DNA from: a halophilic archaeon SHRA6
GTDB lineage: Archaea; Halobacteriota; Halobacteria; Halobacteriales; Haloferacaceae
DNA length: 64,000 nucleotides
Assembly (NCBI GenBank): GCA_005239175.1
Contig: SOPS01000001.1
Location: 248,001 to 312,000, forward strand
Direction: 5' to 3'
The position numbers were made by a program, and so were the translations under genes. The notes below the pieces were generated by a model. It was not told the origin of the DNA. It was given only the letters and a program-made list of their open reading frames with translations, and made no database searches. Below are positions 1 to 64,000 of this stretch, piece by piece (the first letter of the stretch is position 1; each line of letters starts with the position of its first letter).

Positions 1-2
1 TC

Positions 3-239
3 GGCTTGCTTGATGCCGCCCGCAGCGGCGATCGAATCGGCCGGTTCGCAAACCCGCTCTTTGCGGCTGCGGTGCGGGCGAGTTCTCCGCCAGGGGTCAG
101 GAGGCAGTCTGATGCGATCGATCGGCTTGACGACCGAGTGATCGCCGCGCACGAGCGGCTGCAGCGCGAAACCGTCGATCGGGCATTCGAGACCCACGTT
201 TGTGGGTTCGTTCGGGTGAGCGCTGGGACCGTTCGGTGA
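3..239 (+). CDS. 3' end of an unrecognised gene
   Basis: An open frame enters from the window edge and runs 78 codons to a TGA at 237-239. The peptide is rich in Arg and Ala and shows no motif I recognise, so no function is offered. Another frame is also open over part of this stretch, so composition alone does not settle it. The indirect support is that degenerate copies of its final codons plus stop follow at once (221-341), the same arrangement found behind well-identified genes elsewhere in this window. The upstream part of the gene is outside the window. Confidence 0.35.
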   Translation, partial: GLLDAARSGDRIGRFANPLFAAAVRASSPPGVRRQSDAIDRLDDRVIAAHERLQRETVDRAFETHVCGFVRVSAGTVR

Positions 240-341
240 GTCGGATCCCAGACGATCGGGTACGTAGCGAATTGGGACGATACAGTGAGTCGTATGCTGG
301 AACGATCGGATAAGTCGCGGGCTGGGACGGTCCGGTGAGTA
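221..341 (+). repeat. degenerate ~25-bp tandem repeat at a gene 3' end
   Basis: About five imperfect units of roughly 25 bp. The core reads GCTGGGACCGTTCGGTGAGT in the first copy and GCTGGGACGGTCCGGTGAGT in the last. Middle copies are more diverged (CTGGAACGATCGGATAAGTC, TTGGGACGATACAGTGAGTC). The first copy contains the last codons and TGA of the preceding open frame. It fills the gap up to the lipoprotein gene at 354. Confidence 0.7.
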
Positions 342-353
342 TATGCACATGCC

Positions 354-773
354 ATGAATAGTACCCCACGTATGCGCCGCCGCCGCGTGCTCGCAGTGTC
401 CGGTACGGTGATCGCGAGCGGCGCACTTTCGGGGTGTCTGCGTCGCAACGCACCGATCGGACTCCCCAGCGACGACGAAGAGCCACTTGTGGAGATCATC
501 GAAGAGCGTCTCGTTCGCGAACGTCCAGGCACTGAGGAGGAAATCGTCCGTCTCGAAGGAATCGCGGCGAATACGAGCGACAGACAGCTCACCTATGTCG
601 AACTGCAGGCGCGATTCTACGACGAAGACGAGGAACTGCTCGACAGCACTGTCGAACACCTCGACGATGTAACCGCCGGCCGCCGGTGGGAGTTCGCGAT
701 CGAGTACCCCCGAATTGGCGAAGACGCCGCAGCCGTAGCCGACTACGAGATTGAGGTTGTGACGAACATCTGA
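354..773 (+). CDS. Tat-exported lipoprotein with FxLYD-like domain
   Basis: This is a 139-residue protein. An Arg-rich n-region (RRRR at residues 8-11), a short hydrophobic stretch and a lipobox ending in Cys (SGALSGC) indicate Tat export and lipid anchoring at the outer face of the membrane, the usual haloarchaeal route. The mature part has the FxLYD pattern (NTSDRQLTYVELQARFYDED, then an Asp/Arg/Trp segment), a small extracytoplasmic beta domain of unknown binding partner. A second in-frame ATG lies at 372, just before the Arg run; the ATG at 354 gives a more typical n-region. The gene stands alone between a tandem repeat and the flippase gene. Confidence 0.75.
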   Translation: MNSTPRMRRRRVLAVSGTVIASGALSGCLRRNAPIGLPSDDEEPLVEIIEERLVRERPGTEEEIVRLEGIAANTSDRQLTYVELQARFYDEDEELLDSTVEHLDDVTAGRRWEFAIEYPRIGEDAAAVADYEIEVVTNI

Positions 774-876
774 GCGCCCGAGCCGTCACTATGTCAAGGC
801 AAGCAATCAACCAAACCGCGAAATCCGCAGTCGCGTGCCGTCCACGTGGCCTCCGGGGTCACAGCGAGGCGGGCGA

Positions 877-2475
877 ATGAGCCTGCCGAGTGCGTTCGAC
901 CCGGACCCAGACCCGGACGCACCCGACGACGCTGAACCGATCAAGACGGAACAAAACGGGGAGGTGACGCTTGCAAAGCAGGGTGGAATCACGTTCATCG
1001 GCGATATGGTCAAGAAGTCGTTCGGATTTGTGATCATCGCGCTTATCACCCGACTCGTCAGTCCCTCGGTGTACGGCCTCTTCGTCCTCGCAACGTCGAT
1101 TGTGTTGTTCGTACAGGTATTTGCGACCCTCGGGTTGCCGCGGGCGATCGACTACTACGTGCCACAGTTCATTGCCCGTGAGGAGTTCGATCGCGTCAGG
1201 GGTGTGTTCGTCCAGGTGGTTGGGTACGTCACCGTCGTCTCGGTGGTCGTCGGGGCGCTGTTGTTCGTGGGGGCGGGGCCGATTGCAGAGCTGTTCGGCG
1301 AGCCGGCGTTGCGGCTTGCGCTCATGCTGTTGGCATTCGCGTTGCCGCTTTTGGCTGCCTTCGGCGTCTTGTTGGCGTCGTTTAACGCGATCAAGCGGCT
1401 CAAATACCGGGTGTACGTCCGCGACCTCGTCCGGACGACAGCCAGGTTGCTCGCGACAGCCGGGCTGCTTTTAGCCGGATTCGGGCTGTTGGGGGTTGTC
1501 GGCGGGTACATAATTGGGCTTGCAGTCTGTGTCGTATTTGGGGCCGCGTTGTTGATCAAGCGCACTCGCAAGTATGCCGGCAACACGTTCAGTTGGGTCC
1601 CGCCCAAGGAGCTGTTGTGGTATTCGGTTCCGCTGGCGTTTGCAAGCGTCATATACGTCGCGCTCGGGCAGATCGACTACGTGATCGTCGGCTACTTTCT
1701 GAGCTCCCAGGACGTCGGATTCTACCGCGTTGGGTACATGCTGGGCCAAAACCTGTTGATCTTTTTCGGCGCGCTCGCGCCGGTGTTCAAACCACTCATT
1801 GCCGAAGAGCGGACGAACGACGCATCCGTACGGGATCGATACCGTACAGCGGTTCGGTGGTCGATCGCACTCACACTCCCGTTGTTGTTGATCTTGACGC
1901 TCGGTGCAACGACGTACCTCTCGCTCGTGTTTACCCCACAGTACGCCGTGGCCGCGCCGATTATCGCCGTGTTAGCCATCGGATACATCGTCAGTATCGC
2001 TGGGGGCGGGCCGGGTGGTTCACTGCTGCAAGGCCTGGGCTACTCGCGACTCGTGTTCTTCAATACGGCACTGCTATTTATTGTCAATATCGCCGTCAGT
2101 GTTGCGCTTGTCCCACGGATCGGGATTCTCGGGGCAGCAGTTGGGTCTGCCTCCGCGCTCGCGATCGCCGGAGGCGCCGCCCTCGTCGAACTCTACTACT
2201 ACCGAGGCGTCCACCCCTTCACGGCGACACTTGCGCGGGTCTTCGCCGCCGCAGTCCCGGCCGCGATCGCCGGCGGGGCGGTCGTGCTGCTCGTGGACGT
2301 GCTGGCCGTTCGAGCCGTACTCTTGCCAGTTGTTGTGGTCATTGTATACGGGCTCGCGATCGGGGCCCTCGGTGGGGTGACCGAAAACGACATCGCCGTG
2401 GCGGGCGAGATCGACCCACGGGTCAAACGGGCGATAGTCCGTGTTAGTGCGGTTTCCTTCGGCGGTTTGAAATGA
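877..2475 (+). CDS. Wzx-type polysaccharide/lipid-linked oligosaccharide flippase
   Basis: A 532-residue integral membrane protein of the MOP superfamily (RfbX/Wzx, polysaccharide biosynthesis protein). After an Asp/Pro-rich cytoplasmic N-terminus it has about 14 hydrophobic segments in the usual paired layout. Family members flip lipid-linked sugars to the outer face of the membrane. The ATG at 877 is chosen over a GTG at 835 because the extra residues are low-complexity and because a purine-rich stretch precedes the ATG. No glycosyltransferase is directly adjacent; the nearest are at 17.8-19.9 kb. The lipid-linked substrate cannot be told from sequence. Confidence 0.85.
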   Translation: MSLPSAFDPDPDPDAPDDAEPIKTEQNGEVTLAKQGGITFIGDMVKKSFGFVIIALITRLVSPSVYGLFVLATSIVLFVQVFATLGLPRAIDYYVPQFIAREEFDRVRGVFVQVVGYVTVVSVVVGALLFVGAGPIAELFGEPALRLALMLLAFALPLLAAFGVLLASFNAIKRLKYRVYVRDLVRTTARLLATAGLLLAGFGLLGVVGGYIIGLAVCVVFGAALLIKRTRKYAGNTFSWVPPKELLWYSVPLAFASVIYVALGQIDYVIVGYFLSSQDVGFYRVGYMLGQNLLIFFGALAPVFKPLIAEERTNDASVRDRYRTAVRWSIALTLPLLLILTLGATTYLSLVFTPQYAVAAPIIAVLAIGYIVSIAGGGPGGSLLQGLGYSRLVFFNTALLFIVNIAVSVALVPRIGILGAAVGSASALAIAGGAALVELYYYRGVHPFTATLARVFAAAVPAAIAGGAVVLLVDVLAVRAVLLPVVVVIVYGLAIGALGGVTENDIAVAGEIDPRVKRAIVRVSAVSFGGLK

Positions 2476-2484
2476 CAACTGGGC

Positions 2485-2976
2485 TCAAATGAGGGCCGTT
2501 GCTGCGACCGCAACCACGGTGGAACTGAGACCGAAGCCGAAAAACAGGCGGTTCGCGGACGGGTTTTTCGCATAGACGAGGTCAAGACTGTAGTGGCGCT
2601 CCGACAGAGGTCGAAACGGCCAGATTCCCATCGGGGTAATGATATCACCGAGCAGGTGGCTAACGATCGCGAGCGTCCCTAAGACGGCTAGATGCGTCGA
2701 GACAGCGATCGCATCGAATGGGAGCGATGCAACGACGATCGTTGCACCCGTAAACAGCCCGACAGCCATCCCAGCCGCGAGCGCAAACCAGATCGTGTGG
2801 GTCGGCCCACGGTGGGAGATCAGCTCAGTGTACTCGTCCATGTCTGGTACGGTCGCGAGCGCGAGCATGACCGCGCCGCCAGCGATCGCAAGTTCGGTCG
2901 CACCAGCGCGGAGATACCATGCGGCAATAGGGGCGTATACCGTGAGCGAGATACCGAGGTGCCCCAGCGTGTACAT
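2485..2976 (-). CDS. membrane-bound metal-dependent hydrolase (YdjM/DUF457 family)
   Basis: 163 residues from the ATG at 2976. It has the family pattern: an early HLG, a DMDE motif (VPDMDEY) followed by HRGPTHT, and a late HLLGDIITP, giving His/Asp clusters suited to metal binding between four or five hydrophobic segments. Related proteins are described as inner-membrane hydrolases with unknown physiological substrate. The open frame extends further upstream, but that stretch is antisense to nothing conserved and reads as low-complexity Arg/Ser, so the internal ATG is preferred. It converges with the flippase gene, with nine bases between stop codons. Confidence 0.8.
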   Translation of the reverse strand: MYTLGHLGISLTVYAPIAAWYLRAGATELAIAGGAVMLALATVPDMDEYTELISHRGPTHTIWFALAAGMAVGLFTGATIVVASLPFDAIAVSTHLAVLGTLAIVSHLLGDIITPMGIWPFRPLSERHYSLDLVYAKNPSANRLFFGFGLSSTVVAVAATALI

Positions 2977-3061
2977 ACCGGCGCTACGCGGTCGACTGGT
3001 ATGAACGCACTGGGATGCTGTCGCACCCGAGACAGCCGAAAGTATCTCGCATCGATCTCGA

Positions 3062-4009
3062 TCAGTCGTCAGCGGGCGAGGCAGGTGCGGTGAAATCAAC
3101 CGCTGGAGCATCGACGCCGAGTTCGTCGATCGCTGCCTGGGCCGCGCGCTTGCCCGAAAGCAACATCGCGCCAAAAGTCGGCCCCATCCGTGGGAGGCCG
3201 TGGGTCGTTGCTGTCGCAAGGCCCGTGGCAACGAGGCCGTCGTGGACGAGGCCCGATCGCTCGACGACCGCGTCCTCGGACTCGTCGACCCACATCGAGT
3301 CATGTCCCGGCGAGTCGTGACCGGGCGCGCCGTATTCGCCGTCTGCGGTGGTGTCCATTCCCGTGTTGTGCGTGGCGGCGTGTTCGATGCCCGACGCTTC
3401 GATGACGCCGCGTTCAGCCAGTTTTGAGACGACGACCGCCTCGTGGCCGGTTGCGTCGATCACGAGATCAGACTCGACTGCGATGGGATCGACGCAGGTC
3501 AGCTCTCGCGGCAGCGCGTGCACCGGGGTCCAGTTCATCACGATCCCGGAGACGCGGTGATCCTCGCGCATGACGATGTCGGTGAACTCGGTCATGTTCT
3601 GGATTTTGACCCCCGAGTCACAGGCCGCCGCAATCAGCGCCGAGCAGGCGTGCGGACCGCTCGCGGTGTACAGCCCCTCGGCCTCGTCGCTTTCCTCGTA
3701 GGGGACGTCCAGTTCGTCGAGGACCTCGTGGGCGGGATCGCGAACGGTGACAGTGTTCATCAAAAAGCCGCCGAGCCAGAAGCCGCCGCCGAGGTAGTTG
3801 TTCTTCTCGACGAGCATTGTCTTCACACCGCGATCGCTCAGCTCTTTTGCCACCATCAGTCCCGACGGCCCGCCGCCGACGACGATCACGTCGCTCTCGG
3901 TGAACTCGAGGAACTCCTCGGTCCACTCGGTTCCGATCGCTCTCGTTACCGCCGCCTCTGATGCTGGCGTGAATCCAGCAAACTCGGTTGAGTTGGTGAG
4001 TTCAGACAT
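3062..4009 (-). CDS. thi4: thiamine thiazole synthase Thi4
   Basis: 315 residues. The enzyme makes the thiazole moiety of thiamine from NAD and glycine. A dinucleotide-binding motif sits at residues 43-53 ([10 protein letters not shown]), followed by the acidic end of the second strand (LVEKN) and the Gly-rich [11 protein letters not shown]. Residue Cys172 in LTCVDPIAV aligns with the Cys that yeast and Haloferax Thi4 sacrifice as sulfur donor, so this looks like the single-turnover Cys type and not the sulfide-using His type of methanogens. The C-terminal [15 protein letters not shown] is typical. It is divergent from the GST gene; no thiamine riboswitch is visible upstream. Confidence 0.93.
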
Positions 4010-4160
4010 ACAACTCGGTGTTATTACTTAGTTGTACAAATGCGTTGTGGTCGAGACGAGGTGCTTGGCTGATCGCAGTCAGGGCTGTGGATCGAAAGTC
4101 CACGAGGCCGCACTGCACAACCGCTCAATCCTTAACCATCTGAGTCCCGTACTACAGGCT

Positions 4161-5177
4161 ATGAACATGCTCGTCGACGGTGAGTGGCGCACAGACACAT
4201 ACGAAAGCACGAACGAGGAGGGTGCGTTCGAGCGGAGCGAAACCGCGTTTCGCGACTGGATCGCCGGTTCGGACGTTCCCGGTCACGTTGACGCAGAGCC
4301 GAACGATCGCTTCCAGCCCGAGGCCGATCGCTACCACCTCTACGTTTCGTATGCCTGTCCGTGGGCGCACCGCGCGCTATTGGTACGAGCGCTCATGGGC
4401 CTCGAAGACGCCATCTCGGTGTCAGTCGTCGATCCCTGGCGGGGCGACGACGGCTGGCAATTCACCCCAGAAAAGGAGGGCACCACGCCAGATCATCTCT
4501 ACGGGTCGGACTACCTGCGTGAACTGTACGTGAAGGCCGATTCCAACGCGACCGGCCGGGTGACTGTACCCGTGTTGTGGGACAAAGACGAAGAGACGAT
4601 CGTCAACAACGAATCCCGGGAGATCATCCGGCAGCTCTCGACAGCGTTCGGCGAGCTTGCGAAAAATGACGTGGATCTGGTCCCCAAGGAGTTGCAACCG
4701 GAGATTGACAACACGATCACCGACATCTACGAGCCGATCAACAACGGCGTCTACCGCGCAGGCTTTGCGACCGAACAGGAGCCCTACGACGAGGCGATCG
4801 ACGAGCTATTCGGAGAGCTCGATCGCTACGACGAGCGGCTCGGCGAACAGCGCTTCCTCGCAGGCGATCGGCTCACCGAAGCTGACATCTGTATGTTCAC
4901 GACGCTCGTCCGATTCGATCAGGTGTACCACACCCACTTCATGTGCAACAAAAAGCAGATCCACGAGTACGAAAACCTCTGGCCGTACCTGCGAGACCTC
5001 TACCAGCTCCGCGGTGTCGCCGGGACGGTGAACATGGACCACATCAAAGAACACTACTACACGACCCATCCGGACGTGACGCCGAGTGGGATCATCGCAC
5101 GCGGACCAGATCTCGATTTCAGTGAGCCGCACGATCGCCACGAGCTCCCCGGCGAAATTCCAGCCGATCTGCGGTAA
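4161..5177 (+). CDS. Xi-class glutathione S-transferase / glutathionyl-hydroquinone reductase family
   Basis: 338 residues from the ATG at 4161. The thioredoxin-fold half carries YACPWAHR with Cys66, the catalytic motif of the Xi class (YqjG, PcpF, EcmB). A helical C-terminal half follows, with the typical DRLTEADICMFTTLVRFD and NLWPYLRDLYQ segments. These enzymes strip thiols from thiol-quinone conjugates. Haloarchaea are known to use gamma-glutamylcysteine instead of glutathione, so the physiological thiol is probably that compound (inference). A longer open frame upstream (from 4032) reads as non-homologous sequence. Tandem copies of the 3' end follow the stop. Confidence 0.9.
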   Translation: MNMLVDGEWRTDTYESTNEEGAFERSETAFRDWIAGSDVPGHVDAEPNDRFQPEADRYHLYVSYACPWAHRALLVRALMGLEDAISVSVVDPWRGDDGWQFTPEKEGTTPDHLYGSDYLRELYVKADSNATGRVTVPVLWDKDEETIVNNESREIIRQLSTAFGELAKNDVDLVPKELQPEIDNTITDIYEPINNGVYRAGFATEQEPYDEAIDELFGELDRYDERLGEQRFLAGDRLTEADICMFTTLVRFDQVYHTHFMCNKKQIHEYENLWPYLRDLYQLRGVAGTVNMDHIKEHYYTTHPDVTPSGIIARGPDLDFSEPHDRHELPGEIPADLR

Positions 5178-5179
5178 GC

Positions 5180-5229
5180 CGATCGCGGCAAAACTGCAGT
5201 AAGACGATCGCGGCAAAACTGCAGTAAGA
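5180..5229 (+). repeat. two perfect 25-bp tandem units echoing the upstream gene's 3' end
   Basis: Units 5180-5204 and 5205-5229 are identical. Each begins CGATCGCGGCAAAA and ends CTGCAGTAAGA. The genuine gene end just before (CTGCGGTAAGC around 5169-5179, stop TAA at 5175-5177) matches the unit's second half, and a third partial unit starts at 5230 (CGATTGGGG). Each unit therefore repeats a TAA-containing copy of the gene end. Confidence 0.9.
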
Positions 5230-5315
5230 CGATTGGGGCCACCCGTCAGTTGGGTAATCCCGGCGGTCCGTTCCGCTGACCGACCATTTTTGCTCGCGCC
5301 TCGCAAGGGGTGTGC

Positions 5316-6473
5316 ATGCAGCTTTCTCACGCCGAGCGGATGGCGGCCAGCGAACAGTCGAGCATCCGCCGGATGTTCGACATGGCCCAGGCGGCCGATC
5401 ACGACCTCGTTCGACTCGAAGTCGGCCAACCAGATTTTTCGACCCCCGAGCACGTGATCGACGCGGCCGATCGAGCCGCCCGTGAGGGCCACACCGGATA
5501 TACGGCCAACGCCGGCATCAAACCCCTTCGCGAGGCGGTCGCCACGACGCTCGAAACCGAGTACGGCGTCCCCGCGACCCCTGAAGGGGTGGCGATCACT
5601 GCCGGCGGGATGGAGGCACTGCACCTCGCGATGCTCGGGCTCGTCGATCCCGGCGATCGCGTGTTGTTGCCCTCGCCGGTCTGGCCGAACTACCGCACCC
5701 AGACGACCCTGGCCGGCGGAACACCCGTCGAGATTCCGCTTTCGGCCAACGACGGGTACGCCCTCGACGCTGACGCGGTAATCGAACAGCTGGACGATCG
5801 AACGGCCGCGATCGTGCTCTGTACGCCCTCGAACCCGACCGGGCGGGTATTTGAGGAGTCGGCAGTGCAGGCGGTCGTCGACGCCGCCGCGGCCCACGAT
5901 GCAGCAGTCATCGCCGACGAGGTGTATCTCGGGCTCACGTACGATCGCGAGCCGCGTGGAATCGCCAGCTACGTCGACGACGCGAGTCACGTTTTGACCG
6001 TCGGATCAGTCTCGAAAACCCACTCGATGACGGGCTGGCGGGTCGGGTGGCTCGCGGGCGATCCGTCGTTCATTGACGGCATCAATACGATCCACGAGTC
6101 GACGAGTTCCTGTGCCTCCTCGATCTCCCAACGCGCGGCACTAGCGGCACTCACCGGGCCCGATGAACCGGTCAAAGAGATGCGAGAGACGTTTGAACGT
6201 CGTCGGGATTTCGTCGTCGATCGGATCGAGTCGATCGACGGGATCTCCGCGCCGCGTCCACAGGGTGCGTTCTATGCGTTCCTGTCGATCGACGTTCCGG
6301 GAACCGCCACAGAGATCGCGACACGGCTACTCCAGGAGTTCGGCGTCGTCCTCGCGCCCGGCGACGGGTTCGGGACCGCCGGCGAAGGCCACCTCCGGTT
6401 GAGCTTCGCCAACTCGACCGAGCGGCTGGAAGCCGGGTTCGATCGGCTCGAAACCGCGATCGAAACCTGGTGA
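5316..6473 (+). CDS. class I/II PLP-dependent aminotransferase
   Basis: 385 residues from the ATG at 5316 (a GTG lies two codons earlier). It is a fold-type I aspartate-aminotransferase-like enzyme: TPSNPTG binds PLP/substrate, ADEVYLGLTYD is the conserved Asp segment, and SVSKTHSMTGWRVGW holds the Schiff-base Lys. The C-terminal GEGHLRLSF supplies the carboxylate-binding Arg. This subgroup covers aspartate, aromatic and other amino acids; substrate cannot be assigned. No partner gene suggests a pathway: a tandem repeat precedes it and a molybdopterin oxidoreductase follows 46 bases after the stop. Confidence 0.9.
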   Translation: MQLSHAERMAASEQSSIRRMFDMAQAADHDLVRLEVGQPDFSTPEHVIDAADRAAREGHTGYTANAGIKPLREAVATTLETEYGVPATPEGVAITAGGMEALHLAMLGLVDPGDRVLLPSPVWPNYRTQTTLAGGTPVEIPLSANDGYALDADAVIEQLDDRTAAIVLCTPSNPTGRVFEESAVQAVVDAAAAHDAAVIADEVYLGLTYDREPRGIASYVDDASHVLTVGSVSKTHSMTGWRVGWLAGDPSFIDGINTIHESTSSCASSISQRAALAALTGPDEPVKEMRETFERRRDFVVDRIESIDGISAPRPQGAFYAFLSIDVPGTATEIATRLLQEFGVVLAPGDGFGTAGEGHLRLSFANSTERLEAGFDRLETAIETW

Positions 6474-6519
6474 GCTGGCCCAAGTGGAGTTCTTATGTCC
6501 GTAGGCCGTAATTTGTCGC

Positions 6520-7620
6520 GTGCTCGGGCTCGATCGACTCAGTGCTGCCGTCGCCGCGGTTGAGCCGCCGCCACGGCTCGTTGACTGGTCGCTCTTTCTC
6601 GCAATCTGTGTCGAAGTCGTGACCGGACTTGTCTCGTTCACCATCGGGACACCCGACGGATGGCCGATTTTTTGGATTCACCGGATCGTCGGGCTCACGA
6701 TCGTCGCGCTGCTGGCGTTCAAGCTTGCCCGCGTTCGATATCGCCTGACCGACAGCCGCCACTGGCAGCCCTCGACCCTGCTGTCGGTGCTGACGGCGAT
6801 CGCGGCGATCGGCGCGCTCGCGACTGGAATTGTCTGGGTGTTTGGAGCGGATGTCCGTCTCTCGTACTGGACGCTGTTGAGCGTCCATGTTGGCTTCGGG
6901 CTGGCACTGTTTGCACTGTTGCTCCCGCACATGTGGACCCGGTTTCGACCGCCCCGACGGGTCGATCTCGCCGATCGGCGGGCGGCACTGCAGTACGCTG
7001 GCCTGTTGATTGGCGGAGCAATCGTCTACCGCGGTCAGGAGGCGGTGAACGCAGTCGCCGAAACCACCGGGAGCAAACGGCGCTTCACCGGGTCATATCC
7101 ACGGACGGGCGAGGGCAACGGGAGCTTCCCAGTCACCTCGTGGGTCGCCGACGATCCCGAGCCGATCGACACAGCCGAGTGGACGCTTTCGATCGACGGA
7201 CTCGTCGGCGAGCCGATCGCGATCGACTACGACGAACTCACCGGCCAACGAGAACAACAAACCGAACAACGAGCGCTGTTGGACTGCACGAGCGGCTGGT
7301 ACACAGAGCAGTCCTGGCGCGGCCGTCGGGTTGGTGACCTCATCGACGCCGCGGGTGGGACGACCGCGGGGGGCGAGTGGGTTCGGTTCGTCTCGGTAAC
7401 GGGCTATCGCTGGAGCCTGCCGATCGACGAAGCCCGCGAGGCGCTGATCGCGACACACGTCGGCGGCGATCGGCTCAGCCACGGTCACGGTGCGCCCGTA
7501 CGGCTCGTCGCACCTGGCCGACGAGGCTTTCAGTGGGTGAAGTGGGTGACGCGGATCGAAGTCCGCGAGCGGAACGACCCAGCACAGTGGATCGTGACGC
7601 TGATCAGCGGCTTTGAGTGA
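6520..7620 (+). CDS. membrane-anchored sulfite-oxidase-family molybdopterin oxidoreductase
   Basis: 366 residues, GTG start. Residues ~20-145 form four hydrophobic segments with His54, His123 and His137, a cytochrome-b-like arrangement. A short linker with another hydrophobic segment (~158-170) leads to a molybdopterin-binding domain of the sulfite oxidase/YedY type (~205-360). Cys256 in LLDCTSGWY is the expected Mo ligand, and GAPVRLVAPGRRGFQWVKWV is the cofactor-binding end. In YedYZ systems the heme membrane protein and the Mo enzyme are separate chains; here they appear fused in the order membrane part then catalytic part. The substrate is unknown: sulfoxide, sulfite or another small acceptor. 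Heme binding is inferred from His placement. Confidence 0.82.
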   Translation: MLGLDRLSAAVAAVEPPPRLVDWSLFLAICVEVVTGLVSFTIGTPDGWPIFWIHRIVGLTIVALLAFKLARVRYRLTDSRHWQPSTLLSVLTAIAAIGALATGIVWVFGADVRLSYWTLLSVHVGFGLALFALLLPHMWTRFRPPRRVDLADRRAALQYAGLLIGGAIVYRGQEAVNAVAETTGSKRRFTGSYPRTGEGNGSFPVTSWVADDPEPIDTAEWTLSIDGLVGEPIAIDYDELTGQREQQTEQRALLDCTSGWYTEQSWRGRRVGDLIDAAGGTTAGGEWVRFVSVTGYRWSLPIDEAREALIATHVGGDRLSHGHGAPVRLVAPGRRGFQWVKWVTRIEVRERNDPAQWIVTLISGFE

Positions 7621-7662
7621 TGTTGTCCTCGTCGGTTACGTCAAGTGATCCTAGCTCCGTGG

Positions 7663-8205
7663 TCACGACGCGATCGCCCACACGCCACGAGCCGCCGCGT
7701 GTGTGAGAACGCTTGTGAGCATAACGATCGCGATCGCGAACAGTGACCACAACACGCCAGACGGAACATCGTTCGGGATAACTCCCAACCGGGAGAGGAG
7801 AAAACCGACGACGATCGGCCCGGCGAAGCCGAATGCAGCCAGTGTCTGGATCGTCCGCACCGCAAGATACGAGACCGGCCGATCGCGGATCGACTGTCCG
7901 TCTTGGAGAGCGATCGACAACTCAGCAGCGCCGTGAGCCAGTACGATCGCCCCAAGAAACAGCGCGAGCAGAATCGTCCCGTTGAGCAGCGTCATGCCGA
8001 TCGACAGCAGCGAGCCGGGCTGCTCCGGCGGCGATCCCTCCGGCGGAGCCCCCGTCGGCAGCGCGGTGATCGCACCAAAAGCGACAACGACTGCTGTCAC
8101 GATCGCTGCTATGAGAACTACGACAGCGACGATCGTCTCGAGGTGCAGCCCATACGAGCAGAGCCAGCGAGCGGCTCGCTCAGTGCGATCTGCGTTGGAG
8201 GGCAT
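7663..8205 (-). CDS. four-TM membrane protein of unknown function
   Basis: 180 residues from the ATG at 8205; a start eleven codons earlier is possible. A short basic N-terminus leads to four clear hydrophobic segments (about residues 22-42, 66-92, 115-138, 145-168), with a Pro/Gly/Glu-rich loop between the first two. I do not recognise the family. It converges with the molybdopterin oxidoreductase gene, with 42 bases between stops. Clean TM pattern and haloarchaeal composition support a real gene. Confidence 0.65.
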   Translation of the reverse strand: MPSNADRTERAARWLCSYGLHLETIVAVVVLIAAIVTAVVVAFGAITALPTGAPPEGSPPEQPGSLLSIGMTLLNGTILLALFLGAIVLAHGAAELSIALQDGQSIRDRPVSYLAVRTIQTLAAFGFAGPIVVGFLLSRLGVIPNDVPSGVLWSLFAIAIVMLTSVLTHAAARGVWAIAS

Positions 8206-8339
8206 ATGCGTTCGCTCACAGGCTGGGCACAAAAACATTTGAATGGGTTGCGCTGGTCAGATCCCACGGCTGCGTCACCCGCAGTCCGGGCAGTTGGTTC
8301 CGTCTAGACTTATTATCCATCCTGCCTATCGAACGGTAG

Positions 8340-8537
8340 ATGTCCCGATCGTCGACCGATCGCCGGCCCTACTCGACCCACAGAGCCATGAGTACGATCA
8401 GTACGGTTCTGTTGTTGCTCATCGCGTTGACGCTGGCGGTCGTCGTCGGACTCGTTGTCATGGCTCCCGACGGGATGGTGCAGAACCCACCGGCGGTTAT
8501 CGGAGCGTTTCCGGCGATCGACACGTGGCCGTGGTGA
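8340..8537 (+). CDS. small single-TM protein, unknown function
   Basis: 65 residues: a basic, Ser-rich N-terminus, one strong hydrophobic segment (about residues 20-41), then a short Pro-rich tail ending TWPW. An alternative start at 8388 would leave 49 residues beginning just before the TM. A TATA-like CTTATTAT at 8309-8316 is placed so that transcription would begin at or near the ATG at 8340, which fits leaderless expression common in haloarchaea. Family not recognised. It converges with the PPS gene, stop codons 18 bases apart. Confidence 0.5.
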   Translation: MSRSSTDRRPYSTHRAMSTISTVLLLLIALTLAVVVGLVVMAPDGMVQNPPAVIGAFPAIDTWPW

Positions 8538-8555
8538 AAAGAGCGGGCTGGCTCA

Positions 8556-9305
8556 TCAGGGGAGCTCGCCGCTGCGGATCGCGGCCTCGGCGTCCGAAAG
8601 CGCGTCTTCGGCGTCGAACCCGTCGATAATCGCAGCCAGTTCGTCTCTCGATGCATCCTCAAGCTCGCGAGCAGCGGCTGTGATCGCTGGGATTGCCCGG
8701 AGGATGTTGTCGACGATCGGGATCGCGGCCGCGCGTGCAGACCGCGAGAGCGGGTTGAGATCGATGACGATCTCTGTTTTCCCCATTGCGGCGAGCGCCT
8801 CCGCGCGATCGCCGTCTTCGAGCGGCACAACGACGACATCCGCAGTCCCGATCCCGTCAGCATCGACCTTTGCACGCTCGTGGCTCAAGCCGGGGATCCG
8901 CGCGTCGGCAGTGAGCCCCTTGACATCCGCTGCGCCGTGCTCGCGGAGGTGCGCTGCGATCGCAGTCATGCGCTCGTCTGTCCGGTTGAAGAGATTGATT
9001 TCGATGTCGGCATCAACGGCCGCCGCAAGCGCGACAACTTCCGAAGGAACGAGCGCTGCGACGTTGCCGTTCACCGAGATCACTGGATGGTCCGCCAACA
9101 GCAATGCCGCCGCAGCGGCACGTTCGGCGGCGGCTGCGCTGTCGATCGTCCGCTCGCCCAACAAGTAGTCGAAGGCCTCCCCACGACCCTCTGCAATGAG
9201 CCCCTGTTTGCTCGTGATCCCATTTTCGACGCCGGCCTCAATTCGGTGCCGTGTCAGAAGCGACTGGTATCTGGGGTGGTCTTCGGGGATATCGATCTCG
9301 GTCAT
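8556..9305 (-). CDS. 4-phosphopantoate--beta-alanine ligase (phosphopantothenate synthetase)
   Basis: 249 residues. This is the archaeal PPS family (old DUF137), which joins 4-phosphopantoate to beta-alanine in place of bacterial PanC. The conserved N-terminal IPEDHPRYQSLLTRHRIEAG, the nucleotide-binding HPVISVNGNVAAL, and the C-terminal VVPLEDGDRAEALAAMGK and IDLNPLSRSA segments are all present. The gene is 50 bases downstream of pantoate kinase in the same direction, so the two successive enzymes of the archaeal CoA route are probably co-transcribed. Confidence 0.92.
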   Translation of the reverse strand: MTEIDIPEDHPRYQSLLTRHRIEAGVENGITSKQGLIAEGRGEAFDYLLGERTIDSAAAAERAAAAALLLADHPVISVNGNVAALVPSEVVALAAAVDADIEINLFNRTDERMTAIAAHLREHGAADVKGLTADARIPGLSHERAKVDADGIGTADVVVVPLEDGDRAEALAAMGKTEIVIDLNPLSRSARAAAIPIVDNILRAIPAITAAARELEDASRDELAAIIDGFDAEDALSDAEAAIRSGELP

Positions 9306-9355
9306 ACCGATACCTGCCTGCAGAGGATAAAAAGCCGATCGGGTTTAGGCTGAGA

Positions 9356-10216
9356 TCACCGCGGATGCTCCGAGTCACGGACGAGATGCGCCCCCGCAGG
9401 ATAACACCGACAGACGGCCGGATCGTAGCCGGCATCGGACAATCCCGTGCCGATCGCGAACACGGTCCGTCCAAGCATCGCCATCGCGGCCGTCCCACCA
9501 GCCTCCGCGACTGCTTCGATCGCCTGTTGGACCTCCGTGACCACTAGCCCCGCATCCGTCGAGAACGTGCGTGCGCCATGCATGAGCTGTTCGATCGTCG
9601 GTGTTGCGACCAGCGCCGAAAGCGCCTGTTCACCAGCCGCAGTGAGCGCTTCGGTATCCCCGGAGAGCACTGACTCCGTCGAGAGTTCGCCGAACGTACA
9701 GTATTCAATCCGCGGTGACGCAGGAATGCCGTCAAGCTCACCGTGGCCGGGCGCGCCCGGTTCCAGTCGAATTGGCATCCCTCCACGGGCCTGCGCGACA
9801 ACGTCACCGAGGCCGGTGCCCGCTTCGACCTCTGCGCGGTGAGCAATCGCGGTGAGTTCGTTGACAGACCGACCACAGTCGAACCGTGCATTGGCTGAGA
9901 GCGCAGTGCCGAGTGCGATCGCACCCGAGACACCGAACCCCGCCCCGAGTGGGAGCGGAGTCTGTGCGTGGACAGCCGCAGAGACATCGAGCGATCGAAG
10001 CACCGACGCGACAGGCTGGATCGGCGTTGGCTCTCCGTTCAAAACGACAGTCGAGTCTGTGGCTGGCGAGATCGAAAGCGAGACGCCGTGGCTGAGCGCG
10101 ATCCCAGCCCCACGACTGCCGGCAACGAGCGGATCGGGATCTGGCTGCGGGCTGAAAAATGCCGTGATGTGACCGGGGACGAATACGGTTGGCGCCGGAT
10201 CGTCGCTGCCGTCCAT
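9356..10216 (-). CDS. pantoate kinase (archaeal GHMP kinase)
   Basis: 286 residues from the ATG at 10216, ending just above the PPS gene. It phosphorylates pantoate, the step before PPS in archaeal CoA synthesis. The N-terminal FVPGHITAFF and the GHMP glycine loop PLPLGAGFGVSGAIALG are visible, with the third GHMP region near GGTAAMAMLGRTVFAIG. The loop reads GAGFGVSGA instead of the generic GLGSSAA, as usual in pantoate kinases. An upstream in-frame extension to 10300 overlaps the region before the hop promoter and is not preferred. Confidence 0.9.
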   Translation of the reverse strand: MDGSDDPAPTVFVPGHITAFFSPQPDPDPLVAGSRGAGIALSHGVSLSISPATDSTVVLNGEPTPIQPVASVLRSLDVSAAVHAQTPLPLGAGFGVSGAIALGTALSANARFDCGRSVNELTAIAHRAEVEAGTGLGDVVAQARGGMPIRLEPGAPGHGELDGIPASPRIEYCTFGELSTESVLSGDTEALTAAGEQALSALVATPTIEQLMHGARTFSTDAGLVVTEVQQAIEAVAEAGGTAAMAMLGRTVFAIGTGLSDAGYDPAVCRCYPAGAHLVRDSEHPR

Positions 10217-10311
10217 ATGTTCGGTTCGAACAGCGACACCGCAATGAACCCTTCTTTTTGACTGCTCGAAATTGGCTTGTTGTTTACGACGGCTGCTCAA
10301 AGAGCTGAATT

Positions 10312-10326
10312 ACCTTACTGGTATGG
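10312..10326 (+). promoter_or_regulatory. candidate Bat upstream activator site (UAS) for hop
   Basis: ACCTTACTGGTATGG resembles the UAS published for the Halobacterium bop promoter (ACCcnactagTTnGG) with the outer ACC and GG kept and the central ACT preserved; three of the specified positions differ. It lies about 20 bp upstream of the TATA element, close to the bop geometry. A Bat-like gene directly follows hop, which makes the assignment plausible. Confidence 0.55.
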
Positions 10327-10333
10327 CTTGTAG

Positions 10334-10344
10334 TTAATTATATT
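10334..10344 (+). promoter_or_regulatory. TATA box of the halorhodopsin gene
   Basis: TTAATTATATT is a strong AT-rich element in a GC-rich context. A start site 24-27 bp downstream would fall at about 10363-10368, beside the two in-frame ATGs at 10362 and 10371, so the transcript probably has little or no leader. Confidence 0.6.
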
Positions 10345-10361
10345 ACCCGTCATAGTAGAGG

Positions 10362-11222
10362 ATGCAATTTATGACATCGGCCAGTGCGTTATTGTTGGGT
10401 GCACAGGGCGGATTACTACAGTCTTCACGGACACAAACCGAGGTGTTCGAATACATTCTGAGTGACTCGCTGTTGGCGAGTTCCTTCGTCGTGAACATCG
10501 CGCTCGCGGGGTTGACGATCGTCGCGATCGCGTATCTCGCGAGAAATGTGACTGATCCGCGGGCAAAGCTCATCGTCATTTCGACGATGCTCATTTCGGT
10601 CGTCTCGATTTCGAGCTACACGGGGCTTGCATCGGGACTGACCGCGAGCTTCCTCCAAATGCCCGCTGGACACGCATTAGCCGGCGAAGAGGTATTCACC
10701 ATGTGGGGACGGTATCTCACGTGGGCGTTCTCGACACCGTTCATCCTGATCGCACTGGGGCTACTTGCGGGCTCTAACCTCACAAAGATCTCGACATCAG
10801 TCGCGTTCACGATCGCGATGTGTGTTACGGGGCTTGCCGCAGCACTCACCACCTCGTCTGTCGTCATGCGCTGGTGGTGGTTCGTGCTGAGTTCGATCTT
10901 CTTCCTCGTCATCATCTACATCCTGCTGGTCGAGTGGCCCGCAGATGCACAGGCCACGGGAACGACAGACATCTTCAACACGCTGAAGATCCTGACCGTC
11001 ATCACCTGGTTCGGCTACCCACTGCTTTGGTTCCTCGGCGTTGAGGGAATCGCAGTGCTGAACACCGGTATCACCTCGTGGGGGTACAGCCTTCTCGACG
11101 TGATCGCCAAGTACGGAGTGACCCTGCTGATCGTGACGTACGTCGCGAAAGAGCCAGACGAGGTCACCGCCGGATCCGATTACGGTTCCAGCCTCTCGAA
11201 GGTCGTCCCATCGGACGACTGA
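10362..11222 (+). CDS. hop: halorhodopsin, light-driven chloride pump
   Basis: 286 residues with seven TM helices. In helix C the motif RYLTWAFSTP carries Thr120, Ser124 and Thr125, the TSA-type chloride-pump signature; bacteriorhodopsins have Asp at the Thr120 position. Lys250 in LLDVIAK binds retinal and Asp246 completes the counter-ion. Long stretches such as GLAAALTTSS, ILLVEW and GVEGIAVL match halorhodopsins closely. The extracellular B-C loop is shorter than in Halobacterium. The start may be the ATG at 10362 or at 10371. A UAS-like site and TATA box precede it and a Bat-like regulator follows, suggesting light/oxygen control. Confidence 0.96.
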   Translation: MQFMTSASALLLGAQGGLLQSSRTQTEVFEYILSDSLLASSFVVNIALAGLTIVAIAYLARNVTDPRAKLIVISTMLISVVSISSYTGLASGLTASFLQMPAGHALAGEEVFTMWGRYLTWAFSTPFILIALGLLAGSNLTKISTSVAFTIAMCVTGLAAALTTSSVVMRWWWFVLSSIFFLVIIYILLVEWPADAQATGTTDIFNTLKILTVITWFGYPLLWFLGVEGIAVLNTGITSWGYSLLDVIAKYGVTLLIVTYVAKEPDEVTAGSDYGSSLSKVVPSDD

Positions 11223-11328
11223 ACAGTCCGATCAACTGATCTCATCTCGCTCGCACTGTGCGGGCGACTGACCTATTTTTAAAAGAATGAGAGGAATACT
11301 GATAGGTATATAGTGCGTAGAGGGGTAT

Positions 11329-13368
11329 GTGCCGGAGCTTCACGTACTCACTATCGTGCCGGAATGGAACGATCAGATCGCCGCTACGATAGCTGGCCGT
11401 GGACATCGGGTCACAACTGCAGAAACGTCGACGGAGGCGGTTGCAATCGCACTGTCGGACTCGATCGATCGCGTCGTCGTTAGCAGTGAACTCGGCGACG
11501 AACTCGAAACGCTCCAGAACGTGCTCACAGAACACTGTCCAGGGCTGCCTGTGGTGTCGTTCACCCCGGAATCGACTGACTCTGTGAGCGCAAGTGCCAG
11601 TGAGCGGTCCGCAGCGCTTGTGCACGCAGATGGTGCGGACGCGATCGAACGCCTCGTTGCAAAAATCGAGACAGCAGAGCCACCGGTCCAAACGGACTCG
11701 AAAGAGCGCTCGGAGTCATCGCGTTCGTCTACGCGTGGTTCGACGGTGATAGATGACGGAGCTTCGAGAGCAGGTGAGCTAAGCGACGACCAGCTGTTTC
11801 GGGCGATCAACCACGCGCCCGTTGGAATCAGCCTCACCGATCCGTCCAAACCGGATAATCCACTCATATATGTCAACGACGCGTGGAAGGAGATCTGTGG
11901 CTACGAGCGCTCAGAGGTACTCGGAGAGAATCCTCGACTCTTGCAGGGAGCAGAAACCGATCCGGAAACAGTCGGTGAGATCCGCGAGGCGATCGAAAAT
12001 AACGAGCCGATTACGACGCGGATCAAAAACTACACCGCTGATGGAAGCCCGTTCTGGAACGAATTGACCGTCGCTCCCGTCCGCGACGACACCGGAGAGG
12101 TCCGTCACTACGTTGGATTCCAAAACGACGTCACACATCTCCACGCGACAGAGGAACTTGCCGAACAGCGTCGTACAGATCTTGCCCACGAAGTTGCGGT
12201 GCTCGAACGGATCCTCTCACGAGTGAGCGGGCTCTTGTACACCATCACGCAGATACTCGTCACCGAAACCGATCGTCGAGCGATCGAGGCGCGGATCTGT
12301 GAGGTTATCGCCGAAACCGACGGCTACATCGCCAGCTGGTTTGGCACCGTTGATGAGGATGATTCGACGCTGACGATTCGAACCGCTGACGGGATCTCGT
12401 CGGTCCAATCAGAGTCCATCGGACTTGAGTCAGTGCCCAGAGAACTCGTCGAAAGCGATGTCGACGGAGGGGTGCGCTCAATCGATCTCTCGGCTGTAGG
12501 AGACCCGCGTCTCGTTCCCGAAGCCGACGATTCGGAGGCGCTGCTCGTCGTCCCACTGCGGTACTCACCAAAGCGCTACGGGCTGTTTTGTGTATACGCC
12601 AATGACGCGGACATACTCGATGATCGCGAAAAAGAGCTGTTTGAATCGATCGGCAATACCATCGCAACCGGGCTCCACGTGATCGAAACGGTGCGGATGC
12701 AAACCACCAAGCGGGTTCACGAGACACGCTTTGAGATCGCCGATCCGTCGTTTGTGCTCGCAGACATTGCAGCCCGGCTGGAGGCAGATATCGAGTATAC
12801 GGGAATCACCGGCGGACGAGACGGGTCGGGGTACGAACTGTACCTCCAGGCGAGCGGGGCGATCGACCACGAAATCGACAGTCTCACCGAGTGTGAATCC
12901 GTCGAGTCTGTGCGGGTGATCACCGAATCCGACACGTCGGTTGCGTTCTCGGTGACGGCGTCGGCGCTCTCTCCGTTCGTCGAACTCTCACAGTACGGCG
13001 CGTCGGTCGTCGACGCGGCGGCGACCCCAGAGTGCGCAGAGATTGTCGTCGAATCTCCGGCCGAACAAGACATCAGGTCGCTTTTTGAACAGCTCGAATC
13101 GATGTACGAGACGGTTCGACTCGTTTCCCAGCGCGAGCGCGATCGCCGCCGCAAGCCACAACAAGAGTTCAGCGCACAGCTAGATACAGAACTCACCGGC
13201 AGACAGCGGACGGCAATCGAGAAGGCGTACTTCAACGGCTACTTCGAGTGGCCCCGACCGGTCGACGGAAGTGAGGTCGCCAAAACCATGGATATCTCAA
13301 GACAGACGTTCCACCAGCACCTCCGGGCTGCGGAAAAAAAGCTGATCAGCGCGTATCTCGGCGAGTGA
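11329..13368 (+). CDS. bat: Bat-like (bacterio-opsin activator) transcription regulator
   Basis: 679 residues, GTG start. Domains in order: a receiver-like N-terminal region (~1-115) lacking an obvious phospho-Asp, a linker, a PAS/LOV-type domain (~152-275), a GAF domain (~290-445), the Bat-specific beta domain (~460-600) and a C-terminal HTH_10 (~620-672, with SEVAKTMDISRQTFHQHLR as the recognition region). In the PAS domain residues 199-207 read GENPRLLQG where photoactive LOV proteins have GxNCRFLQG, so the flavin-adduct Cys is Pro. Bat activates bop under low oxygen and light in Halobacterium; here it follows hop. A TATA-like GGTATATA lies close to the GTG. Five tandem copies of its 3' end follow. 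Confidence 0.88.
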   Translation: MPELHVLTIVPEWNDQIAATIAGRGHRVTTAETSTEAVAIALSDSIDRVVVSSELGDELETLQNVLTEHCPGLPVVSFTPESTDSVSASASERSAALVHADGADAIERLVAKIETAEPPVQTDSKERSESSRSSTRGSTVIDDGASRAGELSDDQLFRAINHAPVGISLTDPSKPDNPLIYVNDAWKEICGYERSEVLGENPRLLQGAETDPETVGEIREAIENNEPITTRIKNYTADGSPFWNELTVAPVRDDTGEVRHYVGFQNDVTHLHATEELAEQRRTDLAHEVAVLERILSRVSGLLYTITQILVTETDRRAIEARICEVIAETDGYIASWFGTVDEDDSTLTIRTADGISSVQSESIGLESVPRELVESDVDGGVRSIDLSAVGDPRLVPEADDSEALLVVPLRYSPKRYGLFCVYANDADILDDREKELFESIGNTIATGLHVIETVRMQTTKRVHETRFEIADPSFVLADIAARLEADIEYTGITGGRDGSGYELYLQASGAIDHEIDSLTECESVESVRVITESDTSVAFSVTASALSPFVELSQYGASVVDAAATPECAEIVVESPAEQDIRSLFEQLESMYETVRLVSQRERDRRRKPQQEFSAQLDTELTGRQRTAIEKAYFNGYFEWPRPVDGSEVAKTMDISRQTFHQHLRAAEKKLISAYLGE

Positions 13369-13526
13369 CGCGTTCGGATCGTCGCGATTCGCTGCGAGTG
13401 ACGCGTTTGGATCGTCCGATTCGCTGCGAGTGACGCGTTTGGATCGTCCGATTCGCTGCGAGTGACGCGTTTGGATCGTCCGATTCGCTGCGAGTGACGC
13501 GTTTGGATCGTCCGATTCGCTGCGAG
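13366..13526 (+). repeat. five tandem 32-33 bp units starting at the bat stop codon
   Basis: Units start at 13366 (33 bp), 13399, 13431, 13463 and 13495 (32 bp each). Each begins TGACGCGTT, contains GGATCGTC and ends GATTCGCTGCGAG. Units 2-5 are identical; unit 1 differs by C for T and one extra base. The first TGA is the actual bat stop, and each unit end (TGCGAGTGA) mimics the gene end (GGCGAGTGA). The array sits between the converging ends of bat and aspS. Confidence 0.95.
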
Positions 13527-13554
13527 TGCGTGAATCGACGTATTGAGACTGACG

Positions 13555-14859
13555 CTACGGTGAAAGCCGCTGTCGATCGCGGGGGAACAACACGGCTTCA
13601 CGGATGTTCTCTAAGCCGAGGACTGTCATGACGAGCCGCTCGCCGCCGAGTCCGAAGCCGGCGTGTGGCGGCATCCCGTATTTGAACATCTTGGTGTAGT
13701 ACTCGAACGCGTCGGGATCGAGGCCCTGCTGTTCGAATCCCTCGATCAGGTGTTCGTAGCGGTGTTCGCGCTGGCCACCCGAGACGAGTTCCATCCGTGG
13801 GTGCATCAGATCGAAGCCGGTCGACAGCGACTCGTCGTCCTCGTAGTCCATGATGTAGAACGGTTTGATGTCCGAAGGCCAGTCAGTGATGAAGTAGTGC
13901 TCGCCGACGTCCTCGCCAAGGGCGTGTTCACCCTCTGTCGGGAGATCGTCACCCCAGACGAGCTGTTTGTCGAGTGCGCCCGTGGCGTTGATCCGTTCGA
14001 TCGCCTCCTCGTAGGTGAGCCGCGGGAAGTCACCCTCGGGGACCTCAAACTCGTCGGCAATACCGAGCGCCTCGAGCTGTGGCTCGCAGTTTTCCGCAAC
14101 CGCTTCGTAGACGGACTTGACGATCGCCTCAGCGACGTCCATCGCCTCGGTGTGATCACAGAAGGCGCCCTCGAAGTCGATCGAGGTTGCCTCGTTGAGG
14201 TGTCGCGGCGTGTTGTGTTCCTCTGCGCGGAAGATTGGCCCGATTTCGAAGACGCGCTCGATACCCGAGCCCGCAATGAGCTGTTTGAAAAGCTGTGGGC
14301 TCTGGTTCATGAACGCCTCCTCGCCGAAGTAGGTGATCGGGAACAGCTCCGTGCCGCCCTCCGTACCGGTCGCGACGATTTTCGGGGTGTTGATCTCCGT
14401 GCAATCGTGTGCGCGGAACGTCTCGCGTGCCGCGCGCTGAATCTCAGAGCGAATCTCGAAGATCGCCTTCACTTCCGGTTTGCGGAGATCGAGCGTCCGG
14501 TTGTTGAGCCGCGTCGACAGCTCTGCGTCGACCTTCCCGGAGGGGTCAAGCGGGAGTTCGGTGTCGGCTTCAGCAACGACCTCAACTGCCGTCGGTGTGA
14601 TCTCAACACCTGTCGGCGCGCGCGGCTCCTCGTCAACTGCGCCAGTCACTGAGATAACAGATTCCCGGGAGACACCGAGACCAGTTTCGACGAGCGCGTC
14701 GTCCATCTCGTCTTTTTCGAATTTGACCTGGATTTTGCCCGTTCGGTCGCGGAGAATGAGAAAGGCGATCCCGCCGAGGTCACGGATCTCGTGGACCCAC
14801 CCGGCGACGGTGACGTCCTCACCCGGCGCTGCGTCTTCAGTATACGTTCGGTTTCGCAT
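13555..14859 (-). CDS. aspS: aspartyl-tRNA synthetase
   Basis: 434 residues from the ATG at 14859. An N-terminal OB-fold anticodon-binding domain ([22 protein letters not shown]) precedes the class II catalytic domain: motif 2 around [12 protein letters not shown] and motif 3 in [11 protein letters not shown]. It is the archaeal/eukaryotic-type AspRS without the bacterial insertion. Halobacterium AspRS is known to be non-discriminating (also charges tRNA-Asn for the amidotransferase route); whether this one is cannot be decided from the sequence. The gene ends 29 bases beyond the tandem repeat array. Confidence 0.95.
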
Positions 14860-14934
14860 ACCAATTGGTTGCTGTGGGATACGCATAAAAGACCCCGTTT
14901 CGATCCGATCGGGGGGAAACGTGTCCTGGTGTCC

Positions 14935-15660
14935 TCACTCAGTCGACGGCGAGGTCGCGTGGGCGTCCTTGGCACCGTCGACAGTCTGGGCGACCGCCGC
15001 ACAGCCTTCGTCGTGGAGCAGGTCGCCGACGACGATTACGTCCGCGTGCTGGCCCATCTCGTAGGCTGCCTCGTAGTCGCCGATCCCACCGCCGTAAAAC
15101 AGCGTTGCGTCGTCGAGCCCATCCTGTGCAGCAGCGACGATCTCCGGGTCGCCAAACGTTCCAGAGTACTCGATGTAGACGATTTCCTGGCCGAACATCT
15201 TTTCGGCGACGCGAGCATAGGAGGCGACATCTTCGGGTGATTGATCGCAGTCAGCCTCGGTGTACTCGGCGACCGAAGCGTCAGGATTCATCACGATGTA
15301 CGCTTCTGTCGTGGTCCGGTCCCAATCGAGGCCGTTCTCGATGCGAACCCACTCTTTGTGTGCGCCGACGATCCAGAATGGATCTGTCGAATTGAATACC
15401 GTGGGAATGAGGTAGCCATCGAGCGCCGGCGAGTCGATGACGACAGCCGGGTTCGAAGGCTCTTGATACAGCGGCACGTCGTAGGCCGCACACGCGTCGA
15501 TCACCCGCTGCATCTTTTCTTCGGTCATCCCAAGGGTGCCGCCGATCTCGATCGCGTCTGTGCCAGTTTGACAGACGTCCTCGAACGTCTCACCAGCCAG
15601 CAGCTCCTTGTCGGGATCGATCTTGAGAATATGATCCCACTGCTCCCACGGATTGGTCAT
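14935..15660 (-). CDS. geranylgeranylglyceryl phosphate synthase
   Basis: 241 residues. The enzyme forms the first ether bond of archaeal membrane lipids from geranylgeranyl diphosphate and glycerol-1-phosphate. The PcrB/GGGPS TIM barrel is recognisable: [12 protein letters not shown] at the N-terminus, [33 protein letters not shown] and the phosphate-binding [12 protein letters not shown] followed by [10 protein letters not shown]. It matches the shorter haloarchaeal form of the family. It follows aspS in reverse orientation by 75 bases (both on the minus strand, this one upstream). Confidence 0.93.
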
Positions 15661-15757
15661 TACTCGTTGTTGTTCAGTGTGATAATATAAAGGGTGCGAT
15701 GGCGGATGACGGCGGTATCTAGGGTGAATTATTCGATCTCAGCCGACCGTGAGGGCC

Positions 15758-16783
15758 TCACGATCGGCCGGCGACCCGCACCCCTAACACCGACGCAGAA
15801 ACCCCACCGATCGCCGTCGGCAGCCAGAACATCCCGCCGCGAAACACGAGGACGGCCGCGGTGATCGACGCGACTGCGACGCCGGTCGTCGGCACAAGCA
15901 GCGCAACGAGTGCGGCTTCGATGCCCCCGAGGCCGCCGGGCAGCGGCGCGGCGCCCGCAAGGTACGAAAGCGGCACAACGAAGAGTGGAACGTACAGCGG
16001 AATTGGCTGGCCGATCGCCGCAAAGGCAGCCCCCAACGCAGCGGCCTGACAGAGCCACCCGATGAGAGAGAAGCCGAGGACACCCACGAGCACGGCTTGA
16101 TTTTCGCTGAGCACTTCGATCCGATCGGCGAATCCTGACAGCCGATCGGCGATTGCCAGTTCGATCGCCGCGGGGTCAATCCCAAGTCGCGACAGTCGCC
16201 GGGCAACCCACCCGATAGCAGAAGGCACACGGGTGAGAACAACCGCCTGATAGCGCCACAGGATCCAAAGAATCAGGATGACCGCAACGATGAGCGCGGC
16301 GGCGGATCCGACGGCTGCTTCGACCCGATCGCTGAGCGCGGTGGTCGTCGCGTGGTAGCTGACGCCGACAGCAATGAGCGACACTGACGGGAGCACGTTG
16401 AGCACGTCGACAGTCGCGATTCCGGCGAGTCCAGTTTCGTACCGCGATCCCGAGACCTTCGAGATGAGGAGCGCAGCGATCGGTTCACCCCCGGCCTGCC
16501 CAAACGGGGTGACGTTGTTCGAAAATACGGCCCCCGCATAGACGAGGGTCGCCTTCGGGATAGACAGGGTAACGTCGAGCGTCGAGAGCACTGTCCGGAG
16601 CATGAGACTCCACGCGAAGAGCCACCCAAGCGAGAAGGCGATCGTAACCCCGACCAGCCGCGAGTCCGCCGAAACCAGCGCGTCGACCACACGTTGTGGC
16701 CCCACAATCACAAAGAGCGCAGCGAGAATTGAGATCGCCCCGATCGCGCTGAGAAGAGTGGCCCAGCCGCGCCTCTCTGCCAT
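15758..16783 (-). CDS. UPF0104 / lysylphosphatidylglycerol-synthase-type TM protein
   Basis: 341 residues from the ATG at 16783. About eight TM segments with the family hallmarks FSNNVTPFGQAGGEP in the first half and PLPGGLGGIEAAL in the second. Bacterial relatives flip or transfer aminoacyl-lipids; the archaeal branch is uncharacterised and often sits beside glycosyltransferases. Here it is divergent from a phosphatase/sulfatase-like gene and two glycosyltransferases, which suggests a role in moving or modifying a glycolipid (inference). Confidence 0.85.
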   Translation of the reverse strand: MAERRGWATLLSAIGAISILAALFVIVGPQRVVDALVSADSRLVGVTIAFSLGWLFAWSLMLRTVLSTLDVTLSIPKATLVYAGAVFSNNVTPFGQAGGEPIAALLISKVSGSRYETGLAGIATVDVLNVLPSVSLIAVGVSYHATTTALSDRVEAAVGSAAALIVAVILILWILWRYQAVVLTRVPSAIGWVARRLSRLGIDPAAIELAIADRLSGFADRIEVLSENQAVLVGVLGFSLIGWLCQAAALGAAFAAIGQPIPLYVPLFVVPLSYLAGAAPLPGGLGGIEAALVALLVPTTGVAVASITAAVLVFRGGMFWLPTAIGGVSASVLGVRVAGRS

Positions 16784-16879
16784 ACCGGATATCGGGGAGG
16801 GTATCGACTTGAAACACCCGATACGCAGCTTCGTCGAGGACCGACAAAAATACGTGCTCGCCAAGTGACGTTCATGTAG

Positions 16880-17734
16880 ATGGAGGACCAGCGATTCCTG
16901 GAGTCGGAGTGGGATTACTGCATCGTCCTAGACGCGTGTCGATTTGACACATTTGCAGAGGTGTACGCCGAGTACCTCGACGGAACCCTCGAAAAGCGTC
17001 GCAGCGTTGGGTCCTCAACACCCGAGTGGGCATTCCGAACGTTCACCGGCGAGCACGATATCGCGTACTTTTCGGCCAATCCGTTCATCAACAGCCTCGG
17101 AATCCCGCTCAACGAGCTGAAGTGGGGGGCGAGCTGTGACTATGAGTGGGCTGCAAGCGAGCACATCTCGACAGTGTTCGACGTGTGGAAGTCCGGATGG
17201 GACGACGACCTCGGGACCGTCCCGCCTGCGAGCATGATCGAGGCATTTGACGCCAACACGGCGGCGATCGATCGCGCCGACAGAACAGTCTTACACTACA
17301 TGCAGCCACATGCGCCGTACCTTGCCCGCGAGAAGGGTGGAAAGCTCACCCAGATTCAAAAAGGAATCAAACAGCAAGAAGACGCCGACGAAGGCGGCGG
17401 TAGCGCGCTGTCGGGGCTCGCCGACACGATCCGCCCGAAGATCGAGGGGCGCCTCGACAACAGCACGCTCGCTCAAAAGGCCGGGCTGTGGCTCGAACTC
17501 GATCCGGCGGACGTGCTGAAAAACGGAACGCGCGAGGCGGCGCTGGCACTCTACGAGGAGAATCTCCGCATCGCGCTCGAATCGATCGCCGACCTCGTCG
17601 AGCGCCTCGACGGTCGCGTCGTCGTGACCGCCGACCACGGCGAGGCGTTCGGCGAACAGGGCGTCTGGGAGCACCACATCGAGACGCACATCCCGCCACT
17701 CGTCGAGGTCCCGTGGCTCGAGGTCGCCCAGTGA
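16880..17734 (+). CDS. alkaline-phosphatase-superfamily (sulfatase-like) enzyme
   Basis: 284 residues, short for the superfamily. Metal-site elements are visible: WDYCIVLDACRFDTF (first Asp and a nucleophile-region Cys/Arg pair), HYMQPHAPY in the middle, and VVTADHGEAFGEQGVWEHH near the end. The C/R arrangement resembles the sulfatase nucleophile region, but Cys-x-Pro-x-Arg itself is absent, so sulfatase activity is uncertain; a phosphatase or phosphoglycerol-type transferase is equally possible. It is 24 bases upstream of a glycosyltransferase and probably in one operon with the two GT genes. Similar genes occur in haloarchaeal agl-type clusters. Confidence 0.75.
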   Translation: MEDQRFLESEWDYCIVLDACRFDTFAEVYAEYLDGTLEKRRSVGSSTPEWAFRTFTGEHDIAYFSANPFINSLGIPLNELKWGASCDYEWAASEHISTVFDVWKSGWDDDLGTVPPASMIEAFDANTAAIDRADRTVLHYMQPHAPYLAREKGGKLTQIQKGIKQQEDADEGGGSALSGLADTIRPKIEGRLDNSTLAQKAGLWLELDPADVLKNGTREAALALYEENLRIALESIADLVERLDGRVVVTADHGEAFGEQGVWEHHIETHIPPLVEVPWLEVAQ

Positions 17735-17758
17735 AACCGTTGAGACGGATAACCGAAC

Positions 17759-18784
17759 ATGAAGGTAGCACACTACTTCGAGTTCGAAGAGCACGTGACC
17801 GGCGGAATCCGCGAGTCGGTCATCCACCAACGGAAACTCCTCGATCGGCTCGGAATCGAGTACACGACCGAGCCAACCCTCGACGCAGACATCTTCGAGT
17901 GTAACCTTGTCGGGCCGCGATCGGTCTGGTACGCCCGACGGGCTCGAAAGCGCGGAATTCCAGTGATCGCCCACACCCACGTCACCGCCGAGGATTTCGG
18001 CGACAGCTTTCGGTTCACAAACGCGCTCTCGCGACCGTTGCGGCCGTACCTCGAACGAGCCTACGGGCTTGCAGACGTCCTCGTGTGTCCCTCTGAGTAC
18101 AACCGAGACTTGATCGAATCCTACACGGATACCCCAACAACGGTGATTTCGAACGGGGTCGATCCCGAGAAGGTCGATGGGTTTGAAGCGCTTGAGGCGA
18201 CCTACCGCGATCGATACGACCTCGACCCGCCGACGGTGTTCATCGTCGGCCACGTGATGAAACGCAAGGGATTGGAGACGTTTGTCAAACTGGCCCGCCA
18301 GATGCCGACAATCGACTTCGCGTGGTTCGGCCCGATCGATCGAGCCCTGAAAGGCAGAGAGACGAAACGGCTCATCGACAACGCGCCCGAGAACTGCACG
18401 TTCACCGGCTACATCGAGGATATCCGGGGCGCGTACGCTGCCGGCGACATCTTCTGTTTCCCAACTCACGAAGAAAACGAAGGGATCGCCCTGTTGGAGG
18501 CGATGCTCACGGGCCACCCGGTCGTTGTCCGTGACATTGAGACATTCTCGTGGCTCGCTGACGGCGAGGACTGCCTGAAGGTCGACGGCGGTGTACAAGC
18601 GTTTGAGACGGCAATCGAACACCTCACCGACCCCGAGTTCCGTGATCGACTTGGGACAGCCGCCGCAGCGAGAGCGGAGGGGTTCACACTGGCGTCGATC
18701 GCCGACCAGTATCGGTCGCTGTATGACACGATCGTCGAATCGCACGCACAACCAATCGCCGATCAACACACCAAACTCGCATGA
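17759..18784 (+). CDS. GT4-family glycosyltransferase
   Basis: 341 residues with a GT-B fold. The C-terminal Rossmann half is typical: VGHVMKRKGLETFVKLA, the TGYIEDIRGAYAAGDIFCFPT segment and EGIALLEAMLTGHPVV, the GT4 ExxxxxxE nucleotide-sugar motif. The N-terminal acceptor half starts MKVAHYFEF. Donor and acceptor are unknown. Its TGA overlaps the ATG of the next glycosyltransferase (ATGA at 18781-18784), so the pair is translationally coupled. Confidence 0.9.
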   Translation: MKVAHYFEFEEHVTGGIRESVIHQRKLLDRLGIEYTTEPTLDADIFECNLVGPRSVWYARRARKRGIPVIAHTHVTAEDFGDSFRFTNALSRPLRPYLERAYGLADVLVCPSEYNRDLIESYTDTPTTVISNGVDPEKVDGFEALEATYRDRYDLDPPTVFIVGHVMKRKGLETFVKLARQMPTIDFAWFGPIDRALKGRETKRLIDNAPENCTFTGYIEDIRGAYAAGDIFCFPTHEENEGIALLEAMLTGHPVVVRDIETFSWLADGEDCLKVDGGVQAFETAIEHLTDPEFRDRLGTAAAARAEGFTLASIADQYRSLYDTIVESHAQPIADQHTKLA

Positions 18785-19875
18785 GAATTGGATTTTTTAC
18801 TGATAGTTACTTCCCGGGGATCGATGGCGTCACGTACACGATCAAGCTGTGGCGTGAAAAACTCGAAGCGCGCGGCCACGAAGTGTACATCATCTATCCC
18901 GATGGTGACTACGAGCCAGGAGAGCGGGAGATTCCGATCCGATCGCTCCCAAATCCCTTCTACCCGGGGTACCGTGTGCCAACGTTCAAGCCGCCATCAT
19001 CGCTGCCTGAGCTAGATATCGTCCACTGTCACGGGCCGGCGCCCGCGAGCCTGCTCGGACGGTACTACGCACAGAAACACGACCTCCCGGCGATCTACAC
19101 CCACCACACACCGATCGAGGCGTACCTGCATCAGAGCGTCGGCGTCGAATCGATCGCCGAGGCGATCGGGCGGCTCTACGTTCCCCTCGAGAACGTCTAC
19201 CTCCGGAGCTTCGACGTCGTGACTGCCTCGACCGAGCGGATCGGCCGACGCGTCGAACACATCCCGTTGCCGGTCGGGATCGATATGGACTTTTTCAAGC
19301 CGACCACAGAGCGGTGGTACCGTAATCGGACGGTGATCGGCTACAGCGGCCGGCTGAGCATGGAAAAACACGTCGCAGAGATTCTCAAAGCGGCGCGCGC
19401 GCTCCCTGAATACGACTTTGTCATTGTCGGCGACGGCCCCCAGCGCGACAGGCTCGAACGAGAGGCACCGGAGAACGTCGAGGTTCGTGGCTTTCTGCCG
19501 CGTGAGGAGTTGCCGATCTTCTACTCGTCGCTCGACGCGTTCGTCACCGCCTCAAAAGGCGATACACTCGGGCTGTCGACGCTGGAAGCCAACGCCTGTG
19601 GGACGCCGGTCGTCGCCGCCGACACGCCCCCGTTCGATCGGACGATCCAGGCCGGCAACGGCAAGCGGTTCGCTCACGGCGACGTCGACGCAATGGTCGA
19701 GACGATCGAAACCGTCCTGCAGACCGATCGCGACACCCGAGCAGCGGTCGATCGCTTCGACGTCAGGCGGACAATGGAGGACCTCGAACACATCTACCGG
19801 CGATCGACGAATTCGACGGCCGATCCGGTCCCCGCAGAGGTTGGGGTCGGCTCAGACGACATGCCAAGAACCTAG
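18781..19875 (+). CDS. GT4-family glycosyltransferase (diacylglycerol-glucosyltransferase-like)
   Basis: 364 residues, GT-B fold. The N-terminus FFTDSYFPGIDGVTYTI and the HCHGPAP / THHTPIEAYL segments resemble the subgroup that glycosylates membrane lipids (monoglucosyl-diacylglycerol synthases). The C-terminal half has GYSGRLSMEKHVAEIL and GDTLGLSTLEANACGTPVV with the conserved Glu pair. Together with the flanking UPF0104 protein and the AlkP-fold enzyme this suggests archaeal glycolipid synthesis, though a role in another surface glycan is not excluded. Coupled to the upstream GT by a 4-base overlap. Confidence 0.9.
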   Translation: MRIGFFTDSYFPGIDGVTYTIKLWREKLEARGHEVYIIYPDGDYEPGEREIPIRSLPNPFYPGYRVPTFKPPSSLPELDIVHCHGPAPASLLGRYYAQKHDLPAIYTHHTPIEAYLHQSVGVESIAEAIGRLYVPLENVYLRSFDVVTASTERIGRRVEHIPLPVGIDMDFFKPTTERWYRNRTVIGYSGRLSMEKHVAEILKAARALPEYDFVIVGDGPQRDRLEREAPENVEVRGFLPREELPIFYSSLDAFVTASKGDTLGLSTLEANACGTPVVAADTPPFDRTIQAGNGKRFAHGDVDAMVETIETVLQTDRDTRAAVDRFDVRRTMEDLEHIYRRSTNSTADPVPAEVGVGSDDMPRT

Positions 19876-19879
19876 CCGC

Positions 19880-21202
19880 TCACAACAGCCCAAACAGCGT
19901 TCCAGCGAGGAGGATCGCCCACAGGACCACGCCAGCGACAGAGAGCCCGTTCAGCCGTGTGGCTCGGGCCGCTCGACGGGCCGCACCGGCCGCAAAGAGC
20001 CCGATCGCAACGACGACGAGCATTCGGTGAACGACGACGTCGACCGGCAGCGATTCAATCCCGAGGTACCCGTAATCGAGCCACAGCCCGACCGCGAACG
20101 CGCCGCCAGCAACGACAGCGGCGTCCAGCCGGCGTTCGAGCCCGGCGGCGATCAGGTACGTCCCAACCGGGAGGCCGATCGCAATGAACGGGTACAGGAG
20201 TGCCGCGATTCCGTGCATCGAGATCCCGGTGTACTGTTCGAGCGCGATTCCACCGAACCGGACGCTCAAAAGCAACGCGGGGATGAATCCAGCCAACAGC
20301 AGGTGTTCGAGTTCGATGCGATCGGCGGCCACGGCGAGCCGACGACGGTCGGCCGCAGTGAGGTGTGCGGTAAGCCGATCGCGGAGCCGACCTACTGAGC
20401 CGACGACGACGGAGAATCCGAGAAGGATGCCGGTCGTGATCGTTCCGAGCAGATCAACAAAGGTGGCCCAGCCGTCGGCATCTGAGCCGTTTTGATTGCC
20501 GAGGTAGGTCCGGCTCACGTCTGTCCTCGGATCGATCCCTTGCAGTCCCATCAGGTCAGACTCCACGCGGACCTGCGCTTCCTGTGAGCCGTCCACGCGG
20601 TGTCTGAGAGTGAACCAGTCGAAGTGTTCACTGTGGGTTTGCATCGCGACCCACGGATCGTCCGGGTTCGGGTTCTCGTACAGCCGGATGTGGTAGCGGT
20701 AGCCGTAGTACGTCCCGTCGTGGACCTGAGCGGTTTCGGTGATCCACCGGCCGCCGGAGCCATCACCGGGATCGACGTACGCGTACCTGGTCGCCCCAGA
20801 GGTACGAGACCACGTAATTTCGGTCGAGCCGATCGAGATCCCCTCGTCGACGCTATCATTTGTGCCGTTGAGAAGCGCATGCGTCTCCGGATCGGCTTCG
20901 AGTTCATCCTCGTCGCTTTCGGTCCAATCGGCGTCGCGTGCCTGTGTCAACAGTGAGAGTACCGTGTCGGTGTCGCCAACGACGACGACGTTGATTGGAC
21001 TTCGGCCCTCGAAAGATTGCTTCGAGTTCAAAAACGGCCAAAACCCGCTCTCGCCGCCTGTCGGATGAATGAGTTCCGGTTCAGCGTCGGGTTGTTCGGG
21101 GACCAGTTCGTTTGTCGACGGCGAAAACAACAGCGAGGGGCCGCCAACGAGCAAGAACGCGATCGAACACAGCGCGAGAACCACGACGATCGATCGACGC
21201 AT
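19880..21202 (-). CDS. membrane protein with LssY_C-like domain
   Basis: 440 residues. An N-terminal hydrophobic signal/anchor is followed by a ~230-residue outside domain beginning SPINVVVVGDTDTVLSLL, which resembles the LssY C-terminal domain seen next to phosphatase modules in bacteria. Six TM segments make up residues ~255-440. I see no PAP2 or DedA catalytic motif, so no reaction is proposed. It converges with the glycosyltransferase operon (five bases between stops), and belongs by position to the same envelope group. Confidence 0.6.
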   Translation of the reverse strand: MRRSIVVVLALCSIAFLLVGGPSLLFSPSTNELVPEQPDAEPELIHPTGGESGFWPFLNSKQSFEGRSPINVVVVGDTDTVLSLLTQARDADWTESDEDELEADPETHALLNGTNDSVDEGISIGSTEITWSRTSGATRYAYVDPGDGSGGRWITETAQVHDGTYYGYRYHIRLYENPNPDDPWVAMQTHSEHFDWFTLRHRVDGSQEAQVRVESDLMGLQGIDPRTDVSRTYLGNQNGSDADGWATFVDLLGTITTGILLGFSVVVGSVGRLRDRLTAHLTAADRRRLAVAADRIELEHLLLAGFIPALLLSVRFGGIALEQYTGISMHGIAALLYPFIAIGLPVGTYLIAAGLERRLDAAVVAGGAFAVGLWLDYGYLGIESLPVDVVVHRMLVVVAIGLFAAGAARRAARATRLNGLSVAGVVLWAILLAGTLFGLL

Positions 21203-21290
21203 GTGTCTGTCGTAGCATACGAGTGGACTTAATCTGTTGTGTCGGCGATCGCGGTGTTCCTTACTGTCGCATTATTGATAACGAGATCAC

Positions 21291-21460
21291 GCCACTGATC
21301 GCGGTACCACGTCACCGATCGCAGTATTAAGTCACAGATCGCGGTACCACGTCACCGATCGCAGTATTAAGTCACAGATCGCGGTATCACGTCACCGATC
21401 GCAGTATTAAGTCACAGATCGCGGTATCACGTCACCGATTGCGCTATCACGTCACCGATC
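21291..21460 (-). repeat. 20-bp tandem repeat with 40-bp higher-order pattern at the cbiP 3' end
   Basis: Plus-strand units of 20 bp alternate between GCGGTACCACGTCACCGATC and GCAGTATTAAGTCACAGATC, giving three 40-bp doublets (21301-21340, 21341-21380, 21381-21420). Two single 20-bp units follow (21421-21440 and 21441-21460), the last containing the cbiP stop. On the coding strand the motif reads CGATCGGTGACGTGATA, i.e. the last codons Ser-Val-Thr plus TGA of cbiP. The proximal copies near 21240-21290 are more degenerate. The 244-base gap between the LssY_C-like gene and cbiP is mostly this array. Confidence 0.95.
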
Positions 21461-23051
21461 GCGGCATGCTGTCGACGTCGATCGCGCTGAGATCAACGTG
21501 CTCGCGGATCAGCGCTGCCGCGGCGGCATACGGATCGTGTGCGGCGTCCCCAGTGTCCCCAGAACCACCTGAACGGTCCGTCTCGGGGCGGGCTCGACCG
21601 GCTGACGCGTAGACCGCATCGACAAACGCCTCTCTGACGCCCTCGTTTTCGAACAACCCATGGAGGTACGTTCCGAGAACCGGGCCGTGTCGATACCCGA
21701 GCGCCGCCGATCGGGTACCGTTGCGGGCGAACGGCAGCGCCGCGGGGGAAGCCTCACTCTCGGCGTCGTCGACCAGTGTCGTCTCGCCGGTGTGGATCTC
21801 ATAGCCCGAGGCGGTACCCGTTACGCCCGAGATCGGTCCCGAGCCGTCGACCGACAGCTCGACCGGGCGAACGCGTTTGTCAGTCGAAAACACGGTCCGA
21901 ACGGGAAGCAGCCCGATACCAGTAACAGTCTCGTCGTCGATCGTCGTTTCGGTGGTTGCCTCCGCGGTGACGTTCTCCAGGCACTCGCCGAGCATCTGGT
22001 AGCCGCCGCAGATCCCGACGATCGGTCCGTCGAACTGGCGGATCCGATCCGCCAGCCCGGATTCGACGAGCGCAAGAAGGTCGTTGACAGTATTCTTCGT
22101 GCCCGGCAAGACGATCGCGTCAGCGTCCGACAGGTCTGCTGAGAGCGGGACGTACGCCACGCGGACACCGGGAACCATCGCAAGCGGTTCGAGATCGGTG
22201 ACGTTGGATGCCCGGGGGAATCGCGGGACGGCAACAGTTACAGTCTGTTCCGACGGAACCTCGTCGTTGCCGACGATCGCGCGATCGTCCGCTGCGGGCA
22301 GCGAGACGCTGTCTTCTTCGGGGAGCCCAGGATCGTCGTACGGAAGCACGCCGAGAACGGGGACGCCCGTCCGCTCCTCGAAGGCGTCGAGACCGGGATC
22401 GAGCAGAGACGTGTCGCCGCGGAACTTGGTGATGAGCGCACCGCAGACGCGATCGCGGAGGTCATCTGGCATCAACTCGAGCGTTCCCACGAGCGACGCG
22501 AAGACGCCGCCGCGTTCGATGTCCGCAACGATCAGGATGTCGGCGTCGGCGAACCGAGCGGTTTCGATGTTCGCGAGATCGCGGTGCTGGAGGTTGATTT
22601 CGGCGATCGATCCCGCGCCCTCGGCGACAATCACGTCATGCCGATCAGCGAGGCGAGCGTGGGCGGCGATCGCTGCCTCGCGGGCCTTTTTCCATCCGTT
22701 TTCGTAGTACGACCCAGCCTCGAAGTGACCCACGCCGACGCCGTCAATCACCAACTGGGACTCGCCATCGCCGCGCGGTTTCAACAGCACGGGATTCATG
22801 TCAGTCGTCGGTGGGACGCGAGCGGCCCGCGCCTGGACGTACTGGGAGACGCCGATCTCGCCGTAGGCGGGTCCGTCGTCGGTGGGCCGTGGGACCGCAC
22901 GAGCGTTGTTGCTCATATTCTGGGCCTTGTACGGCGCGACCGACACGCCGCGATCGGCGAGTAGCCGGCACAGGCCCGCGGCGACGGTGCTTTTCCCGAC
23001 GTGGCTCGCAGTACCGGCGACGAGGATCGTCCGGGCTGAATCCGGCGCCAT
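21447..23051 (-). CDS. cbiP: cobyric acid synthase
   Basis: 534 residues. Amidates side chains b, d, e and g of adenosylcobyrinic acid diamide. The N-terminal dethiobiotin-synthetase-like ATP domain has [19 protein letters not shown], and the C-terminal GATase domain has the nucleophile Cys in [12 protein letters not shown] and a late His in [10 protein letters not shown]. The family's normal length is about 480-510; a poorly conserved Ser/Gly/Asp stretch before the C-terminus makes it longer. It lies six bases after cobA and shares its direction. The stop codon lies in the first unit of the tandem repeat. Confidence 0.95.
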
Positions 23052-23057
23052 CGCCGC

Positions 23058-23738
23058 TCAGTACTCGGTGCCGCGGCGAGCGCGCTGGCCGGCGTCGATC
23101 GGGTGTTTGCGTTTCGTGACCTCGGTGACGAGATCCGCGGCGTCGTAGACGTACTCGGGTGCCGTGTGACTACCAGTGAGGACGAGTTCGAGGCGATCGG
23201 GCGCGCGATCAATAACCTCGAGGACGTCCGAGTCGTCGATCAATCCCTGATCGGCCGCGTAGAGGATTTCATCGAGGATGAGCATGTGGACCCCGTCCTC
23301 CGGTGGCGCGTCGAGGTCGATCGGTCCAGAGAGGTCCGCGTCGGCACTCGCGTCGAGGAGATCGAACGTCCGTTCGAGGGCCGCTTTGGCGTTGGCCTGG
23401 TGGGAATCGTCGTCGCTGCCGTCTTCGAGCCCGTGCCAGCCGTAGTGGCCGGTGTTCTCGTAGCTAAATCCGGGCATGGCTGCGATCGCGTTGTACTCGC
23501 CACGGACCGCCTCGACGCTGTCTGCGCCGCCTTTCATGAACTGCAGCATGTGGACGCGATAGCCGTGACCCGCCGCACGAAATCCCATTCCCATCGCCGC
23601 GGTTGTCTTACCTTTCCCATCGCCCCACCACACCTGCACGAGTCCGAACTCCTCGGGTGCATCCGGGGAGATCTCGTAGGCGGTTGGCGTGACACCGCGT
23701 CCGGGCGTATTTTTCCGTACCTCGGCTGGATCGGTCAT
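23058..23738 (-). CDS. cobA: cob(I)yrinic acid a,c-diamide adenosyltransferase
   Basis: 226 residues, CobA/CobO/BtuR type. The Walker A motif GDGKGKTTAAMG spans residues 40-50, followed by FRAAGHGYRVHMLQFMKG and the Walker B region MLILDEILYA. It attaches the adenosyl group to the cobalt. The C-terminal TGSHTAPEYVYDAADLVTEV is diagnostic. It precedes cbiP with a six-base gap, so the adenosylation and amidation steps are coupled. Upstream (70 bases) is cbiZ in the same direction. Confidence 0.95.
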   Translation of the reverse strand: MTDPAEVRKNTPGRGVTPTAYEISPDAPEEFGLVQVWWGDGKGKTTAAMGMGFRAAGHGYRVHMLQFMKGGADSVEAVRGEYNAIAAMPGFSYENTGHYGWHGLEDGSDDDSHQANAKAALERTFDLLDASADADLSGPIDLDAPPEDGVHMLILDEILYAADQGLIDDSDVLEVIDRAPDRLELVLTGSHTAPEYVYDAADLVTEVTKRKHPIDAGQRARRGTEY

Positions 23739-23808
23739 GCTCGCAGTGAGGGAGGCGATCGATTAGTGTGTTGTGCTGTCTGGTGCGGTGTGTCGGTGGC
23801 CTCGAGAC

Positions 23809-24555
23809 TCACCGATCGATCGAATCGACAGCGGCACGAGCCGTCGTTTCGACGCCGTACTCGGCTGTATCGACAGATTCTGGGATCGACTCGTCGGCGT
23901 ATCGCGATCGGAGCGACGCACGAAGTGCATCTCGCACGCACGCGCGAGCGGCGGCACCGACGTCAGTCGCCGACCCAGAAAATTCGCACGCGTGGCCGTT
24001 TGGATCACAGCCGACGACGATCGCATCGCTCGTCGTCCCGGTAAACCCCGTCAGGGCGAGTAGCGTCGCCGTCTTGGCCTCCGTGACAACCGAGACGAGG
24101 TTTGCGAGCGCGCCAGGCGGCAGTGATGCCGTCGTTGTCAAGATGACGTTTACTGTTCCGGGCCTGTATTCCGACGGTCGATCGGGACACGATGGGCGAT
24201 CAGACGCCGTCGATTGTGCGTCCGAATCAGCAACAGACATCGGCAGCGTTGCAGGGTTTGAGATGCCAGCGGTGACGATCGCTTCCACGCCGTCGAGACG
24301 AGCGCGCCGGGCGTGAATGAGGTCGACTCCAGTCAAGAGTGCCGGGCCAGGGTCATCGAAATCCGCTGTCGTGCGGCGGCGATCGACGTACTGACAGAGA
24401 TCAGTCCGTCCCCAGCCGTCCGGAACCGAGATGTTGTACGCCGCGTTTGCACGCGTTCGACCGCCGTCGAACCCCGTCGAAAGCCACTCCGTTTCTGGCC
24501 GGCGGGCCTGTAAGACGCCCTCGCGGATCGTCAGTTCGAGGATCGCCTCAGACAT
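23809..24555 (-). CDS. cbiZ: adenosylcobinamide amidohydrolase
   Basis: 248 residues. CbiZ converts adenosylcobinamide to adenosylcobyric acid, the archaeal way of feeding imported cobinamide or pseudo-cobamides into the pathway. Family features: LSTGFDGGRTRANAAYNISV near the N-terminus, DLIHARRARLDGVEAIVTAGISNP in the middle, then GTVNVILTT and the late TGTTSDAIVVGC. The start overlaps the end of cobD by eight bases (24548-24555). Its presence implies that this organism salvages corrinoids as well as building them. Confidence 0.93.
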   Translation of the reverse strand: MSEAILELTIREGVLQARRPETEWLSTGFDGGRTRANAAYNISVPDGWGRTDLCQYVDRRRTTADFDDPGPALLTGVDLIHARRARLDGVEAIVTAGISNPATLPMSVADSDAQSTASDRPSCPDRPSEYRPGTVNVILTTTASLPPGALANLVSVVTEAKTATLLALTGFTGTTSDAIVVGCDPNGHACEFSGSATDVGAAARACVRDALRASLRSRYADESIPESVDTAEYGVETTARAAVDSIDR

Positions 24556-25612
24556 CCAGGGCCTCCAGCAGCCGATCGTTCGCTGATCGACGTTTTACCG
24601 CGACCCTGACGTGCGAATTAAGCCCACGGAACGATCGCGCGTCGCGGATCGCCACACCGTGTTCACGCGCGCGATCGATGATGCGATCGACCGGCTCGTC
24701 AAGCACCTCTAATAGCAGAAACGGCGCATTCGACGGTGATACCTCGAAGCGATCGGCGAGCCGATCGGCCAGTCGCTTGCGCTCGCGTTCGACCCGGTCG
24801 ATCGTTTCCTCGACGAACGCAGTCTGCCCGAGACAGTGCTCACCGACTGCGGCCGCAGGCGCCGAGAGCCCCCACGTGGGCTGGGCAGTCACGAGACGCT
24901 CAGCCAATGAGTCGGTTGTCGCAAGAAACCCCGCCCGGAGTCCGGGAAGTCCGAAGATCTTGGTGAGTGATCGGGCAACCACCACGCCCGGTCGGTCGGC
25001 CATGGACGGCTCGCGGGTAAAGTCGAGAAACGCTTCATCGACGAGCAGCGTCGTGTCGGCGGCCGTACAGCGCGCCGCGAACTGTTCGAGCCGATCACGA
25101 TCGGACGTCTCGCCGGTCGGGTTGTTCGGGTTGCAAACGATCGCCAGCGCGTGTTCCGCCGGGTCGGTGTCGAGCACGCGATCGTAGTCGACGAACACTG
25201 GGGTCGCTCCCTGCAAGCGGACCTCTCGAGCGTATTCGCTGAAGCTCGGTGTCGGAACGATCGCCGAATCACCCGCCGAGAGCACACACTCGAGGACGAG
25301 TCGGATCCCGACCAGCCCGCCAGCGGTGGGGACGATCGTCGGCGAAGGTGTATCACCGTGATCTGTCGAGTTACCGGCAGCTCCGGCTCCGACCGTCGAT
25401 CGTTCCCAGTCGAGATACGTCGCCGCAGCGGTCCGGAAGGCCGGGTAGTCAGGGTCGGGATATCGGCGGGCGCGATCGAATGCTGCCTCGTAGACATTCC
25501 GTGTACCCGCCGGCGAGACCGGATTCGTGTTCGCGCTAAAATCGAGCACGTCGGGATCTGTGTCGCCGCCGTGGACGACACGGCTGACGGTGTCGATCGC
25601 CTCGGAGTCCAT
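24548..25612 (-). CDS. cobD: threonine-phosphate decarboxylase / HisC-like aminotransferase
   Basis: 354 residues, PLP fold-type I. It has DFSANTNPVSP at the N-terminus, CNPNNPTG, LLVDEAFLDFT and the PLP Lys in RSLTKIFGLPGLRAGF. These are shared with histidinol-phosphate aminotransferases, but the gene lies between cobalamin genes and overlaps cbiZ, so L-threonine-O-3-phosphate decarboxylase (making the aminopropanol-phosphate arm) is the best call. The substrate assignment rests on context. Confidence 0.9.
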   Translation of the reverse strand: MDSEAIDTVSRVVHGGDTDPDVLDFSANTNPVSPAGTRNVYEAAFDRARRYPDPDYPAFRTAAATYLDWERSTVGAGAAGNSTDHGDTPSPTIVPTAGGLVGIRLVLECVLSAGDSAIVPTPSFSEYAREVRLQGATPVFVDYDRVLDTDPAEHALAIVCNPNNPTGETSDRDRLEQFAARCTAADTTLLVDEAFLDFTREPSMADRPGVVVARSLTKIFGLPGLRAGFLATTDSLAERLVTAQPTWGLSAPAAAVGEHCLGQTAFVEETIDRVERERKRLADRLADRFEVSPSNAPFLLLEVLDEPVDRIIDRAREHGVAIRDARSFRGLNSHVRVAVKRRSANDRLLEALDV

Positions 25613-25657
25613 TGGCGTTCGTCGGCGCTGGACGCACTTAATCCTCCAGTTGCGCGC

Positions 25658-26914
25658 TTACTCTGGAATGAGCCGGACGATCGGCGCGTCGGCGTCGTCG
25701 ACAGCCACGTACAGGTGTCCCGTGTCAGGATCGACTTCAACTGCTCGGACCCGCCAGCCGCGATCGGTCAAGATTGGGTCAAGTGGCGTGACCGATCGGC
25801 CCTCCACGGCGAAGTGTCCCAGTTCCTGGCCTGCGAGGTTCCCCACGAACAGATCGCCCTGCCACTCGGGGAACGCCTCGCCGTCGTAAAACGTCATGCC
25901 GGCGGGCGGAAAGCCCCCCGATCCACAGGGCCAGTAGTACACCGGGTCGACGATGTCGTCCCGTTCGTGTGGGTCAACGCCGATCGGCTCGCCGGAGCCG
26001 TACGCACAGGCATACGTCGCGATCGGCCAACCGTAGTTCCCGCCGCGTTCGATGATCCGGATCGAATCGCCGTCGTTCTCGCCGTGTTCGCTCTGCCAGA
26101 GGTCGCCGGTTTCCGGGTGGACCGCCATCCCCTGGGCGTTACGGTGGCCGTAGCTGTAGATCGAATCGCGTGCGTCAGAATCATCGACGAACGGGTTGTC
26201 ATCGGGGATCGATCCATCGGGTTCAAGCCGAAGCGTCGCGCCGAGTTCGTTCGTCAGGTCCTGTGAGACGTGATCGGGCCCGAAGTTTTTGAACTGCCTG
26301 TCGCCAGTGGTCATGTACAACTGCTCGTCGGTCCCGAAGGCGATCCGCGAGCCGTAGTGGGCCGTCGAGTCAACGAACGGTTCGGCGACGTGGAGCACTG
26401 ACACCTCCCCGAGTTCCCAGGAGTCGCGACCGAGCCGACCGCGACAGAGGTGTGTCGCCGTGTCCCCTGCCTCGTTTCGATCGGCGTAGGTGAGATACAC
26501 CCACGGTTCGTCGGGAAATGAGGGGTGGACCTCGACGTCCAACAGTCCGCCCTGCCCGGCCGCATAGACGTCCGGCACCCCGTCAATCGCTTCGATTGTC
26601 CCATCCTCGCGATCGACAGCGAGCAGCCGACCCGACCGCTCGGTGACGAGAAACCGCGATTCGTCCGGGAGGAAGGCGATCGACCACGGATTTTCAAGAC
26701 CATCGACGACTGTCTCAGTAGCGTACGCGTGCTCGTCACCGTCGTCCGTCCCGTTCGTCTCGCCCGTCCCGTTACCATCCGCCTCATCGGGCGTGCCCGT
26801 GGGCGATCGCACACAGCCGGCGATCGACAGCGTGGCGGCTGTCGTGGTTGCCTTGAGTAGCGCTCGTCGATTGATTGGCGGCGATCGGGGTTGGGTGCGA
26901 TCTCGATCGTCCAT
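25658..26914 (-). CDS. PQQ-type soluble aldose/sugar dehydrogenase, Tat lipoprotein
   Basis: 418 residues. The N-terminus INRRALLKATTTAATLSIAGC is a Tat signal with lipobox Cys, then a Gly/Asp/Thr-rich linker, then a six-bladed propeller of the glucose/sorbosone dehydrogenase family: LENPWSIAFLPDE, GGLLDVEVHPSF, YGSRIAFGTDEQLYMTTGD, NAQGMAVHPETGDLW, EHGENDGDSI and GNYGWP. Family members oxidise aldoses outside the membrane using PQQ. No PQQ synthesis genes are in this window, so the cofactor source is open. It interrupts the cobalamin cluster, 45 bases downstream of cobD's start on the same strand. Confidence 0.9.
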   Translation of the reverse strand: MDDRDRTQPRSPPINRRALLKATTTAATLSIAGCVRSPTGTPDEADGNGTGETNGTDDGDEHAYATETVVDGLENPWSIAFLPDESRFLVTERSGRLLAVDREDGTIEAIDGVPDVYAAGQGGLLDVEVHPSFPDEPWVYLTYADRNEAGDTATHLCRGRLGRDSWELGEVSVLHVAEPFVDSTAHYGSRIAFGTDEQLYMTTGDRQFKNFGPDHVSQDLTNELGATLRLEPDGSIPDDNPFVDDSDARDSIYSYGHRNAQGMAVHPETGDLWQSEHGENDGDSIRIIERGGNYGWPIATYACAYGSGEPIGVDPHERDDIVDPVYYWPCGSGGFPPAGMTFYDGEAFPEWQGDLFVGNLAGQELGHFAVEGRSVTPLDPILTDRGWRVRAVEVDPDTGHLYVAVDDADAPIVRLIPE

Positions 26915-27112
26915 GTGAGTACATGCTTACTTACGCGGGAACGCTGTTTCACCGTTCCGGGCTGGCTGGCGTCTGAGGTGCATCACCCACACGTAGAGAC
27001 ATAAAAAAGACCAGCGTATACGGGGGAAAGACCGTGAACTATGCACTCGGTGAGAATCGGCTCGGGTTTATATCGGGTATCCAGTCGAATCTGTACCTGT
27101 AAGAGGTGACAG

Positions 27113-27670
27113 ATGATGTCCACACAAACTCGCAACCAACTTGAAAGCCGCTTCGGTGGAATCACGCTCGAAGGAACGCCCCACGCTCTGTCAGCGTGGT
27201 TTGTCGTCGCACTGCGGTTCGTCATCGGCGGCATGATCCTGTTCGCCGGACTTGGAAAGGTCTCTGAGTGGCCCTTCGACGCCGCGGGCTACCTCGCGAA
27301 CGTCGATCCAGCTAGCCCCGTCAGCGGCCTGTTCGCTGCGATGGCGTCCAGCCCAGCGTTGATGGAAGTCGTCAACGTGATGGTCCCAGCAACCCAGCTC
27401 ATGATCGGTATCGCGCTGATCGTTGGTGGCTTCGTCCGCCTGGCTGCACTCGGTGGTGCGATGCAGATGATGCTGTTCTACCTCGGTGGGTGGAGCGGTG
27501 ACTGGCTCGCGCTGTTCGACTCGACGCTCATCTACGCGATCGTCTTCCTGGCGGTCGCGGCGTTCGGCGCGGGTCGGATCCTCGGCGCGGACAAATACAT
27601 CGAACAACTCGATATCGGCGGCCAACCGCTGGTCGAGCGCTTCCCGAAGGCGCAGTACCTCCTCGGCTGA
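27113..27670 (+). CDS. DoxX-family membrane protein
   Basis: 185 residues with four TM segments. The N-terminal part LRFVIGGMILFAGLGKVSEWPF followed by a Tyr-Leu segment is the DoxX/DoxD pattern. Relatives are quinol-oxidase subunits or redox-stress membrane proteins; the role here is unknown. A TATA-like TTTATAT at about 27067-27073 lies roughly 40 bases upstream. Two adjacent ATGs (27113, 27116) are possible starts. It is divergent from the sugar dehydrogenase. Confidence 0.85.
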   Translation: MMSTQTRNQLESRFGGITLEGTPHALSAWFVVALRFVIGGMILFAGLGKVSEWPFDAAGYLANVDPASPVSGLFAAMASSPALMEVVNVMVPATQLMIGIALIVGGFVRLAALGGAMQMMLFYLGGWSGDWLALFDSTLIYAIVFLAVAAFGAGRILGADKYIEQLDIGGQPLVERFPKAQYLLG

Positions 27671-27835
27671 ACAGTCGCAGAGAAATTTCGATCGAAACTT
27701 CTGTTTTGTCTGTTCGCCGTATCGTGAACTCCGCTAATTGAGGACGCCCAGCGCTCTTTTCGAAACTCATTCTCCAGCTGCTATCGAGATACTGAACGAC
27801 GACGGAGAATTGGCATTCATATTAGGAACTAAGCA

Positions 27836-27865
27836 ATTATAGTTCAAACTATTATAGTTCAAACT
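27836..27865 (-). repeat. 15-bp perfect tandem duplication
   Basis: ATTATAGTTCAAACT occurs at 27836-27850 and again at 27851-27865. On the minus strand the second copy covers the last residues Glu-Phe-Glu-Leu and TAA of a short open frame, and the first copy repeats them. It is the smallest example of the stop-codon duplications in this window. Confidence 0.85.
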
Positions 27866-27974
27866 CTAAGTTCGGAGCACATCTGTCTCCTTCACGACAA
27901 CGAGCGGTATAGACCAGTTCGTCAATCGTATCGATGAACTCGATCGAGTGCTGGGTGTACCGCTGAATACTGAC
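27852..27974 (-). pseudogene. short C-terminal gene remnant, family not recognised
   Basis: A 40-codon open stretch without a start codon, bounded upstream by an in-frame TGA (27975-27977) and ending in TAA at 27852-27854. The peptide (…HSIEFIDTIDELVYTARCRE…, with two Cys and a hydrophobic/acidic pattern) looks like protein sequence more than chance translation. The duplicated 3' end supports a former gene terminus. I do not recognise the family; a transposase relic is possible but unproven. The rest of 27671-27997 is AT-richer than its surroundings and shows nothing else. Confidence 0.35.
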
Positions 27975-27997
27975 TCAACAGACAATGACATCCACGA

Positions 27998-28591
27998 TCA
28001 GTCTTGACACCAGACATTTGCGATCTGCAGATCGCACGGACGGTTGACATTCACCGCCAGCGCCCGATTGCGCCGAACCACGAATTCCTCCCCCGACTCG
28101 GCCACGACGTTGAGACCGCAGGGTGCGAGCGGCCGATCGTAGTCCTCGGGTGTAAACGACGTGTCGACGCTGACGCCGAGCGATCGCTTCGTCGCAACCG
28201 GCACACAGACCGTCGTCGACTGTTCTGACTCGATCGAATCGAGAACTGAATCGACGATCGACCCCGTAAGCAACGGCAGGTCTGCTGCAACGGTCACCAC
28301 GGGCGTCTCAACGCGATCGAGCACGACACCGAGGTCCTCGACGTAGCCGTTACCGGGCGTTTCGATGAGTTCGACGTCGCCAGACAATTGCCCCGATCGG
28401 AGATACTTCTCGGTCTTGGGGGCGTGCGGCGACACGGCGGCGACAATGCGATCAATCTCACTCGCAGCGAGTGCCGCACAGACGCGATCGATCATCGGCC
28501 GACCACACACCTCGACGAGCGGCTTTTCGGTGTCAGCGCCGAGCCGGGTGCCACGACCGCCACAGAGGACGATCGCTGTTTCAAGGCTCAC
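27998..28591 (-). CDS. cobY: GTP:adenosylcobinamide-phosphate guanylyltransferase
   Basis: 197 residues from a GTG at 28591 whose bases overlap the cobS stop (GTGA, 28588-28591). It is the archaeal non-orthologous replacement of CobU. The nucleotidyltransferase signature IVLCGGRGTRLGADTEKPLVEV and the later VAADLPLLTG and CGLNVV segments are present. It activates adenosylcobinamide phosphate with GMP before the CobS step. The longer open frame upstream lies inside cobS and is rejected. Confidence 0.92.
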   Translation of the reverse strand: MSLETAIVLCGGRGTRLGADTEKPLVEVCGRPMIDRVCAALAASEIDRIVAAVSPHAPKTEKYLRSGQLSGDVELIETPGNGYVEDLGVVLDRVETPVVTVAADLPLLTGSIVDSVLDSIESEQSTTVCVPVATKRSLGVSVDTSFTPEDYDRPLAPCGLNVVAESGEEFVVRRNRALAVNVNRPCDLQIANVWCQD

Positions 28592-29340
28592 AGGAACACC
28601 CACCCGAGCATCCCGGCGTGGAGTGCGATCGCCCGGCCGAGTTCGTTCGTCGCGCCGATCACATCGCCCGTGACGCCGCCGAGTTGACGGTTCGCCCACC
28701 AGAGGAGCACGAGCGCGATCGCCAGCGGCGACAGGAGAGCCGCAAAGATCGCGCCCGACGCGAACGCAGGTGGGTACAGCGCGACCGGCAGCGCCGCCAG
28801 CAGGGCCACCCCGAACGATCGCGGGCCGTTTACGTCAGTCAACTGCGATCCTAATCCCTTGTGGGCCGCCTCGCCGTAACAAATCACAAAGACCATCGCG
28901 AGTTTCGCGCCGACCTCCGCAGCCAGCACGAGCCGGAAGGCAGTCAGTCCGGTCCCAACCCCACTTATGCCGGACGCGCCAGTCAGGAGGACCAGAAGCA
29001 TGACAGCGAGTGCGAGTGTGCCGCCAACGCCTAGTTGGGAATCGCTCATGACCGCCAGGCGATCGTCCGCGTCGCCGTGGACAACGGCGCCGTCGCCGAG
29101 GTCTGCGAGTCCGTCGGCGTGGGTGATCCCCGAAAGCAGGTAGATCGTGAGGAGATAGACCGCAACTGTGGTGTTGATCGGCAACGGCAGGACAAACGCG
29201 AGCCCCGCGACCGCGCCGACGAGTGTCCCGACGATCGGAATCGTCACCGGAAGCCGGCGGAATGCCTCCCAGTCGTCTTCCGTTGTTTCGACGGGAATTC
29301 GGGTGAAAAAGCCGATCGCAGCCCGCAGCGCCCCGATCAT
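28588..29340 (-). CDS. cobS: cobalamin (5'-phosphate) synthase
   Basis: 250 residues from the ATG at 29340, about seven TM segments. Joins adenosylcobinamide-GDP with the lower-ligand riboside in the membrane. Family motifs: GFFTRIPV, GITHADGLADLGDG with DADDRLAVMSDSQLGVGG (metal/phosphate-binding Asp cluster) and GGVTGDVIGATNE at the end. It is coupled to cobY by a 4-base overlap and follows cbiB by 32 bases. Confidence 0.95.
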   Translation of the reverse strand: MIGALRAAIGFFTRIPVETTEDDWEAFRRLPVTIPIVGTLVGAVAGLAFVLPLPINTTVAVYLLTIYLLSGITHADGLADLGDGAVVHGDADDRLAVMSDSQLGVGGTLALAVMLLVLLTGASGISGVGTGLTAFRLVLAAEVGAKLAMVFVICYGEAAHKGLGSQLTDVNGPRSFGVALLAALPVALYPPAFASGAIFAALLSPLAIALVLLWWANRQLGGVTGDVIGATNELGRAIALHAGMLGWVFL

Positions 29341-29372
29341 CTGCAATCACCACACACAGCCATCCCAGCCAT

Positions 29373-30407
29373 CTATATCGCCCCCGACGGCGTCCCAATC
29401 GCCGTGACGAGCACACACGCGCCGATAAACAGCCATCCGGCCCGCGAGGCAAGGCTGACGCCGCGGTCGGCCTCGTCGTGGGTCGGGAGCTGACCCAGAT
29501 CGTTCAGGACGTACGCGCCCGGCTTTTCGAGTTTAACATGCAGCGCGGCGGCGATCGTCGCCATCGGCCAGCCGGAATTCGGCGAGGGCGGCCGATCCGC
29601 CCAACGACGACCAGCAAGCAAGGGATCCGGACTCGGGACCGCCAGCGAAATGAACGCCGCAGCGATCCGCGCCGGAAGCCACATGACGACATCATCCAGC
29701 CGGGCACTCGCGGTTCCGACCCGCTTTTCAGGGTATCCGAGCATCGAGTCCAAGGTGTTGACCGCCTTCATCCATGCAGCGGCGGCGATCCCTGCCGAAA
29801 GTGGGAGCACTCCGATCGCGATCGGGCCAGTGCCGATCGAACCGACGGCGCCGACTGCACCGACCGCATACCACTGGACAACAAATCCGACGACAGCGAA
29901 CGCACCGAGCGGCGCGACGAGTCCGTCGGCGAGGTTTTCGGCGGCGCTTTCGATCGCCGCGCTGCGGAGTTCCCCAGCCGACAGTGTCTCCGCATCGCGT
30001 CCGGCTAACGCACGGAGTTCGACCCGCGCGGCATCGATATCATCGTCGATCAGCCTGACCACCTCGGCAGCGGTGTCGATCAGCATCCGGTGGCTGAACA
30101 GCGAAAACAGGAGCACTCCGACGACGATCGGAGCCCCAACGGGCGAGACAGCTCCAACAACGGCCGTAGTGGCCCCAAAGACGGCAGCAAAGCCGATCGG
30201 CAGCACGATCGCCGCGAGTATCCCCACACTGAACGAGGATTGGTACTGATCGTCGATCGGCCCGATCACGCGACCCAAGAGCGCGATCGGGTGGACCGCC
30301 ACGGGCGGTTCGGCGACGGTTCGATCGAGAACGGCAGCGATGGCGATTGCGATCGGCAGTGAGTACAACGCGATTCCCGATGTCGGGAGCGAGGCCGGGA
30401 CTGTCAT
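29373..30407 (-). CDS. cbiB: adenosylcobinamide-phosphate synthase
   Basis: 344 residues from the ATG at 30407. The membrane enzyme attaches aminopropanol-phosphate to adenosylcobyric acid. Characteristic segments: VAVHPIALLGRVIG, SAAIESAAENLADGLVAPL, MKAVNTLDSMLGYP and AALHVKLEKPGAYVLN. Start is set by the 4-base overlap (30404-30407) with the stop of the upstream HAD gene, implying translational coupling. Confidence 0.95.
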   Translation of the reverse strand: MTVPASLPTSGIALYSLPIAIAIAAVLDRTVAEPPVAVHPIALLGRVIGPIDDQYQSSFSVGILAAIVLPIGFAAVFGATTAVVGAVSPVGAPIVVGVLLFSLFSHRMLIDTAAEVVRLIDDDIDAARVELRALAGRDAETLSAGELRSAAIESAAENLADGLVAPLGAFAVVGFVVQWYAVGAVGAVGSIGTGPIAIGVLPLSAGIAAAAWMKAVNTLDSMLGYPEKRVGTASARLDDVVMWLPARIAAAFISLAVPSPDPLLAGRRWADRPPSPNSGWPMATIAAALHVKLEKPGAYVLNDLGQLPTHDEADRGVSLASRAGWLFIGACVLVTAIGTPSGAI

Positions 30408-31069
30408 ACGGACGCCTCGAAGCGATCGGCGAGCGCTGAAAGCGACGTTTCGGTGACGTTCACGAAGCGACCACCGCAGGCGGTGATGCCACCGTCGGTG
30501 GCTGGATTGTCGCCGACGTGGGTGATCGATTCGACCGGACAGCCGAGACGAGATGCAACGGTTTCGAAGGCCTTTGGATGCGGCTTTCGCCACCCACAAG
30601 CGACGCTCGTGACGATTGCGTCGAACGAGGCGCGATCGAGCGCAGATCGGATCAAAGTCCGAGAAACGAGTTCAGGGACCGAACAGTTCGAACAGATCCC
30701 GACCGGCCCACTGTTGGCGGCGGCGTCGACAGCAGCGACTGCCCCCGGACGCGTCTCAACCTCGGGATCGAACGCGTTTATCACCGCTCGTCTAACGGCG
30801 CTGTCCTCGAAGTCAACGCCGCGACTCGCAAGCGCGGCCGAAACGTGTGCTGGAAGCGGGACCTCAGCGCCGTCCGGTGCGTCGATGTGCGGTTCGACGT
30901 ACGCGTCACTCCAGTCGGGCGGAACCGCCACGCCGAGCGATCGAAGCTCCTCGGCAATCACCGCCGCGGGCTCACTCGGGTACGTCGCGGTGACGAGCGT
31001 GTCGAACAGATCGAACGTAACTGCCACGGTTGACCGTACGACAGCAGCCGCTTGAAAACATCGGTCCAC
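30404..31069 (-). CDS. HAD-family phosphatase within the cobalamin operon
   Basis: 221 residues from the GTG at 31069; a GTG at about 31027, just before AVTFDLFDTLV, would give a more compact 207-residue protein. HAD motifs are intact: nucleophile Asp in TFDLFDTLV, motif II Ser in GICSNCS, motif III Lys in GWRKPHPKAF, and motif IV in THVGDNPATDG. It overlaps cbiB by four bases and opens the cbiB-cobS-cobY run. No CobC- or CobZ-type alpha-ribazole/cobamide phosphatase is visible in the window, so this protein is a reasonable candidate for that dephosphorylation (inference). An unrelated housekeeping phosphatase is the alternative. Confidence 0.8.
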   Translation of the reverse strand: MDRCFQAAAVVRSTVAVTFDLFDTLVTATYPSEPAAVIAEELRSLGVAVPPDWSDAYVEPHIDAPDGAEVPLPAHVSAALASRGVDFEDSAVRRAVINAFDPEVETRPGAVAAVDAAANSGPVGICSNCSVPELVSRTLIRSALDRASFDAIVTSVACGWRKPHPKAFETVASRLGCPVESITHVGDNPATDGGITACGGRFVNVTETSLSALADRFEASV

Positions 31070-31107
31070 AGTGTACCCGACCGCCTCCGGCAGCTCGGAG
31101 GGTTAGC

Positions 31108-32289
31108 TCACCGGATGACGTTCGACTCCAAGTCTCGCGGGAAGTGCGTCAGCATCTCGGTCCCTGACTCGGTAATCGCAACCGTATCAGAGTGGCGGTA
31201 GCCGGCGGTGTCAGTGTACAATCCGGGCTCAATCGTGTACACGTGACCAGGAGCCATCTCGACGTCTCCGTCGTCGTCCTGTGCATCTCCCCAGCCGCGA
31301 TCGATATACGGCGGTTCGTGGCCGCCAAGCCCGATGTTGTGTCCGACGTGGTGTTGGACGAGGTCAGTAACGCCCTGTTCGTCGAAGTACTCCCAGACGA
31401 GCTGATCGACGTGGCTGACGGGGACGCCGGGACCAAGCGCATCGATCGCAATCGTCTGGGCTTCCAACATGAGCTCGAAGTAGTGTTCGTCCTCATCGGT
31501 GTACTCCTCGACGAACATCGTCCGTTCGAGCTCTGAGTAGTAGCCGTCAACGTTCGCGGTCGCGCCGGTGATGAGCACGTCACCCGCAGAGAGTCGCTCG
31601 TTCGGGGTGTGCCCGTGCGGGAGCGCGGTCTCACGCCCGGAGATGTATCCCGCGTGGACTGGGCCGTCGCCGCGGACCCGAACGGCGTAGCGGTCGCCGA
31701 GCGTGTCCAACATCGCCCGAGAGGCGTCTGTTGAAGCACGCTGGCTGACCGTCGCCGGATGTTCGCCGGCTTCCGTGTAGTCCGCGAGATACTGATGGCC
31801 GAGGTTCGCCCACTTCGCAGACTCGCGGATGAGGTCGACCTCCGCGTCGGACTTCTCCCAGCGCATCCGAGTGACCCACGACTGCGTCTCGACGGCAAGA
31901 AACTCCGACAGCGCCGGCCCCTCGTAGCCCATCACGCCCGGCGCGCCGTCGCTGTCGGCGACGACAGATTCGACGCCAAGTTCGGCGAGCATTGAAGAGG
32001 CTGTTTCGATCGGCTTGCCGCCCGGATAGTCGAAGTAGTGGTGAACCGCGTCGATTCGCGAGTTCGGCTCGACCCGTTCGACTTCGAGGCGAGGAACCGT
32101 GATCTCGATCGTCTCTGGTGTCAGACAGAGTACGACCGGCCGTTCGGTCTGGATGTGGTGAAAGCCGGTGAGGTATTCGATGCTCGTCGCGTTGAACCAG
32201 ACCGCCGCGTCAGCGTCGGTCGCTGATAGTTTGTCACGCACGCGCGAGATGCGATCGTCGAACGCTTCGGGCGGGAGCTGTGTCGCCAT
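31108..32289 (-). CDS. M24-fold (Xaa-Pro peptidase-like) protein with altered metal ligands
   Basis: 393 residues. A creatinase N-terminal domain (~1-140) precedes a pita-bread M24 domain (~150-385). The His site (HHVGHNIGLGGHE) and the first Glu (YTIEPGLY) are normal. Against the prolidase pattern, the two Asp ligands fall on Gly and Glu (ITGATANVDGYYSELERT) and the last Glu on Ser (GYRHSDTVAI). Three of five dinuclear-metal ligands therefore differ. It may be a creatinase-like, metal-free hydrolase or a peptidase with a changed metal site. Monocistronic in appearance; its stop lies 38 bases beyond the HAD gene start. Confidence 0.82.
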   Translation of the reverse strand: MATQLPPEAFDDRISRVRDKLSATDADAAVWFNATSIEYLTGFHHIQTERPVVLCLTPETIEITVPRLEVERVEPNSRIDAVHHYFDYPGGKPIETASSMLAELGVESVVADSDGAPGVMGYEGPALSEFLAVETQSWVTRMRWEKSDAEVDLIRESAKWANLGHQYLADYTEAGEHPATVSQRASTDASRAMLDTLGDRYAVRVRGDGPVHAGYISGRETALPHGHTPNERLSAGDVLITGATANVDGYYSELERTMFVEEYTDEDEHYFELMLEAQTIAIDALGPGVPVSHVDQLVWEYFDEQGVTDLVQHHVGHNIGLGGHEPPYIDRGWGDAQDDDGDVEMAPGHVYTIEPGLYTDTAGYRHSDTVAITESGTEMLTHFPRDLESNVIR

Positions 32290-32398
32290 AGCGGGCGATC
32301 GGACCGAACAAATATATGTCTCAGGGAACCGGCGGTTCGAGGCTCAAAAGCTGAGATTGAGACGGTGATCGAGAAGAAACGGTGCCGTCTTACCCGTC

Positions 32399-33007
32399 TT
32401 ACGCGATCCGCGCGAACGCGAGGTTGCCGCTGATGTTTTTGATGTAGATCTCGACCTCGTCGCCTTTCTGTGCGCCGGGGACGAAGATCGTGTACTTGCC
32501 CTTCTCGGCGACGCCGTCGCCCTTGCGGCCGGTGCCGGTGATCTTGACCTCGTAGGTCTTGCCCTCTTCGAGGTCCGGCACGTCGCGTTGGGCCTGTTTA
32601 CGCCGGCGTTTCGCGACTGGACGGAACGCACCACACGCCTCACAGCGGAGCATCTGGGTTCGGTTCTCCATGACGAGGCGAGTATCCGGCAAGCCACATT
32701 CCGAGCAGGTGACGTACTCCTCGATGTAGGCGTCGATCGCCGCAGAGAAATCCGACGGCGTAAACGTCCCGTTGTACCGCCCCCGGCCGTTTTCAAACTG
32801 TCCGGCGGTCCCGAGCTCACGCTGGATCGCACTGTGGAGGTGCTCTGGGTCCCGCGAGAGCGCGTCCGCGATCGCCGAGAGATTCGTCAGCCGCGTAAAC
32901 GCGCCGTCTTTCTGTGTTTCCGGGTCCGGAACCGACAGCCGCTCGTCAGAGCCGCTGAAGTCCGGGAGCTCATCCATCGCTCGATCGAGCCCTGCTTGGT
33001 AGTCCAT
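32399..33007 (-). CDS. translation initiation factor aIF2 subunit beta with TRAM domain
   Basis: 202 residues from the ATG at 33007. The aIF2-beta core has an alpha/beta domain and a C4 zinc ribbon (CSECGLPDTRL … LRCEACGA), and a TRAM domain with GKTYEVKITGTGRKGDGVA follows at ~145-200. The TRAM tail is a haloarchaeal addition; the standard archaeal subunit ends after the ribbon. It joins the alpha and gamma subunits to deliver initiator Met-tRNA. Confidence 0.9.
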   Translation of the reverse strand: MDYQAGLDRAMDELPDFSGSDERLSVPDPETQKDGAFTRLTNLSAIADALSRDPEHLHSAIQRELGTAGQFENGRGRYNGTFTPSDFSAAIDAYIEEYVTCSECGLPDTRLVMENRTQMLRCEACGAFRPVAKRRRKQAQRDVPDLEEGKTYEVKITGTGRKGDGVAEKGKYTIFVPGAQKGDEVEIYIKNISGNLAFARIA

Positions 33008-33091
33008 ATGCGAGGAAACGCCGGCGTGACGTATCAATTCTTGCATCTTCGTCTTCGCCGGCACCAACAGGAAATCACGCCGGGAGTGCCC

Positions 33092-34078
33092 TCACCACCG
33101 GTGATGCACGTGCTCGCGAATATGCGTGTCATACACGTCAGAAACGGCCGCGTGTTCGGCGTCTGACAGCGATCGTTTGTCGGCGGCCGCGACGTTCGAT
33201 CGGATGTGGTCGGGGTTTGTCGATCCCGGAATCACCATGCTCACTGCATCGTGATCGAGGATCCACCGCAGCGTAAACGTCGCCAGCGACCAGTCGTCAG
33301 GGGCGATCGCCGCAAGTTCGTCGGCGGCTTCAACGCCCGTTTCGAACGGAACGCCCGCAAATGTCTCGCCTACGTCGAAGGCGTCCCCGTCGCGGTTGAA
33401 GTTGCGGTGATCATTTTCGGGGAACTCCGTGTCTTTCGAAAGCGCGCCGGTGAGGAGTCCAGAAGCGAGTGGAACCCGGACAATCACGCCGACATCGTTG
33501 GCTTTTGCCTGCTCGAAAAACAGCTCAGCAGGTCGCTGCCGGAAGGGGTTGAAGATGATCTGGACGGTCTCGACGCCATCGTATTCGATCGCTTTGAGCC
33601 CTTCTTCGACGCGTTCGACGCTTACGCCGTAGTGGTCGAGACGTCCCTCCTCACAGAATCGATCGAGCGCCGCAAACGTTTCGGGCTCGTAATACACGTC
33701 TGTCGGCGGACAGTGTAACTGGACAAGGTCGACCGTGTCGACCCCGAGGTTCTCGCGGCTGCGATCGAGAAATTCGCTGAGGTTTGCTTCGGTGTACCGA
33801 TCGGCCTCGTGTGGCGTGAGTCGTCTGCCGATCTTCGTCGCCACGGTGACATCGTCATACGCGTCGCGTGTCTCAAGCACGTCGGCGATATGTTGTTCAC
33901 TGCGACCGTCGCCGTACACGTCCGCGGTGTCGAGAAACGTAATACCCGCGTCAAGCGCAGCGTTGATCGCGGCACGCCCGGTTTCGTCGGAGACATCACC
34001 CCAATCGGAGCCAATGTTCCACGTTCCGAGACCAATCTCCGTAACCTCACCGACAGCACCGAGTGATCGGGTATTCAT
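33092..34078 (-). CDS. aldo/keto reductase
   Basis: 328 residues from the ATG at 34078. TIM-barrel AKR with the catalytic Asp/Tyr in FLDTADVYGDGRSEQ, Lys in VATKIGRR and His in DLVQLHCPP; the C-terminal SMVIPGSTNPDHIRSN binds NADPH. It reduces aldehydes or ketones; substrate unknown. It stands alone, 84 bases before the aIF2-beta start on the same strand. Confidence 0.9.
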   Translation of the reverse strand: MNTRSLGAVGEVTEIGLGTWNIGSDWGDVSDETGRAAINAALDAGITFLDTADVYGDGRSEQHIADVLETRDAYDDVTVATKIGRRLTPHEADRYTEANLSEFLDRSRENLGVDTVDLVQLHCPPTDVYYEPETFAALDRFCEEGRLDHYGVSVERVEEGLKAIEYDGVETVQIIFNPFRQRPAELFFEQAKANDVGVIVRVPLASGLLTGALSKDTEFPENDHRNFNRDGDAFDVGETFAGVPFETGVEAADELAAIAPDDWSLATFTLRWILDHDAVSMVIPGSTNPDHIRSNVAAADKRSLSDAEHAAVSDVYDTHIREHVHHRW

Positions 34079-34218
34079 ACTCGACGCTTGTGTGCCCACT
34101 CACAAAGGAATACGGACACCGGCGATCGGCCACGGCGTACGCCACGCGTCAGACATCGTGTCTCACAGTACGTCAAATCGGAGATAGATTAATGTAGGTA
34201 CAGTCACATCACTCGGAT

Positions 34219-34845
34219 ATGAGTAAGGTCACGTTCCGAGCCGACGACGATCTCGTCGCTCGGCTCGACGCGCTCGAGGTCTCGAAAAGCGAGGCCATGC
34301 GCCGAGCGCTGCGCTCATACCTCGACGACGCAGAACGTGACGCGTCTACCAGACAGTCAGACGATCCGCCGTCGAACGTAAACGATCGGCCGGTTGGATC
34401 GTTCGACGCGATGCTGACCGATCGCATCGACGAACGGATCGATCACCGTCTGTCCACGTTGCTCTCGGATCATCATAACCGAAAACCTGCCGAGGCGCCG
34501 CCGGTAACGGTGAATGTGACTATCGATGAGGCGGGCGTGCGGACTGGCCGATCGACCGAACAGACGAGCGAAACCGACACAGCGGGCACAGACGAACCGG
34601 ATACGAATCCCGCCGACAGCGCTGCCGAACCACGTAAGACACCACCAGCGCGGTCGGACGAATCAACCGAGTGTGGACAGTGCGGCGAGACGGTCGCACC
34701 CGAGCACGTATTCTGTCCAAACTGCGGCCAAAAGGCGGTACACCGGCTGTTCTGTGAGTGTGGCGACGAGATCCGATCGGACTGGGCGTTCTGTCCCAGC
34801 TGCGGCCGGCGAACACCAGCGGCGGATGTGTTACACAACGGGTGA
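34219..34845 (+). CDS. cdrL: CdrL: RHH regulator with double zinc ribbon
   Basis: 208 residues. An N-terminal ribbon-helix-helix (residues 1-40, MSKVTFRADDDLVARLDAL) is followed by a long acidic/Thr-rich linker and two C-terminal zinc ribbons (CGQCGETVAPEHVFCPNCG and CECGDEIRSDWAFCPSCG). This is the layout of CdrL, known from Halobacterium and Haloferax upstream of cdrS-ftsZ2. In those organisms it takes part in control of cell division genes. A GTAAGAC half-site (34634-34640) lies inside the gene and a palindrome of the same sequence follows the stop. Confidence 0.88.
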   Translation: MSKVTFRADDDLVARLDALEVSKSEAMRRALRSYLDDAERDASTRQSDDPPSNVNDRPVGSFDAMLTDRIDERIDHRLSTLLSDHHNRKPAEAPPVTVNVTIDEAGVRTGRSTEQTSETDTAGTDEPDTNPADSAAEPRKTPPARSDESTECGQCGETVAPEHVFCPNCGQKAVHRLFCECGDEIRSDWAFCPSCGRRTPAADVLHNG

Positions 34846-34851
34846 CACAAC

Positions 34852-34880
34852 GTAAGACAAATAGCCGTATTTTGTCTTAC
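34852..34880. promoter_or_regulatory. palindrome upstream of the cdrS-ftsZ2 TATA box
   Basis: GTAAGACAAAT at 34852-34862 and its near-complement ATTTTGTCTTAC ending at 34880 form an inverted repeat; the outermost seven bases match exactly with 15 bp between the arms. It ends about 14 bp before the TATA element, a good position for an activator or repressor. Candidate site for CdrL or CdrS. Confidence 0.65.
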
Positions 34881-34893
34881 ATCGCCGGTAGTT

Positions 34894-34900
34894 TTTTATA
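34894..34900 (+). promoter_or_regulatory. TATA box of cdrS-ftsZ2
   Basis: TTTTATA at the end of a T run. Start of transcription is expected near 34920-34926, leaving a leader of about 110-120 bases before the cdrS ATG, long for a haloarchaeon. That leader contains one GTAAGAC palindrome and a further pair of half-sites. Confidence 0.55.
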
Positions 34901-34924
34901 CCCTGCGGGTTAGGTTACCAATGC

Positions 34925-34942
34925 GTAAGACAGTCGTCTTAC
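34925..34942. promoter_or_regulatory. second GTAAGAC/GTCTTAC inverted repeat, over the likely start site
   Basis: GTAAGAC (34925-34931) and GTCTTAC (34936-34942) are separated by four bases. It overlaps the predicted transcription start, the usual place for a repressor. The spacer is 11 bp shorter than in the palindrome at 34852, one helical turn. Confidence 0.65.
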
Positions 34943-34986
34943 ACCGGGGCCGATCGTGGATTCGATTGCGCGATTCGGCCCAGATC

Positions 34987-35020
34987 GTGAGACGACTAAT
35001 GGCGATGTCGCCTGTCTTAC
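34987..35020. promoter_or_regulatory. third pair of half-sites in the cdrS leader
   Basis: GTGAGAC (34987-34993, one mismatch) and GTCTTAC (35014-35020) repeat the same half-site with a 20-bp gap. GTCTTAC is followed immediately by the Gly-rich Shine-Dalgarno-like CGGGGGAA before the cdrS ATG, so a bound protein could also affect translation or elongation. Confidence 0.4.
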
Positions 35021-35037
35021 CGGGGGAATACACAACT

Positions 35038-35220
35038 ATGGAGCGTGTGACACTACGGATTCCGAAGCAGCAGATCGAGGAGGTTGAACAGATGGTCGAA
35101 ACCGGCCAGTTCCCGAACCGGAGCGAAGCGATCCGGTCGGCAGTCCGGGAGATGCTGAGTGAACAGAGCGAGGCCGAGACGCGCCAACGGCCGACAGAGC
35201 GCAGCTGGGCGAAGGTGTAA
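35038..35220 (+). CDS. cdrS: CdrS: short RHH cell-division regulator
   Basis: 60 residues from the ATG at 35038; an in-frame ATG at 34921 would add 39 unconserved residues, and a purine-rich GGGGGAA sits 11 bases before the chosen start. The ribbon-helix-helix ([20 protein letters not shown] then [16 protein letters not shown]) makes up nearly the whole protein. CdrS in Halobacterium and Haloferax controls ftsZ2 and other division genes. It is two bases upstream of ftsZ2. Confidence 0.9.
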
Positions 35221-35222
35221 CT

Positions 35223-36410
35223 ATGCAGGATATTGTTCAAGAAGCCCTTGAGAACGCCGAAGCCGAAAAGCGCGAGATGGACGTCGACAGCGAGGATGAC
35301 GAGTTCGGCGATCCACGGATCGTCATCGTCGGTGCCGGCGGTGCCGGCAACAACACGATCAACCGGCTGTACAACATCGGTGTCGACGGCGCCGACACTG
35401 TGGCCATCAACACTGACAAACAACACCTCGAAATGATCGAGGCTGACACGAAGATTCTCGTCGGCAAGTCGCTGACGAATGGGCTCGGTGCTGGCGGCGA
35501 TCCGAGCATGGGCGAGCGCGCCACCGAAATGGCACAGGGGACGATCAAAGAGGTACTCGGTAACGCTGACCTCGTCTTCGTCACTGCCGGGATGGGCGGT
35601 GGCACCGGAACAGGTGCGGCACCGGTCGTCTCGAAGATCGCCAAAGAACAGGGGGCGATCGTCGTTGGAATGGTTTCGACGCCGTTCAACGTCGAGCGGG
35701 CTCGGACCGTCAAAGCCGAAGAGGGGCTCGAACAGCTCCGCAACGCGGCAGATTCGATCATCGTGCTCGACAACAACCGCCTGCTCGATTACGTCCCGAA
35801 CCTGCCGATCGGCAAGGCTTTCTCGGTGATGGACCAGATCATCGCTGAGACCGTCAAGGGGATCTCCGAGACGATCACCCAGCCGTCGCTCATCAATCTG
35901 GACTACGCGGATATGTCCACGATCATGAATCAGGGTGGCGTCGCCGTGATGCTCGTCGGGGAAACCCAGGACAAAAACAAGACCCAGGAGGTGGTCAACG
36001 ACGCGATGAACCACCCGCTGTTGGACGTCGACTATCGGGGTGCGTCTGGCGGACTCGTCCACATCACTGGCGGTCCCGACCTCACGCTCAAAGAGGCAGA
36101 GGGCATCGCCCACAACATCACCGAACGGCTCGAAGCGAGCGCGAACGTGATCTGGGGTGCCCGGATCCAAGACGAGTACAAAGGCAAGGTGCGCGTCATG
36201 GCGATCATGACCGGTGTTCAAAGCGCACAGGTTCTCGGCCCCACGACCCAAAAGCAGGCCGACAAATCCCGTGCGAGCATCGACGGTGGGCCTGATCGCA
36301 ACGGAAATACCAATGAGGCTCGATCGACAGCCACGAACAACAACTCCTGGCAGTCCGACGGCGGTCGTGACCAACTCGAGAAAAACAACGGTCTCGACGT
36401 GATCCGGTAG
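35223..36410 (+). CDS. ftsZ2: cell division protein FtsZ2
   Basis: 395 residues. The tubulin signature GGGTGTG is at residues 125-131, the nucleotide loop [14 protein letters not shown] at ~36-49 and the T7 loop as [11 protein letters not shown]. The N-terminal acidic extension and Asn/Ser/Asp-rich C-terminal tail are typical of haloarchaeal FtsZ. Placement behind cdrS identifies it as FtsZ2, which in Haloferax drives ring constriction after FtsZ1 scaffolds it. It converges with ncsA (26 bases between stops); a T-rich ATTTTTAT near 36432 may end the transcript. Confidence 0.95.
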
Positions 36411-36436
36411 TCAGCTCGGACCGAACCACTCGATTT

Positions 36437-37402
36437 TTATACGGCGCTAATCGCATCGACGAGCTTGCACTTTCGACACCGCGTGCCGCTCGTCTTCGCC
36501 CCACAGTTTTCACATTCGTTGAGGTTAGCCTCGCCAGCGCCGCGGTACTCGTCGGCAGCCAATTTCGCGAGTTCTTCGTAGCCGGCGACGATCGAATGTC
36601 TCGTTCCGGGGTGATTTTCTTCGAGGTCCCATAGCAACTGTTGGATCTCTCCACGATAGGCCTCACTGGCATGGGGACATTCGGTGATGTGTGCCGGCAG
36701 GTCCTTGAGATGGGCGTACAGCGCAACCTCTTTCTCAGGGATGTCTCGGAGCGGCTTCGCTCGCGGGACAAATGCGTCCTGGCTGTGGCGATCCTCGAAG
36801 CTTCCCAGGCTCGCATCAAAGTGTTTTGCGACCTGTTTGACGTCGCCCTCAAGGAAGTTCATTAGCGCAGTCTGGGCCTCGTCATCGAGGTTGTGGCCCG
36901 TAAGGAGCTTGTCTGCGCCGAACTCCTCGGCGTAGCGTTCGAGCAGGTCACGGCGGAACACCCCACAGTACGCACAGGGAGCCATGTTCAGTGGGTCCGA
37001 TTCGGCTACGTCGTCCATGCGGACGCCGAACTCTTCGTCGTAAGACACGAGTTCGTGGCGCATGTCGAGATCGTCGGCGAGTTCGACGCACGCCTCGACG
37101 GACTTGTCTCGATATCCCTCGATCCCCTCGTGGATCGTCAACGCGAGCATCTCGATGCGGGGGTCGTGCCCGAACGTCTCATCGAGAATGTGGGTGAGCA
37201 CGACGCTGTCTTTGCCGCCAGAGAGGCCAATCACCCAGCGTTCGGGGTCTTCTGGCGTCGCGTCTTTCGGAAGCATCGCGTCCGATCGGATCCGGCGACG
37301 GGTCCGCTTTTCGACCGATCGACAAAAGTGGACCTCACAGAGGTGTGCGCCCGAATACGCCGCGTTCATGACCGCCTCGCGGTCGCACTTGTCGCATTCC
37401 AT
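36437..37402 (-). CDS. ncsA: tRNA 2-thiolation enzyme NcsA (Ncs6/CTU1 type)
   Basis: 321 residues from the ATG at 37402. N-terminal zinc ribbon (CDKC … H), PP-loop ATPase motif GLSGGKDSVVLTHIL, the central CAYCGVFRRDLLER with catalytic Cys and GHNLDDEAQTALMNFL, and a C-terminal ribbon (CENCGAKTSGTRCRKC). It thiolates U34 of tRNA-Lys, -Glu and -Gln using sulfur from a ubiquitin-like SAMP carrier. The long open extension upstream of the ATG is not conserved-looking. Confidence 0.92.
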   Translation of the reverse strand: MECDKCDREAVMNAAYSGAHLCEVHFCRSVEKRTRRRIRSDAMLPKDATPEDPERWVIGLSGGKDSVVLTHILDETFGHDPRIEMLALTIHEGIEGYRDKSVEACVELADDLDMRHELVSYDEEFGVRMDDVAESDPLNMAPCAYCGVFRRDLLERYAEEFGADKLLTGHNLDDEAQTALMNFLEGDVKQVAKHFDASLGSFEDRHSQDAFVPRAKPLRDIPEKEVALYAHLKDLPAHITECPHASEAYRGEIQQLLWDLEENHPGTRHSIVAGYEELAKLAADEYRGAGEANLNECENCGAKTSGTRCRKCKLVDAISAV

Positions 37403-37490
37403 TACTGGTGGTTGTGAAGCGAACGGCATACCCGTTTCGTCTGCGTTCGGCAGCCGGCGATCACGACAGCGGCTTGTATGGACAGTCCCT

Positions 37491-38090
37491 ATGACAGATA
37501 TTGATATGTCGCTTGCAGGGACGATCGCCGACGTGATTTCGACGGACGCTGATGAGTTCCGTACGCGCGTGCCCGATCGGCTCCCGGAGAGATACCACCC
37601 TGATCGGCTGAACGCGCCGATCGACGCAGCGCCGCTTCCATCAGCGTCGGCTCTGGAGGGAATGGGCGGGGCCCTAGAGGACCGAGAGCGCACTCTCGTG
37701 TGGGAGCTTTGGGCCCTCGATCCGGGTGTCGGCATGACGATCACCCGCCCAGCATACCAGGACACGCCAATTCTCTACGCCAATCAGAGGTTTCGTGAGA
37801 TCACGGGATACTCGATGGCGGAACTGCGCGGGCAGAACCCTCGACTGTTACAGGGGCCCGACACAGATTCTGCGGCGGTCGCCGCTCTCCGAGAAGCGGT
37901 GTCGATCTGGGAAGGTGTGACAGTGACGCTGCGAAACTACCGACGCGACGGGACGCCCTTTGAAAACCGGGTGACGCTGGTGCCGATCGCCGACGAAACG
38001 GGGACGATCGGAAACTGGCTCGGAATACAGGAACCGGCCACAGGTCGGAGACCACACAAACGCTCGTCTTCTCGACTGTACGAACGTTGA
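37491..38090 (+). CDS. single PAS-domain protein with LOV-like motif lacking Cys
   Basis: 199 residues from the ATG at 37491. Residues 1-75 are unique and may be helical (acidic with Arg clusters). Residues ~78-190 form a PAS domain with ANQRFREITGYSMAELRGQNPRLLQG, closely resembling the PAS domain of the Bat protein at 11.3 kb; NPR replaces the NCR of photoactive LOV domains. No output domain follows, so it may act by binding a partner such as a kinase or regulator. It is divergent from ncsA and 25 bases upstream of a small conserved gene. Confidence 0.75.
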   Translation: MTDIDMSLAGTIADVISTDADEFRTRVPDRLPERYHPDRLNAPIDAAPLPSASALEGMGGALEDRERTLVWELWALDPGVGMTITRPAYQDTPILYANQRFREITGYSMAELRGQNPRLLQGPDTDSAAVAALREAVSIWEGVTVTLRNYRRDGTPFENRVTLVPIADETGTIGNWLGIQEPATGRRPHKRSSSRLYER

Positions 38091-38115
38091 TTGCTCCAGG
38101 CGTCCACATAGGACC

Positions 38116-38538
38116 ATGGCCGAAATTCCAGATGAGCGACAACTCGTGCTCCGGGCGCGTTCCCGGTTGGACCAGTGGACGAAACGGGCCCGAATGGAGG
38201 CGTACGCGGAACTGTTCGACGGTGACGATCCCCTCCTTTCGACTGAAGAGATGCAACTGCTCGACGCGCTCGACTCTGAACTCGAGCGAGAGGGTGGCGA
38301 TGGGGTCTGGGGAACCGATCAGTACGGGATCCATACGGCAGGAACCTCGCGTTCAGATAGGCCACTCGGCGTGGTCTGTGTGTACCATCCACAGATAACC
38401 AAAGACTCCGTCCTTCGTGGGGCTGACGATCTTGACGACGAGACCGAAGAACGGCTCAACACCGCACTCTGGCAGTATAGCGAGCGGGTTGCAACAATCA
38501 TCGAAGCAAAACTCGACGAGTTTGTCCGTCAGAGCTAG
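38116..38538 (+). CDS. haloarchaeal conserved hypothetical protein
   Basis: 140 residues, acidic, without TM segments. It starts with a helical region (RARSRLDQWTKRARMEAYAELF) and has a central VWGTDQYGIHTAG, a VVCVYHPQ strand and a C-terminal helix rich in Glu. I do not recognise a characterised family; it is probably one of the haloarchaea-specific DUFs. It follows the PAS gene by 25 bases, so the two may be co-transcribed. Confidence 0.6.
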   Translation: MAEIPDERQLVLRARSRLDQWTKRARMEAYAELFDGDDPLLSTEEMQLLDALDSELEREGGDGVWGTDQYGIHTAGTSRSDRPLGVVCVYHPQITKDSVLRGADDLDDETEERLNTALWQYSERVATIIEAKLDEFVRQS

Positions 38539-38682
38539 CGGTAAGCCTGGACACTCGACGGCGGGTTCGGTGTCGCCTTCGAGTACGATATCGAGTGCTC
38601 CGTCCGACAGACTCGGGTTCAGTATTTGGGACGAGTTCGCCTGATTCCCAACCGATATGTGCCGAACCGCGCAACGTGGGAC

Positions 38683-39411
38683 ATGAAACAGATACGCTTC
38701 CGAGATGAGGCGGGCACGACGCGCATGGGTACGTTCGATGATGGGACGATCGCCGCGGCCGGGCGGACGTACGCGATCGACGAGGTCGAGGTGTTGCCGC
38801 CGTGTGAGCCGACAAAGATCGTCTGTATCGGCCGCAACTACGCGAAGCACGCGGAGGAACTCGGCAACGACGTGCCGGATCGTCCGCTCTTGTTTCTCAA
38901 GCCGCCGAATACGCTGTCGGCCCACGGCGACACGATCACACTGCCGGCGGGCAAACAGAAGGTCGAACACGAAGCCGAGCTGTGCGTGGTTATCGGCGAG
39001 CAGTGCAGAAACGTCGACGCCGAAGACGCCGAAGACGTGATCGCGGGCTACACCTGTATGAACGACGTGTCAAACCGAGACGATCAACGCAAGGAGAAAA
39101 ACTGGGTCCGCGGTAAGGCATTCGACAACGCCGCGCCGCTCGGCCCGGTGCTAGCGTCGCCTGAAGAGCTGCCCGACGACGCGACGGTCAGCGCGCGCGT
39201 CAACGGCGAGACGCGGCAAGAGTCCACGATCGACCACATGATTTTCAAGATCCCGGAGCTGATCGAGGAGATCACGCAGTATCTCACGCTCGAGCCCGGT
39301 GACGTTATCGCAACGGGAACCCCAGAAGGCGTCGGCCCACTCGAAGACGGCGATCACGTCGAGATTGAGGTCGAAGGCGTCGGCACGCTGGAACACGACG
39401 TCGCTGAGTAG
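38683..39411 (+). CDS. fumarylacetoacetate hydrolase family protein (acylpyruvase-like)
   Basis: 242 residues from the ATG at 38683. FAH fold with KIVCIGRNYAKHAEELG, the metal-binding VEHEAELCVVIGE and the later DVSNRDDQRKEKNW, then GDVIATGTPEGVGPL. Family members hydrolyse acylpyruvates, decarboxylate oxaloacetate or hydrate/dehydrate 2-keto-3-deoxy acids. It stands at the edge of the catabolic island and could handle a 2-oxo acid in it. The specific reaction cannot be inferred. Confidence 0.9.
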   Translation: MKQIRFRDEAGTTRMGTFDDGTIAAAGRTYAIDEVEVLPPCEPTKIVCIGRNYAKHAEELGNDVPDRPLLFLKPPNTLSAHGDTITLPAGKQKVEHEAELCVVIGEQCRNVDAEDAEDVIAGYTCMNDVSNRDDQRKEKNWVRGKAFDNAAPLGPVLASPEELPDDATVSARVNGETRQESTIDHMIFKIPELIEEITQYLTLEPGDVIATGTPEGVGPLEDGDHVEIEVEGVGTLEHDVAE

Positions 39412-39465
39412 GGCCACCCCGAAACGGGCCCGCAGCCACACCGCGATCGGTGCACTCGTGCTCGT

Positions 39466-39891
39466 TCACTCCATCGCCACGAGCACGGGCCGCTCCGCCG
39501 ATAGCAGAACCGACTGCGTGACGCTCCCGAACAGCGCTTTTCCGGCCGGAGACCGCCTGCGTCCCGAGAGTGCGATCAGGTCGGCGTCGACCTCTGCGGC
39601 CGCCTCAATGATCTGCTCTGCGGGCTCACCGTGGTCGCGCCGACGCTCGGAGTCACGTCCTGCATCGGCGAGAATCTCGCTTGCCGCATCGACACTCTCT
39701 GGGAACGATTCGGGATCGTAGATGTCGCTGCTACTGATCTGCCGCCCTTCATCGGTTCCGTGGAAGTCCTCGAACACGTTCAAAAGGATGACCTCGACTG
39801 ACTCCGGGTCACCGGGGAGGTCCGCGACTGCCCGCGCGACGGCTTCCGCACGCTCATCGTTCGTATCGATCGCTACCAGTACGCGGTACAT
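39466..39891 (-). CDS. universal stress protein (UspA family)
   Basis: 141 residues from the ATG at 39891, preceded by an in-frame stretch without support. The Rossmann-like Usp domain has an N-terminal YRVLVAIDTNDERAEAVARA, the middle EPAEQIIEAAAEVDADLIALSGR and the ATP-binding GxxGS-like LFGSVTQSVLLSAERPVLVA. The function is unspecific stress or regulatory binding. It converges with the FAH gene. Confidence 0.9.
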   Translation of the reverse strand: MYRVLVAIDTNDERAEAVARAVADLPGDPESVEVILLNVFEDFHGTDEGRQISSSDIYDPESFPESVDAASEILADAGRDSERRRDHGEPAEQIIEAAAEVDADLIALSGRRRSPAGKALFGSVTQSVLLSAERPVLVAME

Positions 39892-39960
39892 ACGAGTCCA
39901 GTCGCGGCGAACTTTGATAAAGCCACCTCCGGGCCAGACTGGTATAACCAGAAACACCCC

Positions 39961-40914
39961 TCAGTCAACGCGATTCTCTATATCCGCATACGAACCCGTT
40001 TCGTCGACGCGATCGAGGTTCCGAGCGAGAATGTCCGCGACACGCTCGAGGTAATACGGCGTGTACCCGGAAACGTGGGCCGTGATGTACGCGTTGCCGA
40101 GCGACCACAGCGGGTGATCCGCTGGTAGCGGTTCCGGATCAGTAACGTCGAGCGCGGCGGCGTGGAGGTCGTTTTTTCGCAGCGCGGTCACAAGCGCATC
40201 GGTGTCGACGATCGGCCCGCGGGCAACATTGATTAGCGTTGCGTCGACCGGGAGCGCCGCGAGTTCAGCCGCACCGATCAGATCGCGCGTTGTCTCAGTC
40301 AGCGGGCACGCGACCACGACGTAGTCGGTGCCGACGAAGGCATCTGAAATATCGTCGAACCCGTACACCTCATCGGTCGGACCTCCCTTCTCCGGTGTGT
40401 AGCGGACGCCGACGGTCCCCACACCGAAGCCCGAGAGCCGATCGACGATTGCGGTCCCGATGGCGCCGAGGCCGATAACGCAGACTCGCGATCCTTGCAA
40501 CTCCCCGAACGCCTTGAAGTGGCGCCACTCGGCGCGTTCCTGTCGCTGGAGTCCTTCGTCGAGTCGGCGAGTGATCAACAGCATCCAGCCGATGACATGC
40601 TCAGCAATATTCGGGCCGTGGACCCCGGAGGCGTTCGTGACTGCCACGCCCTGTTCGCGGAAGGCGTCCATGTCCAGCCGATCGGTCCCTGCCGAAGTGC
40701 ATGCGAACAGCCGGAGGCGTTCGGCGCGGTCAAGCAGTGCTGCGTCGAGATCGCTCCCGACGATGACCTCTGCGTTGGGGACGAGTTCGTGCTCCGCTGC
40801 TGATGACTCGGCGAGCACAACGCTACGATCGGAGACCCGTTCGCGGAGCGCCCCAACGCACTCCGCGGCCGGTATCCCGTGGACTGCGTGGTTCAATACG
40901 ACAATGTCTGCCAT
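39961..40914 (-). CDS. D-2-hydroxyacid dehydrogenase
   Basis: 317 residues from the ATG at 40914. The NAD-binding GLGAIGTAIVDRL sits mid-protein. Catalytic Arg is in INVARGPIVDTDAL, Glu in DVTDPEPLPADHPLW and His in YITAHVSGYTPYYLER, all in the usual order. Reduces or oxidises a D-2-hydroxy acid with NAD(P). It lies on the minus strand next to the Fe-ADH and Ldh_2 genes, suggesting that a hydroxy acid / keto acid pair is handled by this cluster. Confidence 0.9.
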   Translation of the reverse strand: MADIVVLNHAVHGIPAAECVGALRERVSDRSVVLAESSAAEHELVPNAEVIVGSDLDAALLDRAERLRLFACTSAGTDRLDMDAFREQGVAVTNASGVHGPNIAEHVIGWMLLITRRLDEGLQRQERAEWRHFKAFGELQGSRVCVIGLGAIGTAIVDRLSGFGVGTVGVRYTPEKGGPTDEVYGFDDISDAFVGTDYVVVACPLTETTRDLIGAAELAALPVDATLINVARGPIVDTDALVTALRKNDLHAAALDVTDPEPLPADHPLWSLGNAYITAHVSGYTPYYLERVADILARNLDRVDETGSYADIENRVD

Positions 40915-41004
40915 GGGGCCTCGTGGCTTCCGAGTTACAAATATGCAGGGGTCTCTAGCGATGCCCGAACCTCTCAACACCAGCGTTCAGGGACTCGTCA
41001 GAGT

Positions 41005-42198
41005 CTACCACGCCCGTTCGAGCACATCCAGCGCGTCCCCAACAGTGACCGTCAGCCCGGCCGGGGCTGCCGCGAGCACGTCGTTCGCTGCGACGTACTC
41101 CGCGATTCCTCGGAGATCGTCGCGCGCGACGCCGTCGAGGTCGCGCAGGCGGGCTGGAACGCCGAGCGCGTCACGGACCTCCTGGACGGCCGCAACCACG
41201 TCGTCTGCGACCTCGGCGTCCGATCGACCGGCGGTTTCGACGTCAAGTCCCTCCGCGAGGAGGCGCCGGCGCCCGTCGACGCGATCGAGAATGAACCGAA
41301 GCACCTGTGGCGCCATCACAGCATGGGCGACGCCCTGCTGGACCGGATAGCGACGTGAGAGCGCCTGACCGAAGGCGTGGATCACGTTAATCTGACTCTC
41401 GTATTGGACGAGGATCATGCCGACGACAGCGCGCTCGGTCGCAGTAGGGTCATCACTATCGAGTCTGGGGAGACCCGCAACGAGGTAGCGCAAGCCGTGG
41501 GTTGCGGTCGCATCTGTTACCGGCGATCCGCCGGCGGCGTAGACGGTTTCGAGCCCTTTGTTAAAGCCGTTCATCGCCGAGCCCGCGAGCGGACCGTAAG
41601 GGGTCGTCTCGTACAGGTCCGGGTCTTCAACGACGAGCGCGGGTGGGACGGTCCAGCTCGCGACGATCGGCTGGCCCGTGGGCGACTCCTCCCGCGGAAG
41701 GACGACAAGACTGCCACCCGCAGAGAGGTCCGCACCCGTCAATGTCGTCGGGATAACAGCGACCGGCGTGAGTGAGCCATCGAGATCGGGGGTCGCGACG
41801 CTTCCGTCCGCCGTTGCCTCGGCGCGCAGATCGGCCGCGGAGCGCCCGTCTGCCGCGAGCGCACTCATCTGTCTGGCAACGTTGAGACTGCTACCGCCTC
41901 CAACACCGACAATGGCGTCTGCGTCGACCGCACGAAGTGTTTCCACGGCAGCCGCAGCCGTCTCGATCGACTTCGCCGGGGTGGTCTCGTCGAAAACTCC
42001 CGCGAGCTGGTCGCCGAGGCCGTCGCGGACCGGCTCCATGACCGATTCGTTGGCGCCAACGTTCGATCCGCAGACCACGAGCACGCGGTCAATCCCGGTG
42101 GCTGCGAGCCGGTCACCGAGTTCCGTGACGCGGCCGCGGCCGTAGATGACGTCGCTCCCGAGGTACTCGAAATTGAAGGCGTCTGCTGGCTGGAACAC
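41005..42198 (-). CDS. iron-type alcohol dehydrogenase homologue lacking most metal ligands
   Basis: 397 residues, group III ADH fold closest in motif style to maleylacetate reductases. The NAD-binding GVGGGSSLNVAR (98-109) and TTLTGADLSAG are present. The metal site is degraded compared with FucO: the Asp is Asn210, the first His Lys214, the next His is kept (His274), the catalytic-pocket His is Gln278 and the last is Gln288 (VQQGVAHA). It may work without iron or have lost dehydrogenase function. Position inside the Ldh_2/ComDE/aldolase group points to an oxo- or aldehyde substrate of that pathway. Confidence 0.85.
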   Translation of the reverse strand: MFQPADAFNFEYLGSDVIYGRGRVTELGDRLAATGIDRVLVVCGSNVGANESVMEPVRDGLGDQLAGVFDETTPAKSIETAAAAVETLRAVDADAIVGVGGGSSLNVARQMSALAADGRSAADLRAEATADGSVATPDLDGSLTPVAVIPTTLTGADLSAGGSLVVLPREESPTGQPIVASWTVPPALVVEDPDLYETTPYGPLAGSAMNGFNKGLETVYAAGGSPVTDATATHGLRYLVAGLPRLDSDDPTATERAVVGMILVQYESQINVIHAFGQALSRRYPVQQGVAHAVMAPQVLRFILDRVDGRRRLLAEGLDVETAGRSDAEVADDVVAAVQEVRDALGVPARLRDLDGVARDDLRGIAEYVAANDVLAAAPAGLTVTVGDALDVLERAW

Positions 42199-42305
42199 GG
42201 TCGTAGGTGGACGGAAGCCGTCTTAATTGTGCGGTTAGACGCAGGCAGCACACCTGAGTGGCTGCAACGAGTTGACCGATCCGAACGTCTGACTACTGGG
42301 GCGTT

Positions 42306-43400
42306 TCACCCGAGCGAGAACTCGATTCCAACGCCCCGATCTGCCGCAAGGGCCGAAAGTACCTCGATCGTTCGTTCGTCAACTGGGATCCCCTCACGCT
42401 CGCGGCGTTCCCGCGTTCGGTGCTCCGGTGCGCCGGGCAACAGGGGCCGGTCTCCGTCCATCGCGTCAGGGCGCTCGATAGCCGGTGACAGCGTCGCCTC
42501 GGCGAGGTAGTTGTCGAAGGTTGTCACCGCCTCGCGAATCCGATCGCGAGAGGTGAACCGCGCGGGATCGATCAGGACGAACGCCGCCGCGTTGTTCACT
42601 GAGCCCGGCGTCGCTTCGCCAAACACTTCGCCGCCACCCACGACGCCCGCGAGCAGTTCTGCGAGGACCGCGAGACCGAACCCTTTGTGACCTGCCGATC
42701 GGCCCCCCAGGGGAAGCAGCGCGCCCGTGCCGCCCTCAAACGCATCTGCGTCGGCGACGGAGTCGCCGTTTTCGGTCACCGTCCACGCGGGAGGTGTCGG
42801 TTTGCCCTCGACACTTCGCTTCGTCACTTTACCGTGGGCGACCTGGCTCGTGGCGATGTCCAACACCACCGGGTGCGAGACGGCGCCGAACGTCGGCACA
42901 CCGACGGCGATCGGGTTCGTCGAAAGCAGGCGCTCTGCGCTCCCCGGGACCGTCACCGTCCGCCCCGCGAGCCCGGTATTGACGAACGCGATGAAGGCGA
43001 ACCCCTCACTGGCAGCGCGTTCGGCCCACTCGCCGATTCGACCGAGATGCGCACCGTTCTTGATCCCGACCGTTGCAGTGCCACGATCGGCGGCGACCGA
43101 AACCGCGGCGTCCACTGCCGCCCGCCCGGTCAACTGGCCGAACCCGCGGTTGCCGTCGACGCGGATCGCTCCCGGGTCTGCGTCGTCAACGGTCGGGGTC
43201 GCCGTCGGGTTGAGGTCCCCCTCGTCGACCATCTGTGCGTACATCGTTGCGATCCGGACCACTCCATGGGAGCCGTGGCCGCAGCAGTCGGCGTCTACGA
43301 GTGAGGCGGCGACCTGGGCGGCCGCGTCCGTCGGCGTGCCAAGCGCTTCGAGCAGCACCGTCGCTCCCGCCTCCAGCCGGGCGGGGTCTATCCGTGGCAT
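42306..43400 (-). CDS. Ldh_2-family malate/lactate/sulfolactate-type dehydrogenase
   Basis: 364 residues from the ATG at 43400. The NAD-dependent 2-hydroxyacid family unrelated to ordinary malate or lactate dehydrogenases: CCGHGSHGVVR with the catalytic His, the NGAHLGRIGEWA strand, LSTNPIAVGVP and LDIATSQVAHGKV for NAD, and GHKGFGLAVLAELL near the end. The family includes malate, ureidoglycolate and (R)-sulfolactate (ComC) dehydrogenases. Divergently placed next to a ComD/ComE-type decarboxylase, so a hydroxy acid to 2-oxo acid step before decarboxylation is the natural reading. Sulfolactate is one candidate among C3 hydroxy acids. Confidence 0.88.
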   Translation of the reverse strand: MPRIDPARLEAGATVLLEALGTPTDAAAQVAASLVDADCCGHGSHGVVRIATMYAQMVDEGDLNPTATPTVDDADPGAIRVDGNRGFGQLTGRAAVDAAVSVAADRGTATVGIKNGAHLGRIGEWAERAASEGFAFIAFVNTGLAGRTVTVPGSAERLLSTNPIAVGVPTFGAVSHPVVLDIATSQVAHGKVTKRSVEGKPTPPAWTVTENGDSVADADAFEGGTGALLPLGGRSAGHKGFGLAVLAELLAGVVGGGEVFGEATPGSVNNAAAFVLIDPARFTSRDRIREAVTTFDNYLAEATLSPAIERPDAMDGDRPLLPGAPEHRTRERREREGIPVDERTIEVLSALAADRGVGIEFSLG

Positions 43401-43537
43401 ACGTCCGCATGCGCGGCGGGGAATGAAGCGTTTTCGGCGCTGACAGCCACGCCGGATCACCGAGACCGCGTGGTCCAAAACGCGTGTGAATCAGCCGCAT
43501 TCAGAACAATCAAGCAGTTTCGATCCGACTGCCGCGT

Positions 43538-44047
43538 ATGAGTTGGGAAGCAGAGATCGTAAACGGACTACTCGACGCCGAGATCGACCTCGTCACGCAG
43601 CTGCCGGACGGGGCGATGGGCGCCGTGCTTGAAGGGCTCCACGAGGCGGACGTGGACACGCTCCGTGTCGAACGCGAAGAGAGCGCGATCGCGGCGGCTT
43701 CCGGCGCGTGGGTGACCGGCGAACGCGCGGCCGTAATGTGTCAATCCAGCGGGCTCGCGAATGCGATCAACGCTATCGGCTCACTATCGGTGCCGGCGCG
43801 TCTCCCGTTTCTCGCGTTAGTGACCCGCCGCGGCGATCTCGGCGAATTCAACATCGCACAGGTCCCCGCCGGCTACGGCCTCCCGGCAATGATGGATGAG
43901 ATGGGCGTCAGACACACCGTGGTCTCGGAACCGGGAGCGCTCCGGAAGACGGTCCGGATGGCGGCCGACTCCGCCTTCTCGACACGGACACCGTACGTGG
44001 TGTTCCTCGATGCGACCGTCACGGGCTACGGACAGGAGGCACAGTGA
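43538..44047 (+). CDS. ComD-like TPP decarboxylase alpha subunit (PYR half)
   Basis: 169 residues, consisting only of the N-terminal pyrimidine-binding domain of a TPP enzyme. The conserved activating Glu is in VEREESAIAAASGAW and the GLANAINAIGSL segment follows. Length and split arrangement match sulfopyruvate decarboxylase alpha (ComD) of methanogens. Stop and the next start overlap (ATGATGG region, 44044-44047), so the two halves are made together. Phosphonopyruvate decarboxylase is an alternative, but that enzyme is usually one chain. Start: ATG at 43538, close to the divergent Ldh_2 gene. Confidence 0.85.
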   Translation: MSWEAEIVNGLLDAEIDLVTQLPDGAMGAVLEGLHEADVDTLRVEREESAIAAASGAWVTGERAAVMCQSSGLANAINAIGSLSVPARLPFLALVTRRGDLGEFNIAQVPAGYGLPAMMDEMGVRHTVVSEPGALRKTVRMAADSAFSTRTPYVVFLDATVTGYGQEAQ

Positions 44048-44595
44048 TGGCGGCTGATCAGTTCGCCTGCACGGCCGCGGTGGTCGAGGAGACGCCGGAC
44101 GCGGTCGTCGTCTCGAACCTGGGTGTCGCCTCCTACGTCCTCGCGGAGGTTGCCGATCGCGATCGCAACTTCTACCTCTGGGGGAGCATGGGATCGACGA
44201 CTGCGACCGGCGTCGGCGTCGCCCACGGTACCGACGAGCAAGTAACGGTGCTGACGGGCGACGGCTCGCTGACGATGTCGCTCGGCGTGTGCTCGACAGT
44301 CGTGACGGCTGACCAGCCGAACCTCACCGTGGTCTGTTTCGACAACGGCATTTACGGGACGACCGGCGGGCAGCCCACCCCCTCGATCGACTTCGCCGCT
44401 GCCGCAGAGGCGCAGGGGCTCTCTGCGACGAGCGTGGCCGACGACGACGCATTCGCCGCAGCCTACGCCGACGCTGTCGACCACGAAGGGCCTTCACTGA
44501 TCGAGTGTGCCGTCGAGCCGACTGACCCCGAGGCGCGGCCCACGTTTGACTTCCCACACATCCCACGGCGCGTCCGAGACTCGCTGAACGAGTAG
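44044..44595 (+). CDS. ComE-like TPP decarboxylase beta subunit (PP half)
   Basis: 183 residues, the diphosphate-binding domain. The metal/TPP signature begins GDGSLTMSLG and ends FDNGIYGTTGG, and WGSMGSTTATGVGVAHG is the pre-strand motif. With the preceding subunit it should form an alpha/beta decarboxylase acting on a 2-oxo acid such as sulfopyruvate. Haloarchaea are not known to make coenzyme M, so a catabolic role is more likely than biosynthesis (inference). Confidence 0.85.
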   Translation: MMAADQFACTAAVVEETPDAVVVSNLGVASYVLAEVADRDRNFYLWGSMGSTTATGVGVAHGTDEQVTVLTGDGSLTMSLGVCSTVVTADQPNLTVVCFDNGIYGTTGGQPTPSIDFAAAAEAQGLSATSVADDDAFAAAYADAVDHEGPSLIECAVEPTDPEARPTFDFPHIPRRVRDSLNE

Positions 44596-44663
44596 CCCTC
44601 GGGAGGGCGAGTGGGTATCCGAACAGCCGGTTCCCGGCGGAAACCGCCGCGACCCGCTACGCC

Positions 44664-44668
44664 TTTTT
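44664..44668 (+). terminator. T-tract after the comD/comE-like pair
   Basis: A GCCTTTTTGT run in GC-rich sequence 69 bases after the stop; no hairpin is evident. Archaeal termination uses such T tracts, but it may also be part of the cupin gene's promoter region. Confidence 0.25.
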
Positions 44669-44692
44669 GTCGGTCCGCGTCGTAGAAATGTC

Positions 44693-45031
44693 ATGGTAGA
44701 TCATCTCGCATACACGGAGGTTCCAGATAACTCCGACCACGACGGCTTCGAACAGCACATCCTGTTGTACAACTACAACATGATGCTGACCCACAACGTC
44801 ATCGAGGTTGGCGCAGAGTCGCCGTACCACAATCATCCCCACGAGCAGATCGGCTACGTCGTCAGCGGGACCGGCACTCAGATCGTCGACGGCAAGGAGT
44901 ACGAGTTGACACCCGGAACGTGTTACCTGCTGGACTCCGGCGAAAAGCACGCGATGCGCGCCGACGGCGACGAGCCGCTAGAGGTCCTCGACATTTTCCA
45001 CCCTGTCCGCGAGGACTACATGCCGGAGTGA
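44693..45031 (+). CDS. small cupin-domain protein
   Basis: 112 residues, a single cupin barrel. Motif 1 is ESPYHNHPHEQIGYVVSGTG with His/His/Glu metal ligands, motif 2 PGTCYLLDSGEKHAMR. A mononuclear-metal binding protein or isomerase; no substrate is known. Located downstream of the TPP decarboxylase pair in the same direction. Confidence 0.88.
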   Translation: MVDHLAYTEVPDNSDHDGFEQHILLYNYNMMLTHNVIEVGAESPYHNHPHEQIGYVVSGTGTQIVDGKEYELTPGTCYLLDSGEKHAMRADGDEPLEVLDIFHPVREDYMPE

Positions 45032-45085
45032 GGTCGCACCGCGAGCCCCGGAAGCGTAATCACTGAGGGATTGTTACACAATCAA

Positions 45086-45673
45086 TTACGCTGGCGCGTT
45101 TGCCAGATCCCAGCCGATAAACCCCTCTTCAATCGGGACAGCAAGCGCGTCCATTGAGCGGACGATCGTCGCGTACGTACCCGCGAGCATTCCGATCGCA
45201 ACGATCGTCTCCTCGTCGTACCCCTCGCTCACGCGATCGTGGAGATCGTCGTCAACAGCGCCGTTCAGGTACGCTCGAACGTACGCCAGCAGCGCTGCCT
45301 CGTCCTCATCGAACCGTTCCAGCGCGTTGGCGCCGACGGCCCGGATGTCGTTGGCGGGTAGGCCGGCGCTGAGTGCGATCCGGCCGTGCTGGTGCCAGAC
45401 GTACCGCGAGTCCAGTTCGCGGGCGACACGGAGGATCGCCAGCTCTCGCGTCCGCGCATCGAGGTCTGCGTCGTTCCACAGTGAGCCAGCAAAGTCGCGG
45501 AACGACGCGAGCAGCGCCGGCGCGCGACCAAACGCCGCGTAGACGTTGCGTTCCGAACTCGACATGAGGTGGCGGTACTCTGGCGCTAGGTCCGCAGGTT
45601 CCCGGAATGCGGCGATCAGGTGTTGGTGCTCCTCGGGCAGGTCCGACCGCTCCGCGAGGCGTATGCGAGCCAT
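45086..45673 (-). CDS. carboxymuconolactone decarboxylase / AhpD-like protein without the CxxC
   Basis: 195 residues, all-alpha AhpD fold. The core TRELAILRVARELDSRYVWHQHGRIALSAGL is where peroxidase-type members carry a Cys pair (CPYCxxxH); here both Cys are absent but the His pair remains. That argues against AhpD-type thiol peroxidase activity and for a decarboxylase-like or unknown role. It sits between the cupin and aldolase genes, opposite in direction. Confidence 0.85.
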   Translation of the reverse strand: MARIRLAERSDLPEEHQHLIAAFREPADLAPEYRHLMSSSERNVYAAFGRAPALLASFRDFAGSLWNDADLDARTRELAILRVARELDSRYVWHQHGRIALSAGLPANDIRAVGANALERFDEDEAALLAYVRAYLNGAVDDDLHDRVSEGYDEETIVAIGMLAGTYATIVRSMDALAVPIEEGFIGWDLANAPA

Positions 45674-45735
45674 GCTGATTGGTAACGTGGGTATAACTTA
45701 GCCTTACCGCGGGGACAGCCCAACGGTGTGTGGTG

Positions 45736-45893
45736 GACGCTCGCTGTTCTGGAGTAGTTTCTATGAGACGATCGTTGTTCTGAAGTAGTTTCTATGAGAC
45801 GATCGTTATTCTGGATGTGGATTCTAGGAGACGATCGTTGTTCCACGTGGTTTCTGGGAGCCGCTAATCGTTCCAGATGTCGTTTTCTGTGGG
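45736..45893. repeat. about five ~31-bp tandem units in the divergent gap before the aldolase
   Basis: Units start near 45736, 45767, 45798, 45830 and 45860. The shared core is GACGATCGTTGTTCTGAAGT followed by AGTTTCTATGA; the first two are nearly identical and the rest increasingly diverged. No gene 3' end is found here, unlike the other arrays. The 298-base gap 45674-45971 otherwise holds only the aldolase promoter, with a TTTTTGTATACG element near 45914. Confidence 0.85.
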
Positions 45894-45971
45894 ATATTGA
45901 TTGGTCCGTCTCGTTTTTGTATACGTTGGTCATTGACAAACATTCATGTGCGATCCCGCCGTCCACCAGGT

Positions 45972-46760
45972 GTGAATAGAGCAAACACGCTCAGAGAGCG
46001 GGTTGAACGCGATGAACCAGTGTTCGGCGCGAGTGTCGCAACGTTTTCGCCGGCAGTCGTTGAGGCGTTCGGCGCGATCGGGCTGGATTTTGTCTGGCTC
46101 GACTTCGAACACAGCGGGCCGAGCCCGTACGACAGCACCGTCTTCGAGGACCTCTCAAGAGCCGCTGATGTCGCGGATATCGAGCTTTTCGTCCGGCTCC
46201 CCTCCGGCGAGCCGTCGCTGATTCGAAAGGTGCTGGACGCCGGCGTCCGCAACCTGCTTATCCCGCGAGTCGAGACTGCCGCGGAGGTTCGGGAGGCGGT
46301 CGCAGCCACCCGATTCAGTATCAACGGTGAGCCCGGCGATCGAGGCATCGGCGTCGGCCGGAGTTCGACGTGGGGCGACGACTTCGACGACCACGCCGCG
46401 CGTGAGGATGCGGAAACGTTCCTCGGCGTGATGATCGAAAACGAAACCGCGATCGAGAACATCGAGGCGATTCTCGACGTGCCTGAACTGGGCTTTGCAT
46501 TCATCGGTCCTGCGGACCTTTCGGTCTCTGTCGGTCGACCAATGGAGAAAGATCACCCTGACGTGACCACGCTGATCGACCGAGCAGAGGCAGCGGTGCG
46601 CGAGTCGAATGTCGCGCTGGCGGGAATCCACAACGAGCCCGACGCCGTCGCAGACGCAATCGATAACGGATATCGAATCCTGCGCGTGGGCGGCGACATC
46701 AGTGACGCCAGCACGACCATCGGAAACCGACTCGATGCGATCGACGACAGACGAGCCTAG
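45972..46760 (+). CDS. HpcH/HpaI-family class II aldolase
   Basis: 262 residues from a GTG at 45972. The (beta/alpha)8 family motifs are visible: GLDFVWLDFEHSGPSPYD with the catalytic His, FVRLPSGEP, LIPRVETAAEVREAV, the metal Glu in MIENETAIEN and Asp in FIGPADLSVSVG. Typical members cleave 2-oxo-4-hydroxy acids to pyruvate or glyoxylate plus an aldehyde. Family members act in HPA meta-cleavage, galactarate and sulfoquinovose (KDSG aldolase) pathways. Its neighbours here include a sulfopyruvate-decarboxylase-like pair and a TRAP transporter, with which it is nearly contiguous. Confidence 0.9.
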   Translation: MNRANTLRERVERDEPVFGASVATFSPAVVEAFGAIGLDFVWLDFEHSGPSPYDSTVFEDLSRAADVADIELFVRLPSGEPSLIRKVLDAGVRNLLIPRVETAAEVREAVAATRFSINGEPGDRGIGVGRSSTWGDDFDDHAAREDAETFLGVMIENETAIENIEAILDVPELGFAFIGPADLSVSVGRPMEKDHPDVTTLIDRAEAAVRESNVALAGIHNEPDAVADAIDNGYRILRVGGDISDASTTIGNRLDAIDDRRA

Positions 46761-46927
46761 CTGCGACCAACAATACTCAAGCCCGACTGGCGACGAACCA
46801 CCCGATATCGCTTGTACCGAAAAGTGACCACACAGCGGTCATAACAATATCTCCCGGATAGAAATGTACATGAACGAAATGCATATATACGCACATCGTC
46901 CTCACTCTATGAGAGGCGGTAAGAATC

Positions 46928-48127
46928 ATGAAAGACTGGAAAACGGCAATCGGTAACGGCAGCAATCGGCGACAGTTCCTGAAGGGCACTGGTGTCCTCG
47001 GCGTCGTCGGACTTGCGGGCTGTACCGGCGGGGATGACGGCAACGGTGACGACGGGTCCGGTAACGGTAACGGTGACGACGGGTCCGGTAACGGCAACGG
47101 TGACGATGGCTCCGGTAACGGCAACGGTGACGACGGATCCGGCAACGGCGATTCCGAACCCGTCAGCTGGACCATCGGCACGTCCGGTCCGGACTCTGCG
47201 ACCCACGCGTCCGGCGTCGCGATGTCGCAGGTCATCTCCGACAACTCGGATATGATCGACATGACGGCCCAGACAACCGGCGGGACGGCGGCAAACCTGC
47301 CGCTGCTCGCCGAGGAAGAGCTCAACATCGCCCAGAGTACATCCTGGGGTGTCGTGCAGGCAAACGCCGGTAACCCGCCGTATGAGGGCGGACTATCGAA
47401 GGTAATGACGCAGGTCATTCCCTTCATGTCCATCGAGTACTTCCTCATCAAGCGAGATGTCGACGAGCTTTCAGACATCCAGTCCGTCTCGGACATCCCG
47501 CAAGACGGTTCGATCGACATGGCATTCGGCGATCGCGCAGGGACAAACTACTTCGCAGGCGTCGACGCGTTCGAACTGTCAGGAATCGACAACCCTGATG
47601 AAAAATACAACATTACCTCATTGGACTGGGGCAGCCAGGGCGCCGCGATGCGCGACGGTCGTCTCGACATCTGTATCGGCTACACAGTCAGTCAAGTGAC
47701 GACAGTGGGCTGGGAGCAGGAGGTCGACGCGACCACGGACATCGACATCGTCGAATGGGAGTTCGATGAATCCGCAGTGGCGGATTCTGGACTGCCGTAC
47801 TTCTACATCGAGGCACCTGGCGACCTGTGGGAACAGGATGTCTCTGTTGAGTCTATTCCGTCGCTTGGTGTTGGGTACGAAACGGTATTCCCCGCGGACG
47901 TTAGCGATGAGCTCGCCTACGAGTTCATCTCCATTGTCCACGACAATATTGACCAAGTCCGTGATGCCAGCGCGGTGTTACAGGGCGCGGGTCCAGAGTT
48001 GACCCAAGATCTGATGCTCGCGTCGCCCGATGCGCCTGTCCACCCCGGTGCTGAGCAGTTTATGCGCGAGGAGGATCTCTGGAGCGACGATCTGACAACG
48101 CTCGAAGAGTACGAGTCGAATCAATAA
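46928..48127 (+). CDS. TAXI-family TRAP transporter solute-binding lipoprotein
   Basis: 399 residues. A Tat signal (NRRQFLKGTGVLGVVGLAGC) puts the lipid anchor on the Cys, followed by a low-complexity Gly/Asp/Asn linker (~33-72) and a TAXI-type periplasmic-binding fold (WTIGTSGPDSATHASGVAMS, FGDRAGTNYFAG). It delivers a carboxylate-type ligand to the TRAP permease 90 bases downstream. A TATA-like GCATATATACGC lies at about 46881-46892. It is separated from the aldolase gene by 167 bases. Confidence 0.92.
   Translation: MKDWKTAIGNGSNRRQFLKGTGVLGVVGLAGCTGGDDGNGDDGSGNGNGDDGSGNGNGDDGSGNGNGDDGSGNGDSEPVSWTIGTSGPDSATHASGVAMSQVISDNSDMIDMTAQTTGGTAANLPLLAEEELNIAQSTSWGVVQANAGNPPYEGGLSKVMTQVIPFMSIEYFLIKRDVDELSDIQSVSDIPQDGSIDMAFGDRAGTNYFAGVDAFELSGIDNPDEKYNITSLDWGSQGAAMRDGRLDICIGYTVSQVTTVGWEQEVDATTDIDIVEWEFDESAVADSGLPYFYIEAPGDLWEQDVSVESIPSLGVGYETVFPADVSDELAYEFISIVHDNIDQVRDASAVLQGAGPELTQDLMLASPDAPVHPGAEQFMREEDLWSDDLTTLEEYESNQ
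47042..47149 (+). repeat. four 27-bp in-frame repeats encoding the lipoprotein linker
   Basis: Units at 47042, 47069, 47096 and 47123, each nine codons encoding Asn-Gly-Asp-Asp-Gly-Ser-Gly-Asn-Gly. Being a multiple of three, it is a coding repeat that lengthens the flexible linker between the lipid anchor and the binding domain. The MalE lipoprotein at 60.9 kb has a similar Gly/Asn linker. Confidence 0.9.
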
Positions 48128-48217
48128 CGCGGGGAAAGAGGGACTAACCCCCGCTTTGATAACCACCCACGTTATCCGTTCTTTTGACGTGGTCCGATCG
48201 GACGCACATCACGACAT

Positions 48218-50269
48218 ATGACCGACACAGCAGACACACAGACGGGGCGGAGCGGCGTCGAGCGACGCCGAATGGCGAAATACGGCGTGTTGATCGCCCT
48301 AGGCGTCCTTATTGCGGTCTACCACCTCGCATACGTACGAACGTTCTTTGTTGAACAGAACCAGCACCGACTTCTCCACGTTGGGATGATGACTCTCGGC
48401 GCCGGCATCGTCGCCTACGACGTGGACGCACAGGCAGCTCAGGATCGGCTCGGAAACTACATTGGACTACTGGAGGGGCTGGTCGGCATGGGAGTGACGC
48501 TGTATCTCTTCGCCAGCTACGAGCGCATGGTGTACGAGCAGCTTGGTGTGTACACGACCACCGACATGGCCGCAGGTATCCTGATGATGGTGGTCGTCCT
48601 CGACGTCACCCGCCGGGTGTATGGACCGATCCTCTCGATTGTGGGGATCAGCGGCCTCATCTATGCCTACTGGGGACCGTACTTCCCCGGTATCCTCAAC
48701 CACAATGGAATCAGCTTCAATCGTCTCGTTCAAGGATTGACAATCGACTTCGGGAGCGGTCTCTACGGCGTCATCACAGGGGTCTCAGCGACATACATTA
48801 TCATCTTCATGATCCTCGCCGGGCTGCTGGAGGCCTACGGCGCCCTCGATTATTTCATCCAGATCGGGACGATGGTAGGCCGGCGCGTCAAGTCAGGCCT
48901 CGCGCAGATGACTGTCGTCGCCAGCCTCGGCATGGGGTCAATTAACGGGAGCGCAGCCGCAAACGCAGCGACGACCGGCGCGTTCACGATTCCCCTGCTG
49001 AAGCGGCACGGACTGGATGAGGATACCGCTGGCGCCTTCGAATCAGTTGCATCCAGCGGCGGACAGATTATGCCGCCGATCATGGGCGCAGCCGCGTTCG
49101 TCATGGCACAGATAACCGGGAACAGCTACCTCGACATCATCGCTATCGGCGCACTGCCAGCGCTGCTTTTTTATTTTTCTGTCGCAGTCGGAGTCCACTT
49201 GACTACGACGAAAGAGGGAATCGAAGAAATCGACCTGGACAAGCTGGAAATCGACGCGGTCGGTCTCCAACGCGAAGAAGCGATCGAGAACCTATTCGGG
49301 CGCTCGACGGAATCGGTCTCGTTCGATAATATTACGGTCCGTAACCTGGTCGTCGAGGGCCTCTCGCTGTGGATCCCTGTCGCAGTCCTACTATTTACGA
49401 TGATCGTGCTCACGTATGACCCGCTGTACGCTGGATTCTGGTCAGTGGCCTCAGCCATTCCGGCGGCGTTTGTCCAGAGCGTCGGACTCCGCGACAACTA
49501 TGACCTGAAAGACTTTGTCGTGGACACGCTCGATGGCTTCGGCCGCGGGCTGGAGAACGCAGCGCCCATTGGCGTCGCAATTGGCGTGATGAACATCTTC
49601 GTTGGCGTGTTGAACATCACCGGATTCACACAGGTGTTCGCGAACAGCCTGCTATCGCTGTCCGGTGGCGTGACAGTGGTCCTGCTGGTTTTGACGATGG
49701 TCGCCGCGTTACTGTTCGGGCTGGGAATGCCCACAGTCGCGGCATACATCACGGCAGTACTGCTGATCGCACCCGCGCTCGCCGAAGCAGGCATCCCGCT
49801 GCTCGCGGCGCACTTCTTTGTGTTCTACTTTGCGATCCTTTCGGCGATCACCCCGCCAGTGGCTATCGCATGTCTTGTCACATCCCGGATAAGCGGCGGG
49901 TCATTCTGGGAGACAGCGCGGCGATCACTCGTTCTGGCAGCGCCGCTTTTCATTCTCCCCTACGTGTTCGTCCTCAACGACAGCCTCCTGTTTTGGGAGT
50001 TCCCGGCGACCGGGATCGCGTTTGTCTTCGTACTCATCGGATTCGTTGGCATTGCAGCCGCACTGATCAACTACATCGACGGACCGATTCCGTTTGTGGT
50101 CCGTGCAGCGCTGCTGGTGTTGGCGGGACTGCTATTGTTTGCACCGCTGCTGCCTGCGGCTGGCGTGATCAGAACGGTTGCGGGTGCGCTCACGATCGGC
50201 CTCCTCGTCTGGCAGGGGAATTTCCTCCCGAACTCGATCGCGGCGAAGCTTCCGGGCGCTGCGCGATAG
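48218..50269 (+). CDS. TRAP transporter fused permease (4TM+12TM)
   Basis: 683 residues; small DctQ-like and large DctM-like domains in one chain, as usual for TAXI systems. Roughly 17-19 TM segments. DctM landmarks: GSINGSAAANAATTGAFTIPLL, VASSGGQIMPPIMGAAAFVMA, LFGLGMPTVAAYITAVLLIAP and ITPPVAIACLVTSRISGGSFW. It couples cation influx to substrate uptake. Ninety bases separate it from the binding-protein gene and 87 from the RidA gene. Confidence 0.93.
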   Translation: MTDTADTQTGRSGVERRRMAKYGVLIALGVLIAVYHLAYVRTFFVEQNQHRLLHVGMMTLGAGIVAYDVDAQAAQDRLGNYIGLLEGLVGMGVTLYLFASYERMVYEQLGVYTTTDMAAGILMMVVVLDVTRRVYGPILSIVGISGLIYAYWGPYFPGILNHNGISFNRLVQGLTIDFGSGLYGVITGVSATYIIIFMILAGLLEAYGALDYFIQIGTMVGRRVKSGLAQMTVVASLGMGSINGSAAANAATTGAFTIPLLKRHGLDEDTAGAFESVASSGGQIMPPIMGAAAFVMAQITGNSYLDIIAIGALPALLFYFSVAVGVHLTTTKEGIEEIDLDKLEIDAVGLQREEAIENLFGRSTESVSFDNITVRNLVVEGLSLWIPVAVLLFTMIVLTYDPLYAGFWSVASAIPAAFVQSVGLRDNYDLKDFVVDTLDGFGRGLENAAPIGVAIGVMNIFVGVLNITGFTQVFANSLLSLSGGVTVVLLVLTMVAALLFGLGMPTVAAYITAVLLIAPALAEAGIPLLAAHFFVFYFAILSAITPPVAIACLVTSRISGGSFWETARRSLVLAAPLFILPYVFVLNDSLLFWEFPATGIAFVFVLIGFVGIAAALINYIDGPIPFVVRAALLVLAGLLLFAPLLPAAGVIRTVAGALTIGLLVWQGNFLPNSIAAKLPGAAR

Positions 50270-50294
50270 CTCGCCGTCTGGGACGTTCGCCGTC

Positions 50295-50299
50295 TTTTT
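50295..50299 (+). terminator. T-tract after the TRAP permease
   Basis: GCCGTCTTTTTGCC lies just past the permease stop in a GC-rich gap; a plausible archaeal T-tract terminator, but RidA may still be read through. Confidence 0.25.
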
Positions 50300-50356
50300 G
50301 CCTTAGCCGTAACCGCCCGGCCGCTTTATCACCGCTCCTCGCGTCTCTTTGAACCG

Positions 50357-50731
50357 ATGGACGAGATCAGATCCGACGCCGTCTACCGTAGCCGATCGCC
50401 GCTCTCACAGGGAATTAGACACGGGGACACCGTATACGTCTCAGGACAGGTTCCGAAAGACGAACACGGCACGCTGGTCGACGGTGACCTTGGCGCGCAG
50501 ACCGAACAAGTCCTTGACAACGTGGAAGCGGTACTCAACGAGGCGGGGCTCACGCTCGCGAATGTGGTTAAGGCGACGGTCTTCCTGACGGACATGACCG
50601 CGTTTGACGCGTTCAACGCGGTCTACGAGCGTCGATTTCCCGACCCAAAGCCGGCCCGCAGCGCGGTTGCAGTTGCAGACCTCGCGGTCGATGCGGATGT
50701 GGAGATCGAGGTAATTGCGGTCGTAGAGTGA
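50357..50731 (+). CDS. RidA/YjgF-family enamine/imine deaminase
   Basis: 124 residues. Hallmarks are the N-terminal PLSQGIRHGDTVYVSGQVP, the middle ANVVKATVFLTDMTAFDAFNAVY and the catalytic Arg in FPDPKPARSAVAV followed by acidic ADVEIEVIAV. RidA deaminates reactive 2-aminoacrylate-type enamines; in catabolic islands it often cleans up intermediates. Its last nine codons and stop are the seed of the tandem array that follows. Confidence 0.92.
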   Translation: MDEIRSDAVYRSRSPLSQGIRHGDTVYVSGQVPKDEHGTLVDGDLGAQTEQVLDNVEAVLNEAGLTLANVVKATVFLTDMTAFDAFNAVYERRFPDPKPARSAVAVADLAVDADVEIEVIAVVE

Positions 50732-50841
50732 GATCGAGGTAATTGCGGCCGTAGAGTGAGATCGAGGTAATTGCGGTCGTAGAGCGAGACCGAAGTGATC
50801 GCGACCGCGGAGTGAAGCCAAGGCGATTACGGACGCGGAGG
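50703..50841 (+). repeat. five 28-bp tandem units seeded on the RidA stop codon
   Basis: Units start at 50703, 50731, 50759, 50787 and 50815. The consensus runs AGATCGAGGTAATTGCGG, then TCGTAGAGTG. Units 1-3 are almost identical; unit 4 has about seven changes and unit 5 about ten, a clear gradient away from the gene. Unit 1 is the coding end (Glu-Ile-Glu-Val-Ile-Ala-Val-Val-Glu, stop). The unit is not a multiple of three. It occupies the gap to the small convergent gene at 50865. Confidence 0.95.
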
Positions 50842-50864
50842 AAGATCGAACCGGCCACATCAGC

Positions 50865-51062
50865 TCAGCGCCAGGGCTCAGGAGCGATGCCGAGTCGGAG
50901 CACGATCGGCCGATAGAGCGAGGCAATAACGATGACAACGGCGAGTTCAATCCAGAAGCCGAGATCGCCGACCAGCGCATTTATCACCGAGAGCGCGCCC
51001 GCAATGATCAGCAACATCGCGATGTAGTGCGGAACCACTGCGATGACGTGGTCTAGGTCCAT
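50865..51062 (-). CDS. two-TM small membrane protein
   Basis: 65 residues, with two hydrophobic segments (about residues 8-30 and 33-51) joined by a short Gly/Asp turn, and a basic C-terminus (YRPIVLRLGIAPEPW). Unknown function. The clean hydrophobic pattern and high coding regularity support it; it converges with RidA across the repeat array. The gap above it, 51063-51261, holds an AT-rich stretch (TTGATATATCGG) that may be the rio2 promoter. Confidence 0.65.
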   Translation of the reverse strand: MDLDHVIAVVPHYIAMLLIIAGALSVINALVGDLGFWIELAVVIVIASLYRPIVLRLGIAPEPWR

Positions 51063-51261
51063 ACACGGTGTAGGACGTCACCTCTCGTGAATCTTCGCTC
51101 CGCCGTCACGGAGACCCGACCAACGCATGCGCGAGCAGGTCGCTCGGCGTTTCGCATGAACCGTACAAGCTGACAGAGCACGGAAACCGAATTGATATAT
51201 CGGTATGTGGTTTATTGGGTGACTCGTCGGGCTTTTACTGCCCGCTATCGGAGATGGAGAC

Positions 51262-52173
51262 ATGGTACAGAATATCGCGGCGATCGTCCGCGAGCTCGAA
51301 CCCGAGGACTTCTACCTGCTTTCGGGGGTCGAACAGGGAATGCGGTTCTCCGAGTGGGTCAACCGCGAGAAGCTCCCGAGCTACTCACAGCTCACCGCCG
51401 AGGAAATCGATTATCGGCTCGATCGCTGTATGCGCCATGAGCTAATCGAGCGCCGAACGATACAGTACGAGGGCTATCAGCTCACCTTCGAAGGGTACGA
51501 CGTCCTCGCGTTGCACACGTTTGCCGAGCGCGAAACCGTCGACGGCATCGGCGCACCCCTTGGCGTTGGCAAGGAAAGCGACGTCTACGAGGCGATCTCC
51601 TACAAGCCATTGGCAATTAAGTATCACCGTGAAGGGTACACGAACTTCCGAGAAGTGCAAAAAGAGCGTGATTACACCTCGGATCACCACCACGTCTCGT
51701 GGCTGTATACCGCCCGAAAGGCGGCCGAACGCGAGCACGAGGCGTTGCAGGCGGTGTATCCGAACGTGTCGGTGCCACGTCCGATCGACCAGAATCGCCA
51801 TGCGATCGTGATGGAGAAGTTCGACGGCGTCGAACTCGCGCGTGCAAAACTCGAATCCGAGCAGGTCGTCGCCATACTCGATTTAATCCTCCGAGAGCTG
51901 GCAACCGCCTACCGCGAGGGCTACGTCCACGCAGACATCAGCGAGTACAACGTCGCGATCGCCGAAAGCGGGATCACGATCTTCGATTGGCCCCAGTCGG
52001 TGCCGACCGATCACGAAAACAGCGACGAGCTCCTCGAACGCGACGTCCGAAACATCCACAAGTATTTCAAACGCAAGTACCCCGCCGAAACGCCATCAAT
52101 CGACATTTCGGGTGTTGCGGGGGCGATCGCCTCGAAATCGTTCGAATCGATCCGTTCGCACGAAGAGCAATAA
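51262..52173 (+). CDS. rio2: Rio2 serine/threonine protein kinase
   Basis: 303 residues. N-terminal winged helix (~1-90) typical of Rio2, then a RIO kinase domain: GVGKESDVYEA glycine-rich strand, ALLKYH-like catalytic Lys (PLAIKYHREG), catalytic loop YVHADISEYNVAI and metal Asp in ITIFDWPQSVPT. Rio2 acts in 40S/30S ribosome maturation. It stands alone, upstream of cbiE by 54 bases. Confidence 0.95.
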   Translation: MVQNIAAIVRELEPEDFYLLSGVEQGMRFSEWVNREKLPSYSQLTAEEIDYRLDRCMRHELIERRTIQYEGYQLTFEGYDVLALHTFAERETVDGIGAPLGVGKESDVYEAISYKPLAIKYHREGYTNFREVQKERDYTSDHHHVSWLYTARKAAEREHEALQAVYPNVSVPRPIDQNRHAIVMEKFDGVELARAKLESEQVVAILDLILRELATAYREGYVHADISEYNVAIAESGITIFDWPQSVPTDHENSDELLERDVRNIHKYFKRKYPAETPSIDISGVAGAIASKSFESIRSHEEQ

Positions 52174-52227
52174 ACTGTATTATGCGATATCAAATTTCAC
52201 TATTCGAGAAACCACACCGAAGCGACC

Positions 52228-53016
52228 ATGAGTGAGACAGATCCCTACAACCTCGATTCGGGGCCAGATCCAGCGACGTATGCGGCCGCCGAACCGGAGT
52301 CGAACACTGATGCCGATCGATCGGTCTCTGCGGTGGGCATCGGCCCGGGCAACCTAGAGTACCTGACGCCGCGCGGACGGCGAGCGATCCAAGAGGCGGA
52401 CGTCATCGTGGGCTTTCAGACAGTTGTTGACTACATCGCCGACGAAACCGACGCCGACCTGCTCACCTGCGGGTATGCCGATGAAGCAGACGCACTTGGT
52501 GAGTTCGCCACTCAAGTGCATGATGACGCGATCGGGACCGCCGTCCTCATGGGCGATCCAAACTACTCGGGATATCAGTTCCTCGGGAAGGTCCAGCGGG
52601 TCGTCGACATCCCTGTCAGGGTGATTCCAGGTATCTCCTCGCTGCAGATCGCCGCCAGCCGTGCCCGGACGCCGATGGAAGCCACCCAATTTGTCACGCT
52701 ACACAAGAGTGGATCAATAGATGCCGATCTGGATCGACTCGCGGCGGCGGCCGGGGAGCGCCATCTGCTCGTGCTTCCGCGTCCGTTCGACTGGATGCCG
52801 GGGGACATCGCGGCGTTTCTTCTCGATGCGGGTGCCGACGAGAGCCTTGATGCGCTCGTCCTCGAGCGGCTGACGCACGACGACGAGCAGATCACCCAGA
52901 CCACACTCGGCGAGCTCAGTGTGTCTGCCGGCGGCAGTGGATCCGAGTCAACGCCGTACTCAGATCTCTCGGTTCTTGCCGTCCGAGCGCCGATCGAAGC
53001 GGAGGTCGATCGATGA
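52228..53016 (+). CDS. cbiE: cobalt-precorrin-7 C5-methyltransferase
   Basis: 262 residues. An acidic N-terminal tail leads to the tetrapyrrole methylase SAM-binding AVGIGPGNLEYLTPRG with EADVIVGFQTVVDYI, then VLMGDPNYSGY and VIPGISSLQIAASRA. It belongs to corrin-ring assembly, an early step; the rest of the ring methylases lie outside the window. Its stop overlaps the first of two minigenes (ATGA at 53013-53016). The second cobalamin locus of this window. Confidence 0.92.
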   Translation: MSETDPYNLDSGPDPATYAAAEPESNTDADRSVSAVGIGPGNLEYLTPRGRRAIQEADVIVGFQTVVDYIADETDADLLTCGYADEADALGEFATQVHDDAIGTAVLMGDPNYSGYQFLGKVQRVVDIPVRVIPGISSLQIAASRARTPMEATQFVTLHKSGSIDADLDRLAAAAGERHLLVLPRPFDWMPGDIAAFLLDAGADESLDALVLERLTHDDEQITQTTLGELSVSAGGSGSESTPYSDLSVLAVRAPIEAEVDR

Positions 53017-53042
53017 ACGAGAATACGGAGGCCGATCGATGA
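53013..53042 (+). CDS. nine-codon minigene between cbiE and cbiA (first copy)
   Basis: ATG at 53013 with GGAGG at 53001-53005 (spacing 7), encoding MNENTEADR and ending in TGA at 53040-53042, which overlaps the next ATG (53039). Its own ATG overlaps the cbiE stop. It arises from duplication of the gene junction. Whether it is translated is unknown; a leftover of repeat expansion is the default view. Confidence 0.35.
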   Translation: MNENTEADR

Positions 53043-53068
53043 ACGAGAATACGGAGGTCGATCGATGA
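53039..53068 (+). CDS. nine-codon minigene between cbiE and cbiA (second copy)
   Basis: ATG at 53039, again behind GGAGG (53027-53031), encoding MNENTEVDR; the TGA at 53066-53068 overlaps the cbiA ATG at 53065. The four starts form a chain of ATGA overlaps that could pass ribosomes from cbiE to cbiA. Whether the peptide is made is unknown. Confidence 0.35.
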   Translation: MNENTEVDR

Positions 53069-54360
53069 ACGGCTTCGTCCTCGCCGGCACAAGTTCCGGC
53101 GTTGGCAAGACTGTCGCAACACTGGCGATCATGCAGGCACTGCAAGAGGACGGCTACAGCGTCCAGCCGGCGAAAGCCGGGCCAGATTTCATCGACCCGA
53201 GCCACCACGAACAGATCGCCGGACGACCGTCGCGGACACTCGATCTGTGGCTCGAAGGTGAGGAGGGGCTGCGTCGCAACTACCATCGGGGCGAGGGAGA
53301 CGTCTGTGTCGTCGAAGGCGTGATGGGACTGTACGACGGTGACGGCTCCAGCACCGCCATGGTCGCCGAAGCGCTCGGGCTGCCGATCGTGTTGGTCGTC
53401 GACGCGAAAGCCGGGATGGAGAGCGTCGCGGCGACCGCCCACGGTTTCCGCGAATACGCGTCTCATGCCGGACGCAATATTGACGTCGCCGGGATCATCG
53501 CCCAGCGGGCCCACGGCGGACGCCACGAGCGTGGCATCAAAAACGCACTGCCGGAGGAGATGACATACTTCGGACGGATTCCGCCGCGATCGGCGCTGGA
53601 AATTCCCGATCGCCACCTCGGGTTGCACATGGGTGAGGAGTCACCGCTGGAGGTGGACGCACTTACCGATGCAGCCCAGCATATCAGCACCGATCGACTG
53701 ATCGAAGCTGCGGACACACCGTCGCGTCCGCCATCGCAAGCACCATCGACAACGGTCAATGCACGGGTCGCCGTCGCCCGCGATGCCGCGTTCTGTTTTG
53801 TGTATCCAGCAACACTCGAGCGATTACGAGAGCGGGCAGAAGTCGTGCTGTTTTCACCCCTCGCTGGCGAGGAACTGCCGGTGTGTGATGGCGTGTATCT
53901 GCCTGGTGGGTATCCTGAGTTGCACGCAGAAACACTGGCGGACAGTCCCGCACTCGACGACATTGCCGATCGTGCAGCCAACGGACTTCCTGTCCTCGGC
54001 GAGTGTGGAGGACTGATGGCGCTCACCGAGTCGTTGACGACTGACGATGGAACCTTCGAGATGGCAGGCGTGTTGCCAGCAGCGGTGACAATGTGCGATC
54101 GATACCAGGCGTTAGACCACGTCGAACTCGAGGCGAGAAGCGATACCCTCACCGCGAGTGCGGGAGCGACACTCCGAGGCCACGAGTTTCACTACTCCAG
54201 CGCCGACGTCGGTGGTGATGCCCGGTTCGCCTTCGACATCGTGAGAGGCAGCGGGATCGCGGATCAGCGCGACGGGCTATCGGAGTACCAGACGCTCGGG
54301 ACCTACTGTCACGTGCACGCAGAAAGTGGGGCGTTTGATACGTTTATCGAACAGCTGTGA
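53065..54360 (+). CDS. cbiA: cobyrinic acid a,c-diamide synthase
   Basis: 431 residues. N-terminal ATPase domain LAGTSSGVGKTVATLAIM with GPDFIDPSHHE, and C-terminal GATase domain with Cys in VLGECGGLMALTE and His in TYCHVHAESGAF. It amidates side chains a and c, upstream of cobA and cbiP of the other locus. Translationally coupled to cbiE by way of the minigene chain. Confidence 0.95.
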   Translation: MNGFVLAGTSSGVGKTVATLAIMQALQEDGYSVQPAKAGPDFIDPSHHEQIAGRPSRTLDLWLEGEEGLRRNYHRGEGDVCVVEGVMGLYDGDGSSTAMVAEALGLPIVLVVDAKAGMESVAATAHGFREYASHAGRNIDVAGIIAQRAHGGRHERGIKNALPEEMTYFGRIPPRSALEIPDRHLGLHMGEESPLEVDALTDAAQHISTDRLIEAADTPSRPPSQAPSTTVNARVAVARDAAFCFVYPATLERLRERAEVVLFSPLAGEELPVCDGVYLPGGYPELHAETLADSPALDDIADRAANGLPVLGECGGLMALTESLTTDDGTFEMAGVLPAAVTMCDRYQALDHVELEARSDTLTASAGATLRGHEFHYSSADVGGDARFAFDIVRGSGIADQRDGLSEYQTLGTYCHVHAESGAFDTFIEQL

Positions 54361-54381
54361 AACGCCCGAACGGGCGTTGTG

Positions 54382-55428
54382 TTACGCCAGCCGCAGCGTG
54401 ATCGACTCGGCTTCGATGTCTTCGACGAACGCGCCCTGGCCACCGATCGCAACGGCGTCGCCGTCGTCGGTTTCGACCGTGAGGCTGTTTTCCACCGGAA
54501 ACATGTTGTTCGTTGGCGATACGAGCCCTTGGACGACTTCGACAACGCGGCCTTCCACGGTGACGGGTTCGTTCGTCTGAGTGTCGCGGCCAGTTACCTC
54601 TGCGCGGAGTTCTGATTCGGACCACAGCCACAGCGTCGACTGGAAGACAGCCCGCCGGAAGTCGGTGTACGTGGCGGGGAGCTCATTGGGTTCTGCAACT
54701 GAGACCTCCTCAGCGACCGGCCAATAGTTCCCGAAGAACGAGCCGACGATCACCGGGCCGAGCTGTTCCTGTGCGAAGACGATTGCCTGTCGGCCGGTGT
54801 TCGATCGGACGAGCATTTCGGCGGGCGCAACGAGCCCGAGGCGACGATCGACGGTGACGAGCGTCGGCATAAGCTCACGCCAGATTCGCGTGACGCTGGC
54901 GATCGAATCTGCGTGTTCGGGCGGCTCAGTTGTTCCTGAGACGATGAGCAACACGAGGACACCACGATCGACCGCACGTTCGAGGGCCGGCCGAATTACC
55001 TCAAGCATCGCTTTGGGCACCGAAATCGTGAGTTCGGCTTCGGCTTCGTCAATGAGTGTTTGGAGGCGTTTCTCGACGGTGACTTTTGATTTGATTACCT
55101 CGAACTGCTCGATAGCCGGTTCGGTCCGCGAAAAGCGCGCCTCAAGGGCCGGCTGCATGGATTGAACATCGTCGGTCAGTTGGGTGACGACCTCTTCGGG
55201 GTCTTTGGCTCTGATGACAGTCGGAACCACATGATCGTCTACGTCAACGAACCCGCGGGCTTCGAGCGTCTCGCTCACGCTGTACACGTAGCGTTTCGAG
55301 ACGCCCGCAGCCTCTGCGATCGTGCTCGCCTTCGCTTCGCCGTGTTCGAGCAGCGTCAGGTAGGTGTCGATCTCCTTCGCCGAAAAGCCGAACCGGCCGA
55401 GGAGATCCCGCAGCGTCGAATCGTCCAT
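54382..55428 (-). CDS. TrmB-family sugar-responsive transcription regulator
   Basis: 348 residues from the ATG at 55428. N-terminal winged helix (LLGRFGFSAKEIDTYLTLLEHGEAKASTIAEAAGVSKRY split over ~10-50), a coiled region near residues 85-115, and a PLD-like sugar-sensing domain (~115-260) followed by a beta domain. TrmB proteins control sugar transport and gluconeogenesis genes. The adjacent GH15, GH13 and MalEFGK genes make it the likely regulator of this unit. It diverges from GH15 over a shared TATA region at 55451-55460. Confidence 0.9.
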   Translation of the reverse strand: MDDSTLRDLLGRFGFSAKEIDTYLTLLEHGEAKASTIAEAAGVSKRYVYSVSETLEARGFVDVDDHVVPTVIRAKDPEEVVTQLTDDVQSMQPALEARFSRTEPAIEQFEVIKSKVTVEKRLQTLIDEAEAELTISVPKAMLEVIRPALERAVDRGVLVLLIVSGTTEPPEHADSIASVTRIWRELMPTLVTVDRRLGLVAPAEMLVRSNTGRQAIVFAQEQLGPVIVGSFFGNYWPVAEEVSVAEPNELPATYTDFRRAVFQSTLWLWSESELRAEVTGRDTQTNEPVTVEGRVVEVVQGLVSPTNNMFPVENSLTVETDDGDAVAIGGQGAFVEDIEAESITLRLA

Positions 55429-55450
55429 ATACCACACAGCCCACGGAGGC

Positions 55451-55474
55451 TATTTATATACAATGGTGAGTGGT
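55451..55474. promoter_or_regulatory. shared promoter region of trmB and the GH15 gene
   Basis: The gap between divergent starts is only 63 bases. TATTTATATA at 55451-55460 can serve as TATA in either direction, and just downstream CAATGGTGAGTGGTCCATT forms an AATGG/CCATT inverted repeat. It is a likely operator for TrmB. Confidence 0.45.
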
Positions 55475-55491
55475 CCATTTTTGTTGAAGCT

Positions 55492-57609
55492 ATGAATAAC
55501 AATTACACCAATAATTTATACGTGCGGAGTGCGCTGGATTCGGTAATGCAGTTACGCGACGCGCTGGACGATTACAAGCGATTTCGGACAGACGAGCGGC
55601 GACTCCCGGGTGAACGTCGGACGACACGAGGGCGGTTTTCCGGCGACGAGGGACGGTTAGTACACGTCTCGCCTGACGGGTCGATCCGCGACTTTGGCTA
55701 TCCACTGTCGGGATTGACTGGGATAACACGATCGCGGTTCGGGATCCACGTCGCTGGGCAGACGAGGTGGTTCACTGCGCAAAAAGACACGCAACGATAT
55801 GTGGCGGACTCCTCGATCGTCGAAACCACCCACAACACGTGCGTGGGGACCGTTGTGCAGCGCGATTTCACGGCCGGTGGCTGCCACCTGACCGGGTTCG
55901 AACTCGACGTTGATCCGACGCTCGCGGGCCCGATCGTCGACTCAATCAAACTCGTCGCTGCAGTGTCGCTGTCGCCCGACGGCCGAGACACCAGAATCGG
56001 AACGCTCACGCACGAGGCAGCGATCGAGGTGTACCACGGGACCGAACACGACTTTTTCGCAAGCGCAACCGCCGTTGAATCTGTCCGTGGACAGGTTCCC
56101 GGAGTGTTCGAAGAAATCCTCGCTGAAGCTCCGATGGAGTACCCGCTGCCCCCTGCGGATGGACGCTACGAGGAGGACAAACTCAGTGGTGATTTGGTCT
56201 GTCACGTTCCGCTCGAGTCGGGCTCGACAGTCATTGGGACGCTGTTGACAGACCAGACAGAGACCGATCGCGAAGCTGCGGTAACCCAGCTCGCCGAGCA
56301 GGTCAAATCCGGTCAGGCCCGGCTCTTCGATCCGGATCACCGGGAGGCCGCTCAAATCGCCGGTGGTACGACTGGAGCGACTGCCCAGAGTGAACTCGTT
56401 CGAGAGGATCTCCACGTGCTGTCACTGTTGTCCGCCCCGTCGGGGCTGCGAATCGCCGGCCCAGATTTCGATCCGTACTATGTTCACTCGGGCGGGTACG
56501 GCTACACGTGGTTTCGCGACGACGCAGAGATTTCGCGCTTTCTGTTGGACGCCGACGATCGGCTCGAACTTGGACTCGACAGCTGGCACGAACGAAGCGC
56601 GCGGGCGTACTGTCGGACCCAACGCGAGGACGGAAGCTGGCCGCATCGGGTGTGGCCACGAGATGGGTCGCTGGCGCCTGGGTGGGCAAACGCCCGACTC
56701 GAAGCCGGCACCGACGATGACTATCAGGCCGATCAGACTGCTAGCGTCATCTCGTTTCTGGCGTCATATCGTGGGCAGATCGACGATCGAACGTTGCGCG
56801 AGCAGGTGGACAGCACGCTCAGAGACGCCGTCGATAGCCTCGACGACACTCTCAAGACCGATGGGTTGCCGATGGTCTGTCAGAACGCGTGGGAAGACAC
56901 GACCGGCCGGTTTGGCCACACTGCGGCGACCTTCCTCGAGGCCTACAGCACCCTCGCAGCAACAGACCTGTCGATCGCTGACCACGCCGCCATGCAGGCC
57001 GATCGAGTCTACGAGGCAATCGACCGGCTGTGGGTCCCCGAGCGAGGACAGTACGCGATGCGTGAGTGCCAGAGCCCTGTACGATCGGCTGGCACGTGGC
57101 TCGACCCGCGGGCAGATTCGGCGACGCTCGCGCTCGCAGGGGCACACCAGTCGTATGCAGCGATCGGTACTGTCGACGACCAGCGGCTCGATCGGTTAGT
57201 TGCGCACATGGAGGCGATCGTCGATCGGCTGTACCGCGATCCGGACGGCACCCCTATCGAAGGCCTCGTTCGCTACGAGGGCGACGACTGGCGGACCGGC
57301 GAACAGGCCGGCGAGAAGATCTGGACGGTGTCGACCGCGTGGGGGGCAAACGCAGCCGCCCAGCTCGCAGTGCTGCTTGGGTCAGATCCCCGAGCCGAGG
57401 AGATGGACGCGCTCGCACGCCAACTGCTGGCACTCATCCGTCCTGACGGACCACTCTGTGCGCCGACGGGATATCTCCCTGAACAGTTTTTCGACGATGG
57501 AACCCCAGACAGCGCCACACCGCTTGGCTGGCCGCACGCGTTGCGGACGGCAACCGCAGTGTTGCTACGCGAGTCAGCAACGACGACAGGTATAGCAACG
57601 GGCGAGTAA
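55492..57609 (+). CDS. GH15 glucoamylase-type glucan hydrolase
   Basis: 705 residues from the ATG at 55492. An N-terminal beta-sandwich (~1-280) precedes the (alpha/alpha)6 barrel with HSGGYGYTWFRDDAEISRFLLD, DGSWPHRVWPRDGSLAPGW, YQADQTASVISFLAS and the final EKIWTVSTAW. No signal peptide, so intracellular. It releases glucose from maltodextrin or dextrin ends. It converges with malK (13 bases between stops). Confidence 0.9.
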   Translation: MNNNYTNNLYVRSALDSVMQLRDALDDYKRFRTDERRLPGERRTTRGRFSGDEGRLVHVSPDGSIRDFGYPLSGLTGITRSRFGIHVAGQTRWFTAQKDTQRYVADSSIVETTHNTCVGTVVQRDFTAGGCHLTGFELDVDPTLAGPIVDSIKLVAAVSLSPDGRDTRIGTLTHEAAIEVYHGTEHDFFASATAVESVRGQVPGVFEEILAEAPMEYPLPPADGRYEEDKLSGDLVCHVPLESGSTVIGTLLTDQTETDREAAVTQLAEQVKSGQARLFDPDHREAAQIAGGTTGATAQSELVREDLHVLSLLSAPSGLRIAGPDFDPYYVHSGGYGYTWFRDDAEISRFLLDADDRLELGLDSWHERSARAYCRTQREDGSWPHRVWPRDGSLAPGWANARLEAGTDDDYQADQTASVISFLASYRGQIDDRTLREQVDSTLRDAVDSLDDTLKTDGLPMVCQNAWEDTTGRFGHTAATFLEAYSTLAATDLSIADHAAMQADRVYEAIDRLWVPERGQYAMRECQSPVRSAGTWLDPRADSATLALAGAHQSYAAIGTVDDQRLDRLVAHMEAIVDRLYRDPDGTPIEGLVRYEGDDWRTGEQAGEKIWTVSTAWGANAAAQLAVLLGSDPRAEEMDALARQLLALIRPDGPLCAPTGYLPEQFFDDGTPDSATPLGWPHALRTATAVLLRESATTTGIATGE

Positions 57610-57621
57610 AACAAACGGACG

Positions 57622-58725
57622 TTACGCCAGTGCGGAGAGACGCTGTTCGTCAGCATTGACGACCTCACCGTCAGGGTCAAACAGGTGCAGATCGCGATCG
57701 TCGAAGTCGACGGTGATGCGATCGCCGATCGCAGGCTCCACGTGAGAGTCGACGCGGACGATGAAATCCGTCGCGAGATCGAGATGAATGTAGTTGTCGC
57801 TGCCGACGGGTTCGACGACGTCGACGGTGGCGTCGATTCCATCGGTGTCGACCACGTGGACATCTTCAGGGCGGATCCCAGCGGTCAGTTGCGTCTCAGT
57901 GTCGATCGTGGCCGAGTCAGTCTGGTAGCGGAACGAGCCATCCTCGCTTTCCAGTGCAACCGCGTCGCCAGCCGGTCGGGCGAGCACGTCGATGAAGTTC
58001 ATGCTTGGCGAGCCGACAAAGCCACCGACGAACTCGTTGACGGGGTGTCTGTACACCTCTTTTGGGGCGCCGATTTGCTGGAGGACGCCGTCTTTCAGGA
58101 TGGCCATCCGATCGCCCATCGTCATCGCCTCCTCTTGATCGTGGGTGACGTAGATCGCCGTGATGTTCAACTCCTCCTGGAGCCGCTGGATCTCGGTACG
58201 CATCTCGACGCGGAGCTTCGCGTCAAGGTTCGACAACGGCTCGTCGAAGAGGAACACGTCGGGCTCGCGGACGATCGCCCGCCCGAGCGCGACACGCTGT
58301 TTTTGTCCGCCTGAGAGCTCGTCGGGCTTTTGCTCGAGTAACTCGCCGATCCCCATCATATCAGCGGCCCACTCGACCTTCTCGCGGCGTTCGGACTCTG
58401 AGAGGTCAGTTGACATCCGTAGCCCAAACGCCATGTTCTGGAACACGGTTTTGTGCGGGTACAGCGCGTAGTTTTGAAACACCATTGCCACGTCGCGCTT
58501 GCGTGCGGACTGGTCGGTCACATCTTTTTCACCGATGTACACCCGCCCGTTTGTTGCGCGCTCGAGGCCGGCGACCATCCGCAGCGTTGTCGATTTGCCA
58601 CACCCCGACGGGCCGACAACGGTGAGAAACTCGCCGTCCTCGACGGTGATCGACACGTCGTCCACCGCGACGATATCCCCCGCGTCGAACTCCTTTCGGA
58701 GGTTTTCGAGCCGTACAGTTGCCAT
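57622..58725 (-). CDS. malK: maltodextrin-type ABC transporter ATPase (MalK/UgpC family)
   Basis: 367 residues. Walker A GPSGCGKST (38-46), signature LSGGQKQRVALGRA, Walker B VFLFDEPLSNLDA, switch His in YVTHDQEEAM, and C-terminal OB/TOBE repeats (GIRPEDVHV). It energises the MalFG permease in the next operon on the opposite strand side. A TATA element (minus strand AGTTATACC, about 58751-58759) is about 27-32 bases upstream of the ATG, so the message is nearly leaderless. Confidence 0.93.
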   Translation of the reverse strand: MATVRLENLRKEFDAGDIVAVDDVSITVEDGEFLTVVGPSGCGKSTTLRMVAGLERATNGRVYIGEKDVTDQSARKRDVAMVFQNYALYPHKTVFQNMAFGLRMSTDLSESERREKVEWAADMMGIGELLEQKPDELSGGQKQRVALGRAIVREPDVFLFDEPLSNLDAKLRVEMRTEIQRLQEELNITAIYVTHDQEEAMTMGDRMAILKDGVLQQIGAPKEVYRHPVNEFVGGFVGSPSMNFIDVLARPAGDAVALESEDGSFRYQTDSATIDTETQLTAGIRPEDVHVVDTDGIDATVDVVEPVGSDNYIHLDLATDFIVRVDSHVEPAIGDRITVDFDDRDLHLFDPDGEVVNADEQRLSALA

Positions 58726-58790
58726 ATACTCTGTGTGGGGGTGTGTCAGGGTATAACTCTTTTCCTTCTGGAGAGATTTATGATGCGATA

Positions 58791-58803
58791 ATTCATCGTG
58801 AAT
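58791..58803. promoter_or_regulatory. ATTCA/TGAAT inverted repeat upstream of malK
   Basis: ATTCATCGTGAAT: five-base arms with a three-base spacer, about 35 bases upstream of the malK TATA element. The same half-sites occur in opposite order over the malE start region (60854-60868), so one regulator, possibly TrmB, may read both. Confidence 0.4.
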
Positions 58804-58832
58804 TTAGCAGTGAGCGAAACAGCGGACGACAG

Positions 58833-60620
58833 CTACGAGTCTGATTCGTGCCAGACTGCGGCGGAAACGGGCGGAAGTGTGATCTCACATCCCGTCGCGC
58901 CTGTTTTGACACCGTCTGTAGAAATGAGGACATCGACAGCGGATCCGGTGGTAGCACTGTCTGTGCGGCCAACGGGAATCGAAACAGAATCAGCGCCGCG
59001 GTTGAGTCCTACCACGGTGTCCGGATCCCCAAGCCGCCGATAGATGAGCAGATCGCCGGCAGATCGATCGCGATCGAAGCGAACCCGACCGTTGCGGAGC
59101 GCGTCATCAGCTGTTCGGGTCGCAATGAGTTCGCGAACGAACGTACGAAGAGCGAGATCTTGCTCGGTGCGGTCCCAGATCATCGGTCGGCGGCAGTCGG
59201 GATCGTCGCCGCCGGTCATTGCGATCTCGTCGCCGTAGTACAGACACGGCGCGCCGCGGAAGGTCAAAAGCAGTGTCAGCGCGAGTCGGAGGCGATCGCG
59301 ATCGCCATCGAGGCGGTGTAAGAGTCGGGGCGTGTCGTGGCTGCCGAGAAGGTTGAACATGACGTCGTTGACGCGATCGGGATACCGCGCGAGGAACCGA
59401 TCCATTCGGTTTGCGAACCCGGCGGCGTCGATTTCCTCGTCAACGAGAAAGCCGTAGACCGCGTAGCTGAACGGATAGTTCATCGCGGCGTCGAACTGAT
59501 CGCCCTCCAGCCACGGCTGGGCGTTGTGCCACACCTCGCCGAGGATGTACGCGTCGGGTTTGACGCGTTTCACTTCTCGGCGGAACTCCCGCCAGAAATC
59601 GTGATCGACCTCGTTGGCGACGTCGAGCCGCCAGCCGTCGATGTCGACGGTCTCAATCCAGTAGGTCGCCACGTCGAGAAGGTACTCGCGGACTTCGGGG
59701 TGTTCGGTGTTGAACTTCGGCATATACGGCTCGAAGGCGAACGCGTCGTACGTCGGTCGAGGCTTCTCGCGGATCGGAAACTCACGGATGTGAAACCAGT
59801 CTGCATACTCGGAGTCCGCGCCGTGTTCGAGGACGTCCTGGAACGGCTCGAACCCACGTCCGCAGTGATTGAACACCGCGTCGAGTACCACGCGAATGTC
59901 CCGATCGTGGGCCGCATCCACGAGTTTCGAGAGCGTTTTTTTGTCGCCGAAGGCAGGGTCGATCCGCTTGTAGTCAGTGGTGTTATACTTGTGATTCGAG
60001 GGGGACTCGAACACCGGCGTCAAGTACAGCGCCGTTGCGCCGAGATCGTCCACGTAGTCGAGGCGATCGATGATGCCCTGGATGTCGCCGCCGAAGAAGT
60101 TCGATCGGGTCGGCGCGTCTTCCCAGTCGGCGACCCCGTCTGGATCGCGCGACGGCGAGCCGTTTTCGAATCGCTCAGGGAAGATCTGGTAGAACACCGC
60201 ATCGGCGGCCCAGGCAGGAGGATCCGCAATGTCGACCGGATTGATGAAGGGGTACTCAAAGTAGTGCAGAGCCCGCTCACTCCCCTTCGTGGGAAGGTCG
60301 GTTACCGACCCCGGTTCGAATCCCCACTCGGTGAGCCATAACGACTCGTCGCCGTCTGCAAGGTGGAAGGCATAACAGAGGCGCCGGTGGGGCGGTTCGA
60401 TCGCGACCTGCCAGTAGTCGTAGGTGCTGTCCCGGCCGATCCGTTCCAGTGGCACGCGAGTTGCGCTTTCGGGAAAGTCGTACTTGTCGGCTGCGAGTAC
60501 TTGCACCCGTTCGACGTCACCTCTGGCTGTTTGAAGCCGGATGTGGACCGTCGTCTCCGTGTGTGCGTACGCCTGATTGCTCTTTGGGCGATGAGAAACC
60601 GCCCCGCGACAGATCGTCAT
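58833..60620 (-). CDS. GH13 cyclomaltodextrinase/neopullulanase-type enzyme
   Basis: 595 residues. An N-terminal CBM34-like beta domain (~1-120) leads to the GH13 barrel: VVLDAVFNHCG, nucleophile Asp in IDGWRLDVANEVD, acid Glu in YILGEVWH and GSHDTPR. The WFHIREFP segment and overall length fit the maltogenic-amylase/neopullulanase subgroup, intracellular and acting on imported maltodextrins or cyclodextrins. It is divergent from malE, with a 262-base control region between. Confidence 0.92.
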   Translation of the reverse strand: MTICRGAVSHRPKSNQAYAHTETTVHIRLQTARGDVERVQVLAADKYDFPESATRVPLERIGRDSTYDYWQVAIEPPHRRLCYAFHLADGDESLWLTEWGFEPGSVTDLPTKGSERALHYFEYPFINPVDIADPPAWAADAVFYQIFPERFENGSPSRDPDGVADWEDAPTRSNFFGGDIQGIIDRLDYVDDLGATALYLTPVFESPSNHKYNTTDYKRIDPAFGDKKTLSKLVDAAHDRDIRVVLDAVFNHCGRGFEPFQDVLEHGADSEYADWFHIREFPIREKPRPTYDAFAFEPYMPKFNTEHPEVREYLLDVATYWIETVDIDGWRLDVANEVDHDFWREFRREVKRVKPDAYILGEVWHNAQPWLEGDQFDAAMNYPFSYAVYGFLVDEEIDAAGFANRMDRFLARYPDRVNDVMFNLLGSHDTPRLLHRLDGDRDRLRLALTLLLTFRGAPCLYYGDEIAMTGGDDPDCRRPMIWDRTEQDLALRTFVRELIATRTADDALRNGRVRFDRDRSAGDLLIYRRLGDPDTVVGLNRGADSVSIPVGRTDSATTGSAVDVLISTDGVKTGATGCEITLPPVSAAVWHESDS

Positions 60621-60726
60621 AGTGGGAATGTGACGGTGTCTCCGGGCGAATCCACGTTGTCACGACTGGATCGATCGCCCGAAGATGCACCGTTTCGTGT
60701 TTCGTAGAGATCCGACACGGGTGCTT

Positions 60727-60741
60727 TACACTTATGGTGTA
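60727..60741. promoter_or_regulatory. TACAC/GTGTA inverted repeat in the GH13-malE intergenic region
   Basis: TACACTTATGGTGTA, perfect five-base arms with five-base spacer, midway in the 262-base divergent region. Nearby CGTACGTATATC and a second ACGTATAT (about 60828-60835) add further palindrome-like elements. Likely operator region for maltodextrin genes. Confidence 0.45.
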
Positions 60742-60841
60742 TAATTACTTCGTACGTATATCTGTGTTTGAGGGTTTCTACCCTGTGTTTTCGCGACTTC
60801 TGGAGATTCAGACAACAACTATCACGAACGTATATCCCCAA

Positions 60842-60868
60842 CCTTTAAATCATTGAATTGATTATTCA
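60842..60868 (+). promoter_or_regulatory. malE promoter: TATA plus TGAAT/ATTCA inverted repeat
   Basis: CCTTTAAAT at 60842-60850 is the TATA element; the start site is expected near 60870, about 13 bases before the ATG. TGAATTGATTATTCA at 60854-60868 sits between the TATA box and the start, ideal for a repressor. Confidence 0.5.
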
Positions 60869-60882
60869 TCATAGATTCACGC

Positions 60883-62178
60883 ATGACCTGGAAGCGACGA
60901 AAGCTGCTGACGACACTGGGTGGAACAGGCGCGGTCGCACTGGCGGGCTGTGCGAGCGTCGAAGAAGATGGAAACGGCGGCAACGGAAACGGTGGCAACG
61001 GAAACGGTGGCAATGGGAACGGCGGCAACGGCGGCAATGGTGACGACGGGAACGGAAACGGCGGTGACACCGTCTCAGGGGAAGCCGAGCTGTGGTACGA
61101 CCTGCAGGAAGGCGAACTGGAGATTATGGAATCGTCGCTCGAAGAGTACCGCTCCTCGACTGACTTCGAAATCGAAGGCGTCGACATCGCTGAGATGCAG
61201 GATCGGCTGACGAGCGCGATCCCAACCGGTGAAGGACCGGATATGTTCATCTGGGCGCACGACTGGGCGGGCGATTTCTCAGACAGTCAGTTCCTCACCC
61301 CACAGACGGGGAACTTCGACGTCAGTATGGATGCATTCACCCCGGCAGCTCAGGACGCCGTCGAGTTCGAGGGTGAAGTGTACGGACTGCCGTTCGGTGC
61401 AGAGACCGTCGCGCTGATATACAACCGTGAGATGGTCGAGGAACCGCCAGAGACGATCGAAGAGATGCAGTCGATCATGGACGAGTACCACGACCCGGCG
61501 AACAACCAGTACGGGCTGTCGTACAACATCGACGCGTACTTCGTGAGCGGATACGCCCACGCCTTCGGTGGATTCTACTACCAGACAGATGGCCACGAGC
61601 TGGGGCTCACAAAGCAAGAGACGATCGACGGCCTCAATGTCGTGATCGAAGAGCTCGACCCGTACTCGCCGGACGATCCCAACTACGACCCGCAGGCAGC
61701 CGTGTTCGCGGAGGGGAACGCGCCGTTCGCGATCAACGGGCCGTGGGAACTCGGCAACGTCGACTTCGACGCCGGTGTGGCAAAGCTGCCGGCACCAGAA
61801 GGAGGCACGCCGGCACCGTACTCGGGCGTACAGATGTTTTATTTCGCTGACGGGGTCGAAGACGAGGAATCGACGATAGAGGCCGCACGCGATTTCGCGG
61901 AGTGGTACACCACGAACACCGACGTGTTGACCGAACTGGCCGAAGAGCAGGGGTTCATCCCGGTGCTCGACGAACTCGCGGGGTCCGAGGACCTCCCAGA
62001 TGCAGTCCAGGGCTTTTCCGCATCGGCCGCGGACGGGACGCCGATGCCAGCACACCCACGGATGAACGACGTATGGGAACCCACCGAAGACGCGATTTCC
62101 AACGCGTTGACGGGAGAGATGTCTCTCGAAGATGCGCTCGCAGAGGCCGAAGAGCGCGTCCGTGACAACTGGGAGTAA
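60883..62178 (+). CDS. malE: maltodextrin-binding lipoprotein (CUT1 ABC system)
   Basis: 431 residues. Tat signal (KRRKLLTTLGGTGAVALAGC) with lipobox, Gly/Asn linker (~27-65), then a class-D type sugar-binding protein: ELWYDLQEGELEIMESSLEEY, GPDMFIWAHDWAGDF, YGLPFGAETVALIYN and ANNQYGLSYN. It resembles maltose/trehalose-binding proteins. The stop overlaps the start of malF by one base (TAATG). Confidence 0.92.
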   Translation: MTWKRRKLLTTLGGTGAVALAGCASVEEDGNGGNGNGGNGNGGNGNGGNGGNGDDGNGNGGDTVSGEAELWYDLQEGELEIMESSLEEYRSSTDFEIEGVDIAEMQDRLTSAIPTGEGPDMFIWAHDWAGDFSDSQFLTPQTGNFDVSMDAFTPAAQDAVEFEGEVYGLPFGAETVALIYNREMVEEPPETIEEMQSIMDEYHDPANNQYGLSYNIDAYFVSGYAHAFGGFYYQTDGHELGLTKQETIDGLNVVIEELDPYSPDDPNYDPQAAVFAEGNAPFAINGPWELGNVDFDAGVAKLPAPEGGTPAPYSGVQMFYFADGVEDEESTIEAARDFAEWYTTNTDVLTELAEEQGFIPVLDELAGSEDLPDAVQGFSASAADGTPMPAHPRMNDVWEPTEDAISNALTGEMSLEDALAEAEERVRDNWE

Positions 62179-63143
62179 TGGCGACCAGCGACGTCACCCG
62201 TCGGGTCGCCGCGATCGAACCGCCGCGGTGGGTGAGTGACAACGTCGGGCTGTTTTTAGTGTTACCGGGACTGTTTTTCTTCCTGTCGTTCGTGGCGATC
62301 CCGCTTGTGTATCTGATCGGGCTCTCTGTGACGGACGCGACGCTCGGGACGATGTTTCGCGACGCACCCGGGTTGTGGGGCACGGTCTTCGGCGAGGCGC
62401 AGTTCGTTGGAGTCGAAAACTACGCCTCGCTTCTGGCTGATTCACAGTTCTACCGATCGTTCGGAATCACGTGGCTGTTCGTCGCCACGAGCGTCGTCGG
62501 CAAGGTGCTGCTCGGTGTCGGATTGGCGATGTCGTTGACGCATTCGTGGGTCCGCGGCAAGCGCGCGATGCGTGCGCTCGTCATCCTCCCGATGGGACTA
62601 CCCGCAATCTTCACGATCACCGTGTGGCGCGGCGTGTTCTCCTCGGCGCAGTTCGGACTCGCAAATCAAATGCTCGGCGCACTCGGCATCGGATCGATCG
62701 CGTGGTTCAACAGCCGGTGGCTCGCGTTTGCGACGTACAACGTCGCCGAGATGTGGCTCGCATATCCGTTCATGGTCATTATCACCGTCAGTGCGCTCCA
62801 GAACGTCCCCACGGAGCTACACGAGGCCGCGAAGGTCGACGGCGCGGGCTTCTTCCATCGTTTCTGGCATGTTACCGTCCCGGCGATCAAGCGGCCGGTG
62901 CTGTTTGCGTCGATCCTCACCGCCGCCGCGTCGTTCCAGCAGTTTTTGATCCCGTTCATCTTCAACCGGGGCGGACCGGCGCGGGCGAACGAGCTCATGC
63001 TCCTGTATGGCTACCGTGAGGCGTTCACCTCTGGCGAGATCGGCGAGGGGTCAGCAATCATGCTGACCGCGGTCGCCATCATCGGCCTGTTCATGATCGT
63101 TGCCGCAACGAAAGGCGAACTCGCGGAGGGTGCACACGGATGA
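62178..63143 (+). CDS. malF: MalF-like permease
   Basis: 321 residues, six main TM segments, with the EAA loop ELHEAAKVDGAGFFHRFWHVTVPAIKRP that contacts the ATPase. The N-terminus begins MATSDVTRRVAAIEPPRW and lacks the long N-terminal domain of enteric MalF. TAATG and ATGA overlaps on either side make malEFG one coupled operon. Confidence 0.92.
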   Translation: MATSDVTRRVAAIEPPRWVSDNVGLFLVLPGLFFFLSFVAIPLVYLIGLSVTDATLGTMFRDAPGLWGTVFGEAQFVGVENYASLLADSQFYRSFGITWLFVATSVVGKVLLGVGLAMSLTHSWVRGKRAMRALVILPMGLPAIFTITVWRGVFSSAQFGLANQMLGALGIGSIAWFNSRWLAFATYNVAEMWLAYPFMVIITVSALQNVPTELHEAAKVDGAGFFHRFWHVTVPAIKRPVLFASILTAAASFQQFLIPFIFNRGGPARANELMLLYGYREAFTSGEIGEGSAIMLTAVAIIGLFMIVAATKGELAEGAHG

Positions 63144-64000
63144 CGCTGCTTTCGTCTATCGCCCAGAAGATACGGGCGGATCTCCGGGCGATTCCGGAGG
63201 CGATCGCCGACTGGGGCAAAAAATCGCGGTACAAGATCGATCTGTATCGGCGCGGCAAGATCGGGGCACTCCAACTCATCGCCCCGGTACTCGCGACAGC
63301 AGGCGCACTCGTGCTCGTCACCGCACTGTTGTTCCCGGTGTACTGGATCGCGCTGGCGGCGCTGTCGGGCGACGGCGGCTCGCTGTACTCCGCAAGTGGA
63401 TTCAAGCTACTCCCAGATGGATTCAATCCGGCGCTGCTCGTGACAGAGGGCGATCTCTGGATGGGGATGGATCTCTCCGCGTTCGTGTGGGTGATTGGGG
63501 ACCTCGTAATCCCGAGCCTTCGGATCAGCATTCCGCTGACGGGGCTTAGTATCGTCACGAACGAGATCGTACTGTTCGAGGCCGCAAACTACGGCGTCGA
63601 CAACCCCTCAGAGTTCACCCACTACGCGTGGAACTCGCTGACGGTCGCGATTCCGACAGTGATCCTGGCGATGGCGGTTGTGGTGCCGGCGTCGTACGCG
63701 CTTTCGCGGCGTGAGTTCCTCATGCGAAAGAAGGTGCTGTACGGCTACATCCTCTTCACACAGGTCGGCGGCGGACTTGGACTCGCGATGCTCATCGCCG
63801 TTTTCGCGATCTTCGCGGAGTTCGGGCTGACGAACGACAAGTTCGCGCTGGCGGTCTACTACGCGGCGATGGCGGTGCCGTTCAACACCTGGCTGTTGAA
63901 GACGTTCATGGACTCGATCCCGGCGTCCTACGAGGAGGCCGCGGTGATGGATGGCGCGCCGCCGTGGCGGGTGGTCTGGGAGATCATCCTCCCGCTGTCG
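63140..64000 (+). CDS. malG: MalG-like permease, truncated by the window end
   Basis: The ATG at 63140 overlaps the malF stop (ATGA). 287 codons are present and the frame is still open at 64000. A long N-terminal cytoplasmic/insert region with YKIDLYRRG precedes the TM part; the EAA loop SYEEAAVMDGAPPWRVVWEI is reached just before the end, so about 60-80 residues are missing. The insert between the first two TM segments is long compared with E. coli MalG. Confidence 0.9.
   Translation, partial: MTLLSSIAQKIRADLRAIPEAIADWGKKSRYKIDLYRRGKIGALQLIAPVLATAGALVLVTALLFPVYWIALAALSGDGGSLYSASGFKLLPDGFNPALLVTEGDLWMGMDLSAFVWVIGDLVIPSLRISIPLTGLSIVTNEIVLFEAANYGVDNPSEFTHYAWNSLTVAIPTVILAMAVVVPASYALSRREFLMRKKVLYGYILFTQVGGGLGLAMLIAVFAIFAEFGLTNDKFALAVYYAAMAVPFNTWLLKTFMDSIPASYEEAAVMDGAPPWRVVWEIILPLS

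Follow-up and report, generated by a model that had tools for sequence, protein, structure and literature searches.

The window, by which we mean the whole stretch of 64,000 nucleotides that was analysed, carries three neighbouring genes that are the subject of this work:

34219-34845, plus strand: cdrL; Pfam RHH_1 and DZR above the cut-off, CdrL_M below the cut-off
35038-35220, plus strand: cdrS, encoding a 60-aa RHH protein; Pfam RHH_1
35223-36410, plus strand: ftsZ2, encoding a tubulin homologue; Pfam Tubulin and FtsZ_C

CdrL consists of an N-terminal RHH domain, a variable linker and a C-terminal double zinc ribbon, and its beta-strand residues K3, T5 and R7 were invariant among the 14 CdrL proteins compared. 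A previous sequence-only reading of this DNA had placed RHH proteins on both sides of the repeats described below, and both CdrL and CdrS do match Pfam RHH_1. The cdrS start at 35038, rather than an ATG at 34921, is the one conserved in relatives. The ATG at 34921 lies directly 5' of heptamer a (below) and opens a 99-aa frame, 34921-35220, in phase with cdrS.

The gap between cdrL and cdrS, 192 bp in length, contains an array of GTAAGAC/GTCTTAC heptamers together with promoter and leader elements:

34852-34858, plus strand: upstream heptamer GTAAGAC, position -73 relative to the tight site
34874-34880, minus strand: upstream heptamer GTCTTAC, at -51; 52 of 101 promoters have the equivalent at -52
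34892-34900, plus strand: TATA box TTTTTTATA; in 77 of 101 promoters the first TTWAWW begins 30 to 33 bp upstream of the tight site
34925-34931, plus strand: heptamer a, GTAAGAC, located at the predicted start site, where it forms the left arm of the tight palindrome; the palindrome is unique in the genome
34936-34942, minus strand: heptamer b, GTCTTAC, right arm of the tight palindrome; conserved with it across the class
34947-34981, plus strand: predicted hairpin P2, GGGGCCGAUCG...CGAUUCGGCCC; mean z -2.32 over 82 leaders
34987-34993, plus strand: heptamer c, GTGAGAC, a variant of GTAAGAC; partner of heptamer d
35001-35012, plus strand: predicted small hairpin P3, GGCGAUGUCGCC; weak (mean z -1.06; chimera test 10/37)
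35014-35020, minus strand: heptamer d, GTCTTAC; the last of the elements ahead of the start codon region; an exact copy in 99 of 101 promoters
35022-35029, plus strand: GGGGGAAT, downstream of heptamer d and ahead of the cdrS start codon; little or no variation in class-wide alignments

Every site that the sequence-only reading had described around the cdrS-ftsZ2 promoter was confirmed in the sequence. The wide pair (34852 and 34874) has a spacer of 15, the tight pair a/b a spacer of 4, and the leader pair c/d, with one mismatch in c, a spacer of 20. TATA spacing puts the predicted start site at about 34922-34925, at or just before heptamer a, and thus heptamers a, b, c and d are all expected in the transcript. 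Downstream of heptamer d, GGGGGAAT is a candidate ribosome-binding site that could possibly pair with the 3' end of 16S rRNA.

We counted 14 copies of GTAAGAC in the window where 3.9 were expected, a number that was reached in 0 of 100 shuffles, and 5 of the 14 fall within the cdrL-cdrS gap. The pattern GTAAGAC-N{0,30}-GTCTTAC had two matches in the 3,359,672-bp genome, both around the cdrS-ftsZ2 promoter, and a reversed control pattern had none in the same genome. The genome scan that had been proposed earlier therefore finds the N4 and N15 palindromes nowhere else in these 3.36 Mb. Heptamers elsewhere in the window include two further groups. Two copies of GTAAGAC at 5160-5240 sit inside a short tandem duplication between two genes, with a unit of about 25 bp (CGATCGCGGCAAAACTGCAGTAAGA), for which we saw no relation to the division operon. 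Two copies of GTCTTAC in direct orientation, 9 bp apart, lie at 32387-32402, at the 3' end of a minus-strand gene (32399-33067) that by inspection encodes a TRAM-domain or aIF2-beta-like protein.

The previous reading had also named conservation in orthologous promoters as a check, and the tight palindrome proved to be strongly conserved. We sampled 80 named haloarchaeal ftsZ2 loci, 79 of which included the cdrS promoter, and GTAAGAC-N4/5-GTCTTAC was found at that promoter in 79/79. Across the class, GTAAGAC-N3-6-GTCTTAC occurs in 374 of 391 Halobacteria genomes, which are not independent of one another, and nearly always as one copy each. Two genomes had two copies, and the reversed control matched in about 7 of the 391 (counted by eye). 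That the palindrome lies at the cdrS promoter was examined for 101 promoters, as against the 374 genomes that carry it. Outside the class but within the phylum, 5 of 312 genomes had a match compared with about 23 for the reversed control; the palindrome is at noise level outside Halobacteria. Among the 17 Halobacteria genomes without the standard palindrome, 14 keep the locus and have a variant at cdrS: a spacer of N2 (6), a right arm GTCATAC (3), a direct repeat GTAAGACggtGTATGAC (3), GTGAGAC (1) or ATCTTAC (1). The other three (G229, G348 and G362, 85-98% complete) jointly lack ftsZ2, the operator and CdrL, and their best ftsZ hits are FtsZ1-like, reflecting either assembly gaps or genuine loss of the entire locus.

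What is held constant among promoters is the heptamer. The 101 orthologous promoters contain 487 GTAWGAC/GTCWTAC heptamers where about 7 were expected, and 90 of them have at least one at -80 to -45 from the tight site. This upstream heptamer is found in either orientation and at -52, -61 to -65 or -73 to -75; it is usually GTCTTAC at exactly -52, and in Natrialbales GTAAGAC at -65. The tight spacer ranges from 2 to 6 bp, a direct repeat replaces the palindrome in three species, and we saw an exact N15 pair in no genus other than that of the window. The heptamer itself is quasi-symmetric, GT-NNN-AC, with A or T as its central base, which leads us to infer one RHH dimer per heptamer. The binding unit is thus probably the heptamer, judging from these alignments, and variant promoters alter spacing or orientation and keep the heptamer, as one dimer per heptamer predicts.

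These comparisons bear on an earlier argument from helical phase. Spacers one helical turn apart had been noted, which holds for 4 versus 15 and does not extend to the third pair with its spacer of 20. Binding on the same face of the helix had been proposed as well, and this proposal failed: neither spacing nor orientation is conserved across promoters while the heptamer stays constant, and so the argument is without basis and we rejected it.

ChIP-seq in Halobacterium salinarum found a single reproducible CdrL site genome-wide, upstream of cdrS-ftsZ2, and the paper gives no binding motif (PMC7439475). One of our genomes, G018, is Hbt. salinarum by 100% bacterioopsin identity. Its cdrS promoter holds GTAAGAC, GTGAGACggtcGTCTTAC, GTAAGAC and GTCTTAC, in all four exact heptamers plus GTGAGAC, and this array falls in the region occupied by CdrL (ChIP region from PMC7439475). 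The near single-copy status of the palindrome, which is unique in the window genome and mostly present once in the 374 of 391, matches the single ChIP site. CdrL and the palindrome also share their taxonomic range: full-length CdrL was found in the variant-operator genomes searched, in none of 28 searched genomes from other classes, and in none of the three class genomes without ftsZ2 and the palindrome. Because the two have the same distribution and the CdrL ChIP site lies only upstream of cdrS-ftsZ2, we assign GTAWGAC to CdrL as its candidate operator, with good though not full confidence. The half-site had been thought perhaps undescribed, and we did not find GTAAGAC in the literature searched. 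The published deltacdrL strains bore second-site mutations, which obscure the CdrL regulon and the direction of its effect.

The second RHH protein at the locus, CdrS, could instead read the heptamers and autoregulate its own operon. In Hbt. salinarum, ftsZ2 does not reach full expression without CdrS (PMC7439475), and ChIP-seq in Haloferax volcanii gave 18 sites, among them ftsZ1 at -50, dacZ at -47 and psmB at -72 (PMC8406309). In Haloferax relatives we found GTCnGAC-N4-GTCnGAC in ftsZ1 promoters near the published CdrS distance, and GTCAGAC/GTCTGAC at dacZ in 5/5 species and at psmB in 3/4, again near published distances. This motif is related to the one at cdrS, and its match to the published CdrS motif rests on position and recurrence; we consider GTCnGAC-N4-GTCnGAC at ftsZ1 a likely CdrS operator. 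Among the haloarchaea examined, most also have the motif or a close variant directly 5' of the ftsZ1 BRE/TATA (loci L161, L156-L160, L162, L106-L112 and L184-L186). GTCNGAC-N4-GTCNGAC has no exact match in the window genome, and the ftsZ1 promoter there reads a variant, GTCAGACggagGTATGAC, that mixes both heptamer types and includes a GTATGAC half, a point in favour of CdrS, as is the GTCTGAC that about 20 promoters, most of them from Natrialbales, have in their leader. However, the cdrS promoter is missing from the 18 CdrS ChIP-seq sites, and its site is GTAAGAC-N4-GTCTTAC, not GTCnGAC-N4-GTCnGAC. Further, cdrS-ftsZ2 has a reportedly wide distribution among archaea (PMC7439475), whereas we find the palindrome restricted to the one class with CdrL. 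We consider it unlikely that CdrS rather than CdrL reads the heptamers. Auto- or cross-regulation by the two proteins, as the sequence-only reading had it, therefore fits the ChIP-seq data in its CdrL part, and CdrS is not the best candidate.

The two proteins appear to use sister operators that differ at heptamer position 3. Their putative contact residues are nearly identical (R3, T5 and R7 in CdrS; K3, T5 and R7 in CdrL), and given this similarity and the mixed ftsZ1 site, their specificities may overlap. A CdrL-CdrS heterodimer might even be imagined, with GTA-W-GAC made up of a CdrL half (GTA) and a CdrS half (GTC when read on the opposite strand). Such a heterodimer would account for the asymmetry of the cdrS operator beside a CdrS-type site that is symmetric (GTC-n-GAC), and for the lack of enrichment of symmetric GTANTAC, with 6 found and 11 expected in the 101 promoters. 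But homodimeric RHH proteins bind asymmetric half-sites too, such as NikR on GTATGA (PMC7055735), and CdrS ChIP does not report the cdrS promoter, making this the most improbable of the readings considered here.

The heptamers of the leader may instead be conserved for RNA reasons, a possibility that counts against the CdrL explanation. With heptamers fixed and the rest dinucleotide-shuffled, leaders folded better than shuffles (mean z -2.66; controls of equal length gave -0.42 in upstream DNA and -0.91 in coding sequence), and the cdrS leader probably folds. The Haloferax publication refers to a 5' UTR. The earlier description of a third pair in the leader was accurate, as heptamers c and d are present, and it left this probable folding unconsidered. 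The P2 segment lies between heptamers b and c and is divergent in sequence across species, and in 23/37 representatives its native halves pair better than 90% or more of the chimeras made between species, compared with 5/37 for control segments. Predicted hairpin P2 is thus well supported as being kept by compensation between species. A search of Rfam with the leader returned no credible match to a known RNA family.

One could therefore read the leader heptamers as RNA elements, with a:d and b:c helices and an alternative a:b hairpin, that control how the cdrS-ftsZ2 mRNA is translated or how stable it is. In line with this, ribosome profiling in Hbt. salinarum suggests post-transcriptional control of the operon (PMC8303175), and the a:d flanks and the b:c outer flanks show complementarity at a higher rate than shuffled partners do. 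The covariation of these flanks is modest once shared ancestry is considered: a tree-based analysis of the a:d flanks gave 2 and 4 coincident changes, and controls were similar. RNAalifold on 33 leaders returned the invariant a:b helix alone with no covariation, and on 23 Haloferacales leaders it returned a:d and b:c helices with little covariation. We regard the long-range pairing as suggestive. Heptamer b is also kept in 11 genomes without heptamer c, and RNA leaves unexplained the heptamer 5' of the TATA box in 90/101 promoters. Since the identical heptamer is found upstream of the TATA box, we rejected RNA as the sole explanation, and RNA control as the main role of the leader heptamers seems to us very unlikely. 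A dual role, in which the heptamers would serve as a CdrL operator in DNA and as interchangeable arms in the leader (a:b versus a:d plus b:c) that gate translation or stability of cdrS-ftsZ2, seems to us rather unlikely.

Taken as a whole, the repeats are best explained as a dedicated candidate operator array for CdrL, and we think this explanation is probably correct. In the mechanism we propose, one CdrL dimer would read each GTAWGAC heptamer. Two heptamers would make the tight site across the transcription start, with one or two further heptamers just 5' of the BRE/TATA region and another one or two in the leader. CdrL on the tight site would most likely block or tune initiation, and the upstream heptamer might add cooperativity or touch basal factors. 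CdrL, as the putative reader of the heptamers, would directly set the output of cdrS-ftsZ2; we lean slightly toward repression as its net effect. An RNA layer might contribute translational control of CdrS.

We compared this arrangement with known systems. It shares gene order, regulator and target region with CdrL and cdrS-ftsZ2 of Hbt. salinarum, and the G018 promoter has the heptamers; the motif is absent from that report (PMC7439475), and the heptamer array, its near single-copy status and its class-wide conservation are new here. The CdrS motif of H. volcanii also has two quasi-symmetric, N4-spaced heptamers near a division-gene promoter (PMC8406309), but it is GTCnGAC at ftsZ1, dacZ and psmB, whereas the cdrS operator is GTAWGAC and CdrS is unreported there. 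NikR is an RHH protein, and E. coli NikR is matched in sequence by CdrS and, weakly, by CdrL; the half-site of its operator, GTATGA-N16-TCATAC (PMC7055735), resembles GTATGAC. However, NikR has a fixed spacing and depends on nickel, whereas the cdrS operator has spacers of 2-6 or larger (4, 15 and 20 in the window, compared with GTATGA halves 16 bp apart) and the C-terminus of CdrL is a zinc ribbon. The RHH protein ParB/omega of pSM19035 recognizes 7-bp units that work in either orientation (PMC9499535), as we infer for CdrL, but these heptads are contiguous and the cdrS heptamers are dispersed over promoter and leader.

Leaderless mRNAs make up 72% of coding transcripts in haloarchaea, where a structured leader is regarded as untypical (PMC4983044). 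A probably folded leader of some 115 nt on a very abundant mRNA would be an exception, and could explain the translation mismatch reported for the cdrS-ftsZ2 operon (PMC8303175). For CdrL, a haloarchaeal regulator known to act on this division operon, the heptamer provides a precise candidate DNA target. For CdrL and CdrS, the findings point to paralogous regulators with operators that differ at a single heptamer position, which would make the wiring of an archaeal division circuit testable by point mutation.
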